NCBI RefSeq assembly: GCF_010501095.1
Contig: NZ_QVMP01000001.1
Coordinates: forward strand, 186,001-250,000
DNA: 64,000 bases
Direction of reading: 5' to 3'
Source: Dysgonomonas sp. 520
GTDB lineage: Bacteria; Bacteroidota; Bacteroidia; Bacteroidales; Dysgonomonadaceae
Translations under genes and position numbers: made by a program
Notes under the pieces: generated by a model
What the model saw: only the letters and a program-made list of their open reading frames with translations
What the model was told of the DNA's origin: nothing
Database searches by the model: none
Part shown: positions 1-64,000 of the stretch, piece after piece
How the letters are laid out: each line of letters begins with the position of its first letter
Numbering within the stretch: position 1 is the first letter of the stretch

Positions 1-802
1 CTAAAATGACATCCGACTCAGCCATCATCTTCACATATTCCTCAAAAGGAAGCGATTCTGCTTTTTGTATGGCACTTTGTTTAGGGTATTTACTGTGAAC
101 CTCTTGCAATACTCTGTATAAGATATCTGTACCTTTAAACTGTGATCTTTTCGTCTGTATTCCGATAAAGAAATTCACAACATCCTGATTGCCTCGTTGC
201 TTGAAAACCAACTCGTGCGTATTGACGGGTTCGGGTATAAAAGCCAACTTGTCAGGGTAATAAAGTCTGTAAGATTCGAAATACTCATAAAGGCATGCTA
301 TAATCCCATCGGCAGAGGAAGCTATGTCTTTACATAAGGTTTCTTTATCCGTACCCAGCCAGTCATCAATGAGCGATTGTTGTAGTGCCGAATAATTATC
401 CTGCTCGGGCTTACTGAATTCTGAATACCGAAACATTCCGTCAAGACAAGCTCTCACCCAAAACGAGTCTGTTCCGAATGCACCTAAAAACACCCTGCCA
501 TTATGCCTTTTCAAATAATTGAAAGCCTGCATATTTCGTTGGGGTTTCAGATTAAGAAAAAGTGGGTTTATTATCTGAACAATATCATAATTTCTTAATG
601 ACCGAAATATATTTAAAACAGAAAATGCGTACTCGAAGGTGTCGACGATACCATAACTTTTGCGATTGAGAGTAATATCTCTATTATAACTTTTAAAGCT
701 GTCTCCCGAAGATATAACAGTCACATCGTGCCCCAGGGTTCTCAGTCCCTGAGCCAAGGTCCAATGCAGATTACTATATTCGCCCAAGAGTAAAATTTTC
801 AT
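1..802 (-). CDS. Glycosyltransferase-like protein (partial, runs off left edge)
   Basis: Open minus-strand frame not in the ORF track; begins MKILLLGEYSNLHWTLAQGLRTLGHDVTVISSGDSF, typical GT N-terminus; continues past position 1. Confidence 0.7.
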   Translation of the reverse strand, partial: MKILLLGEYSNLHWTLAQGLRTLGHDVTVISSGDSFKSYNRDITLNRKSYGIVDTFEYAFSVLNIFRSLRNYDIVQIINPLFLNLKPQRNMQAFNYLKRHNGRVFLGAFGTDSFWVRACLDGMFRYSEFSKPEQDNYSALQQSLIDDWLGTDKETLCKDIASSADGIIACLYEYFESYRLYYPDKLAFIPEPVNTHELVFKQRGNQDVVNFFIGIQTKRSQFKGTDILYRVLQEVHSKYPKQSAIQKAESLPFEEYVKMMAESDVIL

Positions 803-847
803 CAAATAAAGCCTATTATCGGTCAAACGAATGCAAAGATAGACTAA

Positions 848-1909
848 ATGTCTAAAATAATATTTACTTTTATACGTTTTATTATTATCATAATACTTAA
901 TCTCAATATGACGGAAAACGAACCGATAGATATTGTAATCCCCTGGGTAGACGGAAATAATGTGGAATGGCAGGAGCGATACAAGCAATATGCAAAATTA
1001 TCGAAAGATGGGGATAAGAGAGTAATCCGATTTCGCGATTGGGGATTGCTAAGATACTGGTTCCGAGGCATTGAGTGTTTTGCTCCGTGGGTCAGAAAAA
1101 TACACTTCATCACATCCGGCGAATTACCGGAATGGCTCGATATCAACCACCCTAAAATCCATTGGGTGAGGCATGAAGATTATATTCCGAAAGAATATCT
1201 CCCAACATTCAGTTCCCGAACAATAGAGGTTAACCTCCATCGGATTGAAGGGCTTAGCGAGAAATTTATATACGTCAACGACGATATGTTCTTATTGAGA
1301 GAAGCTCCCATTTCCGATTTTTTCAGAAATGGATTACCTTGCGATTCGGCTGTTTTAGACCCTATATTCCCGATAGAATCGCCCGAACTTTTCACAAATG
1401 GGATCATGGCGATAAACCGTAATTTCAATAAAAACATGGTTATCAGGAAAAACCTGTCGAAATGGATAAACCTCAAGTATGGTGGCTTCTTGATAAAGTC
1501 TCTACTTTTGCTGCCTTGGAAAAAATTTCCGGGACTGTTGGGACATCATCTTCACCAGTCGTTCAGAAAGAAAACATTTGAAGAAGTATGGACAGCCGAA
1601 CCCGATCTTTTGCGTAATGCGGGTATCACAAGGTTCAGATACTACAAAGATGTAAACCAATGGATATTCAGATATTGGCATCTGGCAAAAGGAGAATTTT
1701 CTCCTGTAAATAAATTTACAGACGGTAAAAATGTTGACATAACGACTGACACTATCGACGACATCTGCAATATCATCAGGATGCAGAAATGTAAACAAAT
1801 CTGCATAAACGACAGTGAAAACATAACAGACTTCGATGGATTAAGCAAAAAAATACAATCGGCATTCAACTCCATTCTGCCCCAAAAATCATCATTTGAA
1901 AAAGAATGA
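848..1909 (+). CDS. Stealth-family protein (capsule-type sugar-phosphotransferase); the start may be the internal ATG at 908
   Basis: IDIVIPWVDGNNVEWQERY (Stealth CR1-like) and EKFIYVNDDMFL (CR2-like) motifs. Confidence 0.8.
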   Translation: MSKIIFTFIRFIIIIILNLNMTENEPIDIVIPWVDGNNVEWQERYKQYAKLSKDGDKRVIRFRDWGLLRYWFRGIECFAPWVRKIHFITSGELPEWLDINHPKIHWVRHEDYIPKEYLPTFSSRTIEVNLHRIEGLSEKFIYVNDDMFLLREAPISDFFRNGLPCDSAVLDPIFPIESPELFTNGIMAINRNFNKNMVIRKNLSKWINLKYGGFLIKSLLLLPWKKFPGLLGHHLHQSFRKKTFEEVWTAEPDLLRNAGITRFRYYKDVNQWIFRYWHLAKGEFSPVNKFTDGKNVDITTDTIDDICNIIRMQKCKQICINDSENITDFDGLSKKIQSAFNSILPQKSSFEKE

Positions 1910-2874
1910 TAATCAGTTTTATCATACCTGTGTATAACGTCGCTCAATACGTTGAAAAATGTATTATGAGTATCATTTCGCAGGATGCAGCCTTGAGCGA
2001 TTATGAAATAATCATTGTAAACGACGGTTCCACAGACGATTCGCCCCGAATCATAGCACAGTTGAAAGAATCCTACCCTTTCATTAAAGTTATCAATCAA
2101 GAGAACAAAGGATTAGGCGCTGCTCGTAACAGAGGGTTAATGGATGCCCGAGGAAAATACATACATTTTCTTGATTCGGACGACTATCTGCTTCCCGACA
2201 CCCTAAATCCGTTAATCAATCAGATCGGTGGGGATTTTGATATCATAGGCTTCAACTGGAAAGAAATTTTTGCAGGTGGCAAACAACAGGATGTGAAAAG
2301 GAAAGTGCCTTACGACGAAACTATGACAGGTGCAAAATACCTAAACAACTTCAATCTGAAAGGTGGTGCTTGTCTTTTTTTATTTTCTTCTTCCTTATTG
2401 AGGGAGCACTCTTTAGAAATGCCGGAAGGTATTTATCACGAAGACGAGCTTTTCATACCTCAAGCCTTTGCCTTTGCCCAGCGTGTTGTTTTCAGAGATT
2501 TATTCGTCTATGGATATTTACAGCGTCCAAACTCAATAACTCAGGAAAGGAATAAAGACTTTATCAGAAAGCGCTTGAAGGATAGCGTCTTCGTAACCAA
2601 AGAACTATTGGCATTTAAGGACTCAAATAATTTTTCGGAACCCGTCAGAAACGGATTGAAAAGGAAAATCAACTTCCTCACGGTAGATATGATCATAAAC
2701 CTGATACTATTGAAAATGGATCAGGACACGATAAGAGATACGATGCAAGAATTTCGTAATCTGAAACTGTATCCACTTCCTCAACATTCATATTCTCTCA
2801 AATATTCCATCTTCAGGCTACTGTTCAACAACGAAAAAAGTATTATTTATGCTTCAAAGCTAAAATTCTTTTAA
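1906..2874 (+). CDS. Family 2 glycosyltransferase
   Basis: ISFIIPVYNVAQYVEKCI...EIIIVNDGSTDDSP...LDSDDY; 4-bp ATGA overlap with upstream gene. Confidence 0.88.
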   Translation: MIISFIIPVYNVAQYVEKCIMSIISQDAALSDYEIIIVNDGSTDDSPRIIAQLKESYPFIKVINQENKGLGAARNRGLMDARGKYIHFLDSDDYLLPDTLNPLINQIGGDFDIIGFNWKEIFAGGKQQDVKRKVPYDETMTGAKYLNNFNLKGGACLFLFSSSLLREHSLEMPEGIYHEDELFIPQAFAFAQRVVFRDLFVYGYLQRPNSITQERNKDFIRKRLKDSVFVTKELLAFKDSNNFSEPVRNGLKRKINFLTVDMIINLILLKMDQDTIRDTMQEFRNLKLYPLPQHSYSLKYSIFRLLFNNEKSIIYASKLKFF

Positions 2875-2936
2875 AACATTTACCCTGATTATCAAAGCTG
2901 TACAATTTTATTAAAATAATTTATGAAAATGATATG

Positions 2937-2965
2937 TGTTGTTTACGTCAATCGCACTATTTTTG
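2937..2965 (+). promoter_or_regulatory. Bacteroidetes-type promoter upstream of the DUF5606-like gene
   Basis: TGTTG then TATTTTTG (TAnnTTTG) at 2958-2965. Confidence 0.5.
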
Positions 2966-3020
2966 CCACAATATTTTAATTAAGCACACACACATTTACT
3001 AAAAGAAAAATATTAGAATT

Positions 3021-3455
3021 ATGTTGAAGACTATCTTGTCTGTTTCGGGAAAGCCCGGCTTGTTCAAATTGGTTTCTAACGCGAAAAACATGGTTATTGT
3101 CGAGTCACTGACCGATAAAAAAAGAATGCCTATCTATGCTAGAGATAAAGTTGTGTCGTTGGGCGATATCGCAATGTATACAACAGAAGACGAAGTTCCT
3201 TTGAGAGATGTTTTGGTTAGTATCAAGCAAAAAGAAAACGGAGCAAAAGCCTCCACACCATCAACCGCAAAACCCGAAGAATTGAAAGCATTTCTTGGCG
3301 AAGTGCTCCCAAATTTTGATAAAGAGCGCATTTATAACGCAGACATCAAAAAACTGATTAACTGGTACAACCTTCTCATCGAGTCTGATATAGACTTTGA
3401 GACTGTAGAAAAAGCCGAAGAAGAAACTACAGAAACAAAAGAAGAAGAAAAATAA
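3021..3455 (+). CDS. DUF5606-like conserved Bacteroidetes protein
   Basis: MLKTILSVSGKPGLFKLVSNAKNMVIVESL...; acidic tail. Confidence 0.7.
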   Translation: MLKTILSVSGKPGLFKLVSNAKNMVIVESLTDKKRMPIYARDKVVSLGDIAMYTTEDEVPLRDVLVSIKQKENGAKASTPSTAKPEELKAFLGEVLPNFDKERIYNADIKKLINWYNLLIESDIDFETVEKAEEETTETKEEEK

Positions 3456-3580
3456 TTTTCGCTTTGAAGTGATATACGAAACATTTCCTTTTACAGATCA
3501 CTGTATCAGGAAATGTTTTTTTACTCGTAGTGCATTAAAAAATAAAAGGCAACAGATTGAAAGATAATACATAATCATCT

Positions 3581-3649
3581 TGTCATCCTGAGTAAAACGA
3601 AGGATCTAAGACTAAAAGCCCAGATTCTTCACTTCGTTCAGAATGACAG
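3581..3649. repeat. Family A dispersed palindromic repeat (TGTCATCCTGAG...CGAAGGATCT / ...TTCGTTCAGAATGACA)
   Basis: Inverted arms read directly; recurs at several intergenic sites in the window. Confidence 0.85.
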
Positions 3650-3700
3650 TTTAAATAAAAATTTCATCATGAATACTTTAACATTAAAGCTATAAATGCA

Positions 3701-4252
3701 CTACAAGTGTTTTTTTATAATGTCCATCAATTGACTGTCTGTCATATCCATCAACCCCAACAAGTCTTGATACGGATTTACTAAATTAAGCAACTTTCCA
3801 AAAGCGGGTTCCGTCTTGTAACCTTCTTTTTTCAGCTTCACTATTTCTTGCCTCAACTTTTCCCCTCCTAATTTCAGGATTCTGTCTTCAATAACCATAT
3901 GCCTGTAACCGTTTTGCATGACAGAGGGTACAGATGGAGAAAAAATCTCTATTTCAAGACCTGAATAGAAAAATCCGGCTACATAACGTGATTGGTTTAT
4001 ATCATCCCTAAAACGATCGAAACTGCCGAACTCCTTTTTTATTAACTGCCGAAAACGCTCCGGATCGGAAGCATTACAGACAATATCCAGATCACTGCCC
4101 TCAATATCAATATTTATCGGGATAGTACCAACCACAATAGGCTCAAAGTCTTTAAGAATGGACAATATGCCCGTTTCGTTCAACACCCGAAAAGAGTGTC
4201 TTTGCACAGCATTGCCATTTTTCAGATATTCTATATTTTGCCAATGATTCAT
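3701..4252 (-). CDS. DUF4269-like nucleotidyltransferase-fold protein
   Basis: GTIPINIDIEGSDLDIVCNASD motif and overall pattern. Confidence 0.65.
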   Translation of the reverse strand: MNHWQNIEYLKNGNAVQRHSFRVLNETGILSILKDFEPIVVGTIPINIDIEGSDLDIVCNASDPERFRQLIKKEFGSFDRFRDDINQSRYVAGFFYSGLEIEIFSPSVPSVMQNGYRHMVIEDRILKLGGEKLRQEIVKLKKEGYKTEPAFGKLLNLVNPYQDLLGLMDMTDSQLMDIIKKHL

Positions 4253-4334
4253 AATCGTATCTGACAGTCATTTTGTATTATTAAAGTTTATCTTGAATTA
4301 GGATTGTAAACATTGTTTTTTCTGTCGGGGGGGA

Positions 4335-4499
4335 TGTCAAAAGTAAGATTACGCTATCAAAATACTACTCATCCTTATCATTGAGTCGCCTTCGCTCCTC
4401 GAACGTTGTTTCTGAGCGCAACGAAGAATCTAAGCTCTATAATACAGATCCTTCACTCTGTTCAGGATGACAAAAAGACACTAAAATTTACTTTTGACA
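4335..4499. repeat. Long composite copy of Family A repeat with terminal inverted repeats
   Basis: TGTCAAAAGTAA at 4335-4346 and TTACTTTTGACA at 4488-4499 flank an interior like that at 14157-14332. Confidence 0.8.
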
Positions 4500-4530
4500 C
4501 ACCTGCGCCTTCTTTTTTATTCGATATTGT

Positions 4531-4626
4531 GTAGGGGCGAATAAACATTCGCCCTGACATTCGGGCGTAAAATTTTACGCCCCTACCTTCGGGCAGAGCA
4601 GATGCCGTTCTGCCTGACGGGCGTAA
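4531..4626. repeat. Family B palindromic repeat (GTAGGGGCG...GGGCGTAAAATTTTACGCCCCTAC)
   Basis: Nested palindromes; related copies near 4829, 12051 and 32017. Confidence 0.75.
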
Positions 4627-4751
4627 ACGCGACATTTGGCTAATTGACAAGGTACCCACACAGCGCAGATAAGCGACACGAACAAAAAGTTGTTTGAGCA
4701 TAGCTGAACCATCTTTGTCCTCTGGGGTTTGTAACCTCGGAGTTATTATTT

Positions 4752-4800
4752 TCCGGATTTAAAATCCGGATAGCACCCAAGCATGGGATTGCAAATCCCA
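4752..4800. repeat. Pair of short palindromes TCCGGATTTAAAATCCGGA and TGGGATTGCAAATCCCA
   Basis: Two near-perfect inverted repeats in noncoding DNA. Confidence 0.7.
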
Positions 4801-4828
4801 TATAACGACAGGATGGAAGGGAGCGTTT

Positions 4829-4878
4829 TGTAGGGGCAGGGCTCTGCTCTGCCCGAAGGTAGGGGCGAAAAATATTAT
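4829..4878. repeat. Family B repeat, short copy
   Basis: GTAGGGGCAGGGCTCTGCTCTGCCCGAAGGTAGGGGCG. Confidence 0.65.
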
Positions 4879-4962
4879 ACAATTTAAAAGAACATTTTTG
4901 TTATAATAAACTCAACTACTGATTGGCATAACTAATCAAATAACACTTTATTCGATTAATAT

Positions 4963-5625
4963 CTATTCAATATGCACCGGTTCGCCCAGATGTTTGGGTT
5001 GCTTATTCAGGACAATATCGACAAGCGCCTTTACCAACGCGAATTTCTCCCTGATTTTTGTTTTAAAAGAAAAACGCCCTAAGGCTACATCTTCCGCATT
5101 ATAGCCATACGCAGTCAATCCATTATCCTGAGCAAGGAACACTGCCCGTTGATTGTGAAACTTCTGAGAGACAACTATAAAAGAAGATTGTCCGAATATT
5201 TTATGCATCCTGATTACCGAATCCAAAGTACGAAGTCCGGCATAATCGAGATAAATTACACTATCCGGTATCCCCTCCTTCATCAACGCCTGCCTCATGT
5301 CCTCCGGTTCATTGTAGCTATGCCTCCTGTTATCTCCGCTAACCACAAAGGCTTTCACTTTACCCGCCTCATACAACTCTTTGGCTGCCCGAATACGGTA
5401 GTCGAAATAAGGATTTGATTGCCCGTTCGCCAAATTCTTCGAAGCACCTAACACCAAAGCGACCTTACAGGGAGGCACATCCCCTACATCATCAAAAACA
5501 AACGCATCCGTATCGTGAGGCACTTTCCAACTGGCATAAACCAAAATGGCTATAACGAGGAAAAGAACAATGCCTACGACAGCCATTATTCTTTTCCATA
5601 TTTTCTTTGTTTCGGGCTTCATCAA
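4963..5625 (-). CDS. SanA/YdcF-type DUF218 membrane protein
   Basis: N-terminal TM, CKVALVLGASKNLANGQSNPYFDYRIRAAKELYEAGKVKAFVVSGDN. Confidence 0.85.
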   Translation of the reverse strand: MMKPETKKIWKRIMAVVGIVLFLVIAILVYASWKVPHDTDAFVFDDVGDVPPCKVALVLGASKNLANGQSNPYFDYRIRAAKELYEAGKVKAFVVSGDNRRHSYNEPEDMRQALMKEGIPDSVIYLDYAGLRTLDSVIRMHKIFGQSSFIVVSQKFHNQRAVFLAQDNGLTAYGYNAEDVALGRFSFKTKIREKFALVKALVDIVLNKQPKHLGEPVHIE

Positions 5626-6488
5626 ATACGGTCTAATACTTTTACAATCAGATCTTCGATAGAACCTTTATAATTCGAATTCGATTCGCCCGCAAGGCGG
5701 TTTGCTATGATAGTGCATACGGTCATTGCCTTATGCCCCATCAATCGACCTAATCCTGCAAGGGGAGCGCTTTCCATCTCGTAATTGGTAACCATATCTT
5801 CCCCGTATTTGAAAGTTTCTATTCTACTGTTCAGATCGGGGTTGGCAAGAGGCATACGCACATACCGCCCTTGAGGACCGTAAAATCCTATTGCAGATAT
5901 TGTCACGCCTTTCACCATATCGTGCCCCACTCGCTGCACCAATTCGGCATCGGCTTCAACCACGTAAGGCGAACAATGCAAAGGCGACCAGTTGACGTGT
6001 TTCTTAAAGGCTTCTTCAAACTCCAACAAGGCAACCGAGTTTCGTCCCTCGTAATAGTTCAAAACGCCGTCAAAACCAATCGACTTAGCTGCCACAACAT
6101 ACGACCCGATGGGGCAATAAGGCTGCAAGCCTCCCGATGTTCCTACACGCACCATTGATAGTTGCTTAAACTCTTTTTTCACCTCACGAGTCTCAAAATC
6201 TACGTTAGCCAAAGCGTCAAGCTCCGTCAACACAATATCTATATTGTCAGGACCAATGCCATGCGACAAAGCCGTAATACGTTTTCCTTTATACATTCCG
6301 GTGATAGTTCTGAACTCGCGGCTCTGTACTTCACACTCTATGCTATCGAAGAAAGAGGCGGTAAGACCCACTCTGTCAGGATCTCCCATCATGATTATTT
6401 TGTCGGACAACTGATCGGGGCGGATATGCAAATGAAATACACTGCCATCACTGTTTATGATCAACTCTGAATCTGGTATTATTCTCAT
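5622..6488 (-). CDS. Nucleoside phosphorylase (uridine phosphorylase-like)
   Basis: KIIMMGDPDRVGLTASFF...SHGIGPDN...VRVGTSGGLQ...YEMES; start chosen at MRIIPDSEL. Confidence 0.85.
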   Translation of the reverse strand: MRIIPDSELIINSDGSVFHLHIRPDQLSDKIIMMGDPDRVGLTASFFDSIECEVQSREFRTITGMYKGKRITALSHGIGPDNIDIVLTELDALANVDFETREVKKEFKQLSMVRVGTSGGLQPYCPIGSYVVAAKSIGFDGVLNYYEGRNSVALLEFEEAFKKHVNWSPLHCSPYVVEADAELVQRVGHDMVKGVTISAIGFYGPQGRYVRMPLANPDLNSRIETFKYGEDMVTNYEMESAPLAGLGRLMGHKAMTVCTIIANRLAGESNSNYKGSIEDLIVKVLDRI

Positions 6489-6620
6489 AACTGCAATTTT
6501 TGGTTTTATATTTAACAAATATATATTAATCCTCGTTCAAAGAGGTAATATTCTGTCTTAAAGTTTTACAAAATAGAGGCATAATCTGTATTTTTGCTCC
6601 AAATTTTCAGAATATAAACG

Positions 6621-7295
6621 ATGGAGAAAGTCTTCAATATACAAGTAGCCGACGAAATAAAAAATGCCTGTCCTCGTTTTGTTGGAGCAGCCATACTCGC
6701 AGATGTACAAAACAGCACTCACAACAACGGATTATGGGAAAAGATAAATACATTCATCAAAGAATACAAGATACATAATCCTCATATTGAAGACATCAAA
6801 AAAAATGCGCCCATAACAGCCACTCGCGAGGCTTACAAAAAACTGGGCAAAGACCCGAATCGCTATCGCCCGTCTGCCGAAAGCCTGAGAAGACGGATAC
6901 TGAGAGATCTGCCACTTTATCAGGTTGACACATTGGTTGATCTTATAAACCTTGTATCCATGTCCACGGGTTATTCTATCGGAGGGTTTGATGCGGATAA
7001 AATAGCCGGAAACAATATCGTCTTGGGTGTTGGACAGAAAGACGAACCCTACGAAGCTATCGGGCGGGGTATGCTCAACATAGAAGGATTGCCTGTATAC
7101 CGTGACAATGCAGGGGGAATCGGTACGCCGACAAGCGATAACGAACGAACAAAGATAGAGCCCGGCACTTCTCATTTGCTGGCAATCGTAAATGGATATA
7201 GCGGAAAGGACGGATTATCCGAGGCTGTCGATTTCATGCAGGACTTACTTCGTGAATTTGCTTCGGCTGAAAATCTTAATGTTACTTATTTTTAA
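6621..7295 (+). CDS. B3/B4 tRNA-binding domain protein (PheT-type editing-like domain)
   Basis: NAPITATREAYKKLGKDPNRYRPSAESLRRRIL. Confidence 0.8.
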   Translation: MEKVFNIQVADEIKNACPRFVGAAILADVQNSTHNNGLWEKINTFIKEYKIHNPHIEDIKKNAPITATREAYKKLGKDPNRYRPSAESLRRRILRDLPLYQVDTLVDLINLVSMSTGYSIGGFDADKIAGNNIVLGVGQKDEPYEAIGRGMLNIEGLPVYRDNAGGIGTPTSDNERTKIEPGTSHLLAIVNGYSGKDGLSEAVDFMQDLLREFASAENLNVTYF

Positions 7296-7300
7296 AAGAC

Positions 7301-7711
7301 ATGGTTTCACAAGTCGAATTTACACTGAAAGCAAAAAACAGGGGGTTTCACCTGGTGACGGATGAGATAGAACGAAATCTCCCTGATTTGCCTGATGCCG
7401 GCATACTCAATCTGTTTATAAAGCACACTTCTGCCGCCCTCACCATAAACGAAAATGCCGATCCGGATGTGCGCACCGATATGGAAAGTATTTTCAACAG
7501 GCTCGTGAAAGAACGTGAGCCCTATTATGTGCATACTCTCGAAGGCAGTGACGATATGCCCGCTCACGCAAAAGCAACAATAACAGGCGTTAGTCTCACT
7601 ATCCCCATAACAAGAGGCAGGCTTAATCTGGGCACATGGCAAGGTATATACCTTTGCGAATTTCGTAATTATGGAGGTAATAGAAAGATTGTGGCTACCA
7701 TCATCGGGTGA
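7301..7711 (+). CDS. YjbQ/UPF0047 family protein
   Basis: LFIKHTSAALTINENADPDVRTDME...RLNLGTWQGIYLCEFR. Confidence 0.9.
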   Translation: MVSQVEFTLKAKNRGFHLVTDEIERNLPDLPDAGILNLFIKHTSAALTINENADPDVRTDMESIFNRLVKEREPYYVHTLEGSDDMPAHAKATITGVSLTIPITRGRLNLGTWQGIYLCEFRNYGGNRKIVATIIG

Positions 7712-7727
7712 GATATACGCCAATTGT

Positions 7728-7758
7728 TTTGGCTAAACAAAAGTTTATCCTATTTTTG
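7728..7758 (+). promoter_or_regulatory. Bacteroidetes-type promoter
   Basis: TTTG (7728-7731), 19-bp spacer, TATTTTTG (7751-7758). Confidence 0.6.
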
Positions 7759-7789
7759 CGATGGATAAAAAATTGACGAAAACAGAAAC

Positions 7790-8473
7790 ATGCCTAAAAT
7801 CTACCGCATATCGAAAATCGGTACCCGTATTCTTCAAAAAATACGTCATAGAAGAGGGCATGGAATTCACTCCCCTTTTGTTTTCTCACTTATCACTAAT
7901 GTCATTGAAGAAAAAAGGAAATACTATGCATTTGATGACATTCAGAATTTCATATCGAAATATGACAATGTAAAACAACATTCCAAGAAATATAACAGGT
8001 TTGTTTTTAGAATTATAAACCATTTTAGTGCTAAGAATATTCTGGAAATAGGTTCCGGCGATGGGCAGACAACATTGTATGCCTCTGCATCATCGAGCAG
8101 CATAAGATGCAACTGCTACGAACCATCAACAAAAAAAAGCGAAAAAGCGAATATTCTCTATAACGATTGGGGCAGAAGCATCAACCTCCATACAGATAGC
8201 CTGCCGCACATCAATGATATTCAAGACTGTATAATTGTCGACCTTAAGAACTATTTTGCTGATTATGATCTGTTTCTTTCATACATTCTTCCTCTTTGCA
8301 ACGAAGAAACTTTCATTATTATAAAAGGAATACGAACAAAAAGAAAGAATCAAATGTTATGGAGAATGTTAAAGCAATCGGAGAAAGTAACAGTATCTCT
8401 TGACCTTTTTAACATAGGCGTATTGTTTTTTGACAAGAGGTTTTACAAGAGGAATTACAGGCTCAATTTCTGA
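7790..8473 (+). CDS. SAM-dependent methyltransferase-like protein
   Basis: NILEIGSGDGQTTLYASA motif I. Confidence 0.65.
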   Translation: MPKIYRISKIGTRILQKIRHRRGHGIHSPFVFSLITNVIEEKRKYYAFDDIQNFISKYDNVKQHSKKYNRFVFRIINHFSAKNILEIGSGDGQTTLYASASSSSIRCNCYEPSTKKSEKANILYNDWGRSINLHTDSLPHINDIQDCIIVDLKNYFADYDLFLSYILPLCNEETFIIIKGIRTKRKNQMLWRMLKQSEKVTVSLDLFNIGVLFFDKRFYKRNYRLNF

Positions 8474-8489
8474 ATAAATACGTTAAAAG

Positions 8490-9050
8490 ATGAAAAAAAG
8501 TCATATATATACAAAGACCGGAGATGAGGGAAAGACCTCGCTTGTTGGCGGAACACGAGTAGCCAAAGACCACGTAAGGTTAGACGCATACGGAACCATC
8601 GACGAACTAAACTCCTTCACGGGTTTTCTGATATGCCGGATAGAAGACGAAAACACCCACAGAATATTGTCTTTCGTTCAGCATAAGCTATTTACGGTCG
8701 GGTCGTATCTTGCCACCGAAACCGAAAGCATGCCGCCGAAAGAAGCCAGTATTATCAAGGATGAAGACATATCATTGCTGGAAAACGAAATGGACAGAAT
8801 AGACAGCGAACTACCTCAAATACGTCAATTCGTATTACCCGGAGGTAGCGAGTCCGCCTCTCGTGCTCACATTTGCCGTTCGGTATGTCGCCGGGCCGAA
8901 AGATGTATATATAAAGTGAAAAAAAAATACCCTGTCGACAGCAACGTACTTATGTTTGTAAACAGGCTTTCCGACTACTTTTTTCTATTGGCAAGACAAG
9001 AAAGCGTGAAAAATGGAAGTGAAATTTTTTGGGATACCTCTTGCAAATAG
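8490..9050 (+). CDS. Cob(I)yrinic acid a,c-diamide adenosyltransferase (PduO type)
   Basis: IYTKTGDEGKTSLVGGTRVAKD...CRSVCRRAER. Confidence 0.92.
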   Translation: MKKSHIYTKTGDEGKTSLVGGTRVAKDHVRLDAYGTIDELNSFTGFLICRIEDENTHRILSFVQHKLFTVGSYLATETESMPPKEASIIKDEDISLLENEMDRIDSELPQIRQFVLPGGSESASRAHICRSVCRRAERCIYKVKKKYPVDSNVLMFVNRLSDYFFLLARQESVKNGSEIFWDTSCK

Positions 9051-9114
9051 TAATTATTATTTTACTTTTGCGAAAAATTAAACAATAGAGTATTAACAAA
9101 TCAGGATAAGTATT

Positions 9115-9336
9115 ATGTATTGGACTTTAGAATTAGCATCGAAACTGGAAGATGCACCATGGCCCGCAACAAAAGAAGAGTTGATTGATTATGCTCAGCG
9201 TTCGGGTGCGCCTCTTGAAGTAATAGAGAACTTGCAAGAACTTGAAGATGAGGGTGAAATATACGATACAATCGAAGATATTTGGCCTGATTATCCAAGT
9301 AAGGAAGACTTTTTCTTTAACGAGGATGAGTACTAG
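9115..9336 (+). CDS. DUF2795 family protein
   Basis: DAPWPATKEELIDYAQRSGAPLEVIENLQEL...DEGEIYDTIEDIWPDYP. Confidence 0.8.
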   Translation: MYWTLELASKLEDAPWPATKEELIDYAQRSGAPLEVIENLQELEDEGEIYDTIEDIWPDYPSKEDFFFNEDEY

Positions 9337-9374
9337 GAGTGTAGAAATGTAAGAAGACGAAAAAATAAGGGTAA

Positions 9375-9422
9375 TATAGAAAATGCAAGGGTAACAGATT
9401 TGTTACCCTTGCATTTTCTATA
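9375..9422. terminator. Perfect 22-bp stem / 4-nt loop hairpin downstream of DUF2795 gene
   Basis: TATAGAAAATGCAAGGGTAACA-GATT-TGTTACCCTTGCATTTTCTATA. Confidence 0.7.
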
Positions 9423-9518
9423 CATCTATGTATCAACCAATTAAAACCACAAACAATAACCCACCAAGCCAACAGTGTGTTAAATACACTTAAATTGAAA
9501 AATATTTTTTTCAAAACA

Positions 9519-9550
9519 TGTTGTACAACATAAAAAACTTCATATCTTTG
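9519..9550 (+). promoter_or_regulatory. Orphan Bacteroidetes-type promoter
   Basis: TGTTG, 19-bp spacer, TATCTTTG (9543-9550); no substantial ORF follows. Confidence 0.65.
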
Positions 9551-9556
9551 TACTGT

Positions 9557-9627
9557 GTTTTTCATGGTATTAGATTTAAGGTTAACAATTAAGATTGGGG
9601 TTGTCGTGAGACAACCTTTTCTTTTTT
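9557..9627 (+). ncRNA. Putative ~70-nt small RNA with intrinsic terminator
   Basis: Promoter at 9519-9550; GGTTGTC-GTGA-GACAACC stem (9599-9616) followed by TTTTCTTTTTT. Confidence 0.6.
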
Positions 9628-9744
9628 ATAATTATCTGGTACTGAAGTAGCGTTGTCTATTTTTTTTAAGACCATATGTAACCAATCGGTCAACATAAAC
9701 TCCATTTTTTAATAGTACAGCTATAAAATAGCTTATTTTATTTT

Positions 9745-11760
9745 TCAAAATGATTGCCTGAACGAACAACCGGCTTTCCATTCGGAACAACCATAAGCGG
9801 TTTTTCCTTTCAGTATTTTTCCTTTTCCGCATACAGGGCAAACATCTCCTTCTTTTACACCTGCCTCTTTCGCTTCTTTTTTCTTTGCTGCAGAAGCCTT
9901 TTTCTCTCTGGGTTTTGAAGGTTTCTTCTCTTTCTTCGGCTTTTCTTCTTCTTTCACAACCTCCTCAATCGTGATGCTTCTGCCCCAATCATTTTTAACG
10001 TTATGCACTATGCCCGCAACCATTTGCTTCAATTCGTCAAGAAAAGCCTTTGGCTCGTATTCGCTTTTTTCAATCTGGCGAAGTTTCTTCTCCCAAATAC
10101 CTGTCAATTCGGCCGACTTAAGCAGATCTTCCTTTATTGTCTGTATCAACTCAACCCCGGTAACCGTAGCATAAAGATTTTTCTTCTCTTTACGAATATA
10201 GTTTCTTTTGAACAAAGTCTCTATAATATTCGCACGTGTAGACGGGCGACCGATACCGTTTTCCTTCAGGGCATCACGAAGTTCTTCGTCGTCAACCAAC
10301 TTTCCGGCGGTTTCCATAGCACGCAGAAGAGTGGCTTCGGTATAATATTTTGGAGGTGTAGTCCATTTCTCTGTCAACGATGGCTCATGTTCTCCCGACT
10401 CACCTTTTTCAAATGTGGGCAGGATATTTTCATCGTCTCTATTTTCGTCCTCATCCTGCTGTGCAGAGTGTTTCTTCTCGAAAACAATTCTCCACCCCGC
10501 ATCAAGAATCTGCTTTCCTGTTGTCTTAAATTCTATCTTATTTGCTTCGCCAAGTACGGTGGTAGTCGATATTTTACAGTTCGGATAAAAAACAGCGATG
10601 AAACGACGGGCAACAAGATCATACACTTTCCGCTCGTTTTCGTTCATATTGTTGGCTCTTACCCCTGTCGGGATAATGGCATGGTGATCCGTAACCTTAC
10701 TGTTATCGAAGACTTTTTTCGATTTCAGTATTTTTTCCCCTCCAAGTATCGGCGATGTCAAATCCTCATAGCCGATCAATCCTTTAAGAGTATCAGGCAC
10801 TTTAGGGTAGATGTCATCACTCAGGAAGGTTGTGTCTACACGGGGATATGTCGTCAGTTTCTTCTCATACAACGACTGAATGGTTTTCAAGGTATCTTCC
10901 GCCGAAAAAGCAAACTTCTTGTTACACTCTACCTGCAAGGATGTCAAATCGAACAAACGAGGCGGAGACTCCTCTCCTTTCTTGATCGTCACATCCGTTA
11001 TTTCAAACAAAGAGCCTTTTATTTCCTCAAGAAATTTCTCACCCTCTTCTTGTGTCGTAAACCGTCCTTTTGTAACCGAAAACGTAGTCTCCCTGTACAA
11101 GGTCTTCAATTCCCAATAAGGCTCGGGTTTAAAGTTCTCTATTTCCAATTGACGGTTCACAATAAGGGCAAGTGTAGGGGTCTGAACCCGCCCGATAGAC
11201 AATACAGACTTGTTCTGCCCGTATTTGATCGTATAGAGCCGTGTCGCATTCATACCCAGCAGCCAATCGCCAATAGCTCTGGACAAACCAGCTTCATAAA
11301 GTTTGGTAAAATCGGATTGGTCTTTCAACTTCTGAAAACCTTCTCTTATCGCATCTTCTGTCAGCGATGAAATCCAAAGACGCTTCACAGGGCATTTGCA
11401 CCCTGCTTTTTGCATCACCCACCGTTGAATAAGCTCCCCTTCTTGTCCGGCATCACCACAATTGATAACCTCATCGGCATTCTGAACCAGCGACTCAATA
11501 ACCGAAAACTGCTTTGCAATGCCGTCGTTATTTATCAGCTTTATACCAAAGCGAGGGGGAATCATTGGCAAGACTTCTAATCGCCAGCTTTTCCATTGCG
11601 CATAATATTCGTGAGGCTCTTTCAACGTGCAAAGATGTCCAAAAGTCCATGTCACCTGGTAGCCGTTTCCTTCAATGTATCCGTCTTTCCGGTTTTTGGC
11701 TCCCAAAACATTCGCTATTTCACGTGCAACACTTGGTTTCTCTGCAATACAGACCTTCAT
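9745..11760 (-). CDS. topB: DNA topoisomerase III
   Basis: MKVCIAEKPSVAREIANVLGA...QTPTLALIVNRQ...GIGRPSTRANIIETL. Confidence 0.95.
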   Translation of the reverse strand: MKVCIAEKPSVAREIANVLGAKNRKDGYIEGNGYQVTWTFGHLCTLKEPHEYYAQWKSWRLEVLPMIPPRFGIKLINNDGIAKQFSVIESLVQNADEVINCGDAGQEGELIQRWVMQKAGCKCPVKRLWISSLTEDAIREGFQKLKDQSDFTKLYEAGLSRAIGDWLLGMNATRLYTIKYGQNKSVLSIGRVQTPTLALIVNRQLEIENFKPEPYWELKTLYRETTFSVTKGRFTTQEEGEKFLEEIKGSLFEITDVTIKKGEESPPRLFDLTSLQVECNKKFAFSAEDTLKTIQSLYEKKLTTYPRVDTTFLSDDIYPKVPDTLKGLIGYEDLTSPILGGEKILKSKKVFDNSKVTDHHAIIPTGVRANNMNENERKVYDLVARRFIAVFYPNCKISTTTVLGEANKIEFKTTGKQILDAGWRIVFEKKHSAQQDEDENRDDENILPTFEKGESGEHEPSLTEKWTTPPKYYTEATLLRAMETAGKLVDDEELRDALKENGIGRPSTRANIIETLFKRNYIRKEKKNLYATVTGVELIQTIKEDLLKSAELTGIWEKKLRQIEKSEYEPKAFLDELKQMVAGIVHNVKNDWGRSITIEEVVKEEEKPKKEKKPSKPREKKASAAKKKEAKEAGVKEGDVCPVCGKGKILKGKTAYGCSEWKAGCSFRQSF

Positions 11761-11950
11761 CTATTCTTTTATCTTTTTTAGTTTTGTGAAAGACAAAGAT
11801 ATAAAGAATCTCAGACATCGCCTATCAACACGCATTGCGCTTAAACATCCAGCGCCATTCTATTTCCTTAATTTTCCTAAAAAACAAAAACTTTTTATTG
11901 CTGTTTCTTGTTCTAAAAGTCTATGATAGTGTGAATCGGTAGTTAAAATC

Positions 11951-12043
11951 GTTCAATTACATTAGTCGTTTTGCGTGACTCGGCATAATCAAAATAAATT
12001 TTGCTTCTGCTCTCGCTACTTAATACGTTCTTTTAGTTTGCAC
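11951..12043. repeat. Family D repeat (CGTGACTCGGCATA...CTCTGCTCTCGCTACTT-like)
   Basis: Clear similarity to 23022-23113. Confidence 0.75.
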
Positions 12044-12050
12044 AACCTCA

Positions 12051-12187
12051 GTAGGGGCGAAAAATATTTCGCCCGATATTGTTGTCATAAGGGCGTAAAA
12101 TTTTACGCCCCTACTTTCGGGCAGACCAAAGGCCTGCCCCTACATTAACAATTTTTTATTGTAGGAGTGGGGTTCTACTCCACCCGT
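12051..12187. repeat. Family B repeat, longest copy
   Basis: GTAGGGGCGAAAAATATTTCGCCC...GGGCGTAAAATTTTACGCCCCTAC...CAAAGGCCTGCCCCTAC. Confidence 0.8.
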
Positions 12188-12301
12188 AAAATGTGCAAAC
12201 CAAAAGAATATTTTTCTGATAGTGAAATCCAAAATACTGATCGACATCAATGAATAAAAAGTATTGATTACTTCATAACATAAAATACAAAAAGTAGATC
12301 C

Positions 12302-12664
12302 ATGATTAAAAACTATTTCGCAAAAATCAAAGATGAAAGCTCTAACGATTTATCAATCTGTCTTTATGTAAAACAGGACAAAATAGCAGGAATAGGACAA
12401 AAATTAAACGGAAGAAATAGCGATGCTTACATGAGCGGATACAACTGGAATGTTTTTCTGAATTATTATCTGGATAAAAACCACCCCGACATTCTACAAG
12501 ATATGAAAGCCGACCCCAGAGACGGGATGTATATCGTTCATTTTCCGCTGATGCCCAACGGGGAAAAAAAAGCAAGCCAGTTGATAGAAATTATAACTGA
12601 CTTGGTAGAAAATGAGAGTAAAATATCACAAATTGCGACCAACAAGTGCCTCAACAGCAACTAA
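12302..12664 (+). CDS. Small protein resembling Imm51-type immunity proteins
   Basis: SGYNWNVFLNYYLDKNHPDILQDMKADPRDGMYIVHF pattern; recalled family resemblance only. Confidence 0.45.
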   Translation: MIKNYFAKIKDESSNDLSICLYVKQDKIAGIGQKLNGRNSDAYMSGYNWNVFLNYYLDKNHPDILQDMKADPRDGMYIVHFPLMPNGEKKASQLIEIITDLVENESKISQIATNKCLNSN

Positions 12665-12670
12665 CCCCTC

Positions 12671-13663
12671 TCAGAACGTAAAAACACCTCCGATCCCGAT
12701 ATTTTCGGGAGTTATGGCAGGAACAATCGCTATTTGTTTTTTCGATTCTTTTATTCCGAACAACTTATGGAAAGCCGGCAGTAACATATATCCCAGTTCT
12801 GCACTCAGGATGCCAACCCCTGCACCTGTCACCACATCACTGAACCAGTGTCTTTTGTTGTGCATACGCATAAATCCGGTAGTTGCGGCAGCAGTATATC
12901 CTGCAATCCCAACCCATTTCGATTCATCCCTGTACTCCTTGTAAAGAATATGCGCCCCGACAAATGCCGTAGCCGTATGACCGGAAGGGAATGAATTGAG
13001 GGAGCCATTATTGGGACGGGCAACTTTGGTCAGATTTTTAGTAGTTTGCACGGCGGTTGTCATTATGAGATAAGAAGTTGCAGTTACAATAGCCCTGTCT
13101 CTCAAGTTATGCTTGGCTCTAAGATTCGTAGCCAAATCGAGACCAAAAATAGCCGCAGTCGGCGCATATTGCAAATAATCGTCGAATGTTCTTTTCTTCG
13201 CAAAATGCTCCGTCATTTCTTCATGTAGATTTTCATCCACATTTTTAAATCCTCCGGTGGCATGCCTAATTATTCCGTACGTGACAAGGGTGGATGGGAT
13301 TATGTATTTTGCAAACGGCTTATTGAAAAAAGATGTCTTCTTTTCAGGCTTCTCAAAAAACGTGTATGCCGAAGGCATTGCCAATTTATCCTGATAGGGT
13401 AATATATCTTTCATGTTCGGTTTTTCGATATCCGGTTTGATATCGGGTTTTTCCAATGGCGTTTTCGGCGGAGGTATCGTATTCTGATCGCTACTCCGGA
13501 TATTTTTTAACGAATCATTTTCCAATGTTGCCGTGGCAACTTCCCTTATCTGGTTTATGGTGCTGTCGTTGGCGTAAAATTGTGAGAGACGACGTGCCAG
13601 ACAGCACGAACAATAACAGACAAGAATAACGCACAAGATGAACTTCAGAAGCATAGTAGTCAT
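12671..13663 (-). CDS. PAP2-family phosphatase
   Basis: KVARPNNGSLNSFPSGHTATAFVGAH...HWFSDVVTGAGVG. Confidence 0.9.
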   Translation of the reverse strand: MTTMLLKFILCVILVCYCSCCLARRLSQFYANDSTINQIREVATATLENDSLKNIRSSDQNTIPPPKTPLEKPDIKPDIEKPNMKDILPYQDKLAMPSAYTFFEKPEKKTSFFNKPFAKYIIPSTLVTYGIIRHATGGFKNVDENLHEEMTEHFAKKRTFDDYLQYAPTAAIFGLDLATNLRAKHNLRDRAIVTATSYLIMTTAVQTTKNLTKVARPNNGSLNSFPSGHTATAFVGAHILYKEYRDESKWVGIAGYTAAATTGFMRMHNKRHWFSDVVTGAGVGILSAELGYMLLPAFHKLFGIKESKKQIAIVPAITPENIGIGGVFTF

Positions 13664-14156
13664 GTAAAAAAAATAAAGAAGTTAGATAAAAGTGTTTTGT
13701 TTGTAACCAAGTGTGTTGAGCAATTATTCAATATTGCCTTGCTATACCCATTAGTTTGAAATAAATACAACTACAATGTAATTCTTTTTTACATGATTTT
13801 GCATCAAGATAACACTATTAACAATAGTTTAATTTCAATTTACTTAAAAAAGCATAGACAAACTGAAAATTGACACCTCTATTGTGAAAAATGATTTATT
13901 TTCCTTTTTTTCTACATAAGACCATTAACTATATCAAAAACACAACCATAACAACCAGAGTAAAATCACTGATAATCTACAGATTAGAAACATTCATCAA
14001 GAAGAACGAATAACAGTAAGAAGAGATAAACAATTTAGAAGAACAACTCGAAGAAGCACCCCACAAACAAACTTCGTGCCACAACGAACGTTTGTTCATT
14101 TGCCGATATTATCATCAGATTACCCGTGATACATTTAGATAATGAAAGATAACCAA

Positions 14157-14332
14157 GGTGTCCCAAAAGTAAGATTGCACTATCAAAGTATTACTCATTT
14201 TTGTCATTGAGTCGCCTTCGCTCCTCGAACGTTGTCATTCTGAGTGCAACGAAGAATCTATACTTTCTAAAAACAGATCCTTCACTTTGTTCAGGATGAC
14301 AAAAAGACATTGAAATTTACTTTTGGGACACC
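14157..14332. repeat. MITE-like composite Family A element with 16-bp perfect terminal inverted repeats
   Basis: GGTGTCCCAAAAGTAA (14157-14172) and TTACTTTTGGGACACC (14317-14332). Confidence 0.85.
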
Positions 14333-14398
14333 CTCTGAGTAAAACGAAGGATCTGAATTGAAAACACTCAGATTTTTCACTTCGTTCAGGATGACAAA
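14333..14398. repeat. Partial Family A copy abutting the MITE-like element
   Basis: CTCTGAGTAAAACGAAGGATCT...TTCACTTCGTTCAGGATGAC. Confidence 0.75.
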
Positions 14399-14456
14399 AC
14401 CAATATGAATCTTATAATAAATGAGTTTATATCAAAGGCCTAAATGCACCACGGGT

Positions 14457-17400
14457 TCAGATTGTATTTTTCTCTTTTATAAAATCCGTTGGGGTGATAT
14501 TAAAAACACTCTTAAATGTTTTGCTGAAATAGGCAGGATCGGAAAATCCGACTTTATAGGCAACTTCCGCCACCGTAAACTGCTTTGTTTTGAGGAAATC
14601 GGCAGCCATTTTCATCCTGATATTTTGTATTATCTTATTGGGCGACACGTCTGATATCGCTTTTATTTTACGGAAAAACTGCGCACGGCTGACTCCCAAT
14701 TCCTCAGACAAATCGTTGATAGAAAGTTCGGGGTCTTCAATACGATTCCTCACTATTTCGAATAGTTTTTCCAAGAAAGAATCGTTCGTGGTCAACTCCG
14801 CCGACGGAACTTCGGGCGAAGACAATTGACTGCTGAATAGCTTCCGCAACTGAATACGGTTGTTTATCAGATTTCTGACACGAACCTTCAACAGATTCGC
14901 GTCAAACGGTTTCAGTATATAATCGTCGGCCAAAGCCTCATATCCCTCCTGAATGTGTTCGCTCATGATTCTTGCCGTCAGCAAGATTACAGGTATGTGC
15001 GCTGTGCGTAAATCATCTTTCACCAGCTTACAGAATTCTATACCATCCATCACAGGCATTTGAATGTCACTTATAATCAAATCCGGCAATTTATCCGTTG
15101 CAACGGCAAGTGCTTCTTTCCCGTCGGCGGCTTCTATAATAGAATACTGATCCGAAAGTTGGGATGTTATGTAGTAACGCAAATCGTCGTCATCTTCAAT
15201 AACCAGGACTAAAGGCTTATTGTCGATATCACTTTTTTCTTCATCCTGCTTTTCTATTTCAATTGGCGATATGCTGTTCTTTTCAAGCACACGGTTGCGG
15301 TCGTCCCTGTTAGTTGCGATAATCTCGGTATGAGACGGTTCGAAATGATCTTTACCTAAAGGCAATTCAACAAAAAATTCAGAGCCATCACCCAATGTAC
15401 TTTCCACCCAAATGCGTCCATTGTGAAGGGTTACGATATATTTGGCAAGGTTCAAACCAATACCCGAACCAAACATACCCGAACGATTGCCCTGATGCAC
15501 CTGATAGAAAGGGTTGAAAATCAGTTCGAGGTTTTCTTTGGCAATGCCTTCCCCATTGTCACGAACCGACATAATAAGGTTGCCGTCTTTTTTCTTCGAG
15601 GTAATGACTATCTCACCGTCCTTATTCGTATGTTTGATGGCATTGGACAGTAAATTGAAAATCACTTTTTCCATTAGTTCGGCATCAAACCAGATATCTT
15701 TTTCCCAATATTGGTTCATATACGCCAAACTAATGCCTTTTTTCCTCGCCAGCTCGTTAAAGTTTTCTATCTGATCCGACAAAAATATGTCAATATCTAC
15801 CTGTTGCACTTTCAAGGACATTGCGCCATGCTCCATTTTCCTGAAATCCATCAACTGATTCACAAGAAGCAATAGCTTGTTTGTGTTTTTATATATCAAC
15901 CGGGCAGGGTATAACAGTTTGTTTGGCAAAGAATTGTCTTTTAGCAAATCCTCTACCGGACCGGTTATCAGAGTGAGTGGCGTTCGCAATTCGTGAGAAA
16001 ACTTAGTGAAGAAATCCAATTTCATCTGATAGTATTTTTCAATATTATCTTTCTCTATTCGGTCTATCTCCTGCCTGTATTTTGATGTTTTTTTGTTGTT
16101 GAAATATTGGATAATAAAATACAGCAATCCCAAGAAAGCCAAGACATACAAAATCTTTGCCCAGGTAGTGCGCCAGATTGGGGGATGTATAGTGATTTTT
16201 ATTGTAGACATCTCGTCATGCCACACACCATCGCTGTCGCACGATTTGATGCAGAAAACATATTCCCCTTCCGGCAAATTTGAATAGACAACATCGTTTC
16301 GTTCCGTATACTTCCATTCATCTTCAAAACCTTCCAGTTTGTAGGCATACTGAGTTCCCCTTGGAAAAAAATAATTCAAGGCTGAGAACTGAATAAAAAT
16401 AGAAGAATGATTGAACGGAAACTCCACTTTCTTCAAATCCTCAAAATTGTCGTAACGCAACACCTTTGTGTCGTCTTTCGTGTTCAGTGATTGCACCAGC
16501 GAAACTCTGACTGCCGGAGGATTAGAAACTCCATTTCGGAACGAATTGGGATCGAAAGAAGTCAAGCCGTTACTTCCTCCCACATAAAAAAGTCCGTCGG
16601 AGCCTTTTATAAATGCTTTTCGTGAAACTTCCGCCAATGGAAATCCCATTTTTCCTGTATAATTTATTATTCTACCATTTTGCTCGCTGATTTTAGAAAC
16701 TCCATTAAGAGTCGCAACCCAGATATCTCCGTTTGTTTCGTCTTCAAGAATTCCACAAATTGAATTATGAGCCAACCCGTTATTCACGTCGAACAGAGAA
16801 CATTCTTTCTTATCAAGATCACATCGGAACAAGCCGGAACCATAAGTACCTATCCAAATATTATTCTTACTGTCTTCGAACAACACATTTACGTTTTTAT
16901 CTTTCAACTGTTCAAAATTCAACCTCGTGGCATTCAGGTATTTATTTCTGTGTTGTTCATCATATTCGTATTCCCACACGCCACCGGTACGTGTGCCTAC
17001 GAGCATATTCCCGTTATGCCTCATCAAGACATCCTGAGCCATCATAAAACTGGTGATATTGTTGAAGTTGGTAGAAAGATTACTGTTTACCTCGCCTGTC
17101 TGAGGGTTATAAACAGATAATTCTTCTTCCGCAATCCAGATATTACCATTCATATCTTTAGCCATACTCCTCACCTGAGAAGCGGGCGGAATGTTGATTT
17201 GCCTGCCTATCTGCCTGGTGTTTAGATCAAACGTATAAATACCTCTGTTCAAAAGATATAAATAAAGGAGATGGGGTACATCTTTATAAATGAAGAAAAG
17301 TTCAAATTTTGTATTTTGTCCTGCCAGTTTCGATTCCAAATCAAAGTGGCTGAGTTTTCCGGTCTTCATATCCTTCAGGCAGATGCCTCTTTCGTGCCCG

Positions 17401-18515
17401 ATCCATAATGTACCGTTTTCCTCCACCAGATTGCCGACAACACCGGCAGGCTGATTTTTATCTGCATCCAAATCGTAAAAATTGAAATAATACCTGTTGG
17501 GGTTGCAGTATTTCATTCCCTTGTTAAAAGTTCCAACCCACAATGCGCCTTGATTGTCTTTGTACAGGCTCATTATCCGGTTGTGCAACAACAGGTTGGT
17601 CTGAAGCATGGAAGATATATTCCGCCGATAGGTATGCGTTTGCGGGTCAATGCCAAGCAAGCCGTTATCTGTACCTAGAATGAGAATGGAATCGTTGTAT
17701 TCCAGAATATCGTGTATCTGGTCGTTATCGAATTTCACATCTTCCGGCATTTGTATTTTTATGGGAACAAGTGATTGATCTGAGGGTTCGTATGTGAATA
17801 TGTTATTACTATCGGCCCCCATCCACACTTTGCCCTTACTGTCGCGAAATATTTTGTAGATCATAGGACGTCCGGCAACCTTGCTTTCGTCCAGATATTG
17901 CAGTTTGTTGGTTTTCGTATTGAACAAGGCAACCCCTTTATTCATCACCTCCAACAGAAGATTTTCGGCATCGTAGAATGCCATGCTATTGATATAAGCA
18001 CCTTTCAGTGATTCTATTGCTTTCACCTCTTTTTCTTCAATCACATACAATCCTGTTTTTGAAGAAATCCACACCTTGTTTTTTTTATCTATCCAGATGT
18101 TGGTAACCACGCCCTTGGGCAGTTCTCCATTCGAGTATTTCAGGTCTAGTTCGACAAACTTTTCCGTATAAGGGTCAAATTGGATGATCCAGTTAAAAGT
18201 TCCTATCCAGATTAGCCCGCTACTATCTTTCGTCAGGCACGTAATATCATTACTATACACAACATCTTCTTTCTCAACGTTGTAGTTATACGTCCTGAAC
18301 TCGTACCCGTCAAAACGGATAAGTCCGTTTTTTGTTCCGCACCAAACATAGCCAAGAGAATCTTGACAAATAGCCTTTATCGAACTATTAGACAAACCGT
18401 CAGCCACCGTATAAGTTTTATAGGGCGTCACCGACCACAATTCGGCGAAGATGAATAAGATTATAGCAAACACCTTGTATCTCATCCTAATTATACGGCT
18501 GTCGGGTTTTATCAA
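14457..18515 (-). CDS. Hybrid two-component system regulator (periplasmic propeller/Y_Y_Y, HisKA, HATPase, REC, AraC-type HTH)
   Basis: Repeated NGLIRFDGYEFRTY-type propeller motifs; FFTKFSHELRTPLTLITGPVEDLL; DLIISDIQMPVMDG; C-terminal AraC HTH; likely start at 18485. Confidence 0.93.
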   Translation of the reverse strand: MIKPDSRIIRMRYKVFAIILFIFAELWSVTPYKTYTVADGLSNSSIKAICQDSLGYVWCGTKNGLIRFDGYEFRTYNYNVEKEDVVYSNDITCLTKDSSGLIWIGTFNWIIQFDPYTEKFVELDLKYSNGELPKGVVTNIWIDKKNKVWISSKTGLYVIEEKEVKAIESLKGAYINSMAFYDAENLLLEVMNKGVALFNTKTNKLQYLDESKVAGRPMIYKIFRDSKGKVWMGADSNNIFTYEPSDQSLVPIKIQMPEDVKFDNDQIHDILEYNDSILILGTDNGLLGIDPQTHTYRRNISSMLQTNLLLHNRIMSLYKDNQGALWVGTFNKGMKYCNPNRYYFNFYDLDADKNQPAGVVGNLVEENGTLWIGHERGICLKDMKTGKLSHFDLESKLAGQNTKFELFFIYKDVPHLLYLYLLNRGIYTFDLNTRQIGRQINIPPASQVRSMAKDMNGNIWIAEEELSVYNPQTGEVNSNLSTNFNNITSFMMAQDVLMRHNGNMLVGTRTGGVWEYEYDEQHRNKYLNATRLNFEQLKDKNVNVLFEDSKNNIWIGTYGSGLFRCDLDKKECSLFDVNNGLAHNSICGILEDETNGDIWVATLNGVSKISEQNGRIINYTGKMGFPLAEVSRKAFIKGSDGLFYVGGSNGLTSFDPNSFRNGVSNPPAVRVSLVQSLNTKDDTKVLRYDNFEDLKKVEFPFNHSSIFIQFSALNYFFPRGTQYAYKLEGFEDEWKYTERNDVVYSNLPEGEYVFCIKSCDSDGVWHDEMSTIKITIHPPIWRTTWAKILYVLAFLGLLYFIIQYFNNKKTSKYRQEIDRIEKDNIEKYYQMKLDFFTKFSHELRTPLTLITGPVEDLLKDNSLPNKLLYPARLIYKNTNKLLLLVNQLMDFRKMEHGAMSLKVQQVDIDIFLSDQIENFNELARKKGISLAYMNQYWEKDIWFDAELMEKVIFNLLSNAIKHTNKDGEIVITSKKKDGNLIMSVRDNGEGIAKENLELIFNPFYQVHQGNRSGMFGSGIGLNLAKYIVTLHNGRIWVESTLGDGSEFFVELPLGKDHFEPSHTEIIATNRDDRNRVLEKNSISPIEIEKQDEEKSDIDNKPLVLVIEDDDDLRYYITSQLSDQYSIIEAADGKEALAVATDKLPDLIISDIQMPVMDGIEFCKLVKDDLRTAHIPVILLTARIMSEHIQEGYEALADDYILKPFDANLLKVRVRNLINNRIQLRKLFSSQLSSPEVPSAELTTNDSFLEKLFEIVRNRIEDPELSINDLSEELGVSRAQFFRKIKAISDVSPNKIIQNIRMKMAADFLKTKQFTVAEVAYKVGFSDPAYFSKTFKSVFNITPTDFIKEKNTI

Positions 18516-18651
18516 GTTATTAGTTCCGGTTGTTTATACACAAATATACCATTTAAAGACTTGATTAGAAATAAGACTTACGTATAATCAGCTTTTTTTT
18601 AGTTAAACACCTCTGTTAATTAACAATAAGAGTGTCTCAAAAGCTATTTTT

Positions 18652-18732
18652 TGTCATCCTGAGTAGAACGAAGGATCTATATGATTTTGATTTTTAACAA
18701 GCAACGGATTCTTCACTTCGTTCAGAATGACA
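18652..18732. repeat. Family A repeat with short outer inverted arms
   Basis: TGTCATCCTGAGTAGAACGAAGGATCT...TTCACTTCGTTCAGAATGACA; outer AGAGTGT (18629-18635) / ACACTCT (18750-18756). Confidence 0.85.
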
Positions 18733-18775
18733 AGTTTGCTACTCATGAAACACTCTCATCTATGAAAAAATGAAT

Positions 18776-20494
18776 TTAGAAAACAACTTTTTGGCTATGC
18801 GCCTTATTGTTGTTTTTCAATGTTACTACGTACACTCCTTTAGCTGCTAAAGGGAAAGAAACTGTTGATTCGCTCACGTTAGCGGATGAAACCAAGGCTC
18901 CGTTGATTGTATAAATATCAACCTTAGTAGCTTCTTGCAATCCCTGTATATTCAGTGTTCCATTATTTACGAATATTGTATAAGAAAGAGCCGTCTCTTT
19001 TTCGATTCCCGTAGACACTTTCGTATATTCATAAGCACCTATATCAAAGCCTCCGCTATTGCGTATATTTCCCATAATATCCACGCCCGAAAACGAAGCA
19101 GCAAGAGACGCTACACCTACTCCCGTCATCGTATTGGTTGGGCTGCTAACTCCTGCATCAACCAAAGGAGAAGTTTCCAACAAAGTCCAGTTGGCTTTTC
19201 TTATCGACTCCAATTCAGCAGCAGAGGAAGCAATACCGATAAATCCGGTAGGACTTTTAAATTCAGGATTTACTGCTTCTACCGGCGGACTATCGTTCAA
19301 TGCTCCCGCAAGTTTTATGGGCGAAAATGTATTCATAATAGCAGCGTCGTTTTGTATCTTTCCATTATGAGCAAAACCGTCGATATAAGGATAAGCCGTT
19401 ATAGCCGTATTTTTAGCTTTCAGGCGAATATTGCTGTTGTAGCTACTGCTTACAGGAGGATTAGCAGATGCGTTTCCCCATATTACGGTATTGTATATCT
19501 CAAAATATTCACATTCGGGGAAAGAACTATATTGGCTATGATTATTAACCAAAGTGCTTCCGATAATTCTGTTCACATGAGTGTTTCCGTCTCCATTGCC
19601 ATTAAAGTAAAATGCAGCACCACTTGTAGTAGAAGTATTATTATAAATGATACAGTTTTCAATTATAACACCTCCTTTACCAAAAATACCTGCCCCACGC
19701 CCATTATTAGAACCCTGTCCGGCACGGCAATTGCGAATCATTGAATTTTTGATATATCCCGTTGGGGTTCCCGGCGTGCTATCAATGAAACCATAAATAT
19801 GAAGTGCTCCTCCATAACAAGCAATGGTATTGCTAGCTATTGAGGTACAGTTTTCGAACAAACAGCTTTCAACATGTCCGCCTGTTACATAAAGGCCACC
19901 TCCATTAACAGTTCCAGACCCTTCGGCTGTAAGGTCACGGATAATGCAATTACGGATCGTTGTTCCTGTTGCTACAATACCTCCTGATGCCTGATTACCT
20001 TTGTAGTAATTATCAGAAATAGTAATCCCGTCCAGAACGGAAGTACCCGTAAGGTGTATCATCTGAAAAGAAGATGGCTCTGAAGAATCATTTCCAGCAC
20101 CGCAAAAATTAGTTTCGTTCACAAACTCCCACGCTTCCGTCAAACCATTGCCATCGTTATCGGCTATTGCCCGTTCCGTCAGGCTAGTTTCCGTTCCTTC
20201 AAAACCTCCACACAAAGTAATATTTTCAATAGCCAGTTTCCCTGTATTTTTGTATACACCTTTTGCAACCCATACTTCATCGCCTTTTTGTAATGTATTC
20301 AAAACATTGACAACAAAATCGGTTGAACCCGAAGGCAGGGTTATCACTACATTTTCCGCATCTTCCGTTACAGAAGTCCATGCTACGGCATCATCCGCAA
20401 GTTTCACATATACACGACGGGCATACGATTGTGTCGGGTAAAGAATCGCACAAATCAGAATTGCTATGGTAAACAATTTCTTTTTCATAATCAT
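18776..20494 (-). CDS. Secreted right-handed beta-helix protein with T9SS-type C-terminal domain
   Basis: Signal peptide; repeated GGLYVTGGHVESCLFENC-type coils; C-terminal GVYVVTLKNNNKAHSQKVVF; paralog of 23519-25282. Confidence 0.8.
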   Translation of the reverse strand: MIMKKKLFTIAILICAILYPTQSYARRVYVKLADDAVAWTSVTEDAENVVITLPSGSTDFVVNVLNTLQKGDEVWVAKGVYKNTGKLAIENITLCGGFEGTETSLTERAIADNDGNGLTEAWEFVNETNFCGAGNDSSEPSSFQMIHLTGTSVLDGITISDNYYKGNQASGGIVATGTTIRNCIIRDLTAEGSGTVNGGGLYVTGGHVESCLFENCTSIASNTIACYGGALHIYGFIDSTPGTPTGYIKNSMIRNCRAGQGSNNGRGAGIFGKGGVIIENCIIYNNTSTTSGAAFYFNGNGDGNTHVNRIIGSTLVNNHSQYSSFPECEYFEIYNTVIWGNASANPPVSSSYNSNIRLKAKNTAITAYPYIDGFAHNGKIQNDAAIMNTFSPIKLAGALNDSPPVEAVNPEFKSPTGFIGIASSAAELESIRKANWTLLETSPLVDAGVSSPTNTMTGVGVASLAASFSGVDIMGNIRNSGGFDIGAYEYTKVSTGIEKETALSYTIFVNNGTLNIQGLQEATKVDIYTINGALVSSANVSESTVSFPLAAKGVYVVTLKNNNKAHSQKVVF

Positions 20495-20603
20495 TGATTT
20501 TTAAGTTATTAGTAAGGTTTATTTAGTTTTCTGTCGTTTCAAACAGGGCGTTAGAACCCTCAGACAAGCACATTTTCTCTTTTCCGTGCTTGCTAAAATG
20601 GAT

Positions 20604-20676
20604 TGAGTTTTAAGTTATAAGTTATAAGTTTTGAGTTTTAAGTTTTGAGTTTTAAGTTTTGAGTTTTGAGTTTTAA
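20604..20676. repeat. Low-complexity tandem repeat (GTTTTGA/GTTTTAA units)
   Basis: GAGTTTTAAGTTATAAGTTATAAGTTTTGAGTTTTAAGTTTTGAG... Confidence 0.85.
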
Positions 20677-20708
20677 ATCTATTGCTGATAACTGTTAACT
20701 GACAACCG

Positions 20709-22904
20709 CTATCTGTTCACTGTTATAAGATGTTTTGCAATCCAGCTATTTCTGTCAGATTTGACATGAACTAAAAAAAAACTTTTAGTAAGATTGCCGA
20801 CATCCATTGATGCTTGATTGTTTGTTATTTCGATTCGTTTTTTTTTGACCAAACTGCCTGTTCCATCGTAGATGTTTATTTCGGCCAAACCATCTGCCGG
20901 AATATTGTTTACATATAACATTCCACCTGATGTATAGCAGCTTATTACTCCTTTATTGTCCGAGATATTTTCAGCAATGGAGGAAGAAGGCACAGGATCT
21001 TTCCAATTCAATATAGTTGGTTCTCCGTCCGTATTGTAAATGTAAACATCATCCGATTTGTCCGTTTGCTTTGTGTATGGCGAATTATACAAACTTCCAT
21101 CACCAAGAGTCTGAACCTTTCCGTTTATCTTGTACTGATCGCTATATGCCAATGTCGGAGCAAAGAATGTAAGGTCAAGTACATCTCCATCCATTGATGT
21201 ATAACGTAATTGAGGAGTGTCTGTATCGTAATTTACGGTATCGAATGACGAGTTGGCAAGCAACTTCGTTTTGAATTTGTTTATTTCTTCTTCCAGTGTT
21301 GCGCCTTTCAGGTCGTCGGTGATCTCTGTCGTTTGCAAAATCCACGAACCTTTGCGGGTGGTCTGGTCTGTAAACATCAGCACATCGCAATTGGCTACAT
21401 TGTAGGGAGAGCGCGTCATCATGGAGAACGGCTCTATCGTTCTGAAAGCGAACATCATGGAACCGGTATGACAGAAAACCCAATTGTCGGATTCAACTTT
21501 CAATTTGATCCCTACCCTGGAGAAAGGCACATAAAGCTGATAACGCTTTCCTTCGAGATAGGTAGTGGGTACGTTCGTAACCCCGATTGCCGCACCTTTG
21601 TATTGCAAAACCCGATGAAACGGATTCTCGCCATATCCCGCAGCATTAGCATTCACGGCGTCGGTTGGCCGTTCAGGATTGTCCTGACATACAGTGAAAA
21701 AGCATTGGCTGGTTTCGTCGCTTTGCCAAGCCAGATAGGTACGTTTTGTTTCTTTGTATGTGTATCGGCTGAGAGCTGCACTCAGGTTGTAAGGGATTTC
21801 CGTTTGTGTTGCCAATCCATAATTTTTGCTCTGATATGTATATTTGTAGTTCTTCCAGTTTTGAACAATATTGTTACTTGCATTGACTGTTTTATCGTCA
21901 ATATAACTTATATATTCGTAAGGGAAAGTTTTTCTCTTTTCAGCATCCAGAATTGCCTGCAAAGGCTTTATGTTCCTTTTATAAGCCGACCAGAAGCAGA
22001 AAACCGCATAATTGTCCGAATCAGACACATACTGATTGAGCATCTGTATTGTATTTGTCGGATTTCCGAAAAACAACCAAGCCAAAGCTGTTATGCGCGA
22101 GTTTGTGCCTAATTGCCCGGCCACAAGTTGCGCCCAGCCTTTCGAACGGGGAGGATTAGCGATATACAGACCTTGATTCCATGCTCCCACCATAGCAGCT
22201 ATTATCTGCTGGTAAACAACATACGCCTTTTGCTGTATCTCCTCATCTGTTGAAAATTCAGCCAACATACGGATATACATCGTATTGGTAGGGAGGTATA
22301 CAAAGGCATCCATTTCCTTGCAATTGTTATGATATATATTGTTCAACGTATTGATGATACGAGAACGGTTGTATGCTGTGATCTGGGTTGCGTTTTTACC
22401 CTTCAGGTCTGTAAAATCCGACCATTCTTGTGCAGCAAGAAGTCCTGCCGTATAGCGCATCATATCCAGATTCAATGTTGCCGTGCTACCATTGGTATTA
22501 AAATTTATTTGCTTCAGGAATGTTTTTACACGCAGCTTCAAAGTTGCAGGGATTTGGTCTTTGCAAAGAAAATAGCCATGAATTGTCATGTGTGCAAAAA
22601 ATTCTATATCCGACCCTGTAACAGAAGATGGGTTTGCGATGACAGCATCATACAAAGTTTCCAGTTGAGAAATGGCACGTTCCGAGTCCACACCTTTATA
22701 GATTCGTGCCCAATAGAACGGAGCTGTATATTTTATGTTTACATTTCCGGTATAAGGCTCAATATCGTTCACCATGCAGTTAATCATCGATTCGCACCGT
22801 TCCTCGAATGTATTTCCCGTAAGCGTATAATTCTGAGCTTGTATGCTCTGCCCTGCAAAAATGCAGGAAAACAAGATACAGAAAGAGAATATTTTTTTCA
22901 ACAT
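20709..22904 (-). CDS. Large secreted protein of unknown function, possible polysaccharide-lyase-like fold, T9SS-like C-terminus
   Basis: Signal peptide; position in PUL; C-terminal beta-rich GLAEINIYDGTGSLVKKKRIEI...; enzymatic class is inference. Confidence 0.5.
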   Translation of the reverse strand: MLKKIFSFCILFSCIFAGQSIQAQNYTLTGNTFEERCESMINCMVNDIEPYTGNVNIKYTAPFYWARIYKGVDSERAISQLETLYDAVIANPSSVTGSDIEFFAHMTIHGYFLCKDQIPATLKLRVKTFLKQINFNTNGSTATLNLDMMRYTAGLLAAQEWSDFTDLKGKNATQITAYNRSRIINTLNNIYHNNCKEMDAFVYLPTNTMYIRMLAEFSTDEEIQQKAYVVYQQIIAAMVGAWNQGLYIANPPRSKGWAQLVAGQLGTNSRITALAWLFFGNPTNTIQMLNQYVSDSDNYAVFCFWSAYKRNIKPLQAILDAEKRKTFPYEYISYIDDKTVNASNNIVQNWKNYKYTYQSKNYGLATQTEIPYNLSAALSRYTYKETKRTYLAWQSDETSQCFFTVCQDNPERPTDAVNANAAGYGENPFHRVLQYKGAAIGVTNVPTTYLEGKRYQLYVPFSRVGIKLKVESDNWVFCHTGSMMFAFRTIEPFSMMTRSPYNVANCDVLMFTDQTTRKGSWILQTTEITDDLKGATLEEEINKFKTKLLANSSFDTVNYDTDTPQLRYTSMDGDVLDLTFFAPTLAYSDQYKINGKVQTLGDGSLYNSPYTKQTDKSDDVYIYNTDGEPTILNWKDPVPSSSIAENISDNKGVISCYTSGGMLYVNNIPADGLAEINIYDGTGSLVKKKRIEITNNQASMDVGNLTKSFFLVHVKSDRNSWIAKHLITVNR

Positions 22905-23021
22905 GACAATTGTTTTATAATGTTTTATAATGTTTTAATCGACTAGCGAATAGTATATTTTATTGAACGTTCTTTTATTTTATACATTCTACTACCGCGT
23001 CTCTTGCAGAGACTTGCCTTC

Positions 23022-23466
23022 GTTCAATTGCATTAGTCATTTCTCGTGACTCGGCATAGCCTAAGTAAACTTGGCTCTGCTCTCGCTACTTGAAATGTTC
23101 ATTTTGGCTTGACCCAAAACGAACCAAAAAGTCAAGGCTTAGCTTCTCGGCGACCCGTTACAAGCTTGCAGGCTAAATTGAAAATAACTCGCATCTACGA
23201 TGCTCAAACAACTTTCAATTTTAGCGCCTTGCTTCGCTTAACGTGTTCCCGCCTGCGAAGCAGATGCCGTTTCGCCTGACGGGCGTAAGCAGGATGTGCC
23301 TCAGTAACGCAGCCGGGCACCTGACCGGTGAAGTTGACGTAAAACTAAATTCTGTTTGAGCCAAGGGCGAGTTTATTTAGTTTAGTCAACAAGCCGCTCC
23401 TGTCAGGTCGGCGAGGAACGAAGCACTGTTTTTTGCAACTTTTTGACACCAAAAAGTTGAAGAAGA
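23022..23466. repeat. Long complex repeat region beginning with Family D repeat and ending in CAACTTTTT-GACACC-AAAAAGTTG hairpin
   Basis: First ~92 bp similar to 11951-12043; several internal palindromes; no coding ORF. Confidence 0.65.
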
Positions 23467-23518
23467 AAAATGTATAAAATAAAAGAACGCTTAATGTATT
23501 CAATCCTATATACTTACT

Positions 23519-25282
23519 TTAAAATACAACCTTTTGGCTATATTTCTGATTGTTGCTTTTCACCGACACCACATATACCCCTTTATTGTATAGAGGAAGT
23601 GTTGCAGATGAAGCATTTACTGTTGCAGACGAAACCAATGTTCCATTCAAACCGTAAACTTCGATTGTAGAAACTTCCTCCAATCCGTCAACAGTCAGAA
23701 CGCCACCTATCACATACATTCTGAAAAGGGCGTCATTTGCCTCATTTGCAATGCCGGATGTTGCGCCAAACTCATAAGCACCAATATCGAATTTACCAAC
23801 ATTGCGAGCCAATCCAAGAGCATCTACGCCGGAGAATGAAGCGGCAAGCGAAGCCTCACTTATTCCGGAGTTGGCATTTGAAGGAGCATTCACTCCTGCA
23901 TCAATCATTGGAGATTCTGCCACTAAAGTCCAGTTAGCTTTTCTTATTTCGTCCAAATCTGATGCACCCAAGGCTACACCTTGAAACTCAGTCGCATTTT
24001 TGAATTTAGGAGCCTGATTACCTGTAAGGTCGTTCAATGCACCACCCAAAAGCACAGGACTGAACGAAGCATTCCTGATAATATCGGAATTTAATATTGT
24101 TCCATTATGAGCTATGCCATCGAGGAAAGGATAAGCATTAGACAAACTCGCATTTGCTTTCATACGGATATTAGCATTGTAGCTTGTCCCGTCAATTGCA
24201 GGATAGTCGGCAGAAGAGTTACCCCAGAAAACAGTATTGTATACTTCAATAAATTCAGATTCAGAAATTGTACAATATGGACTACAATTGTTAACCACAG
24301 TACAGCCGATTATTCTGTTCACATGTAGGTTTGCATCACCCACTCCATGAAAATAAAATGCAGCACCACTGCTGGCAGTATTTGTAAAGGCTACCGAGTT
24401 GTTGTAAATCACACAATTTTCAACAATTACGCCGCTTTTCCCGAAGATTGCTCCACCACGGCCTACATTATTATCCTGACCTGCTTTACAATTACGTATC
24501 ACTGAATTTTTGATATATCCCGTAGGTGTTCCCGAAACATTATCGGCGATACCATAAATAAGAAGCGCTCCGCCATAACAAGCTATGGCAGCAGATGCAA
24601 TGTTGGTACATGATTCAAACAAACAGCTTTCCACGTGTCCGCCCGTAACATATAGTCCACCACCGTTCACAGTTCCTTTGCCCTCTACTGTCAGGTCGCG
24701 AACGATGCAATTACGAATAGTTGCAGTAGCTGCCACCACACCACCTGAAGCCTGATTGCTTCCTGTATAGTAGTTATCGGAAACAGTAACACCATCCAAT
24801 ATTGAACCCTGACCTAAATGAATCATCTGAAATTTAGATGCTTTATCGGCACTGTTTCCCGCACCCTTGAAGTTTGTTTCGTTCACAAACTCCCATGCTT
24901 CAACCAATCCGTTTCCGTCTTTATCACTCAATGCCCGTTGCGACGGGTCTGTTTCCGTACCTGCAAAACCTCCATACAGAGTAATGCCTCCGTATACATA
25001 ACCATTGACATCATCATCCTGAAGGGCAAGTTTGCCTGTATTGGTATATTCACCTTTTGCCACCCAAACTTCATCGCCTTTTTGTAATGTGCTCAAAACA
25101 TTGCCAACAAAATCGGTTGAACCCGAAGGCAGAGTTATTACAACATTTTCAGAATTGGCCGTAACATGAGCCCATGCTGTTGCATCGGAAGCCAACTTAA
25201 CATATACACGCCGTGCGAATGACTGAGTAGAGAAAAGCATTACGCACATAAGAACAGATGTAGTAAATAATCTCATTTTCAT
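23519..25282 (-). CDS. Secreted right-handed beta-helix protein with T9SS-type C-terminal domain (paralog)
   Basis: RRVYVKLASDATAWAHVTANSENVVITLPSGSTDFVGNVLSTLQKGDEVWVAKGEY closely matches the 18776-20494 product. Confidence 0.8.
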   Translation of the reverse strand: MKMRLFTTSVLMCVMLFSTQSFARRVYVKLASDATAWAHVTANSENVVITLPSGSTDFVGNVLSTLQKGDEVWVAKGEYTNTGKLALQDDDVNGYVYGGITLYGGFAGTETDPSQRALSDKDGNGLVEAWEFVNETNFKGAGNSADKASKFQMIHLGQGSILDGVTVSDNYYTGSNQASGGVVAATATIRNCIVRDLTVEGKGTVNGGGLYVTGGHVESCLFESCTNIASAAIACYGGALLIYGIADNVSGTPTGYIKNSVIRNCKAGQDNNVGRGGAIFGKSGVIVENCVIYNNSVAFTNTASSGAAFYFHGVGDANLHVNRIIGCTVVNNCSPYCTISESEFIEVYNTVFWGNSSADYPAIDGTSYNANIRMKANASLSNAYPFLDGIAHNGTILNSDIIRNASFSPVLLGGALNDLTGNQAPKFKNATEFQGVALGASDLDEIRKANWTLVAESPMIDAGVNAPSNANSGISEASLAASFSGVDALGLARNVGKFDIGAYEFGATSGIANEANDALFRMYVIGGVLTVDGLEEVSTIEVYGLNGTLVSSATVNASSATLPLYNKGVYVVSVKSNNQKYSQKVVF

Positions 25283-25327
25283 AACATTTGTTTTTATTAA
25301 TTAGAACTAGATTTATAAGTAATCGAT

Positions 25328-26602
25328 TTATTTTAGTACAGGAACGATTTTATTGCTCAATTCCTGTGCATATTTCCGTATCATATCCAGATAAAAATCC
25401 TTATCAGCAAACCTGTTGTCCGTCAATTCCCAGGCTGCGTAACAATTGAACCGGTATTCTCCTTTTGCATCGGGTTTCAGGTTGGCACACCAAGTTGTGG
25501 TGATTCCGTTCCCTGTTTTTGGAGCTTCAAAGGTGTTTACCCAATTGTCCTGATCAATCAACAGGCTCATGCCCATATACCAACCTTTGTCATAGGTTTG
25601 TTTGTCGTGAGTTGTCATCATCTGGTATTCACCCGTTTTTTCCTGAGTATAGGGCATATCATTAAAATTGTTTACAATGCCCGTCACCAGATTTGCACCT
25701 TCAGGTAAGGCTGATGTTGTGATCACATTTTCGTATCCGTATTTGCCTGCCCATATTGTCATTGTTTCATGAACATCTACTTTCCTCCCGTAAATATCCC
25801 AACCATAAAAGTCCAGTTTGAAAATACTTCGTACGGGACCATTAACGACAACCGTATAGCGAGTTGAATCTACATTGTCCGTAACTTCCTCTATCGGAAC
25901 ACCTAAGCGGATCAAACTATCGGGCGTTTGCAAGGCTATTCCGCCAAGGCCAACAGAACGTGCCCCGCTCATAATATCCCTTCCCCACCATTTCATTTCG
26001 TGATAAGTATCTCCCGGAGTACCGTCCTTCCTGATTCCGACCGAATCCATGACCATCAACGGGGTTCTTTTACCGAATACATCCCGAACGTTACGCCCGT
26101 CGATATAGTGACGGAATCCCATCTTGTCATTCTCCCATGCCGGGCCATCCGTTTGGTATGGATAACCTTCGCCACGGGCGAGATTGTATTTTCCATGTAC
26201 ATCTGTCGGAAGAATTTCGACCCTACCCGGCGATGTCATTTTTCCATAACGAACATTGGTGCGCTGCATAAATTGAGGATAGTCATTTGCATCAACCCAT
26301 TCTATGTTCAAACTGGCTGTTTCGCCTGATTTTAAAGAATATACAAAAGCCAACTCGTCCCAATTTCCATCTCCGTCCAGATCGTCAACCTGACATGCAA
26401 CCCACTGACCTTTATCATCTTTCAGGGCAGGAAGCATCGCTTGCTCAACATCCTTAAATTGTGACCGCTTAATTACGAAAGCCTCATCTATGCGTTCGCT
26501 TTTGCTGTTGTTAGAGATTACAATCTCCCTTTGAGCAAATGCCGGCATAATGCCACTGCATAAGCAGATGAAAGCTGACAGTATGACTGATATTTTTTTC
26601 AT
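25328..26602 (-). CDS. DUF4861 family secreted protein
   Basis: QVDDLDGDGNWDELAFVYSL...GRDIMSGARSVGLGGIAL; adjacent to GH105. Confidence 0.8.
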   Translation of the reverse strand: MKKISVILSAFICLCSGIMPAFAQREIVISNNSKSERIDEAFVIKRSQFKDVEQAMLPALKDDKGQWVACQVDDLDGDGNWDELAFVYSLKSGETASLNIEWVDANDYPQFMQRTNVRYGKMTSPGRVEILPTDVHGKYNLARGEGYPYQTDGPAWENDKMGFRHYIDGRNVRDVFGKRTPLMVMDSVGIRKDGTPGDTYHEMKWWGRDIMSGARSVGLGGIALQTPDSLIRLGVPIEEVTDNVDSTRYTVVVNGPVRSIFKLDFYGWDIYGRKVDVHETMTIWAGKYGYENVITTSALPEGANLVTGIVNNFNDMPYTQEKTGEYQMMTTHDKQTYDKGWYMGMSLLIDQDNWVNTFEAPKTGNGITTTWCANLKPDAKGEYRFNCYAAWELTDNRFADKDFYLDMIRKYAQELSNKIVPVLK

Positions 26603-27768
26603 AATTCATTTGTTAATAGAGCATAAGCACACCAAAGCATAGGAGCCTGACCATGAATATCTCCCGTAAGGGGCAAACGATCCCTGTAATATTCGGTAGT
26701 GAAGCCGATATTTGTTCCCTCGCAAACATTCTTTATGTCTCCCTTTTCGTCAATAAATTTCACCAATGCCAACCAGCCTTTTCGTGCTACTTTTCCGTAT
26801 TCTTTTTCGTCAAGCCAACCTTTTTTCACACCTACTATCATGGCATAGGTGAACATTGCACTGCCGGATGTCTCTTCCCACAAAGTAGGATCGTCTACCA
26901 ATTGCTTCCACATGCCGTTTTCGTCCTGACAGTCTTTGAGGGTAGCCATCATTTTTTTGTACGCAGCCATTATTTCGGGACGTTGAGGATTATCTTCAGG
27001 AAGAATACGCAGCAACTCTGCCATTCCCACAGCCATCCAACCATTGCCCCTACCCCAACAGAAGTGAGCTTCGGGCGAATGATAGAACAAACCGTTATCC
27101 AGTTGAATAGAATCGAGATAGACAGTCATTTCCCGTGCAGCACGGTTCACGTACATAGTGTCTTTCGTAACTCTGTAAGCCTGAGCCTGCACAGCAGTTA
27201 TCATAAACATATCGTCTAGCCAGATGCGTGTTTGCCACGAGTAACCCTTGTCGCTCCATTCTTTTTCGGAAACAGTAGCCGTATCGGACACTTGCCATTG
27301 AGTGTCGGCATACATCATTCCCAGCGATCGGTATTTTTCTTCTTTTGTTTTCATATAAAGCTCGAGAGGCAATGCACCAAAGACGTTATTATCAACGTGA
27401 TTCGGAACAGGTTGCAAGTAGGCTTCTGTCGTGAACAACGGATCGAAACGGGCTTCAAGCCTTTTAAACAAGCTATCATTTTGAGTAGCTTTGGCAAACC
27501 AAAATCCGCCCAACCATGCACAAACATCGGGATAAGTTACCTGTGTACGAGGTTCGTTTATGCGCAACGGACTTCCATACTGGGAATGTCCTTGTTCCAG
27601 AAAACGGTCGGCCAATTTGTTGCCTATCACAACAGGATCGGCATATTCGGGAAAACTACTCAAGTCGTAGCTGTCTTTTTCCACACCGCCACCACAAGAA
27701 GCTAATGCTAAAGCCAATGCCGCTATTCCAATGTGCAGTTTGTTCCATTTATTCTTTTTCAGTTTCAT
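26599..27768 (-). CDS. GH105 unsaturated glucuronyl/rhamnogalacturonyl hydrolase
   Basis: Lipoprotein signal; WLDDMFMITAVQAQAYRVTKD...FCWGRGNGWMAVGMAELL. Confidence 0.88.
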   Translation of the reverse strand: MKLKKNKWNKLHIGIAALALALASCGGGVEKDSYDLSSFPEYADPVVIGNKLADRFLEQGHSQYGSPLRINEPRTQVTYPDVCAWLGGFWFAKATQNDSLFKRLEARFDPLFTTEAYLQPVPNHVDNNVFGALPLELYMKTKEEKYRSLGMMYADTQWQVSDTATVSEKEWSDKGYSWQTRIWLDDMFMITAVQAQAYRVTKDTMYVNRAAREMTVYLDSIQLDNGLFYHSPEAHFCWGRGNGWMAVGMAELLRILPEDNPQRPEIMAAYKKMMATLKDCQDENGMWKQLVDDPTLWEETSGSAMFTYAMIVGVKKGWLDEKEYGKVARKGWLALVKFIDEKGDIKNVCEGTNIGFTTEYYRDRLPLTGDIHGQAPMLWCAYALLTNEL

Positions 27769-27811
27769 ATAATATTTTTAAAGAGTTAGTTATTTGAATT
27801 ACCAATGTTTT

Positions 27812-27877
27812 TGTCATTCTGACCCATAGGGAAGAATCTGTTTATTTTCTAGATGCTTCGTTTCACTCAGCATGACA
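27812..27877. repeat. Family A repeat, diverged copy
   Basis: TGTCATTCTGACCCATAGGGAAGAATCT...TTTCACTCAGCATGACA. Confidence 0.75.
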
Positions 27878-27917
27878 AACAAAACTTTCTATCTTTGCAC
27901 CCTTTGCGTTTAAATAT

Positions 27918-30900
27918 TCACTTCTTTTCGGGATAATATTTTTCGGGAACCATGACCGGATACACATAAGGAGGCATCCAAAATGCCGATTGCCGCTTAA
28001 ATTTCAGTTCCGTATCAGGATACCAGTTTCGCCATGATGCAGGGTCGGTATTTTCAACAGGGCTTTTTATGCTTTCGCCGTTTCCATTGACAGCCGTAAC
28101 CGCATATTCATATACAACCAGATTGCTTCTGTCCGCATTGCGGTTGTCAACACTGCCCGGCAAGGCGTAAGGCTTTTGCGTTCTCTGGGCATTACGGTCT
28201 GTGAACTGCCTGTCTTTTCCTTCGTAGATAAGCTGGAAGTCTTTGTCTTCCGTCTTCTTCCTGTAAAGGCGGTATTTTTGCGTTCCCAAAATTTCGCCCC
28301 AATTTAAGTGAACTCTATTTTGATCCGGTTTCAACCATAAACCTTCGGGATAATGAGGCAAATCACTTGTGAAATAAACGGGATATTCAGGTGCGAACGC
28401 AGCTTCTTTCTTTCCGTTTACCGAAACAGCTCTCACATGCACTTTCTCTACATTTTCTTTCTTCAAATAGAAAATTCCTTTCGATACATTACCCTTTGTT
28501 TTCCATGTCTTTCCGCCATCATAAGAAATTTCCATCCTTACCGATTCGCTAGGATTAGAAGTTTCCACAAAGATTTTCACTCTATCTTTTTCGTATTCTG
28601 TATCAGTAATGCGGCTTTCCATCGGCGTTGGCTTTTCTGTTGTATATTCCAAGAAATATTCACCTTCCGAAAATCTAGTCTCTATTACACCTTTATTGCT
28701 TTGAATTTTCAATTCCACCCCGTTTGCATACAATCTGCCGCCTGAAATCAATCCTTCAATTTTTAAAGAAACATGAGCATTTGTTTTCAATCTGCCTGAT
28801 ATTTCATTCACACTATTCCTTGACAAAGCTATTGCAGCTTCTTTTTCAGGTGTGAGCGCTACGGATAATCCATCGGCACTGATGCTTTCGCCTTTGAAGA
28901 GAGACATTTCGAGACGTCCATCCTGAAAGCGGCGAATCAAACCCGCTTTACCGTTGAAGGTTTCCGATTCTCCTTTGTAATGTATATTATTCCCATTTCG
29001 GAAAACGATATCCGAACTATTTGCAGTCTTTATTTTTGCTACGCCAGCAGGCAATGTATTTTCTTTATTCCGAATGAAATCGGCTACATCAGTGTTGTTG
29101 AGCAAAGGAATGGTTTGAAGTTTTCCACCCTCAACGTTTACTTCGTCTTTTTTGTGAGTTACCAATGTCAGCACAGAGCCAAAGTTGTCCCGATAAAAAC
29201 CATGTGAATTAGGCGTTTGAACTGTCATCCAACTATCTTTTCGGGCGGGAGGCGAAAGGAACATGATTTTAGGAAATTCTTCCCCGTTCTTGTTGAACCA
29301 TGAGAAACGCCCTGCAGCACGCCAATTCGTACCCACTTCGTCGAACAAGATGAAATAATCCGAACCTGCAAGCATCACGCTTCTTGAAACATAGTCAGGC
29401 CATACATATTTATCTTTTCCATTGTCGGACAATAATTCTGCAAACTGCGAAACTCCAAAATCGTAAAGAGGCGCTTTCAACTCATTCATTCCGATGGTAC
29501 GATATTCACCGTTTTTCATGACGCCGAAGTTTGTCAGTCCATCCAGATTGTTAACTATATGATCTCCTGCAATTTCGCTTTCATGCGCAGTATATACTTT
29601 TCCTTTAGCATAGAAATACAATCCTCCGCTATTTCCTTCCGCTTGATTTCCCCAACGATAGTTAGGTCCTTTATCTACTTGTTCCAGATGAATGGACAAT
29701 TCTTCGGGAGTATCTACCCCTGCACGCAGCACAATGCCATGTCCGGTATATTTTGTGGTTCTCAAATGCGGGTTCGTTCCTGTTGAATGGTTCGGGTGTA
29801 CGGTTTTATATGCAGATTCCCAATCAGTATCAGTTGCCTTTTTCTCCACTTCTTCACCATCTTGCCCTGTCCAGAATATATTTTCAGAAAGAATAGGATC
29901 GTAGTTTTTCAGCCATTCGGCAGTCTGATACATAAGCAGATAACGAGGAACAAGATAGCCTCCACCATGCGCTCCGTGAGGAGGAAATCCTCTTCCTCTA
30001 TCCTCAACAGGTGCAGTCAGCATATCACGCATCCATCGTCCGCGAGCCGCCATATAAGGAGAGGCAAAGCGATTTTTACCGTCGAACAATTCCCCTGCAA
30101 TGTTGGAATGTGATGTAGGACGCAGAAAAGCCCAGTTATATATACCCATGCTCTCTACCCAGCGTCCGCCTTTGCTTTCGTAAAGGTTCACATCGGGACG
30201 GGTATAGAACAATCCGTTAATTTCCAATTGCTTCTCAAAATAATCTGCCCATTCCTTTGCCATCGGATGTTCGGGGAAAAGAAACGCTATCTGAGCAGGA
30301 ACCGCCCAGCCGTCGGCAGCCATATTGGCAGTTCCGGCAAGCGAATGACGAATGGCATTCATTTCCTCCAACATGTTCACATAAGCACCAAGGATAAGCA
30401 ATGCTTCGACCGACTGCCTTTGTTCCGAAGTCAAATCTTTATGAAAACGTAAATAATCTTCAACATAATTTACGTACAATATCCTGTGTTCGATAGAATG
30501 TATGCCCGGATAGAAATTCAATCCCATCGGATAATATGCCATTGCCGAAACAGACATTTGTTTCAGAAAATCGGTTTTATTTCCTGCCGATCTGGTTTTG
30601 AATGGATTTTCGGGTCTTTTTGATTTTTCACTATAAGTTAACTGCCAGTCTTTTATCTTGTCAAGACTTAAGGATGCATATTGCATCAACAACATTTGAG
30701 AATAACGATAATACAAATCTTTCGGATTGTGTTTGCCGCCACGATTGGCTAATGCCGCCAGTTTCGTATTGAACTCATTAACATTACCCCTACCCTCTTT
30801 TTCTTTAAAGAATGAAAGAGCAGTTGAACGGGTACCCGAAATCAAAGGATATGTGAAGTACAGTTTATCGTCCGTATATCTGAAATAAACTGAAAGCGCA

Positions 30901-31967
30901 GGCGTTGGCTGCCATATTCCATATTGTTTATCGTTCCATCGGTTATTATCATACACAAAAATTCCTAGCTCCCGTTGCTCCCCTGTTTCTTCCCAAAAAG
31001 ACATCACAGGTGTTTGCTCACGCACCGAATTTCCTCCGAAAGGAGATATGCGGAAAATCATTTGTTTTTCGGGTTCTTCTATCCAACCCATCCCCGTCCA
31101 GCGAGGGTCTTCCTTACTGTAACTTGTGTAAACGGGTTTGTCTATATCCAACCAAACATCTTCACTTTCCAGATTCCTGTCCCACTGAGTGCCAAAACGT
31201 TTTGTAGGGATGAAGCCGTCCCATTCCATCTCCATTCTTACAGCGTCACTTTCCGACAGATTGTTCATCGTTTCATCAAGAATGACGAACGGATAATCTT
31301 TAACCAATTTCACATCGGCAACATATTCCGCACCACCCTCAAATTTGTAAATGATTGACTGTTCAATGAATAATGCGCCATGCTCTTTCGTTTCGGAAGT
31401 TACGGAAAGGACTTTCTTCTCGGGCGAAATGATCTTATTATTACCTATCCACGAAGTGCCCTGATTGATAGCCAAAACAGGTGCAGGGGCATCATTACCG
31501 GAAATGTTACCCGATTTAGGCAATCGAACTTGGATCTTGCTTCCCGATATTTCCCAATAAGATGAATTTTCAGAAACAGCTATTTTTTCGGATTGCAAGT
31601 TAGCATCTTTTTGCACAGATAATTCGTAACGATATTCTCCGTCTTTTGGCAATTTTGCAAGAAAGCTGATATCAGCAGAAACAAGGTTGTTTCCGCTTGT
31701 TTTCACTCTTGACAATTGAAATATTTCCTTTGCTCCTGTTGTTGTATTAACCAACACCAAATCTTTCTCTGTGATATTTCCTGCAAATTTCACAGGATAA
31801 GTCACCAATGTTGTTGGCCATGAATATGTTTCAACCTGAATAACATTCTTACACTCAAAGACAACTTTCGATGAGGGCGACAGTTCATAATTTGCAGCAT
31901 TTGAGCAGACAAGCGATGCAAATATGAATGAAACAATAAAACAGGTTTTTATTATCTGATTTTTCAT
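27918..31967 (-). CDS. Very large secreted putative polysaccharide lyase (heparinase II/III- or exo-lyase-like) with C-terminal Fn3-like domains
   Basis: Signal peptide; central helical region plus AEGNSGGLYFYAKGKVYTAHESEIAGDH beta-sandwich-like region; KYRLYRKKTEDKDFQLIYEGKDRQFTD Fn3-like; start chosen at MKNQIIKTC. Confidence 0.55.
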   Translation of the reverse strand: MKNQIIKTCFIVSFIFASLVCSNAANYELSPSSKVVFECKNVIQVETYSWPTTLVTYPVKFAGNITEKDLVLVNTTTGAKEIFQLSRVKTSGNNLVSADISFLAKLPKDGEYRYELSVQKDANLQSEKIAVSENSSYWEISGSKIQVRLPKSGNISGNDAPAPVLAINQGTSWIGNNKIISPEKKVLSVTSETKEHGALFIEQSIIYKFEGGAEYVADVKLVKDYPFVILDETMNNLSESDAVRMEMEWDGFIPTKRFGTQWDRNLESEDVWLDIDKPVYTSYSKEDPRWTGMGWIEEPEKQMIFRISPFGGNSVREQTPVMSFWEETGEQRELGIFVYDNNRWNDKQYGIWQPTPALSVYFRYTDDKLYFTYPLISGTRSTALSFFKEKEGRGNVNEFNTKLAALANRGGKHNPKDLYYRYSQMLLMQYASLSLDKIKDWQLTYSEKSKRPENPFKTRSAGNKTDFLKQMSVSAMAYYPMGLNFYPGIHSIEHRILYVNYVEDYLRFHKDLTSEQRQSVEALLILGAYVNMLEEMNAIRHSLAGTANMAADGWAVPAQIAFLFPEHPMAKEWADYFEKQLEINGLFYTRPDVNLYESKGGRWVESMGIYNWAFLRPTSHSNIAGELFDGKNRFASPYMAARGRWMRDMLTAPVEDRGRGFPPHGAHGGGYLVPRYLLMYQTAEWLKNYDPILSENIFWTGQDGEEVEKKATDTDWESAYKTVHPNHSTGTNPHLRTTKYTGHGIVLRAGVDTPEELSIHLEQVDKGPNYRWGNQAEGNSGGLYFYAKGKVYTAHESEIAGDHIVNNLDGLTNFGVMKNGEYRTIGMNELKAPLYDFGVSQFAELLSDNGKDKYVWPDYVSRSVMLAGSDYFILFDEVGTNWRAAGRFSWFNKNGEEFPKIMFLSPPARKDSWMTVQTPNSHGFYRDNFGSVLTLVTHKKDEVNVEGGKLQTIPLLNNTDVADFIRNKENTLPAGVAKIKTANSSDIVFRNGNNIHYKGESETFNGKAGLIRRFQDGRLEMSLFKGESISADGLSVALTPEKEAAIALSRNSVNEISGRLKTNAHVSLKIEGLISGGRLYANGVELKIQSNKGVIETRFSEGEYFLEYTTEKPTPMESRITDTEYEKDRVKIFVETSNPSESVRMEISYDGGKTWKTKGNVSKGIFYLKKENVEKVHVRAVSVNGKKEAAFAPEYPVYFTSDLPHYPEGLWLKPDQNRVHLNWGEILGTQKYRLYRKKTEDKDFQLIYEGKDRQFTDRNAQRTQKPYALPGSVDNRNADRSNLVVYEYAVTAVNGNGESIKSPVENTDPASWRNWYPDTELKFKRQSAFWMPPYVYPVMVPEKYYPEKK

Positions 31968-32016
31968 GTACAGGATAATTAAATTAGAAAACATAAACGC
32001 TAAGACGCTAAGATTT

Positions 32017-32046
32017 TTCGGGCAGACCAGAGGCCTACCCCTACAT
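32017..32046. repeat. Family B repeat fragment abutting a stop codon
   Basis: TTCGGGCAGACCAGAGGCCTACCCCTACAT, similar to the 3' part of 12051-12187. Confidence 0.6.
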
Positions 32047-33056
32047 TAATTTGTTTTTGGATGCACCAAACGGAATCCGAGATAGTTGAAACGACCTGTG
32101 GTCACAAACGCACTGCGAGCCGATATGCGACAAGGGTCTGCAAAAGTGATCCAACCACCACCACGACATACTTTCTTCTGCAAAGCATCTTCGGGCAAAG
32201 ATTCGGGTCCCGTAGGGTCTACCTGATCCGTCGTTTCATACGGAGCATACCAGTCTTGGCAAGCCTCGGCCATATTTCCGCTCATATCGTAAAGACCCAG
32301 TTCGTTAGGCTTTTTAGTTCCAACTTTTTCAGGACAACGTTTTGTTTGCGATTCTCCCTCCACCATCATTGTGCGAGAAGAATTATCCCAATAGTAACCT
32401 ACTTCTTCAATGTCATTGCTTCCCGCATATTTCAATCCGGTTCTTTTGCGTCCTCCACGGGCAGCAAACTCCCATTGAGCCTCGGTAGGCAATGCAAACT
32501 CAAGTCCTGTTATTTCATTCAACTTAGCCACAAATGTTTCCATTTCGGAGAAAAGACGATTGTCGATAGGGATATTCAGGTTTCCGTCTTCTTTAAAGCT
32601 ACCCTGATTTGTTCCACCCATCACTATAAGATACAACTCCTGGGTCACCTGAAATTTGCTGATATAATAATCGCTCAATGTCACTTTGTGGACATTTTGT
32701 TCGTATAGATGAACACCCGAACCTTGTTCGGCAGTAGCACCCATCAGGAAAGAACCGCCATCAACAAAAACCATGTCCGAGATGGCTTTCTCTATTATCT
32801 TTTTCCGTTCTGCCCGCAGAGCCGCCAATTCTGCCGGATCTTCAGGATCGCCCGTTACAACTCCCAGTTTTGTTACATCAATATTGGCCGCAACAAGCGG
32901 AGTTCCGTCCGAAACAGGTTCGCTGCTGAAATGAGAATCACCCGGTTCCACAGCTCCCTTGTATTTTCCATCGTTATCGTCGCTGTCGCACGATACAGCA
33001 AGAAACAACATGGTAAATGCCACTAATTTTATTATTGTTTTATTCATAATTGTCAT
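32046..33056 (-). CDS. SUMF1/FGE-domain lipoprotein
   Basis: Lipobox LAVSCDSDD; MVFVDGGSFLMGATAEQGSG...LPTEAQWEFAARGG...GLYDMSGNMAEACQDW...NYLGFRLV. Confidence 0.9.
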   Translation of the reverse strand: MTIMNKTIIKLVAFTMLFLAVSCDSDDNDGKYKGAVEPGDSHFSSEPVSDGTPLVAANIDVTKLGVVTGDPEDPAELAALRAERKKIIEKAISDMVFVDGGSFLMGATAEQGSGVHLYEQNVHKVTLSDYYISKFQVTQELYLIVMGGTNQGSFKEDGNLNIPIDNRLFSEMETFVAKLNEITGLEFALPTEAQWEFAARGGRKRTGLKYAGSNDIEEVGYYWDNSSRTMMVEGESQTKRCPEKVGTKKPNELGLYDMSGNMAEACQDWYAPYETTDQVDPTGPESLPEDALQKKVCRGGGWITFADPCRISARSAFVTTGRFNYLGFRLVHPKTN

Positions 33057-33076
33057 TTATGTATTTGTTTTCGTAT

Positions 33077-33139
33077 TGTCATCCTGAGTGAAACGAAGGA
33101 TCTGCATTTTATAGATGCTTCGCTCAGTTCAGCATGACA
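33077..33139. repeat. Family A repeat
   Basis: TGTCATCCTGAGTGAAACGAAGGATCT...CTCAGTTCAGCATGACA. Confidence 0.85.
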
Positions 33140-33168
33140 AAGAACATAACTGTAAATTCATTAATCAA

Positions 33169-34728
33169 CTAATAACCATCGTTTTGCCACATTATACTCT
33201 TATTGTTGTAACTCACAATCTCGGAATAAGGAATCGGCGCAAGCACATTATGAGGCTTCATCTTGTACATTGCCGTGCCTGTTGTTGCATCAAACCCTTC
33301 GTCAGGAATGGCAAAGTGTTTTTCCATCGCTTTTTGCGGATTGATTGACTTGTTGGCTTTTCCCCAACGAATCAGGTCGGGCCAGCGAAGACCTTCGAAG
33401 CAGAACTCGACAAAACGCTCACGGACAAGATATTCAAATACGGCTTCCTGATTTGGCAAATCGTCTTTTGTTAGTTCTGGTAATCCTCCGTGTTTTGTTC
33501 TCACCTCATTGATTATTGGCAATATCTTGGTTGTGATGTTTGCGCCATAATTGATTTCGTTCAATGCTTCGGCATACATCAATTTCACATCAGTATATCT
33601 TAATATGGGTAAGTTATTACTCCACATATCAATTGCTGCCGGCGGGTTCGCTGTGGCTTTCAGGAATTTCTTGCAGAAATAGGCTTCATAATCGGGATTT
33701 GAGTTTCCTAGCTTAAGACCGTTGACGATAGTCGCCGCCCGTCTTTTATCGTTTTCCTCGTAAACGCCATCGGCAGAAAGACTTTGTGACACCCTAACCG
33801 AGTTTGAAGCACCGGTGAAAGTGACTCCGTTCATCAAAGGCCCATCACTTCTGATATTCAATGACGATGGAATAAACCAAGAACTGAATTGCTGCGAAAT
33901 ACCCAAAGCCTGATTTGTACTATTACCACCCAGATATTGCACTTCCCATACTCGCTCTTTACTATTGTTTTTGGCATCGTCGAAACAATCTTCGTAGTTT
34001 TTTTCAACAACATAAAGCGTATTTTCTTTAGCTATCACTTCCGACAGATAAACTTCTGCCTGCTCGTAATTGTGTGTGTACATATACAGTCTGCCCAATA
34101 CTCCCGCAGCAGCATATTTAGTAACACGCCCGATGTTTGAGGCATCCCAGTTTTCGGGTAATAATTCAAACGCATCTTTTAAGTCCGATTCTGCTTGCGC
34201 ATAAGTAGCTTCCTGTGTTGAACGAGGTACTTTAAGCGTTTCTGCCAAAGACAATTCGGTTGTAATAATTGGCATACCACCCCAGCACCAAGCCAGTTGC
34301 AAGTATGTATAGCCACGTATTGCCAAAGCCTCGCCTTTTATGTTTTCTTTGTCTTTGCTGTTAGGAAATTCTACGGCATCAATACGATCCAGTATCTTGT
34401 TGCAACGATATATAATGTTCCACAAAGTAGTCCAAGAATCTTTCCAGACAGCTTCCGTCGATCCGTCTATGAAACGGTTTACATTTGCACTCTGGCGTGT
34501 TTCATCTCCACGATAAATAACGGCATTCATATAGCCTGTACTACCTTTTCCGAAAATATTTTGCAATTGGGCGTATACTCCCGTGATTGCCGTTTTAAAA
34601 TCGGTAGGAGTTTTATAGAAATTCTTGTCCGTATATTCCGACGGTGGAGTAACATCCAGAAAACTGTCACACGCATACAATCCGAATAAACAGCAGAGAA
34701 TTATGATTGATTTTTTTATTGTTTTCAT
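33169..34728 (-). CDS. SusD/RagB family outer-membrane lipoprotein
   Basis: GLYACDSFLDVTPPSEYTDKNFYKTPTDF...LRYTDVKLMYAEALNE...RERFVEFCFEGLRWPDLIRWG. Confidence 0.95.
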   Translation of the reverse strand: MKTIKKSIIILCCLFGLYACDSFLDVTPPSEYTDKNFYKTPTDFKTAITGVYAQLQNIFGKGSTGYMNAVIYRGDETRQSANVNRFIDGSTEAVWKDSWTTLWNIIYRCNKILDRIDAVEFPNSKDKENIKGEALAIRGYTYLQLAWCWGGMPIITTELSLAETLKVPRSTQEATYAQAESDLKDAFELLPENWDASNIGRVTKYAAAGVLGRLYMYTHNYEQAEVYLSEVIAKENTLYVVEKNYEDCFDDAKNNSKERVWEVQYLGGNSTNQALGISQQFSSWFIPSSLNIRSDGPLMNGVTFTGASNSVRVSQSLSADGVYEENDKRRAATIVNGLKLGNSNPDYEAYFCKKFLKATANPPAAIDMWSNNLPILRYTDVKLMYAEALNEINYGANITTKILPIINEVRTKHGGLPELTKDDLPNQEAVFEYLVRERFVEFCFEGLRWPDLIRWGKANKSINPQKAMEKHFAIPDEGFDATTGTAMYKMKPHNVLAPIPYSEIVSYNNKSIMWQNDGY

Positions 34729-34741
34729 CGTCTTTGATTGT

Positions 34742-37700
34742 TTAGAAGGTTAAGTTTAATCCAATTGTATATGTCCTTGTAAGCGGATAGGTTGAATAGT
34801 CAACCCCTCTGACTAACGGATTGTTGGGTTCGTAGCTGTTTACATCAGGATTGCCAACATAGTCGGTGAAAGTGCAAAGGTTTTCTATTGTGCCATAGAC
34901 TTTCAGTTTGCGTATACCCAGTTTCTTCAATGCCGACTCGGGCAGCGTATAGCCTAAATAGATATTCTTTATCTTCAAATATGTGGCGTCATAAATACGT
35001 TGGTCGGTCACTGTATTTTCGTTTACGCCATTCGCTCCCAATCCGTAAGGCAGCGGAGTTTTTCCGTCCCAAGACATGTCAACACCCAGTTCGTGAGGTA
35101 TAGGATCACCTCCCCTGTAAGTTTCTTTATAGCAATGCAACCAGTCTACAAGCGAGTTGTTGAAACGTCTTCCCGCATTAATATTCCGTGATGCGAGATA
35201 AAATACATCGCCACCCAACTGACCTTGCAGGAATATACTGAAATCGAAGTTTTTATAAGAAAAACGGTTTGTGAATCCGAATATCAAATCCGGTGTATTG
35301 TTTCCGTAAGGAACACGGTCGTTCTCATCAATTTTTCCATCTTCATTCTGGTCTACAAACTTCAGGTTTCCGGGTATTTGATTGTTCATAACAGGCACTA
35401 AAGGCTGATTTCTGTCATATTTTCCGTCAGGACCTACACCGAAGTCATTTTCTGTCAACAAACCATCGGTACGAAGAAGATAGAACTGGCTGATGGGGCC
35501 ACCTACACGCGTGATGTAGTGAGAATACCATTTCTCGGTGATAAGGTTGTCGTTATCTCCCATATCCAAAACTTTATCCTTTGTCTTAGACAAGTTGAGG
35601 GTTGTAGACCAAGAAAAGTTCTTTGTATCAATATTTTTTGTTGTCAGGTCAATTTCCCATCCTCTGTTTTCAACAGCAGCAGTATTTGTCCGCATGGTTG
35701 TGAAACCTGTTGTTGCAGGAACTGACAGATTGAAAAGCAAGTCTTCTGTTTTGTTGATATAATAGTCGAAATTGAATTGCACTCTGTTCTTGAACAAAGA
35801 CAGGTCGAAACCTAAGTTAGTAGCTTTAGTTGTCTCCCACTTCAAATCGGGGTTTGCCAGATTTTTAGGATACATCCCAACTTGAGCGGTATTTCCATAC
35901 ACTGCGTTGGTTACATCAAATGTCGAAAGATAATCGTTATATCCTATCTGGTCGTTCCCCGACATACCCCACGAAGCTCTCAGTTTCAATAAGTTTATTT
36001 GCTTAATATTCTTCATGAAGTTTTCTTCGTTGATTTTCCAACCACCGGAGAATGACGGGAAGAATGCCCATCTGTTTCCTGAACCAAACCTTGATGATCC
36101 ATCGTACCTGAAAGAAGCTGTAAACAAATATTTACCGGCATAGTCGTAAGACAAACGGCCGAAGAAAGAGGACGTGCGAACAGTATACCGAATGGTAGAA
36201 GCATTGGTGGGGATAGTACCCATATTTAATGTTGGCACACTTTCTAAAGGAAAACCGGAGGCAGCTACATTGGCTCGATATCTTTTAATCTCGTCGGCAC
36301 TTTGCCCTAGCATCAGGTTGACATTATGATTTTTCAAGAATGTGTTGTCGTAAGTCAAAACATTTTGAATCCCCCAGTTATCATAAGTTTCCGAATAACC
36401 GCTACCTGACGATATCTGTCCGCCTGTGGCATTAGGCGCAACCACGTTTTCAGGAACGAAATATTCGTAAGTCGTTGATCTTGAATTATAGTTCAGGATA
36501 GACTTGAACACCAATTGAGGAATAAACTTATACTCTCCCCAAACAGAAGTATTGAAACGGTTCACATCCATATCGTCCGTCACCGACTTCAGCCTTTCGT
36601 ATGGGTTTACGTTGTTCGGATAGGCAGGGTCAAAACCCAGCTCAACAGTACCTTTATCCATCGACATCAGAGGCGGATATTGAAGTGCGGTCAAGATAAC
36701 TTTGTCTTTACCTTCCGACTCGCCCCGTTGCTGTTTTGAGAAAGATGGAGCAAAGCTACCTCCGAATTTCAGTTTGTCCGTAACATTCAATGTTGCATTC
36801 AAGCGAAAATTGATACGTTGAAAACCTGTATTCTTAACAATACCATCCGTACTCAAATATCCCCCCGAAAGGTTTATACTTCCCATTTTACCGGTGCTGG
36901 CAATCGAAAGCTGATAGTTCTGCATCGGAGCAGTGCGCAATATGGCATCCACCCAATCGGTTTGAGGAACATCCGGATTTAGTCTCCAGTCGGGTGTGTC
37001 CGATTGTGGGTTCAACAACCAAGCCTCCGGTATGCGGTCGCCTTCGGGACGTAGTTTATTCGGTATCGACATCGAGTTTGTTCCACCCTTATTCAGGTAC
37101 TGTGCATTAATCATCCATATATTATAAGCAAACCATTCTCTTGGACTCATCACTTCCGGCAGGCGGTCAGCTTGCTGAAAACCGTACGATGCGTCGAATG
37201 TTACAGTAGTAACACCCTCTTTTGCCCGTTTTGTTTCAATCAATACAACACCGTTAGACCCACGAGCTCCATATATTGATGTGGAGGCGGCATCTTTAAG
37301 TATCTGGATAGAAGCAACATCACTTGGGTTGACATCGTTCATCGACTCAGTGATGACACCGTCAATCACATACAAAGGCGTAGAGCTGCTGTTCAGAGAA
37401 TTGTTTCCCCTTATCGTAATTTGCATATCTTCGCCGGGAAGCCCACTCGATGTTTGAGCCTGAATACCCGCAAGTTGCCCGCTGAACAACTGGCTCAGGT
37501 TAGTTACAGGACGTCCTTCAATAGCCTCCGAAGTAATATTAGATGTAGCTATTGTAAGATTAGATTTCTTTACCGAACCATAACCGATAACAACCAGCTC
37601 ATCAAGAGTTTTAGAGTCTTCCTGCAAGGTCATATCTATCTGTGTGTTGTTTTTCACATCCACTTCCTGTTGGCTATAACCTAAATAAGACACTACAAGT

Positions 37701-37930
37701 TTGTCTTTAGGCGATGCCTTAATGGAGTATTTTCCGTCAAAGTCGGTTACAGTTCCGGTTTTCGAATCTTTCACACGCACCGTTGCACCGATAACAGGCT
37801 CGCCGTTGTTGTCTATTATTGTCCCGGTTATTGTTTTTTGCTGTAGAGAAGCATCTTCATTTGTTTGGGCGGATATCCCTATACAAATGAATAATAGAAA
37901 TACTTTACAAAATATTCTAATCGAATTCAT
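34742..37930 (-). CDS. SusC/RagA TonB-linked outer-membrane protein
   Basis: ITGTIIDNNGEPVIGATVRVKDSKTGTVTDFDGKY...LDELVVIGYGSVKKSNLT...VASIQILKDAASTSIYGARGSNGVVLIETK. Confidence 0.97.
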   Translation of the reverse strand: MNSIRIFCKVFLLFICIGISAQTNEDASLQQKTITGTIIDNNGEPVIGATVRVKDSKTGTVTDFDGKYSIKASPKDKLVVSYLGYSQQEVDVKNNTQIDMTLQEDSKTLDELVVIGYGSVKKSNLTIATSNITSEAIEGRPVTNLSQLFSGQLAGIQAQTSSGLPGEDMQITIRGNNSLNSSSTPLYVIDGVITESMNDVNPSDVASIQILKDAASTSIYGARGSNGVVLIETKRAKEGVTTVTFDASYGFQQADRLPEVMSPREWFAYNIWMINAQYLNKGGTNSMSIPNKLRPEGDRIPEAWLLNPQSDTPDWRLNPDVPQTDWVDAILRTAPMQNYQLSIASTGKMGSINLSGGYLSTDGIVKNTGFQRINFRLNATLNVTDKLKFGGSFAPSFSKQQRGESEGKDKVILTALQYPPLMSMDKGTVELGFDPAYPNNVNPYERLKSVTDDMDVNRFNTSVWGEYKFIPQLVFKSILNYNSRSTTYEYFVPENVVAPNATGGQISSGSGYSETYDNWGIQNVLTYDNTFLKNHNVNLMLGQSADEIKRYRANVAASGFPLESVPTLNMGTIPTNASTIRYTVRTSSFFGRLSYDYAGKYLFTASFRYDGSSRFGSGNRWAFFPSFSGGWKINEENFMKNIKQINLLKLRASWGMSGNDQIGYNDYLSTFDVTNAVYGNTAQVGMYPKNLANPDLKWETTKATNLGFDLSLFKNRVQFNFDYYINKTEDLLFNLSVPATTGFTTMRTNTAAVENRGWEIDLTTKNIDTKNFSWSTTLNLSKTKDKVLDMGDNDNLITEKWYSHYITRVGGPISQFYLLRTDGLLTENDFGVGPDGKYDRNQPLVPVMNNQIPGNLKFVDQNEDGKIDENDRVPYGNNTPDLIFGFTNRFSYKNFDFSIFLQGQLGGDVFYLASRNINAGRRFNNSLVDWLHCYKETYRGGDPIPHELGVDMSWDGKTPLPYGLGANGVNENTVTDQRIYDATYLKIKNIYLGYTLPESALKKLGIRKLKVYGTIENLCTFTDYVGNPDVNSYEPNNPLVRGVDYSTYPLTRTYTIGLNLTF

Positions 37931-38216
37931 GTTTTTAATAGGTATTTGTGGTTAACTATCGAAAGAACAATCCTGTGATATTCTTTCATTTTGTATAAAT
38001 ATGGAATACTGAAGTTTCAAAGGTATTGTGTCATCATAAGGCAATTTGGTTTTAATAAGATGAAAAAGATATAACAATTACAGATAAATGAATTTAGTTC
38101 GAAATTCTCATTTCCCGGATATCTTTTATTATAAAATGATATTTTTTATGTTAATCCGTGATATATTATAAGAATCGTCTTCAAAACAAAAGTAGTTTCA
38201 AAGGCAGTTTTCATGA

Positions 38217-38252
38217 TGGAAAATCGTATCAAATGGGTGGAAAATCGTATCA
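38217..38252. promoter_or_regulatory. 15-bp direct repeat with 21-bp periodicity upstream of susC; candidate regulator site
   Basis: TGGAAAATCGTATCA at 38217-38231 and 38238-38252. Confidence 0.6.
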
Positions 38253-38459
38253 TTAACACGAAAAACACAACGAAATAGTCCCGGCTTCTATTAAAACACA
38301 ATAATCGGCAGAGTTACCCTAATAATCCTGAAATAATAATTTCTCATTTGTAACTTATAACTATATTTGTGAAACCGTCTATATTTTTACGTCAAAAAAC
38401 TAAATGTTTTTCACCGGAATAAAAATCAGGGCATAAACTTTTCCTTTGGCTGAAAGGTT

Positions 38460-40532
38460 ATGTATTATAAATATGGTTTTATGAAGAAATTTAATATAAA
38501 GAAAGGCTTAAATATCCCACCACTTGTTTTTTTTGTGTTGGCAATACTTTTAATCTTAAAATTTGCCCCGCACGAAAGTGAATTCAATTATTCATTTGTA
38601 GAGAATAAACCCTGGAGATATGGCTTGTTACAAGCCACTTTCGATTTTCCCATCAGTAAGTCGGACGATCAGATAAAAAAGGAAAGAGACAGCGTTACCG
38701 CAGCATTTCAGCCATATTACCAGTACAACCAGTCGATTGCACCGGCCTCGATAAAGCATTTTCAAGAAGATGCCCACACACACGAAATTCCGGACGAATA
38801 CGTGAATTATGTGGTAAAAAAGCTGAAAGAAATATACAAAACGGGAATCATATCCATTGAAGAATACGACCGCATAACAGATACCAACGGGCAAAAGCAT
38901 TTTAAACTGAGAGACGAGAACGAAAATATAGCGAAGGTTCAATCATTGACTGACATCTATACATCCAAGCAAGCGTATCAGAAAATACTGAAAGATATGC
39001 CCGCCGTCATGAACCCATTCGAATTGCGTTCTTTAGATTTCAACAACTACCTCTCCGGCAATATTATCTATGATGCCGAAATGTCTCAGAAAGTAATGGA
39101 AGATGCTTTGCAGCAAATATCGTTGGTGCAGGGAATGGTTCAATCGGGGCAGAAAATCATCGACAGGGGCGAGATTGTGGACAGCAGAACATACAGCATC
39201 CTGAAATCGTTGGAGAAAGCCAGTGGCGAACGCTCGCTGAGTGAGTCGTCGCAGCTCTGGCTGACCATTGGGCAAGTGATTATGGTTTCGATATTCATGT
39301 TCTCATTTATGCTCTACTTGTACTTCTTTCGACCTCGTGAATACGCCAACAAGAAGAATCTCATATTTATGTTGTTAACCATAACAACTTTTTGTGTGCT
39401 GACCGGAATCGCCGCCGACTACAAATCGGTAAGTGTCTATGTCATTCCTTTTGCCATTCCGACCATACTGATACGTACTTTCATCGACTCGCGCACAGCG
39501 ATGATGTCGCACATCGTGACGATTCTCATCTGCTCGCTGATGGTTGATTTCCCTGTCGAGTTTATCCTATTGCAATTCCCGATAGGCTTCATCTGTATTT
39601 TCGGATTGAAGGATTTGTCGGAACGTTCGCAGTTGATTCGTTGTTCTTTCCTCATACTATTAGGATATATAATAGTATACGTAGGCTTTGTTTTGTGGCA
39701 AGACAGGGATATTCAGGTATTGCTGAAAAACGGAAAGATGTTTATCTATTTTGGCATCAACTTCATTTTCGTTATGTTCTCTTACCTGTTGGTATATATG
39801 TGCGAAAAGGTTTTTGGCTTCATCTCGGGTGTGAGCATGGTGGAACTGTCGAATATCAACAAACCTCTTTTGCTGAAACTATCGGAAACTGCTCCCGGAA
39901 CATTTCAACACTCGATGCAGGTGGCTAATCTGGCAGCAGCAGCAGCGGTGAAAATAGGTGCGAATGCTTCGTTGGCCAGAACAGGAGCATTGTATCATGA
40001 CGTGGGCAAAATGAAAAACCCGGAATATTTCACTGAAAATCAAAGTCCGGGACAAAGTCCGCATAAAAACCTGTCTTATCTGGAAAGTGCCAGAATTATA
40101 ATAGGTCATGTGGAAGAAGGCGAGAAAATTGCCAAATCATACAATCTGCCTCAGCAAATTATAGACTTTATACTTACTCATCATGGCAAGGGTAAAGCAC
40201 GTTTCTTTTACAACTCATATAAAAATGAACATCCGGACGAGGAAATAGACGAATCGGCATTCACTTATCCCGGTCCTAATCCATTCAGCAAGGAAACAGC
40301 CATACTGATGATGGCCGACACGGTGGAAGCGGCGTCCAGAAGCCTGCCCGAATATTCGGAAGAGTCAATATCCTCATTGGTGAACAAGCTGATAGACTTT
40401 CAGTTGCAAGAGGGATTATTAAAAAACACCCCACTGACATTTAAGGATATAGAAAAAATCAAAGGAGTATTTATTGAAAAACTGATAACAATCTATCATA
40501 CACGGATATCTTATCCCGAATTGAATAAATAA
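38460..40532 (+). CDS. 7TM-HD (PgpH/YqfF-like) phosphohydrolase; start may be 38481
   Basis: GTFQHSMQVANLAAAAAVKIGANASLARTGALYHDVGKMKNPEYFTENQ. Confidence 0.9.
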   Translation: MYYKYGFMKKFNIKKGLNIPPLVFFVLAILLILKFAPHESEFNYSFVENKPWRYGLLQATFDFPISKSDDQIKKERDSVTAAFQPYYQYNQSIAPASIKHFQEDAHTHEIPDEYVNYVVKKLKEIYKTGIISIEEYDRITDTNGQKHFKLRDENENIAKVQSLTDIYTSKQAYQKILKDMPAVMNPFELRSLDFNNYLSGNIIYDAEMSQKVMEDALQQISLVQGMVQSGQKIIDRGEIVDSRTYSILKSLEKASGERSLSESSQLWLTIGQVIMVSIFMFSFMLYLYFFRPREYANKKNLIFMLLTITTFCVLTGIAADYKSVSVYVIPFAIPTILIRTFIDSRTAMMSHIVTILICSLMVDFPVEFILLQFPIGFICIFGLKDLSERSQLIRCSFLILLGYIIVYVGFVLWQDRDIQVLLKNGKMFIYFGINFIFVMFSYLLVYMCEKVFGFISGVSMVELSNINKPLLLKLSETAPGTFQHSMQVANLAAAAAVKIGANASLARTGALYHDVGKMKNPEYFTENQSPGQSPHKNLSYLESARIIIGHVEEGEKIAKSYNLPQQIIDFILTHHGKGKARFFYNSYKNEHPDEEIDESAFTYPGPNPFSKETAILMMADTVEAASRSLPEYSEESISSLVNKLIDFQLQEGLLKNTPLTFKDIEKIKGVFIEKLITIYHTRISYPELNK

Positions 40533-40536
40533 ACAA

Positions 40537-40571
40537 CAAGGGTGGCGAAATAAAACTTCACCACCCTCTTG
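40537..40571 (+). terminator. Terminator-like hairpin
   Basis: CAAGGGTGGCGAA...TTCACCACCCTCTTG. Confidence 0.6.
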
Positions 40572-40596
40572 CTATAATATTAAAAACTTGCAGCAG

Positions 40597-40733
40597 AAGT
40601 CATCTAGACTTTTTCGTTTTATTCAATTTTGTCATCCTGAGAGTATCGAAGGATCTGTTTTTTAGATGTTTCACTACGTTCAACATGACAAAAACTCAAA
40701 AATTAAGTATAATTTAAAAAGTCTAGATGACTT
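40597..40733. repeat. Family A repeat nested inside an 18-bp perfect inverted repeat
   Basis: AAGTCATCTAGACTTTTT (40597-40614) / AAAAAGTCTAGATGACTT (40716-40733); inner Family A at 40630-40690. Confidence 0.85.
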
Positions 40734-40744
40734 CGTAGATTGGT

Positions 40745-41848
40745 TTATACGTTAAACCTGAAGTGCATTATATCTCCATCCTGAACCACATATTCTTTGC
40801 CTTCCACATTCATTTTTCCGGCTTCTTTCACTGCGGCTTCTGAGCCATAGGTGATGAAATCGTCAAATTTTATAACCTCGGCACGGATAAATCCTTTTTC
40901 AAAATCGGTATGGATAACGCCTGCACATTGTGGAGCTTTCCATCCTGCCGTAAAAGTCCATGCCCGCACTTCCTGCACTCCGGCGGTGAAATATGTTAGC
41001 AATCCCAGAATATTGTATGCTGCCTTAATAAGACGAGCAACTCCCGATTCTTCCAAGCCGATTTCGGAAAGAAACATTTGACGCTCTTCATACGTTTCAA
41101 ACTCGGCTATCTCGGATTCTATTTTAGCCGCAACAATCAAGATGTCGGCATCTTCATCCTTGATGGCTTCACGAACCTGATCTACATATTTGTTTCCGGA
41201 AACTGCGCTAGCCTCATCTACATTACAAACATACAATACAGGTTTGTAGGTGAGCAGGTACAATTCTCTTGCTATTTTTTCGTCTTCCTTGTTATCGAAT
41301 TTTACGGTACGAGCCGATTTTCCTTGCTCAAGGGCATCCTTAAACTGAACCAGGATATCGTAGGCTCGTTTGGCATCCTTGTCACCACCTGTTTTTGCTT
41401 GTTTTTCAACTTTTTGAATACGGGATGTAACCGTTTCCAAGTCTTTCAACTGCAATTCGATATCAATGATTTCCTTGTCACGAACAGGGTCTACACTGCC
41501 ATCGACATGTGTAATATTATCATCATCAAAACAGCGCAGCACATGCAATATCGCATCTGTCTCGCGAATGTTTCCCAAAAACTTGTTACCTAGTCCTTCG
41601 CCTTTGCTGGCACCTTTCACCAGTCCGGCTATATCTACAATTTCTACTGTGGTAGGGAGTATGCGGTTTGGCTTCACCAATTCAGCCAATTTGTTCAACC
41701 GTTCGTCCGGAACAGTAATCACACCTACATTGGGTTCGATAGTGCAGAATGGAAAATTTGCAGATTGTGCTTTTGCGTTCGATAAGCAATTGAAAAGAGT
41801 CGATTTACCAACATTCGGAAGCCCGACTATGCCACATTGTAATGCCAT
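40745..41848 (-). CDS. ychF: Ribosome-associated GTPase/ATPase YchF
   Basis: MALQCGIVGLPNVGKSTLFNCLSNAKAQSANFPFCTIEPNVG. Confidence 0.97.
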   Translation of the reverse strand: MALQCGIVGLPNVGKSTLFNCLSNAKAQSANFPFCTIEPNVGVITVPDERLNKLAELVKPNRILPTTVEIVDIAGLVKGASKGEGLGNKFLGNIRETDAILHVLRCFDDDNITHVDGSVDPVRDKEIIDIELQLKDLETVTSRIQKVEKQAKTGGDKDAKRAYDILVQFKDALEQGKSARTVKFDNKEDEKIARELYLLTYKPVLYVCNVDEASAVSGNKYVDQVREAIKDEDADILIVAAKIESEIAEFETYEERQMFLSEIGLEESGVARLIKAAYNILGLLTYFTAGVQEVRAWTFTAGWKAPQCAGVIHTDFEKGFIRAEVIKFDDFITYGSEAAVKEAGKMNVEGKEYVVQDGDIMHFRFNV

Positions 41849-42148
41849 TATTTCGTTTATTTATTTTTTGAGCATGCAAAGGTAATGAAAATTTATAGAA
41901 ATGAATTGAAATAACACTTTACTCCATATAATATCTGTTCATTTGGGCATTTAAATGTAATTAAATTACTTATCAGGCGGATAATAAGATAGAAAAAACA
42001 AAAAAATATGTTTACTTTGCAAGCTAAATTATTTTTTCATACTAAAATAAGGTCACAGACCTGTTTATTGCTTTGGTAAATAAAATACCCTTAGCAAGTT
42101 ACAACTTAGAAATATATCGTTAAATTCTTCAATTACTTATATTAATTT

Positions 42149-43687
42149 ATGGCACAAGAGGACGTTTTTAAGAAGATTGTATCGCATTGTAAAGAATACG
42201 GATTTGTTTTTCAATCGAGTGAAATATATGATGGTTTGAGCGCAGTCTACGATTATGGGCAGATGGGCGTTGAACTGAAAAATAATATAAAAAAATATTG
42301 GTGGGATAGCATGGTGCTGCTCAACGATAATGTTGTGGGGATAGACTCTGCCATCTTTATGCATCCAACCATCTGGAAAGCCTCAGGCCACGTTGATGCT
42401 TTCAACGATCCTCTGATTGATAATAAAGATAGCAAGAAGCGTTATCGTGCCGATGTATTGATTGAAGATTATCTGGCAAAGATTGACGAGAAAATAGACA
42501 AGGAAGTAGAAAAGGCTGCTAAAAGGTTTGGTGACAGCTTTGATGAAGCAATGTTCCGCGAAACTAACCCTCGTGTTCTCGAAAACAAAGCGAAACGTGA
42601 CGAGGTTCATACCCGTTTTGCCAAGGCTTTGAACGACAGCAATCTGGAAGAATTACGCAATATTATTGTCGATTGTGAAATTGTGGACCCGATCAGCGGA
42701 ACTCGCAACTGGACAGAAGTACGCCAGTTCAACCTGATGTTTGCAACAGAAATGGGGTCTACTGCCGACGGGGCAATGAAAGTATATCTACGTCCCGAAA
42801 CAGCTCAGGGTATTTTCGTAAACTTCCTGAATGTACAGAAAACAGGACGGATGAAAATCCCTTTTGGCATTGCGCAAATAGGTAAGGCTTTCCGTAACGA
42901 GATTGTTGCCCGTCAATTTATTTTCCGCATGCGTGAATTTGAGCAAATGGAGATGCAGTTCTTTGTTCGTCCGGGCGAAGAGTTGGAATGGTTTGCAAAA
43001 TGGAAAGATGTGCGCATGAAATGGCATAAGGCTTTAGGATTCGGCGACAAAAAATACCGTTTTCACGACCATGACAAACTGGCTCATTATGCTAATGCGG
43101 CAACAGATATCGAGTTTGAAATGCCATTCGGATTTAAAGAGGTTGAGGGTATTCACTCCCGCACCGATTTCGATTTGGGAAGCCACGAGCAATATTCAGG
43201 AAAAAAACTACAATATTTCGATCCGGAATTGAATAAATCATATACTCCTTATGTGATCGAAACCTCGATAGGTGTAGACCGCATGTTTTTGTCAACCGTA
43301 TCGGCAGCATACACAGAGGAAACTCTTGAAAATGGAGAAACTCGTGTTGTACTGAAACTTCCTGCACCATTGGCACCAATCAAATTAGGAGTATTCCCTC
43401 TTGTGAAAAAAGATGGTTTACCCGAAAAAGCGCGTGAGGTGATAGACAGTTTGAAGTTCGATTTTAAATGTCAGTATGATGAAAAAGACAGTATCGGAAA
43501 ACGCTATCGTCGTAGCGATGCCATCGGAACGCCATATTGCGTGACTGTGGATCATCAGACTTTGGAAGATAACACCGTAACGATCCGTTACCGCGACACA
43601 ATGGAACAGGAACGTGTTGCTATTGATAAACTGGCAGAGATAATAGGAGATAAAGTAAGCATGAAAGGCTTATTGAAAAGCCTGTAA
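42149..43687 (+). CDS. glyS: Glycyl-tRNA synthetase (single-chain type)
   Basis: RPETAQGIFVNFLNVQKTGRMKIPFGIAQIGKAFRNEI...RREFEQMEMQFF-type motif 2/3 regions. Confidence 0.95.
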   Translation: MAQEDVFKKIVSHCKEYGFVFQSSEIYDGLSAVYDYGQMGVELKNNIKKYWWDSMVLLNDNVVGIDSAIFMHPTIWKASGHVDAFNDPLIDNKDSKKRYRADVLIEDYLAKIDEKIDKEVEKAAKRFGDSFDEAMFRETNPRVLENKAKRDEVHTRFAKALNDSNLEELRNIIVDCEIVDPISGTRNWTEVRQFNLMFATEMGSTADGAMKVYLRPETAQGIFVNFLNVQKTGRMKIPFGIAQIGKAFRNEIVARQFIFRMREFEQMEMQFFVRPGEELEWFAKWKDVRMKWHKALGFGDKKYRFHDHDKLAHYANAATDIEFEMPFGFKEVEGIHSRTDFDLGSHEQYSGKKLQYFDPELNKSYTPYVIETSIGVDRMFLSTVSAAYTEETLENGETRVVLKLPAPLAPIKLGVFPLVKKDGLPEKAREVIDSLKFDFKCQYDEKDSIGKRYRRSDAIGTPYCVTVDHQTLEDNTVTIRYRDTMEQERVAIDKLAEIIGDKVSMKGLLKSL

Positions 43688-43703
43688 ATAATAAAATAAT
43701 TTG

Positions 43704-43742
43704 AGCCATTAAGTCTCCGGTTTATTTTCGAGGGCTTAATGG
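43704..43742. terminator. Hairpin in the intergenic space between glyS and thiL
   Basis: CCATTAAG...CTTAATGG arms; overlaps the nominal ORF start of the next gene, whose likely start is 43763. Confidence 0.45.
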
Positions 43743-43762
43743 TTTGTTTTTTTATAGAAAAG

Positions 43763-44803
43763 ATGAAAAGAACAGAAATAGCAGAATTGGGTGAGTTTGG
43801 ATTGATCGAACATCTAACAAAAAATATAAAATTAGTCAATTCCAGCTCCGAAAAAGGTGTTGGAGACGATGCTGCCGTGATGTCGTATCCCGACAAGAAA
43901 GTATTGATGACAACCGATCTGTTGCTGGAGGGAATACATTTCGATTTGATGTATGTTCCGATGAAGCATTTAGGATATAAGTCGGCAGTCGTGAATTTTT
44001 CCGACATCTATGCAATGAACGGCCAACCTAAGCAAATAACCGTATCGCTAGGCATTTCTAAACGTTTCTCGGTGGAAGATCTTGACGAGTTTTATGAGGG
44101 ATTGTCTCTTGCCTGCCAGCATTATGGCGTAGACATCGTTGGGGGAGACACATCTTCTTCTTTAACCGGATTAACGATCAGTATTACATGTATAGGCGAG
44201 GCCGAAGATGACAGAATTGCATATAGAAACGGAGCCAAGAACACTGATTTGATTTGTGTGACAGGCGACCTTGGTGCTGCTTACATGGGACTTCAACTTT
44301 TAGAAAGGGAAAAGGCTGTTTTCAAAGGTGAAGCGGACTTTGCTCCTGATTTTTCAGGGAAAGAGTACCTATTGGAGAGACAACTGAAGCCGGAAGCCAG
44401 AAAAGATATTATTGAGTTATTTGAGTCAAATGGTATAGTTCCAACTTCTATGATCGATATTTCAGACGGATTGTCTTCGGAAGCGATGCATATATGCAAG
44501 CAAAGTGGTGTCGGATGTCGTATATTTGAAGAGCGCATTCCGATTGATTACCAAACGGCTGTTATGGCAGAACAGTTTAACATGAATGTGACCACTGTTG
44601 CATTGAATGGCGGAGAGGATTACGAATTATTATTTACAATTCCTCTTTACATGCATGAAAAAATATCCGAATTGAAGGATAAAGGTATCCATGTAATTGG
44701 TCATGTGACGGATATATCGTTGGGTATGTGTCTACAAACGCGAGATAACACAGAAATAGAATTGAAAGCCCAAGGTTGGAATACATTGAATTCAAAAAAA
44801 TAA
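43763..44803 (+). CDS. thiL: Thiamine-phosphate kinase
   Basis: GVGDDAAVMSYPDKKVLMTTDLLLEGIHFDL...GGDTSSS...DISDGLSSEA; start at MKRTEIAELGEFG. Confidence 0.92.
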   Translation: MKRTEIAELGEFGLIEHLTKNIKLVNSSSEKGVGDDAAVMSYPDKKVLMTTDLLLEGIHFDLMYVPMKHLGYKSAVVNFSDIYAMNGQPKQITVSLGISKRFSVEDLDEFYEGLSLACQHYGVDIVGGDTSSSLTGLTISITCIGEAEDDRIAYRNGAKNTDLICVTGDLGAAYMGLQLLEREKAVFKGEADFAPDFSGKEYLLERQLKPEARKDIIELFESNGIVPTSMIDISDGLSSEAMHICKQSGVGCRIFEERIPIDYQTAVMAEQFNMNVTTVALNGGEDYELLFTIPLYMHEKISELKDKGIHVIGHVTDISLGMCLQTRDNTEIELKAQGWNTLNSKK

Positions 44804-44814
44804 TTGATTTTTTA

Positions 44815-44845
44815 TTTGGAGTTTATAAAATATGTCCTATCTTTG
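44815..44845 (+). promoter_or_regulatory. Bacteroidetes-type promoter for tRNA-Phe
   Basis: TTTG (44815-44818), 19-bp spacer, TATCTTTG (44838-44845). Confidence 0.75.
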
Positions 44846-44864
44846 CACACGCAAATAAGGCAAT

Positions 44865-44937
44865 GGTGCCATAGCTCAGTTGGTAGAGCAAAGGACTGAA
44901 AATCCTTGTGTCCCCGGTTCGATTCCTGGTGGCACCA
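44865..44937 (+). tRNA. tRNA-Phe (GAA), CCA not encoded
   Basis: GGTGCCATAGCTCAGTTGGTAGAGC AAAGGACTGAAAATCCTTGTG TCCCCGGTTCGATTCCTGG TGGCACCA; full cloverleaf. Confidence 0.96.
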
Positions 44938-44939
44938 CT
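44880..44939. repeat. Left attachment repeat of integrative element 1 (60-bp direct repeat within tRNA-Phe)
   Basis: Identical 60 bp to 53899-53958. Confidence 0.92.
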
Positions 44940-44946
44940 GAAAATC

Positions 44947-44978
44947 AGACAGTTACAAATTAGTAGCTGTCTTTTTTT
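44947..44978 (+). terminator. Terminator downstream of tRNA-Phe
   Basis: GACAGTTAC-AAATTA-GTAGCTGTC then TTTTTTT. Confidence 0.65.
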
Positions 44979-45007
44979 ATGTGAAAATCGGCAGTTTTAA
45001 CGATGAA

Positions 45008-45028
45008 AGTTAAACCAAGAGTTAAACC
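45008..45028. repeat. AGTTAAACC x2, putative integrase arm-type sites (left)
   Basis: AGTTAAACCAAGAGTTAAACC; near-identical pair at 53808-53828. Confidence 0.65.
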
Positions 45029-45039
45029 GAAAAACCGTT

Positions 45040-46242
45040 ATGAACACTACTGTTAATGCCGTTTTGTTTAAGTCTAAGACTCTTTCAAATGGAGCACATC
45101 CTTTAATGATAAGGATATGTCAAAACAACAAGAAAAAGTACAAAAGTTTAGGTATCTCAATTCATGCTCAATATTGGGATTTTGAAAAGAATAAACCTAA
45201 AAGAAATTGTCCGAATAAGGAACAGATTATCAATCTTATAAATGACAAAATAAAAGAATATTCGGAACAAATTATAGAGTTCAAGTCTATCAATAAAGAA
45301 TTTACGGTTACTACACTTGTTGAAAAAGTCAATCACATTACTGTTTTCAAGACAGTACACCAACTATTTGAAACACATATCCAGAAATTAAAGGAAGAAA
45401 GAAGAACAGGATACGCATTGTCTTTTAATCAACTCTTCAATTCATTATTGGAATATAACGGACATTTAGATATATCATTCTCTGATATTGATGTATTATG
45501 GCTTAAGCATTATGAATCTTGGTTAAGGTTGTCAAAGGGAATCACCGACAACACAATCGCAATACGTATGCGGACACTAAGAGCCTTATATAATGTTGCT
45601 ATAAACGAAAAGTTTGTCAAAGCAGAACATTATCCATTCAAAACATATAGAGTCTCAAAACTCGCACAGGAGACTCTTAAACGTTCTATTAATAAATCCG
45701 ACATAGGAGCTATCATCAATTATAAAACTAATCATGAATATACTATATTCTCTATAGACCTTTTTCTATTTTCTTATTTGTCAGGAGGAATCAACTTTGT
45801 TGATTTAGCTAACCTAAAACCAAATAATATAATCAACAATCAGTTAGTATATACACGAAAGAAAACGAAGAAGTTAATTAAGATACCTTTGCAGCCTAAA
45901 GCCTTAGAATTAATAACAAAGTATAGAAATTCAGATAATCCTTACTTGTTTCCAATATTTTCTACTTTTCATAAGTCAGATCAACAAAAAGCAAATAGAG
46001 TTCATAAAGTTATTACTAAAGTAAATAAATATCTTAAGGAAGTCGGTAAAGAATTAAATATACCTATTACTCTTACTACTTATGTTGCTCGACATTCTTA
46101 TGCTACGGTATTAAAGCGGTCAGGGGTTGCCACCTCCATAATTAGCGAGTCGCTTGGACATAGTTCCGAGAAAGTGACACAAATCTATCTTGACAGTTTT
46201 GAAAATAGCCAAATAGACGAAGCAATGAAGAATTTGTTATAG
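45040..46242 (+). CDS. Tyrosine recombinase/integrase
   Basis: C-terminal TTYVARHSYATVLKRSGVATSIISESLGHSSEKVTQIYLDSF (R-H-x-x-R..Y motifs). Confidence 0.93.
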   Translation: MNTTVNAVLFKSKTLSNGAHPLMIRICQNNKKKYKSLGISIHAQYWDFEKNKPKRNCPNKEQIINLINDKIKEYSEQIIEFKSINKEFTVTTLVEKVNHITVFKTVHQLFETHIQKLKEERRTGYALSFNQLFNSLLEYNGHLDISFSDIDVLWLKHYESWLRLSKGITDNTIAIRMRTLRALYNVAINEKFVKAEHYPFKTYRVSKLAQETLKRSINKSDIGAIINYKTNHEYTIFSIDLFLFSYLSGGINFVDLANLKPNNIINNQLVYTRKKTKKLIKIPLQPKALELITKYRNSDNPYLFPIFSTFHKSDQQKANRVHKVITKVNKYLKEVGKELNIPITLTTYVARHSYATVLKRSGVATSIISESLGHSSEKVTQIYLDSFENSQIDEAMKNLL

Positions 46243-46677
46243 ATTATTTTGTTAACAATTTTTAACGATGGTATTTTTTGCTTTATTCTGCGTTTTTTTG
46301 TAAATTTATGTAATAATTCATCTATAGAGTTGTGTCTGAAAAGATACACACCAACCGAGCCGAGAAAGCCACGGTGGTCCAATGATGAGGTTAACAAATT
46401 AACAAAATATTTCTCATGGGAAACAGTAAAAATTCAATCAGCAAAATAATATTTTCATCTGTATACAACAGAGAGAATATTGTTATTTTCTTTTATATAA
46501 GAAGCTTAATATTACATCATATATTAGCTAATCCTCCACCTTAATATTTCTTGATTTAGATAGAATTATTCTGTCTATTACACTCTATTTTCTAAGATGT
46601 TAGGAGAATAGATTTTATTAATTCTGTCAGGAGAAATTTCTCTTGATCAGAGGAATATATAACTAAAACATAAGTTT

Positions 46678-48093
46678 ATGAATATAAATAATTTAAACAA
46701 CATGACCGAACAGACTTTAAATCTGTGTAGGTCAAATGATCTCTTAAAATACAATAATATTTTAGAGCAAATAATAAACCAATCTTATGCAATAAATTTC
46801 AGAGAAATAGCAAATTTAAAAGGTTCAGAAAAAACAACATCTAAAATTTATGAAGTTGTTACAATCAATGAATTACTTAAACATGTTAGGTCTTTGAATT
46901 CAGATTTTGCTACATCAGAGAAACAGATATATAGTTACAATGGTGCTTATTGGGAAATTCTTGATCGTGATGTTTTCAAAATATTTTTAGGGGATTTCGC
47001 ATTACAGATTGGGGTTCCTCCAGTTGATGCCATGCATTATCGATTTAAAGATAAACTTTTAGAACAATTCTCATCCTCTACGATAAAATCGAATCAGAAA
47101 TCAAATAATGAGACAACAATAAATCTTAAAAATGGGACATTCTATATTAATGAAAAAAGTTACGGTCTTCGAGATTTTGATAAAACTGATTTTTTAAAAT
47201 ATCAATTACAATTTGAATATAATCCAGAAGCAGAATGCCCTATATTTCAAAAATACCTAAATGAGGTATTACCAGACAAAGATTTACAAAACGTATTAGC
47301 TGAATATGTGGGATATGTATTTGCTAAACATCTCAAATATGAGGCTGTTGCGATATTGTTGGGGTCAGGAGCTAATGGTAAAAGTGTATTTTTTGATGTT
47401 TTGAATGCATTATTAGGTAAAGAAAATATTTCAAATTATTCTTTACGAGAATTAGCAGAACATAAAAGTTACCAACGTGGAGAGTTAGAAAATGTACTGC
47501 TTAACTATAGTAGTGAGATGGATACATCTTTCGATTTTCAGACATTTAAACAATTGGTAAGCGGAGAGGAAGTCGGTGTTAGAGGGATATATAGAGACCC
47601 TAAGATTATGAGAGATTATGGTCGTTTAATGTTCAATACTAATACTCTTCCTTCTCATATTGAACAAACAGATGCAATCTATAGAAGGTTATTGCCTATT
47701 CCTTTCAACACAACTATACCAAAGGAGAAACAGGACAAAGATTTAGCAAAAAAAATTATTAAACATGAGCTTTCTGGAGTATTTAATTGGGCATTAGATG
47801 GTATGAAGAGATTATTAGATCAAGATGGTTTTACAGAATCAAAAATAATTGAAGATGAAATTCAAGAATTTAAAAAAGATTCAAATCCTGTAGCAATATT
47901 CATTGAAGAGAAAAATTATAGACCAAGTATCAGTAAAACTAAATTGTTAAAAACTTTATTTGATGAATATCAGGTTTATTGCAAAACTAATGGATATATA
48001 TCATTATCATCAATTAAATTTCATAAAATGCTCAAAAGTCTGGGATATAAATCGAAAAGAATAATTGATGGAAATATAATATATATAGAGTAA
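46678..48093 (+). CDS. P4/D5-type SF3 helicase (phage/plasmid primase C-terminal region)
   Basis: AVAILLGSGANGKSVFFDVLNALLG (Walker A); FQTFKQLVSGEEVGVRGIYRDP; LMFNTNTLPSHIEQTDAIYRRLLPIPF. Confidence 0.88.
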   Translation: MNINNLNNMTEQTLNLCRSNDLLKYNNILEQIINQSYAINFREIANLKGSEKTTSKIYEVVTINELLKHVRSLNSDFATSEKQIYSYNGAYWEILDRDVFKIFLGDFALQIGVPPVDAMHYRFKDKLLEQFSSSTIKSNQKSNNETTINLKNGTFYINEKSYGLRDFDKTDFLKYQLQFEYNPEAECPIFQKYLNEVLPDKDLQNVLAEYVGYVFAKHLKYEAVAILLGSGANGKSVFFDVLNALLGKENISNYSLRELAEHKSYQRGELENVLLNYSSEMDTSFDFQTFKQLVSGEEVGVRGIYRDPKIMRDYGRLMFNTNTLPSHIEQTDAIYRRLLPIPFNTTIPKEKQDKDLAKKIIKHELSGVFNWALDGMKRLLDQDGFTESKIIEDEIQEFKKDSNPVAIFIEEKNYRPSISKTKLLKTLFDEYQVYCKTNGYISLSSIKFHKMLKSLGYKSKRIIDGNIIYIE

Positions 48094-48096
48094 TCT

Positions 48097-48123
48097 ATGT
48101 AAAGAATGTAAAGAATGTAAAGA
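48097..48123. repeat. Three tandem ATGTAAAGA 9-mers (iteron-like)
   Basis: ATGTAAAGAATGTAAAGAATGTAAAGA directly downstream of the helicase gene. Confidence 0.75.
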
Positions 48124-48385
48124 TTTTAAAACTTAAAAATAAATATCTAATATATATTTAATAATATTTTTTTTAAAATCAACATTGTATACATAATCTA
48201 CATTTATATTATTTTTAATTTATTATATAGGTCAGGGGATGTTGCGGTAGCAACAGACTCTGACTTTCTATTGTTTTAAGATATCAACTTCCCTTGACTC
48301 GCAGCGAAGCTGCCTATAAATAAACTAAGAATAATTAAATTTGTTCCCATATAAATATTTATAGCTATATTCATACTCTTATATT

Positions 48386-50074
48386 ATGGATAAGTTAACT
48401 AAAGAGCAAAGAAAGAAAAATATGCAGGCGGTTAAAGCATCTGGCTCTAAAATAGAGATTGCTTTAGCTAAAACATTATTTGCTCGAGGTCATAGATATC
48501 GAAAAAATGATAAAACAGTTTTCGGGAAACCAGACTTAACCTTTAAAAAATACAAAATAGCAATCTTTATTGATGGCGAATTTTGGCATGGAAAGGATTG
48601 GCACATACGTAAAAACGATCATAAGTCTAATCAAGAGTTCTGGCACAAGAAGATAGAACGCAATATAGAACGAGACAAAGAGGTAAATGTTGAGTTAACT
48701 AAACAAGGATGGAAAGTTCTTCGTTTCTGGGGTGGTGACATCAAGAAAAATTTGTTATTTTGTATTCTTGAAATTGAAGAAGCTATAAACAATTCAAAAA
48801 TGAATTTTACAGAAAAAATATCGCTTGAAGAAATAAGTGGAAAAAAAGTTAAGATACGCTTAATTGAACCAGAATCAAATGATGAAGCTGTTTTGACTCA
48901 TTATATGCATAATACTTCCAATGGCGTATCGAAATCCTATAAAAAAGGAGCAATAGAAATAGCCAAACAAGTATTAAGTTTAAAATATCCAGAAGAACAA
49001 ATAACGAATAAAGTGGCAGAAGAAGCACTTCAATATAAAATATTTGAGACTCATGATATCCCGTTTAAACCAAATGAGAATCCTCAATTTAAATTTATTG
49101 ACTTATTTGCAGGTATAGGAGGGTTTAGATTAGCACTTCAAAATCTTGGAGGAAAATGTGTCTTTACAAGCGAGTGGGATAAAGAAGCTCAAAAAACATA
49201 TAGAGCTAATTTTGGAGAAGTTCCTTTTGGTGACATTACAAAAAAGGAAATAAAAGCATACATACCTGATAGTTTTGATGTTTTATGTGCAGGATTTCCT
49301 TGTCAAGCATTTTCGATAGCTGGAAAAAGAGGAGGATTTGAGGACACCAGAGGAACTTTGTTTTTTGATGTCGCAGAAATCATTAAAACACGGCAACCCA
49401 AAGCTATTTTTCTTGAAAATGTTAAAGGTTTGGTAAATCATGATAAAGGCAGAACATTGCAAACTATATTGAATGTTTTACGGAATGATTTAGAGTATTA
49501 CGTTCCAGAACCTCAAATAATGAACGCTAAATATTTTGGGGTTCCTCAAAACAGAGAGCGTATTTACATTGTAGGGTTTAGGAAAGACTTAAATATTAAT
49601 GATTTTGATTATCCCAATCCTACAGATGACACAAAGGTTTTTGCAGATATCAAAGAAAACAATGTCGTTCCGACAAGGTATTATTTATCAACTCAATATC
49701 TACAAACTCTTAGGAATCACAAAGAGCGACACGAAAATAAGGGTAATGGATTTGGGTATGAAATAATACCAGATGATTCTGTAGCTAATGCTATTGTTGT
49801 TGGAGGAATGGGACGTGAACGCAATCTTGTCATTGATAATAGAATTACGGATTTTACACCGACCACTAAAATAAAAGGAGAAGTAAATAGAGAAGGAATT
49901 CGTAAAATGACTCCAAGAGAATGGGCCAGGTTACAAGGATTCCCTGACGATTTTATAATTCCTGTAGCAGATGCTTCCGCATATAAACAATTCGGAAATT
50001 CTGTTGCAGTACCAGCAATAGAAGCTACAGCAAGAGAAATATTATTAAATTTAGGAATTAATGTTGACAGGTAA
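48386..50074 (+). CDS. Vsr endonuclease - C5-cytosine DNA methyltransferase fusion
   Basis: N-term YKIAIFIDGEFWHGKDWHIRKND...FWHKKIERNIERD (Vsr); C-term FIDLFAGIGGFRLA, GFPCQAFSIAG, ENVKGL, QNRERIYIVGFR, YKQFGNSVAVPA. Confidence 0.93.
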   Translation: MDKLTKEQRKKNMQAVKASGSKIEIALAKTLFARGHRYRKNDKTVFGKPDLTFKKYKIAIFIDGEFWHGKDWHIRKNDHKSNQEFWHKKIERNIERDKEVNVELTKQGWKVLRFWGGDIKKNLLFCILEIEEAINNSKMNFTEKISLEEISGKKVKIRLIEPESNDEAVLTHYMHNTSNGVSKSYKKGAIEIAKQVLSLKYPEEQITNKVAEEALQYKIFETHDIPFKPNENPQFKFIDLFAGIGGFRLALQNLGGKCVFTSEWDKEAQKTYRANFGEVPFGDITKKEIKAYIPDSFDVLCAGFPCQAFSIAGKRGGFEDTRGTLFFDVAEIIKTRQPKAIFLENVKGLVNHDKGRTLQTILNVLRNDLEYYVPEPQIMNAKYFGVPQNRERIYIVGFRKDLNINDFDYPNPTDDTKVFADIKENNVVPTRYYLSTQYLQTLRNHKERHENKGNGFGYEIIPDDSVANAIVVGGMGRERNLVIDNRITDFTPTTKIKGEVNREGIRKMTPREWARLQGFPDDFIIPVADASAYKQFGNSVAVPAIEATAREILLNLGINVDR

Positions 50075-51143
50075 TATCGGAGAATGGAGTGAAATATATA
50101 CACTCTTAAAAGTTGTCGCAGACAAAGAACTACATGCGGGAGATAAAGATTTAAACCAAATTGAAAGTCTTATTTATCCGATTGTCAGAGTCTTGCGGAC
50201 AGAGTCGAATGGTACCTATGAATATAGTTATGACAACTCTTTAGTCTTAATAAAAAATGGGCTAATTGAATATCGTATACCTATATCGGAATTTCATCGG
50301 CAGGCCTCAAATTTGCTTACCTCTCTAAAAAATGCATCTGGTGGCACATTTTCTTTCCCTGACACCGAAAAATTTATTAATACTTTTGACTGTCACTCAT
50401 TAAAAGCAAGTTCTTCTGTCAAAACAGATATTCAGGTTGTTATTCATGATTGCAGAACAGGTGCAACTCCTTTATTGGGGTTCAGTATAAAATCTCAATT
50501 AGGCGGAGCTTCTACACTTCTTAATGCAAGTAGGGCAACAAATTTTATCTATAAAATAGATAATGTTGTGTTATCTGATTCAGAAATTGAAGATATAAAT
50601 TCAATATCTACTAAGAGCAAGATCAAAGACAGAATAAATGCTATTGTTAGAAGGCTGGGAGTTATTACTTTTACAAAAACAGAAAACCCTGTCTTCGGGA
50701 ATAATTTAATGCTAATAGATAGTGCTCTCCCTGACATCTTAAGTAACATTCTTTGTTTATATTTTACGACTAACCATACAACGACGAAAGAACTTGTTGA
50801 TGAAATAACGAAAGGAAATCCTTTAGGATATGATTTGAGCTCAAAGCATCCTTTTTATTCCTATAAGTTTAAAAGGTTTCTTACTGACATCGCATTAGGT
50901 ATGATGCCGTCTAAAGTTTGGACTGGTGAATTAGACGCTACAGGTGGCTATTTGGTCGTTAAAGATGATGGCGAAATACTATGTTATCATATTTATAACA
51001 GAAATGAATTTGAGGATTATTTATTAAATAACACAAAATTAGAAACGGCAAGTAGCACAAAGCATAACTTTGGCTCAATTTATAAAAATGATTTAGGAGA
51101 ACTATTATTCAATCTTAATATGCAAATCAGATTTATAAAATAA
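50061..51143 (+). CDS. HpaII-family type II restriction endonuclease
   Basis: LLGFSIKSQLGGASTLLNASRATNFIYKI; overlaps the methyltransferase gene. Confidence 0.82.
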   Translation: MLTGNIGEWSEIYTLLKVVADKELHAGDKDLNQIESLIYPIVRVLRTESNGTYEYSYDNSLVLIKNGLIEYRIPISEFHRQASNLLTSLKNASGGTFSFPDTEKFINTFDCHSLKASSSVKTDIQVVIHDCRTGATPLLGFSIKSQLGGASTLLNASRATNFIYKIDNVVLSDSEIEDINSISTKSKIKDRINAIVRRLGVITFTKTENPVFGNNLMLIDSALPDILSNILCLYFTTNHTTTKELVDEITKGNPLGYDLSSKHPFYSYKFKRFLTDIALGMMPSKVWTGELDATGGYLVVKDDGEILCYHIYNRNEFEDYLLNNTKLETASSTKHNFGSIYKNDLGELLFNLNMQIRFIK

Positions 51144-51150
51144 TTATAAT

Positions 51151-51193
51151 AAAAAGAGACTGTGAACAATTCAAATTTCGGCAGTCTCTTTTT
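51151..51193. terminator. Terminator between convergent genes
   Basis: AAAAAGAGACTG...CAGTCTCTTTTT. Confidence 0.75.
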
Positions 51194-51317
51194 TGTCAAC
51201 AAAAGTTAAATTTTAACATTTTAAGCCTCGGTTTTCGATAGAGATACATAAGTCTTCATAAGGGTAAAGAAAGTGCCTTAAATCGAAATTAAATAGGCTT
51301 AAATTTGAAATATATGA

Positions 51318-52226
51318 TTAATAATAAGAACGGCTTATATAGTAATTAGAACTATAATCTCCTTGTAAATATTCAGTTCCTGCATAATTAGCACCACAAG
51401 CAGATGCAGCAATTTTGTACGAACCACTTTTTAATGAGATTGTCCTTGCTTGATTAATTGGAATATCAATTTTCAAAACATCAACTCCACTATATCTAAC
51501 AACAAGATTACAACCTGTATTATTCTGAATTTTCACGGAAGATATTGTCGAATTTGAAGTATATGTTTTAGTTGAGCTTGGTAATACACCTGTATTGCTA
51601 TTTCCAAATATTTCATCAATTTCAATTTGAATTAATTTCTTTTTTAATCCAGAGACTCCTTTATGATTTGGATATTTAGATATAAAATCATTTATTATTG
51701 ATGAAGAATTTGATTTATAGGCATTATTATAAGCTTCTTGCTCTATTTCTTCCTTAATTTTCTTTATTTCTTTATTCGCTGTTGCACCATATTTCCCATT
51801 TGGATATTCTTCTAAGTAATGTTGAAAACTTTCGATTGAATTTGTACTCTTTGCTTTATCCCAAGTGTCATTTTCTTTTATAATATATCGTTGATTTTTA
51901 ATATTCTGTTCTATTTTTCGCCCATCTTTAGCAAATTGAGTTTCACTATGCCGTTCAAAGAGTATTTTCAATTGTTGTTCTGCTATATCAAATTCATTAT
52001 TTTTTGAAAGTTCTAATGCCTGATTATACAATCGCTCAGCTCCATTTTCTATTTCGTCAAGTTGCTTTCTCAGCTCTTCATTTTCCTTGACAAGATTATT
52101 ATACTTTAACTGCAAATTGTCATATTCTGATTGTTCTACACATGAAGTGCAAAGTATTAAGAGTAACAATAAACAAAAGAGCATTGATGTGTGCTTCATG
52201 ATGATTCCTTTAATTATAACATTCAT
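51318..52226 (-). CDS. Lipoprotein with coiled-coil/TPR-like region and C-terminal beta domain (DUF6759-like?)
   Basis: Lipobox LILCTSC; YNQALELSKNNEFDIAEQQLKILFERHSET; C-term VKIQNNTGCNLVVRYSGVDVLKIDIPINQARTISLKSGSYKIAASACG. Confidence 0.6.
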   Translation of the reverse strand: MNVIIKGIIMKHTSMLFCLLLLLILCTSCVEQSEYDNLQLKYNNLVKENEELRKQLDEIENGAERLYNQALELSKNNEFDIAEQQLKILFERHSETQFAKDGRKIEQNIKNQRYIIKENDTWDKAKSTNSIESFQHYLEEYPNGKYGATANKEIKKIKEEIEQEAYNNAYKSNSSSIINDFISKYPNHKGVSGLKKKLIQIEIDEIFGNSNTGVLPSSTKTYTSNSTISSVKIQNNTGCNLVVRYSGVDVLKIDIPINQARTISLKSGSYKIAASACGANYAGTEYLQGDYSSNYYISRSYY

Positions 52227-52327
52227 AAATAAATAGTCAAGAGAAGGCTAAAATAACAATAATTTCTCATAGCCTTCTCTTTGGACTTCAAATAAAATAT
52301 CTAATACTTAAGTCTTAATGTAAATGA

Positions 52328-52504
52328 CTATTTCTTGTTTTTGTCTTTGATTGTATTATAAATCCAACCAGCAATTACAGCAAATAAGCCAACAAGGATT
52401 CCAACTCCAATATCGTGACCGCCATTAGCTTTAAGAATGATAGAACCAAAAGAAAGAGTAGGATAAAAGAATAAACAAATGAATAAAAAGAGAATGTGTT
52501 TCAT
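52328..52504 (-). CDS. 58-aa membrane protein not in ORF track
   Basis: MKHILFLFICLFFYPTLSFGSIILKANGGHDIGVGILVGLFAVIAGWIYNTIKDKNKK read from the reverse complement. Confidence 0.55.
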   Translation of the reverse strand: MKHILFLFICLFFYPTLSFGSIILKANGGHDIGVGILVGLFAVIAGWIYNTIKDKNKK

Positions 52505-52536
52505 AAAAGTATTTTTTAGTTATTGGATAAAAAAAG

Positions 52537-52866
52537 TCAAGGAGCATCGTAGACTCGTGCAACCTCACTATCTATAATTTCTTTAACAACTGTTTCTGGT
52601 AAATTAAACGCTCTCGAAAACTTTGGAACTTCTTCCATCATTTTTTGCCTTAATATAGAAACTGCAGAATCAACAGCGAGTGAGGTTAAGACAGAATTAG
52701 GGTCTCCTCCTGCTTGTTTCATAGCATGAGCAGCTATTCTTCGTATTGAGTTTCTTATATTAATCCTTAACTCTTGTTCTGGATTTGTAATAGAACCTTG
52801 ACTTGAAGAATTACTAATTAGCCAAATAACTAAACCAATAATAACTATAACAATGATTATCCACAT
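52537..52866 (-). CDS. Small protein with single N-terminal TM helix, unknown function
   Basis: MWIIIVIVIIGLVIWLISNSSS... Confidence 0.5.
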   Translation of the reverse strand: MWIIIVIVIIGLVIWLISNSSSQGSITNPEQELRINIRNSIRRIAAHAMKQAGGDPNSVLTSLAVDSAVSILRQKMMEEVPKFSRAFNLPETVVKEIIDSEVARVYDAP

Positions 52867-52933
52867 AAGAAATTGTATTAGACCACCAAATCCCAGAGTG
52901 GTGTTAATAGATATAAAAAGCGTGGGACTTTAG

Positions 52934-53176
52934 CTATATCTGCTTTTCGAGGTCTTCGACTACCTTGTACAACAAATAAGTAAAACCCACGCCAATTATA
53001 AAAATTAACGTGAGCATTGGCTTATTTACTCTTGTTGTACTTTTGAAATTGTCGAAGTTTCGAAAAGCAAGAATAAAAGCTAACGCTTTCTCAAATAATA
53101 TGTATGTATAAATTTTTATGTCATAAAAAAAATCAATTGATTCAATTACAAATATAAGCAAATTATTATTTAACAA
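52934..53176 (-). CDS. Hydrophobic small ORF; may be the 27-aa internal MLTLIFIIGVGFTYLLYKVVEDLEKQI
   Basis: Hydrophobic C-terminal segment; overlaps a long imperfect inverted repeat. Confidence 0.35.
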   Translation of the reverse strand: MLNNNLLIFVIESIDFFYDIKIYTYILFEKALAFILAFRNFDNFKSTTRVNKPMLTLIFIIGVGFTYLLYKVVEDLEKQI

Positions 53177-53807
53177 ATCTTTAATTCTACTTTAACTAAT
53201 AATTTCTATATCTATAATGAAAATAATAATTAGAGAGAGTGAGAGGTACTATATAAGTATAAAAAGGAAAGGTAATAAATTAAAAACTCTATCCTTAAAA
53301 AGAATATTATGTAATCTATATAAGTTGTTTTTATTATCCTATTTATATTTTTAGTCAGAGACAGTTCAGTCTTAATTTACCCTTGACGAAAAAGCAGGTA
53401 TTTTATCTAAAAATATAGATATCCTTAATTCCAATCCCTATATAAAATATTATGGAAACCGTCAACTTTTGAAGAGTGAGAAAAATCTAAAAAAACATAT
53501 CGAAATTCGTTTGTTTTTATTCAAAACTTATGTGTTTTCTGCAAGATATTTTCTCTTAATTCGAGAATACAACGAGACCTATTATATAATTGGCTACCCC
53601 CTGACGGATATTTTCCTTACCCCCTATAAGAGTATTATCATAATAAATATGCCTTCTAAATTCGCTTATAAAGCGAAAAAGTACATAATAATATTTTGTT
53701 ATAAATATTTGAATATAAACCTTGTATAGAAGTAAAATTATGACTAACTTAGAATCTTAATATAGAAAATTGATTATTAATCATTCTTGATTTAACTGTC
53801 ATCATAA

Positions 53808-53828
53808 AGTTAAACCAATAGTTAAACC
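53808..53828. repeat. AGTTAAACC x2, putative integrase arm-type sites (right)
   Basis: AGTTAAACCAATAGTTAAACC, same orientation and spacing as at 45008-45028. Confidence 0.65.
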
Positions 53829-53898
53829 AGCCAATTTTCGTAATAAGAAAAATATCTTTATTTATTTGCACGACAGATAGTTAAAGGTGCGGTTTTAC

Positions 53899-53958
53899 TT
53901 GGTAGAGCAAAGGACTGAAAATCCTTGTGTCCCCGGTTCGATTCCTGGTGGCACCACT
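53899..53958. repeat. Right attachment repeat of island 1 / left junction of element 2
   Basis: 60-bp identity with tRNA-Phe 3' portion. Confidence 0.92.
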
Positions 53959-54209
53959 TAAGAAGAGTAGCAAAACGAAGCAAATCCCTGAAACATAGAC
54001 AGTTTCAGGGATTTTTCTTTTTAGGGCAACCCTGTGAAAATGGCAAAAAATGGCCATTTATAGAACATTTCTCTTTGTTCATTCATATGCTTTTTATTTC
54101 GGCGAAAAAAAGCAAACGAAACGGTATCTAATGTGCTGATTTGCCGAATTTTGCATACCGACAAACTCGTTTCATTTCCTTAATTTTGAACCATTAAAAA
54201 AGAGGTATT

Positions 54210-55433
54210 ATGAAGCAAGAAATGATGAATGTTCTGGTCTACATTATTAAGACCCGAAAATTGAGAAACGGAGAATGCCCTGTATTACTTAGGGTAACTA
54301 TTGACGGGGTTTACAGCGACATCCGTATTAACCGTAGCGTAAAAGAAGAAATCTGGGATGCAAAGTTAGGAATGTGCCGGGGAAAGAGCCGGGAGGCTAA
54401 CGAGCTGAATGATTATATTCGCAGCCTCCATACCCGCCTGTATGAAATTCACAGGAACATGGTATTACAAGATGAGTATTTTACCCCCGAAATTTTATTG
54501 AAAAAACTCTTTAATAAGGAAACAACGAAAACCGTCCTTACATTTTTCAAAGAGCATAACGAGGATTGCCGACGGCGTATCGGGCTGGATTATGCCTACT
54601 CCACCATTAACAGATACGATAACTGTTATAAGTCCTTGCAAGTGGTAATAGAGAAAGAGTACGGAAAATCCGATATAACCTTTACCGAATTTACTTCCCA
54701 ACTTATTCGGAAATATGAGCTATATCTGACGGTTGATAAAGGACTAAGTCAGAATACGCTTGTCAGATATATGAAAGTCATTAAAAAGGTCAGTACCCTT
54801 GCTCTGGCGACCGGATTATTGAAAAATGATCCCTTTGCAGGTATGAGATTCAAACAAGCTAAAACCAATCCGGTTTTCCTAACCAAAGAGGAACTGGATA
54901 TTATCACAACAAAAGAATTTACCCTACCGAGAATAGCATTAGTACGGGATGTATTTGTGTTCTGTTGTTACACCGGATTAGCATTCGTAGATGTAAGCAA
55001 CTTAAGAAAAGAACATATCGTTTTAGACAACGAAGGTACTTACTGGATTCGTAAGTCGAGGGAGAAAACAGAAAATATGTGCGACATCCCGTTGCTTGAC
55101 ATTCCATTAGAAATAATTCGCCGGTATGAAAATCATAGAATGTGTAAGTCAAAAGGTATTCTTCTTCCGGTTATGTGCAATCAGAAGATGAACTCGTACT
55201 TGAAAGAAATTACCGATTTCTGCGGGATTGACAAGGACGTTACCACGCATTGCGCCCGTCATACTTTCGCCACGACCGTAACGCTTGCCAATGGTGTAGC
55301 ACTCACAAATGTCGCTAAAATGCTGGGACATACCAGTACAAGAATGACGGAACATTATGCTAAAGTACTTAATCACAACATCTATTCCGACATGAAAAAG
55401 GTACAAAGCAAAATGAGTATGAGTGAAATTTAA
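54210..55433 (+). CDS. Tyrosine recombinase/integrase of element 2
   Basis: VTTHCARHTFATTVTLANGVALTNVAKMLGHTSTRMTEHYAKV. Confidence 0.95.
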   Translation: MKQEMMNVLVYIIKTRKLRNGECPVLLRVTIDGVYSDIRINRSVKEEIWDAKLGMCRGKSREANELNDYIRSLHTRLYEIHRNMVLQDEYFTPEILLKKLFNKETTKTVLTFFKEHNEDCRRRIGLDYAYSTINRYDNCYKSLQVVIEKEYGKSDITFTEFTSQLIRKYELYLTVDKGLSQNTLVRYMKVIKKVSTLALATGLLKNDPFAGMRFKQAKTNPVFLTKEELDIITTKEFTLPRIALVRDVFVFCCYTGLAFVDVSNLRKEHIVLDNEGTYWIRKSREKTENMCDIPLLDIPLEIIRRYENHRMCKSKGILLPVMCNQKMNSYLKEITDFCGIDKDVTTHCARHTFATTVTLANGVALTNVAKMLGHTSTRMTEHYAKVLNHNIYSDMKKVQSKMSMSEI

Positions 55434-55449
55434 TAAATTGCTTAACAGT

Positions 55450-55489
55450 AACAAAGGCTATCTTTTCGGATAGCCTTTGTTGTTTTAAA
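55450..55489. terminator. Strong terminator between convergent genes
   Basis: AACAAAGGCTATC-TTTTCG-GATAGCCTTTGTT then GTTTT. Confidence 0.8.
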
Positions 55490-55799
55490 ATATCTTACGA
55501 TAGCTGTCTTTCAGCATTTTTTCAATATCAGATTCTTTATATAGAACTTTCGCTCCGATTTGATAATAGGGTATTTTCCCTTCGTTCCGATATTCTTGCA
55601 AAGCCCTTCTGCTGATTTTTAAGCGTTCAGACAATTCCTTATCCGTTAAATACCTCTCTCCATTTAGAGTAGGCCTACTCTTTTTAGCAAGTATCTCTAC
55701 CTTATCCAGCATCCGGTCTAAGGATTCAAAAAAAGCTGTGATCTGGGGAGTAGTTCTCGTAATAAGGCTATTTTGATTTTCTGCATTCTTATCTTCCAT
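55485..55799 (-). CDS. Helix-turn-helix (excisionase-like) protein
   Basis: YLTDKELSERLKISRRALQEYRNEGKIPYYQIGAKVLYKESDIEKML. Confidence 0.85.
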   Translation of the reverse strand: MEDKNAENQNSLITRTTPQITAFFESLDRMLDKVEILAKKSRPTLNGERYLTDKELSERLKISRRALQEYRNEGKIPYYQIGAKVLYKESDIEKMLKDSYRKIF

Positions 55800-56076
55800 A
55801 TTCCCCCCTTTCTAACTCTATATACTTCTTAACATCCTCCGGCTTATAATAGATTTTGCCGTTAATCATTGAATAAGGGATTTTTTGAAAATTTCTCAGA
55901 TACTGCAATTTCCGTTTGCTAATATCCAGTATTATGCAAACCTCCTGACTATCCAGCCATTCTCTCATCTCCTTATCTTCACTTTGATCGCACAGAAGAT
56001 TTATCTTCCGGGCAAATGCCTGAAAGCGTTCCATCATAGCCTCAAAAGTGCGGGCTTCTATATTTATTATCTCCAT
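55789..56076 (-). CDS. Helix-turn-helix (excisionase-like) protein
   Basis: WLDSQEVCIILDISKRKLQYLRNFQKIPYSMINGKIYYKPEDVKKYI. Confidence 0.85.
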   Translation of the reverse strand: MEIINIEARTFEAMMERFQAFARKINLLCDQSEDKEMREWLDSQEVCIILDISKRKLQYLRNFQKIPYSMINGKIYYKPEDVKKYIELERGEYGR

Positions 56077-56565
56077 AGTAATTTACCATTAATCGTTAAT
56101 ACTATGATTACGGGGGAACAAAGGTAAGTCATTAAAATACACCATATATCAATCCTTTGCGGGCTGGTAGCTTTCGTCTGCACTTGTCTATACCTAAAGT
56201 ACAAACTGATTTTGGCGGCGGTCAAAATATGCCCCTTTTTTGTACTCCCTGTTCAGACTATCCGGGGGTAAAGGTGATTTTTTCTACTGCCCGTATCTTA
56301 TAACTTCTTCCTCTTTTAGCGGGAATGCCGATTACGCCGATGAAGTGTTCGATTTCATGCGCGAAAGTATTTCCGTGTTCTTCACGCCGAAGCAAGTTCG
56401 AGCCGCAGGGCGGTTTCGTGAAAAATCTTCCTCTTTCCGTTCCGGCGAGCGTATTTATTCCCGAAAAACTGGCATCGGCTAAACACTACCTTTCTAAAGC
56501 CCCTGAAACTCGATCACTCATAACCGGCTCCGATACGGCATAGCGTTAAAAAAAAAGTCAGAATT

Positions 56566-56805
56566 ATGATACGAACAGCAGAAAAAAACAGGAAACAACG
56601 ATTCTCAAACCTTCCAATCAGCATAGGTTGGGTTTTGAAAATAGCTTTTGCGGTGGCGGGTTTTGCCCTCTGGGGGTGGTCGTTCGTGGCGGTTGTCGCA
56701 GGGATTTATTTAGCGTTGGCAATCATTAAAGGCGTTTTGTCCTGTCTTATTTCCCTTGCCGTTATCGTGGGCTTTATCCTCCTTTTGATAGTATTAATTT
56801 TCTAA
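56566..56805 (+). CDS. Small membrane protein of the integrative element
   Basis: ORF with strong hydrophobic segments, syntenic series of small plus-strand ORFs. Confidence 0.55.
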   Translation: MIRTAEKNRKQRFSNLPISIGWVLKIAFAVAGFALWGWSFVAVVAGIYLALAIIKGVLSCLISLAVIVGFILLLIVLIF

Positions 56806-56817
56806 AACATAAAAGAT

Positions 56818-57030
56818 ATGAAACCAAAGTATTTCAATTCGTTAGGCTCGTTAAACGAGTATGCAAACAATTATCCGAATAACAGTTTTTCATTTGAGCA
56901 TAACCCCCGAAAGTGCGGATGCGATAGCGTTAGATGTAGTTTCGATGTAACCGACAAAGAGGATAACGATATTTTGGAAATCCTTGTTATATGCCCCATT
57001 TGTGCCAATAACCCTAAGAACAGACAGTAA
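56818..57030 (+). CDS. Small hypothetical protein
   Basis: Colinear with neighbours; Cys-rich C-terminus. Confidence 0.5.
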   Translation: MKPKYFNSLGSLNEYANNYPNNSFSFEHNPRKCGCDSVRCSFDVTDKEDNDILEILVICPICANNPKNRQ

Positions 57031-57031
57031 T

Positions 57032-57247
57032 ATGATACAGCCTAAAATGAATCTGCACGGAGTATCAATATGCCCCGCAGGAGAAGAAAATTACGAGCGT
57101 TACAAGGATTTTCGCGGAAAATGGCTTTTCCAATACGATTATCGAGACACAGACGGCGAACTTTTTAGCGTAGTGATGCCAACCCTTACCGAGTGCCGAA
57201 TGAGGCGGGATAAGTGGTTAGCGAGGAAAATAAAAAACAACAATTAA
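57032..57247 (+). CDS. Small hypothetical protein; start MIQPKMNLHG
   Basis: Colinear series; upstream ORF ends at 57030. Confidence 0.5.
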   Translation: MIQPKMNLHGVSICPAGEENYERYKDFRGKWLFQYDYRDTDGELFSVVMPTLTECRMRRDKWLARKIKNNN

Positions 57248-57270
57248 TAATCATTCAAATAATTACAATC

Positions 57271-59247
57271 ATGACAGCAATTAAGAACAACGGCACAGCA
57301 GTAGCAGTGGCAGAGAAAGCAAACGAAGTAGTAACCGCAGTAGTGGTTAGCAAACCCGACAACGGCGAACGCAAAGCCGTAAACATCGCATCGGACTTGA
57401 TAGAGCCGAGCAACTACAATGCCCGAAAAACCTTTGACGCCGATGCACTCAAAGAGTTGGCGCAAAGTATCTCCATTCATGGACTGATACAGCCTATCAC
57501 AGTACGGCGCAAGGGCGAAAAAGGCGAACATTACGAAATCATTTGCGGAGAACGCCGTTTTAGGGCGTGCCGTATGTTGAACATGAAAGAAATTCCCTGC
57601 ATTGTTCGGGAAGTAACGGACGAACAGGCGTATGACCTTTCAATCTCCGAGAACTTACAGCGTGAGAACGTGCCACCAATGGAGGCGGCAGAGGCTTACA
57701 AACGCCTTATTGACACCAAGCGGTATGACATTGCAAGCCTCGCCGTAGCATACGGCAAAAGCGAAAAGCATATCTATCAAACGCTGAAACTTTGCGACCT
57801 TATCAAAGGCATTGCCAACCTTGTAAAAGAGGGCAAACTAACCGCATCGGCAGGGATAGTTATTAGCAAGTACGACAAGAAGATACAGGAGGATATTTTG
57901 AACGACCGTTTAGGCAAGGACGGCGCAGGCGAATGGTGCAATATCTCCGCTAATGCGTTGGAGGGCAAGATACGGAACTGTTATACGAACAACCTTGATA
58001 ATTACAGTTTCGATAAATCCAAGTGTCTGAAATGTATTCACAATTCGAGCAATTTTGACCTATTCGCCGAGGGTGGCGGTTGTGGCAAGTGTACCAATAA
58101 AAAATGTTTATCGGACAAGCAAACGGCATACCTTGTAGAACAGGCGCAAGCCGTAGCCCTTGCCGACCCTAAACTTACATTTATCGGGGAACAGTACAGC
58201 CACGACAACGAGGCAACAACGATAATCAAAAAGGGCGGTTATGAGTTTAAGAACGTGCAAACGTATAACCTTAATTCATACCCCACAGCCCCGACCGAAC
58301 CGCAAGCCTCCGAGTATAAAAAGCCCGAAGATTACGACAAGGCACAGGAGAAATATGGTAAGCAACAGGAACGATACGAAAAAGAGAGCCAAGAACTTGA
58401 AACGCTTAAAGAGCAGGGCAAAATCCGTGTGTATGCTAAAATCGGCGATAGTAACGTAAGAATGTACTACAAAGAGGTAGCCACCAAAGACACCAAGAGC
58501 AACGAGCAGTTAATCGCTGACCTTACCGCCAAGAAAAAGCGTAACAACGAACTGGCGGACGAAAAGACCGCCGAGGGCTTAAAGGAACTTTTGCGCACGG
58601 AACAGCTACCGCAATCGGCATTTACCGCCGATGAAGAAACGGCAATGTATTTCTTTATGCTTTCCAAGTTGCGCCGTCATAACTACAAAGCCGTAGGACT
58701 GAAAGAAAACGACTATTACGGCTATCTGACGGACGAGAAGAAACTCAAAATTGCATCTTCGCTGACCGAAGAACAGAAAACCATTGTACGCCGTGATTAT
58801 CTGTATAGCCACCTAACGGACGGCACAAGAACCGTAGGCGATGAAAAAGGCGGTATGCTGTTGGCGTTCTCAAAACAGCATTTACCCGAAAAGACGGAGG
58901 AAATTGTAGCCACTTATAAAGAGGATTACGGCAAGAAAAACGCCCGATTGGACGAACGTATTGCAGGGCTGAAAAAGGCTGAAAAGAAAGCGAAAGCCGA
59001 TGCCAAAGCAAAAAAGGCAGAGCAGACCGCCAAGACGGAGAAAGCCCCTAAAACAGCCGAAAAAGCCGTCAAAAAAGAAGTGAACACCACCGCCCCGAAG
59101 TCGGAAACCGCTAAGCCGAAAGGTAAGGAACAGCCCAAAGCGACCCAATCCGAGAAGAAAGAGGCAAAACCAACCCCGAAAGCGGATAAGGTGCTGATTG
59201 TCGGAGTACCCAAAGCGCAACCCAAAGCGGAGGCAGTAGCGGTATAA
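57271..59247 (+). CDS. ParB/RepB-like protein with long Lys/Ala-rich C-terminal tail
   Basis: LIEPSNYNARKTFDADALKELAQSISIHGLIQPITVRR...YEIICGERRFRACRMLN; start chosen at MTAIKNNGT. Confidence 0.9.
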   Translation: MTAIKNNGTAVAVAEKANEVVTAVVVSKPDNGERKAVNIASDLIEPSNYNARKTFDADALKELAQSISIHGLIQPITVRRKGEKGEHYEIICGERRFRACRMLNMKEIPCIVREVTDEQAYDLSISENLQRENVPPMEAAEAYKRLIDTKRYDIASLAVAYGKSEKHIYQTLKLCDLIKGIANLVKEGKLTASAGIVISKYDKKIQEDILNDRLGKDGAGEWCNISANALEGKIRNCYTNNLDNYSFDKSKCLKCIHNSSNFDLFAEGGGCGKCTNKKCLSDKQTAYLVEQAQAVALADPKLTFIGEQYSHDNEATTIIKKGGYEFKNVQTYNLNSYPTAPTEPQASEYKKPEDYDKAQEKYGKQQERYEKESQELETLKEQGKIRVYAKIGDSNVRMYYKEVATKDTKSNEQLIADLTAKKKRNNELADEKTAEGLKELLRTEQLPQSAFTADEETAMYFFMLSKLRRHNYKAVGLKENDYYGYLTDEKKLKIASSLTEEQKTIVRRDYLYSHLTDGTRTVGDEKGGMLLAFSKQHLPEKTEEIVATYKEDYGKKNARLDERIAGLKKAEKKAKADAKAKKAEQTAKTEKAPKTAEKAVKKEVNTTAPKSETAKPKGKEQPKATQSEKKEAKPTPKADKVLIVGVPKAQPKAEAVAV

Positions 59248-59302
59248 ATTTGAAGTTCAACAAGGGGCGGGAGAAATCCCGCTCCTTAAAAACATTATCA
59301 AA

Positions 59303-59482
59303 ATGACGGTATTTATATTATTCCAAACGGATATTCACAGGACAAGGGCAAGCCGTGCATTTTTCGGCGTGTTCACCTCCGAGGCGTTGGCGATGGATCA
59401 CGCCAAAGAAAACGGCTTATATACCCACGATGCAAAAGTCGTTATAATTGAGTGTGAAACAGATAAATTCGACGAGGTATGA
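59303..59482 (+). CDS. 59-aa hypothetical protein not in ORF track
   Basis: MTVFILFQTDIHRTRASRAFFGVFTSEALAMDHAKENGLYTHDAKVVIIECETDKFDEV; ATGA overlap with next ORF. Confidence 0.55.
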   Translation: MTVFILFQTDIHRTRASRAFFGVFTSEALAMDHAKENGLYTHDAKVVIIECETDKFDEV

Positions 59483-59706
59483 GGATAGACGCATATATCG
59501 GCAATCCGATTATTGCCACACAACAAGATTATTACGAACTGGAGGAACTTTTGCACGAGGTAGAACCCAACTATCGCAGCGTACAACTCCGACAGGAGCG
59601 GTTAATCATTGAGAATTTAAGCCGTAGGATGTTTCATTATCCACGCAATCCCACAACACAATGGGTGGCTGACCGACTGCGCAATATGGTCGAAAACGGG
59701 CTATAA
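59479..59706 (+). CDS. Small hypothetical protein
   Basis: Translationally coupled by overlap to the preceding small ORF. Confidence 0.5.
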   Translation: MRIDAYIGNPIIATQQDYYELEELLHEVEPNYRSVQLRQERLIIENLSRRMFHYPRNPTTQWVADRLRNMVENGL

Positions 59707-59837
59707 ATGCCTTTGAAGACGATTTTAAGAGCTTATATCCGGGCAGGGGAAACTTTGCCCGGACTTCTTTTTCCATGAGCCATTAGCAGGGCTTTATGCG
59801 GGAGAAAAAGAAGCAAAAAGCCGTATCCAATGTTTCT

Positions 59838-61336
59838 GAGACTGTAAATTAAACTGTGTCAGTAAAGAATAAAATTATTAACTTTACTAACACAGTTTTT
59901 TTATGAAAGAAGAATTCGATTTTGAAAGCATTAAGAACAAGGCTTTAGAGCAGTTAAAGTCCGGCAAGTCTTTATTAGGTAAAGATGGAGCATTTGCCCC
60001 TTGTTAGAAAGCATCCTCAATGCAGCCTTGGAAGGCGAGATGGATGCTCACATGGATGAGGATGAGCGCTCCAGCGGTAATCGTCGTAATGGTTTTAGTC
60101 CTAAGCAGGTTCAAACTCCTCTTGGTGAAGTTACGGTTCGCACTCCACGTGATCGTGAATCTACCTTTGAACCTGAATTTATTAAAAAGCGTGAGCGTAT
60201 TTTGGCCGATGGTGTTGCTGATCGTATAATCGGACTGTATGCTTTGGGTAATAGTACCCGTGAAATCAGCGACTGGATGGAAGAGAATTTAGGCAATCGA
60301 GTCTCTGCTGATACTATTAGTTCCATCACCGATCGTGTTCTTCCTGAAATACAGTCTTGGCGTAGTCGTCCATTAGAAGAAGTATACGCTATTGTTTGGA
60401 TGGATGCGATTCACTACAAGGTTATGGATGAAAAGAACCGTCCTGTCACCCGAGCTATTTATAACATTATAGGCATAAACCGTGATGGTTACAAAGACTT
60501 ATTGGGGATGTATATTTCCAAAAGTGAAGGTGCTAATTTTTGGCTTTCTTGTCTGACCGACATTCAATCCCGTGGTGTAAAAGACATCCTTATAGCCTGT
60601 ACGGATAATCTAACGGGATTTTCTGATGCTATTAAAAGTATTTTTCCTGAGACCACAGTCCAGACCTGTATTGTTCATCAAATACGTAACTCTATCAAGT
60701 ATGTTGCCAGTAAAAATCAAAAAATATTTATGAAAGACCTTAAACTGGTTTATCAGGCAGTGAGCAAAGAACAGGCAGAGGTTGAGTTAGACAATCTGGA
60801 ACTTAAATGGGGTGAGGATTATCCTATTGTCATTAAGTCCTGGCGAGATAACTGGGACAAGTTATCTGCTTACTTCCAGTACTCAGATGGTATTAGAAAA
60901 ATGATCTATACCACAAATACACTTGAGGGCTATCACAGACAAATCAGAAAAGTAACTAAAAACAAAGGTGTATTTACCAATGACACAGCTTTAGAGAAAT
61001 TAGTTTATCTGGCCTATCGGAACATACGGAAAAAGTGGACTATGCCTTTGGCTAACTGGTGGAAAACAGCCCAACAGCTATCTATAATCTACCCAGATAG
61101 ATTTAAATTGTTCTGATACAGACACAATATCCGATTTATTTATTAGTTTTGTCATACCAACAAAACGATGGTGATACTTTGTACCATTGAGACAAAAACG
61201 ATTAGGGGATCGACCCCTAACCGTTTTTACCAACAAAACTCAGGTTCCTCATTACCCATTGAGTGAGATAGGAAAATGAAAAACCTGATATTTTAAAGTG
61301 AAAGCAGAACGCTGACACAGTTTAATTTACACTACC
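59838..61336 (+). mobile_element. IS256-family insertion sequence, 8-bp target duplication ATGTTTCT
   Basis: Inner-matching ends TGTAAATTAAACTGTGTCAG (59843-59862) / CTGACACAGTTTAATTTACA (61312-61331); ATGTTTCT at 59830-59837 and 61337-61344. Confidence 0.88.
59903..61116 (+). pseudogene. IS256-family transposase, frame interrupted near 60000
   Basis: Frame from 59903 gives MKEEFDFESIKNKALEQLKSGKSLLGKDGAFAPC*; continuation LLESILNAALEGEMDAHMDEDERSSGNRRNG lies in the -1 frame (60001-61116). Confidence 0.75.
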
Positions 61337-61399
61337 ATGTTTCTGTCTTTCTATTCAAACGAAACAATCCTTACAGGCAATTCTCTTTTTATAATTCTT

Positions 61400-61726
61400 C
61401 TACCCTTTAATCATTGTAAGCAGCATCTTAAACTGTTTGCTTGCATATAAAGCGTGAGGAATACCCGCAGGCATAATTACAGATTGTCCCGCAATCAATA
61501 CTAAAGGCTTGCCGTCTATTGAAATTTCGGCTTCTCCGTCTAATATCTCCACCATAGCATCAAACGGTGCAGTATGTTCACTTAATCCCTGCCCTTTGTC
61601 GAACGAGAAAAGGGTAATATTTCCAGCATCATTTTTTAATACTTGCTTGCTGATTACTCCTCCAGTTGAGTATTCAATCATTTCTGCCATATTCAAAATG
61701 GCTCCTTTTTCAAATAATTTATTCAT
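61400..61726 (-). CDS. Cupin-domain protein in arsenic cluster
   Basis: LSEHTAPFDAMVEILDGEAEISIDGKPLVLIAGQSVIMPAGIPHAL. Confidence 0.88.
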   Translation of the reverse strand: MNKLFEKGAILNMAEMIEYSTGGVISKQVLKNDAGNITLFSFDKGQGLSEHTAPFDAMVEILDGEAEISIDGKPLVLIAGQSVIMPAGIPHALYASKQFKMLLTMIKG

Positions 61727-61738
61727 AGCTTTATTTTT

Positions 61739-62572
61739 TTAACAACATCCACCACAAGAACAGCCCTCAGAGTTTTTTGTTCCGGTAACTGTTATGGAAA
61801 CAATCGCATTCCCGTTAATTGTTTTGAAAGCATTTATTTCGTCTTCATTCAGATACTTTTCAAGAATTTCGTCAGGAATGACAATTGGTTTTTCCTTACA
61901 AATAGTAATTTCTGCAAACCCAGCTTCTTCTATTTTTTGAAGATATTCATTTTTTGGAATCGCCCCAGATACACAGCCGACATACATTTCTGCTGCTTGC
62001 TTCAATTTATCAGGTATTTCTCCGCTGAGAACAACATCCGAAATACAAAAATGACCACCGGTTTTTAACACACGGTATATTTCATGGAATATCCTGTCTT
62101 TGGAAGGTAGCAAGTTCAGTACACAATTACTAATAACCACATCGGCACGACCTGCACTTACAGGCATATCTTCGATATCTCCCTGCCGGAAGCTCACATT
62201 TTGTATTCCACGTTTTTCTGCATTGGCTTTAGCCTTTTCTATCATTGGTTCAGAAAAGTCAATACCGATGATTTTTCCTTCATTGCCAACCTCAGCTTGT
62301 GCAATAAAACAATCATTTCCTGCTCCCGATCCAAGGTCGATAACGGTATCTCCTTTCTTTATCCCTGCGTATTGAGTAGGCAGTCCACAACCAAGTCCGA
62401 GGTCAGCATCTTCGTTATATCCTTCAAGCGTTGAATAGTCATCGCTCATAATGTTATATACTTCCTTTTGCTGGGTATTCCCACAACAACAGTCTGTTTC
62501 TTTTCCTTGTAAAGCAATATCACTGTATTTCTGCTTTACGATTTCTTTTAGCTTATCATTATTGTAATCCAT
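61739..62572 (-). CDS. arsM: Arsenite S-adenosylmethionine methyltransferase
   Basis: GLGCGLPTQYAGIKKGDTVIDLGSGAGNDCFIA...C-terminal GCSCGGCC. Confidence 0.92.
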   Translation of the reverse strand: MDYNNDKLKEIVKQKYSDIALQGKETDCCCGNTQQKEVYNIMSDDYSTLEGYNEDADLGLGCGLPTQYAGIKKGDTVIDLGSGAGNDCFIAQAEVGNEGKIIGIDFSEPMIEKAKANAEKRGIQNVSFRQGDIEDMPVSAGRADVVISNCVLNLLPSKDRIFHEIYRVLKTGGHFCISDVVLSGEIPDKLKQAAEMYVGCVSGAIPKNEYLQKIEEAGFAEITICKEKPIVIPDEILEKYLNEDEINAFKTINGNAIVSITVTGTKNSEGCSCGGCC

Positions 62573-62586
62573 AACTTATTGCCTCT

Positions 62587-63045
62587 TTATTCCCACTCGC
62601 CGGAGCAGGCGCACTTGGGCATTTCTTTCTTTAATATCTGTGTAATGTAAAACTCTGAAAACTTATTTTTAATCTCAAACCTTACCCGGTAGAACTGGTC
62701 TTTGATAAATTCCGGTGTACCTTCCGCCTTTGATGGATCTTGAAACCCAAAATGTAGACGCTGACTTACATCGCCAGTAAATACAGGGCAGGTTTCATTC
62801 GCTTCATCACAAACGGTTATCACATAATCCCACGATTGGTTAGTATATTCCCTGACATCGTGCGGAGTATGGTTACTGATATCCACCCCGGCTTCAGCCA
62901 TTACTTCCACAGCCATCGGGTTTACTTCCTTCGCAGGTTCAGTTCCGGCTGAATAAACTTCAATCTCTTTATCGAACGATTGAAGAAAACCGTGAGCCAT
63001 TTGGCTACGGCAACTGTTTCCTGTGCATAAAATCAATATTTTCAT
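62587..63045 (-). CDS. arsC: Arsenate reductase, LMW-phosphatase type
   Basis: ILILCTGNSCRSQMAHGF...VITVCDEANETCPVF. Confidence 0.9.
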   Translation of the reverse strand: MKILILCTGNSCRSQMAHGFLQSFDKEIEVYSAGTEPAKEVNPMAVEVMAEAGVDISNHTPHDVREYTNQSWDYVITVCDEANETCPVFTGDVSQRLHFGFQDPSKAEGTPEFIKDQFYRVRFEIKNKFSEFYITQILKKEMPKCACSGEWE

Positions 63046-63057
63046 TTCGTTGTATTC

Positions 63058-64000
63058 TTAAAAAAATGTTCCGTAAATAAGACCGGAGATTGTTGCCATG
63101 ATAATAACCAACGTTACATAAACAATCGTCTTTTGTGTACCCATAACACCCCGAATAACGAGCATATTCGGTAGAGAAAGTGAAGGGCCTGCCAATAACA
63201 AAGCCAACGCCGGGCCTTTTCCCATACCGGAGGCTATTAATCCTTGTATGATTGGTACTTCTGTAAGGGTGGCAAAATACATGAATGCTCCTGTAAAACT
63301 GGCGAAGAAATTAGATAAAATAGAATTTCCACCTACCGCCCACTCAATCCATTCATTGGGTATCACACCAGCAATCGCCGTGTCGCCGTGTGTGGAGCCA
63401 AGCAGGAAACCTGCCGTTACCACACCGATAGCCAAAAGCGGCATAATTTGTTTGGCAAACCCCCATGCCGATAGTGTCCATTCGCGGTTTTCTGCATCAC
63501 GTTTATCAAACAACGTCATAAGCGACAGTGAAGCGATGCCGACTATCATAGGAACAAGAGGAATCAGTTTCGGGTTTGGTATAAACAGGTTTGCCAATAC
63601 TGCCGAACCTGCCGTAACAATAACTCCCCCTACTACCCACTGCCATCTTATTTTCAGAATGGCAATAAGCGAATAGGCAAGCATAAGAGCCAATATCCCT
63701 GTGATATACCATTTATAAGTAAATATGTAGAACCATATACTTGAAGTGTCATTTGCAGCCGGAGCACCCCAATTTGCAAAGACAAGTATCAGCACTAAAG
63801 TAAAAAAGTGAAACATCGTTTGCGACATCGAGCGTTTAGCCGGAGGGACTTCAATATTCATTTGTTCCTCCTTCTTTGCTTTTTCTTCTTTCCGGTAGAT
63901 AAATGCCATTATTAAACCGATGACAACAGAAAAAAGAATTGCGCCGATCATACGTGCAACACCCATTTCCGTTCCGAGAATACGCCACGTAAGAATAATA
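63058..64000 (-). CDS. Permease (ArsP/DUF318-like), N-terminus beyond window
   Basis: Multiple TM helices, open frame continues through 64000 (IILTWRILGTEMGVARMIG...). Confidence 0.75.
   Translation of the reverse strand, partial: IILTWRILGTEMGVARMIGAILFSVVIGLIMAFIYRKEEKAKKEEQMNIEVPPAKRSMSQTMFHFFTLVLILVFANWGAPAANDTSSIWFYIFTYKWYITGILALMLAYSLIAILKIRWQWVVGGVIVTAGSAVLANLFIPNPKLIPLVPMIVGIASLSLMTLFDKRDAENREWTLSAWGFAKQIMPLLAIGVVTAGFLLGSTHGDTAIAGVIPNEWIEWAVGGNSILSNFFASFTGAFMYFATLTEVPIIQGLIASGMGKGPALALLLAGPSLSLPNMLVIRGVMGTQKTIVYVTLVIIMATISGLIYGTFF

Follow-up and report, generated by a model that had tools for sequence, protein, structure and literature searches.

A FopS-family small RNA gene of Dysgonomonas sp. 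520 and the Cur-type palindrome in its promoter

FopS was first described in 2025 in Bacteroides thetaiotaomicron, as a family of base-pairing sRNAs that repress translation of SusC (PMC11697453). That species has 14 copies, with sigma-ABfr promoters, a single-stranded 5' seed and a terminator hairpin, and northern blots detected RNAs of ~65 and ~70 nt; small open reading frames at these loci were excluded by the original authors (PMC11697453). Repression of SusC-type mRNAs through pairing with FopS was established by compensatory mutants and in-vitro translation, and according to the same paper this repression takes place under substrate limitation (PMC11697453). The RNAs are bound by the RRM protein RbpB, and their levels are anticorrelated with those of GibS, which is highest on mucin (PMC11697453). 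Bile salts induce FopS via a regulator that the authors leave unnamed (PMC11697453); the control of FopS transcription was left open in the published work.

The carbohydrate regulator Cur (BT4338) has the published consensus wwwTATGTTnTAnAACATAwww (PMC6989115; PMC3878776). Cur activates the B. thetaiotaomicron sRNA MasB (BTnc201) (PMC10994844), and some sRNAs of this species lie near Cur sites, FopS not being named among them (PMC10294740).

The FopS gene in the window

The sequence we analysed, here called the window, is a stretch of 64,000 nucleotides from Dysgonomonas sp. 520 (contig NZ_QVMP01000001.1, positions 186,001 to 250,000). Reading the sequence directly, we found a promoter, a predicted ~74-nt RNA and an intrinsic terminator at 9519-9628. 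A first-pass annotation had proposed an autonomous sRNA gene of ~70 nt at this location, leaving aside whether it belongs to a named Rfam family; its promoter and terminator are both where it placed them. For family assignment we used cmscan against Rfam 15, which settled the question: the element matches RF04319 (BTncRNA_FopS) over the full length of the model. The proposal of an autonomous sRNA gene is supported. The features are as follows.

9517..9532, unstranded: Cur-type box CATGTTGTACAACATA, with 13/14 specified bases of TATGTTnTAnAACATA; it runs from -38 to -23, which overlaps the -33 region, and includes the TTG at 9521-9523
9543..9550, + strand: -7 element TATCTTTG (TAnnTTTG), at the same offset in 117/120 FopS copies
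9555..9628, + strand: FopS sRNA, Rfam RF04319, model positions 1-71 of 71, 75.9 bits vs a gathering score of 56
9555..9585, + strand: GTGTTTTTCATGGTATTAGATTTAAGGTTAA, the conserved 5' region, a presumed seed by analogy with PMC11697453; its first 27-30 nt hardly vary between families
9597..9628, + strand: intrinsic terminator, hairpin 9597-9618 plus T tract; supported by the terminator scan and by compensatory changes in the stem among 119 distinct copies

Two other families were rejected, each having only a partial match: GibS (RF04182; 40.4 bits vs a gathering score of 115, without the R2 region) and BTnc231 (RF04180; 25.1 bits vs 80.4).

The promoter consists of TTG at 9521-9523, 19 nt, and then TATCTTTG at 9543-9550. 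The proposed -7 element is solid, as shuffling predicts just 0.8 occurrences of TAnnTTTG at this fixed offset, rather than 117. The TTG taken by the first-pass annotation for a -33 element is indeed present, but lies inside a 14-nt perfect palindrome that was missed; the TTTG typical of this element is absent from the window copy, which has just the TTG within the palindrome. Together, the sigma-ABfr-type -7 box and the terminator bound an RNA of ~65-75 nt. A sigma-70 promoter scan, which does not cover Bacteroidota, found nothing on the element's strand.

Downstream of the promoter, GGTTGTC-GTGA-GACAACC is followed by TTTTCTTTTTT. This hairpin is the sole site in the terminator scan, with nine pairs when G-T is allowed and 0.1 sites expected per shuffle. 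The Rfam model places the 5' end at 9555 instead of the 9557 originally predicted, and the 3' end, at ~9628, is close to the predicted 9627. The leader, thought to be conserved and unpaired, is strongly conserved, in that the 5' 31 nt agree with the FopS model consensus and with relatives (the R1/R1' seed), but it is unpaired only for the most part, with a mean unpaired probability of 0.69 over nt 1-31. The fold of the whole RNA has a z-score of -2.0.

Covariation is evident in 119 distinct copies picked solely by their 5' 30-mer: each of the six consensus stem pairs is standard in 111-119 of these copies and is represented by 3-6 standard types; double changes are frequent. The ATG at 9564 does open a frame through the terminator, as had been noted, and ends at a TAG ~28 codons on; among otherwise matching copies, however, this ATG is ATA in 65 of 181, and we reject the coding reading on this ground. 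Given the fixed-offset -7 box, the compensatory stem changes and the loss of the ATG, we conclude that the element is a noncoding RNA gene. Its neighbours are a plus-strand DUF2795 gene (9115-9336) and a topoisomerase gene on the minus strand (9745-11760), so it stands alone in its intergenic region. With high confidence, which does not extend to the Cur step discussed below, we regard 9517-9628 as a gene for a trans-acting, base-pairing sRNA of the FopS family. The sRNA itself adds an unexceptional member to a family that was named recently and is already described.

Elsewhere in the window, Rfam reports a SAM-I/IV riboswitch (46313-46419, + strand, 51.4 bits vs a cutoff of 41.1) and a weak tRNA-like match (53886-53956, + strand, 32.6 bits vs a cutoff of 29) that was not called by ARAGORN.

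Copies, targets and protein partner

The host genome has four FopS copies over the cutoff, which resemble one another between the -7 box and the T tract and differ on either side. One paralog (L004:1501-2005) is convergent with its neighbour, the RNase P RNA gene. Within the host's family, 99 of 101 genomes carry FopS over the cutoff, and in an even draw from the order it occurs in 35/198 genomes and 25/151 genera. In a draw of 297 genomes across the phylum, FopS was not found outside the order, the matches being the window's genome and two others from the same order. The 2025 paper reported FopS in Bacteroidaceae and one phage (PMC11697453); named contigs widen this range to Dysgonomonadaceae, Muribaculaceae, Barnesiella, Parabacteroides and Paludibacteraceae, among others. 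There are also matches in 17 viral contigs (L199-L215), four phage records and 19 plasmid records (H5-H23), in line with that paper's suggestion of spread by phages (PMC11697453).

In Dysgonomonas sp. 521, four FopS copies occur in one orientation within less than 2 kb (L044:3330-5134), and the four copies of genome G011, from the same family, have equal spacing, which suggests that the gene was duplicated locally together with its promoter box. In six relatives, both FopS and the DUF2795 gene are absent from the neighbourhood of the topoisomerase, and none of the FopS places listed across the family adjoins this gene. The genomic location is therefore lineage-specific. A similar pairing on a Muribaculaceae contig (L077) is possibly a coincidence.

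As to targets, a SusC search of the host genome gave 41 hits in all, of which 22 exceed the curated cutoff. The seed contains UUUUUCAU, which is complementary to AUGAAAAA. In duplex energies compared with those of shuffled seeds, SusC start regions have a mean z of -1.33 and ORF starts of the window 0.00 (p 2.7e-5). In a narrower duplex test the enrichment of SusC over SusD was weak (-2.39 vs -1.60, p 0.04), and part of it is due to the generic AUGAAAAA start. Individual SusC genes have a 12-nt perfect seed match beginning 25 nt upstream of the start (L139) or an 11-nt match spanning the start codon (L153). A genome-wide search for near-full-length antisense targets, using 28- and 22-nt patterns with at most 3 mismatches, returned only the four sRNA copies. 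The enriched but modest complementarity of the seed to SusC starts agrees with the published mechanism, short of proof in this organism.

The host also encodes one RRM protein, of 104 aa, which matches NCBIfam Rbp_regulator. The RRM_1-positive set comprises 143 genomes; the order sample includes 35 genomes with FopS, and 12 of them lack an RRM_1 match at E 0.001 (G120, G124, G140, G167, G186, G207, G208, G210, G233, G237, G249 and G271; loci L226-L240). Completeness is 99% in eleven of these 12 genomes, and the FopS seeds read from this set are intact, agreeing at 29-30 of 30 positions. The retention of FopS in genomes with no detectable RRM protein suggests that RbpB is a modifier rather than a required partner.

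Cur-type boxes at FopS promoters

The palindrome that encloses the TTG, ATGTTGTACAACAT at 9518-9531, matches the published Cur/BT4338 consensus base by base, including the N4 spacing and the central TA. Exact copies of its core, ATGTT-N4-AACAT, are present upstream of FopS in 68 of 180 distinct regions, vs 0.12 in shuffles, and when spacers of 0 to 10 were compared in these regions, N4 alone was enriched. Boxes matching at least 12 of 14 positions lie upstream of 50/127 FopS copies, where neighbouring 100-nt tiles predict 0.4. Many FopS copies have no Cur box, including the host's own copy at L004. By one exact-pattern search, the whole genome contains six exact Cur-type sites, two of them at FopS genes, and the reversed control pattern occurs once. 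Of the other exact sites, one separates a SusC gene from a divergently oriented gene for a GntR-type regulator (L246 ~1500), one is upstream of a gene resembling a heterodisulfide-reductase subunit (L248 ~1500), and one precedes the gene for a small secreted protein and is followed after 33 nt by a TATCTTTG box (L250 ~1500).

The boxes occur in two layouts. In 67 promoters the box is at ~-36, and none of the 67 has the TTTG -33 element; in 24 promoters it is at ~-68, and 20 of these keep TTTG. Both are found in the host genome: the box is over -33 in the window and C18 copies and at ~-68 in the C11:45067 copy. In 24 promoters of the first layout, the sequences upstream of the box share less than 55% mutual identity, so simple common descent is a poor account of the shared box; per-column conservation in these 24 promoters is inflated because the sites were selected by score.

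One host protein (L252:1171-1875) combines cNMP-binding and HTH_Crp_2 domains, and a 13/14 box lies upstream of its gene; BT4338 was likewise reported to have an upstream box of its own (PMC3878776). On these features the protein is a candidate Cur. The main text of the FopS paper does not mention the palindrome and calls the regulator unknown (PMC11697453). A Cur box at FopS promoters thus appears to be unreported, although earlier mention in supplements or subscription papers is possible.

We consider it somewhat probable that Cur, the CRP-like master regulator of carbohydrate use, binds the FopS box and controls these genes. A distinctly less probable explanation accepts the FopS assignment and has another factor bind the palindrome, e.g., a bile- or stress-responsive regulator. 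Similar palindromes can be read by other dimeric regulators, and the induction of FopS by bile salts runs through an unidentified regulator (PMC11697453); against this stand the base-by-base agreement with the Cur consensus, spacing and centre included, and the precedent of MasB as a Cur-activated sRNA (PMC10994844).

Proposed control and its counterparts

By analogy with B. thetaiotaomicron, we infer pairing with SusC mRNAs, a block of translation and binding by the RRM protein. RNA polymerase with sigma-ABfr would start at ~9555 and stop at the hairpin and T tract, releasing the ~74-nt RNA. The largely single-stranded 5' half would pair with the translation starts of mRNAs, chiefly those of SusC-type glycan importers, and ribosome entry would be blocked; the 3' hairpin would serve as the terminator. 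The RRM protein may tune FopS, as RbpB does in B. thetaiotaomicron. With a Cur box in the promoter, FopS transcription probably answers to carbohydrate availability.

We lean slightly towards repression of the window copy by Cur over activation, because the box lies over the core promoter. FopS would then be on when preferred sugars silence Cur, and off when Cur is active. E. coli offers an analogy, since CRP governs Spot 42 by the same logic of repression. For the boxes at -68, activation is the reading suggested by their position.

Activation of the window copy as well, such that FopS rises under carbon limitation and importers lacking substrate are shut down, is rather unlikely in our estimation, but has evidence to recommend it. 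It would fit the repression of SusC by FopS when substrates are limited (PMC11697453) and the activation of MasB by Cur (PMC10994844). The box also replaces the -33 element (TTTG 0/67), as expected for an activator-dependent promoter, and the -68 layout resembles an activator site. On the other hand, a box with its centre near -30 overlaps the core promoter, a usual place for a repressor, and Cur-bound genes include 140 that are Cur-repressed vs 35 that are activated (PMC6989115). The anticorrelation of FopS with GibS, highest on mucin (PMC11697453), where the Cur target fusA2 is induced, also argues against activation. A short peptide gene or the leader of a longer mRNA is highly improbable: the frame opened by ATG 9564 through the terminator is outweighed by the replacement of that codon in relatives, the compensatory stem changes, the opposite strand of the next downstream gene and the exclusion of small open reading frames at the B. 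thetaiotaomicron loci (PMC11697453).

We give slightly better than even credence to the broader proposal, in which FopS sRNAs belong to the Cur regulon across Bacteroidales and a Cur-FopS feed-forward loop couples the control of glycan import at transcription to that at translation, with two promoter layouts that may give opposite responses to Cur within one genome. Conservation of the Cur box would connect the main transcriptional regulator of carbohydrate use to a main post-transcriptional repressor of SusC importers and provide a Bacteroidales counterpart of enteric CRP-sRNA circuits.

The closest known system is FopS of B. thetaiotaomicron, which shares the 5' seed, the terminator hairpin, the sigma-ABfr -7 box, the length, the presence of multiple copies and an RRM protein in the genome. 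It differs in having 14 copies vs four here, in a host that, unlike ours, belongs to Bacteroidaceae. Moreover, the Cur box is over -33 in the window, whereas in the examined Bacteroides copies scoring at least 12 it is at ~-68 and TTTG is kept. GibS has the 5' R1 seed region in common with the window RNA, but the window RNA lacks R2 and the longer 3' part, and the GibS promoter is of another type. MasB is also an sRNA with a Cur site upstream; it is distinct from FopS and acts on another target (BT_1675), and its control by Cur was demonstrated by deletion, whereas that of FopS is predicted from sequence. Spot 42 with CRP is alike, if the repression reading is right, in that a CRP-family regulator controls an sRNA whose targets are catabolic and uptake genes, but there is no homology, the regulator sites are different, and the published FopS system uses no Hfq.
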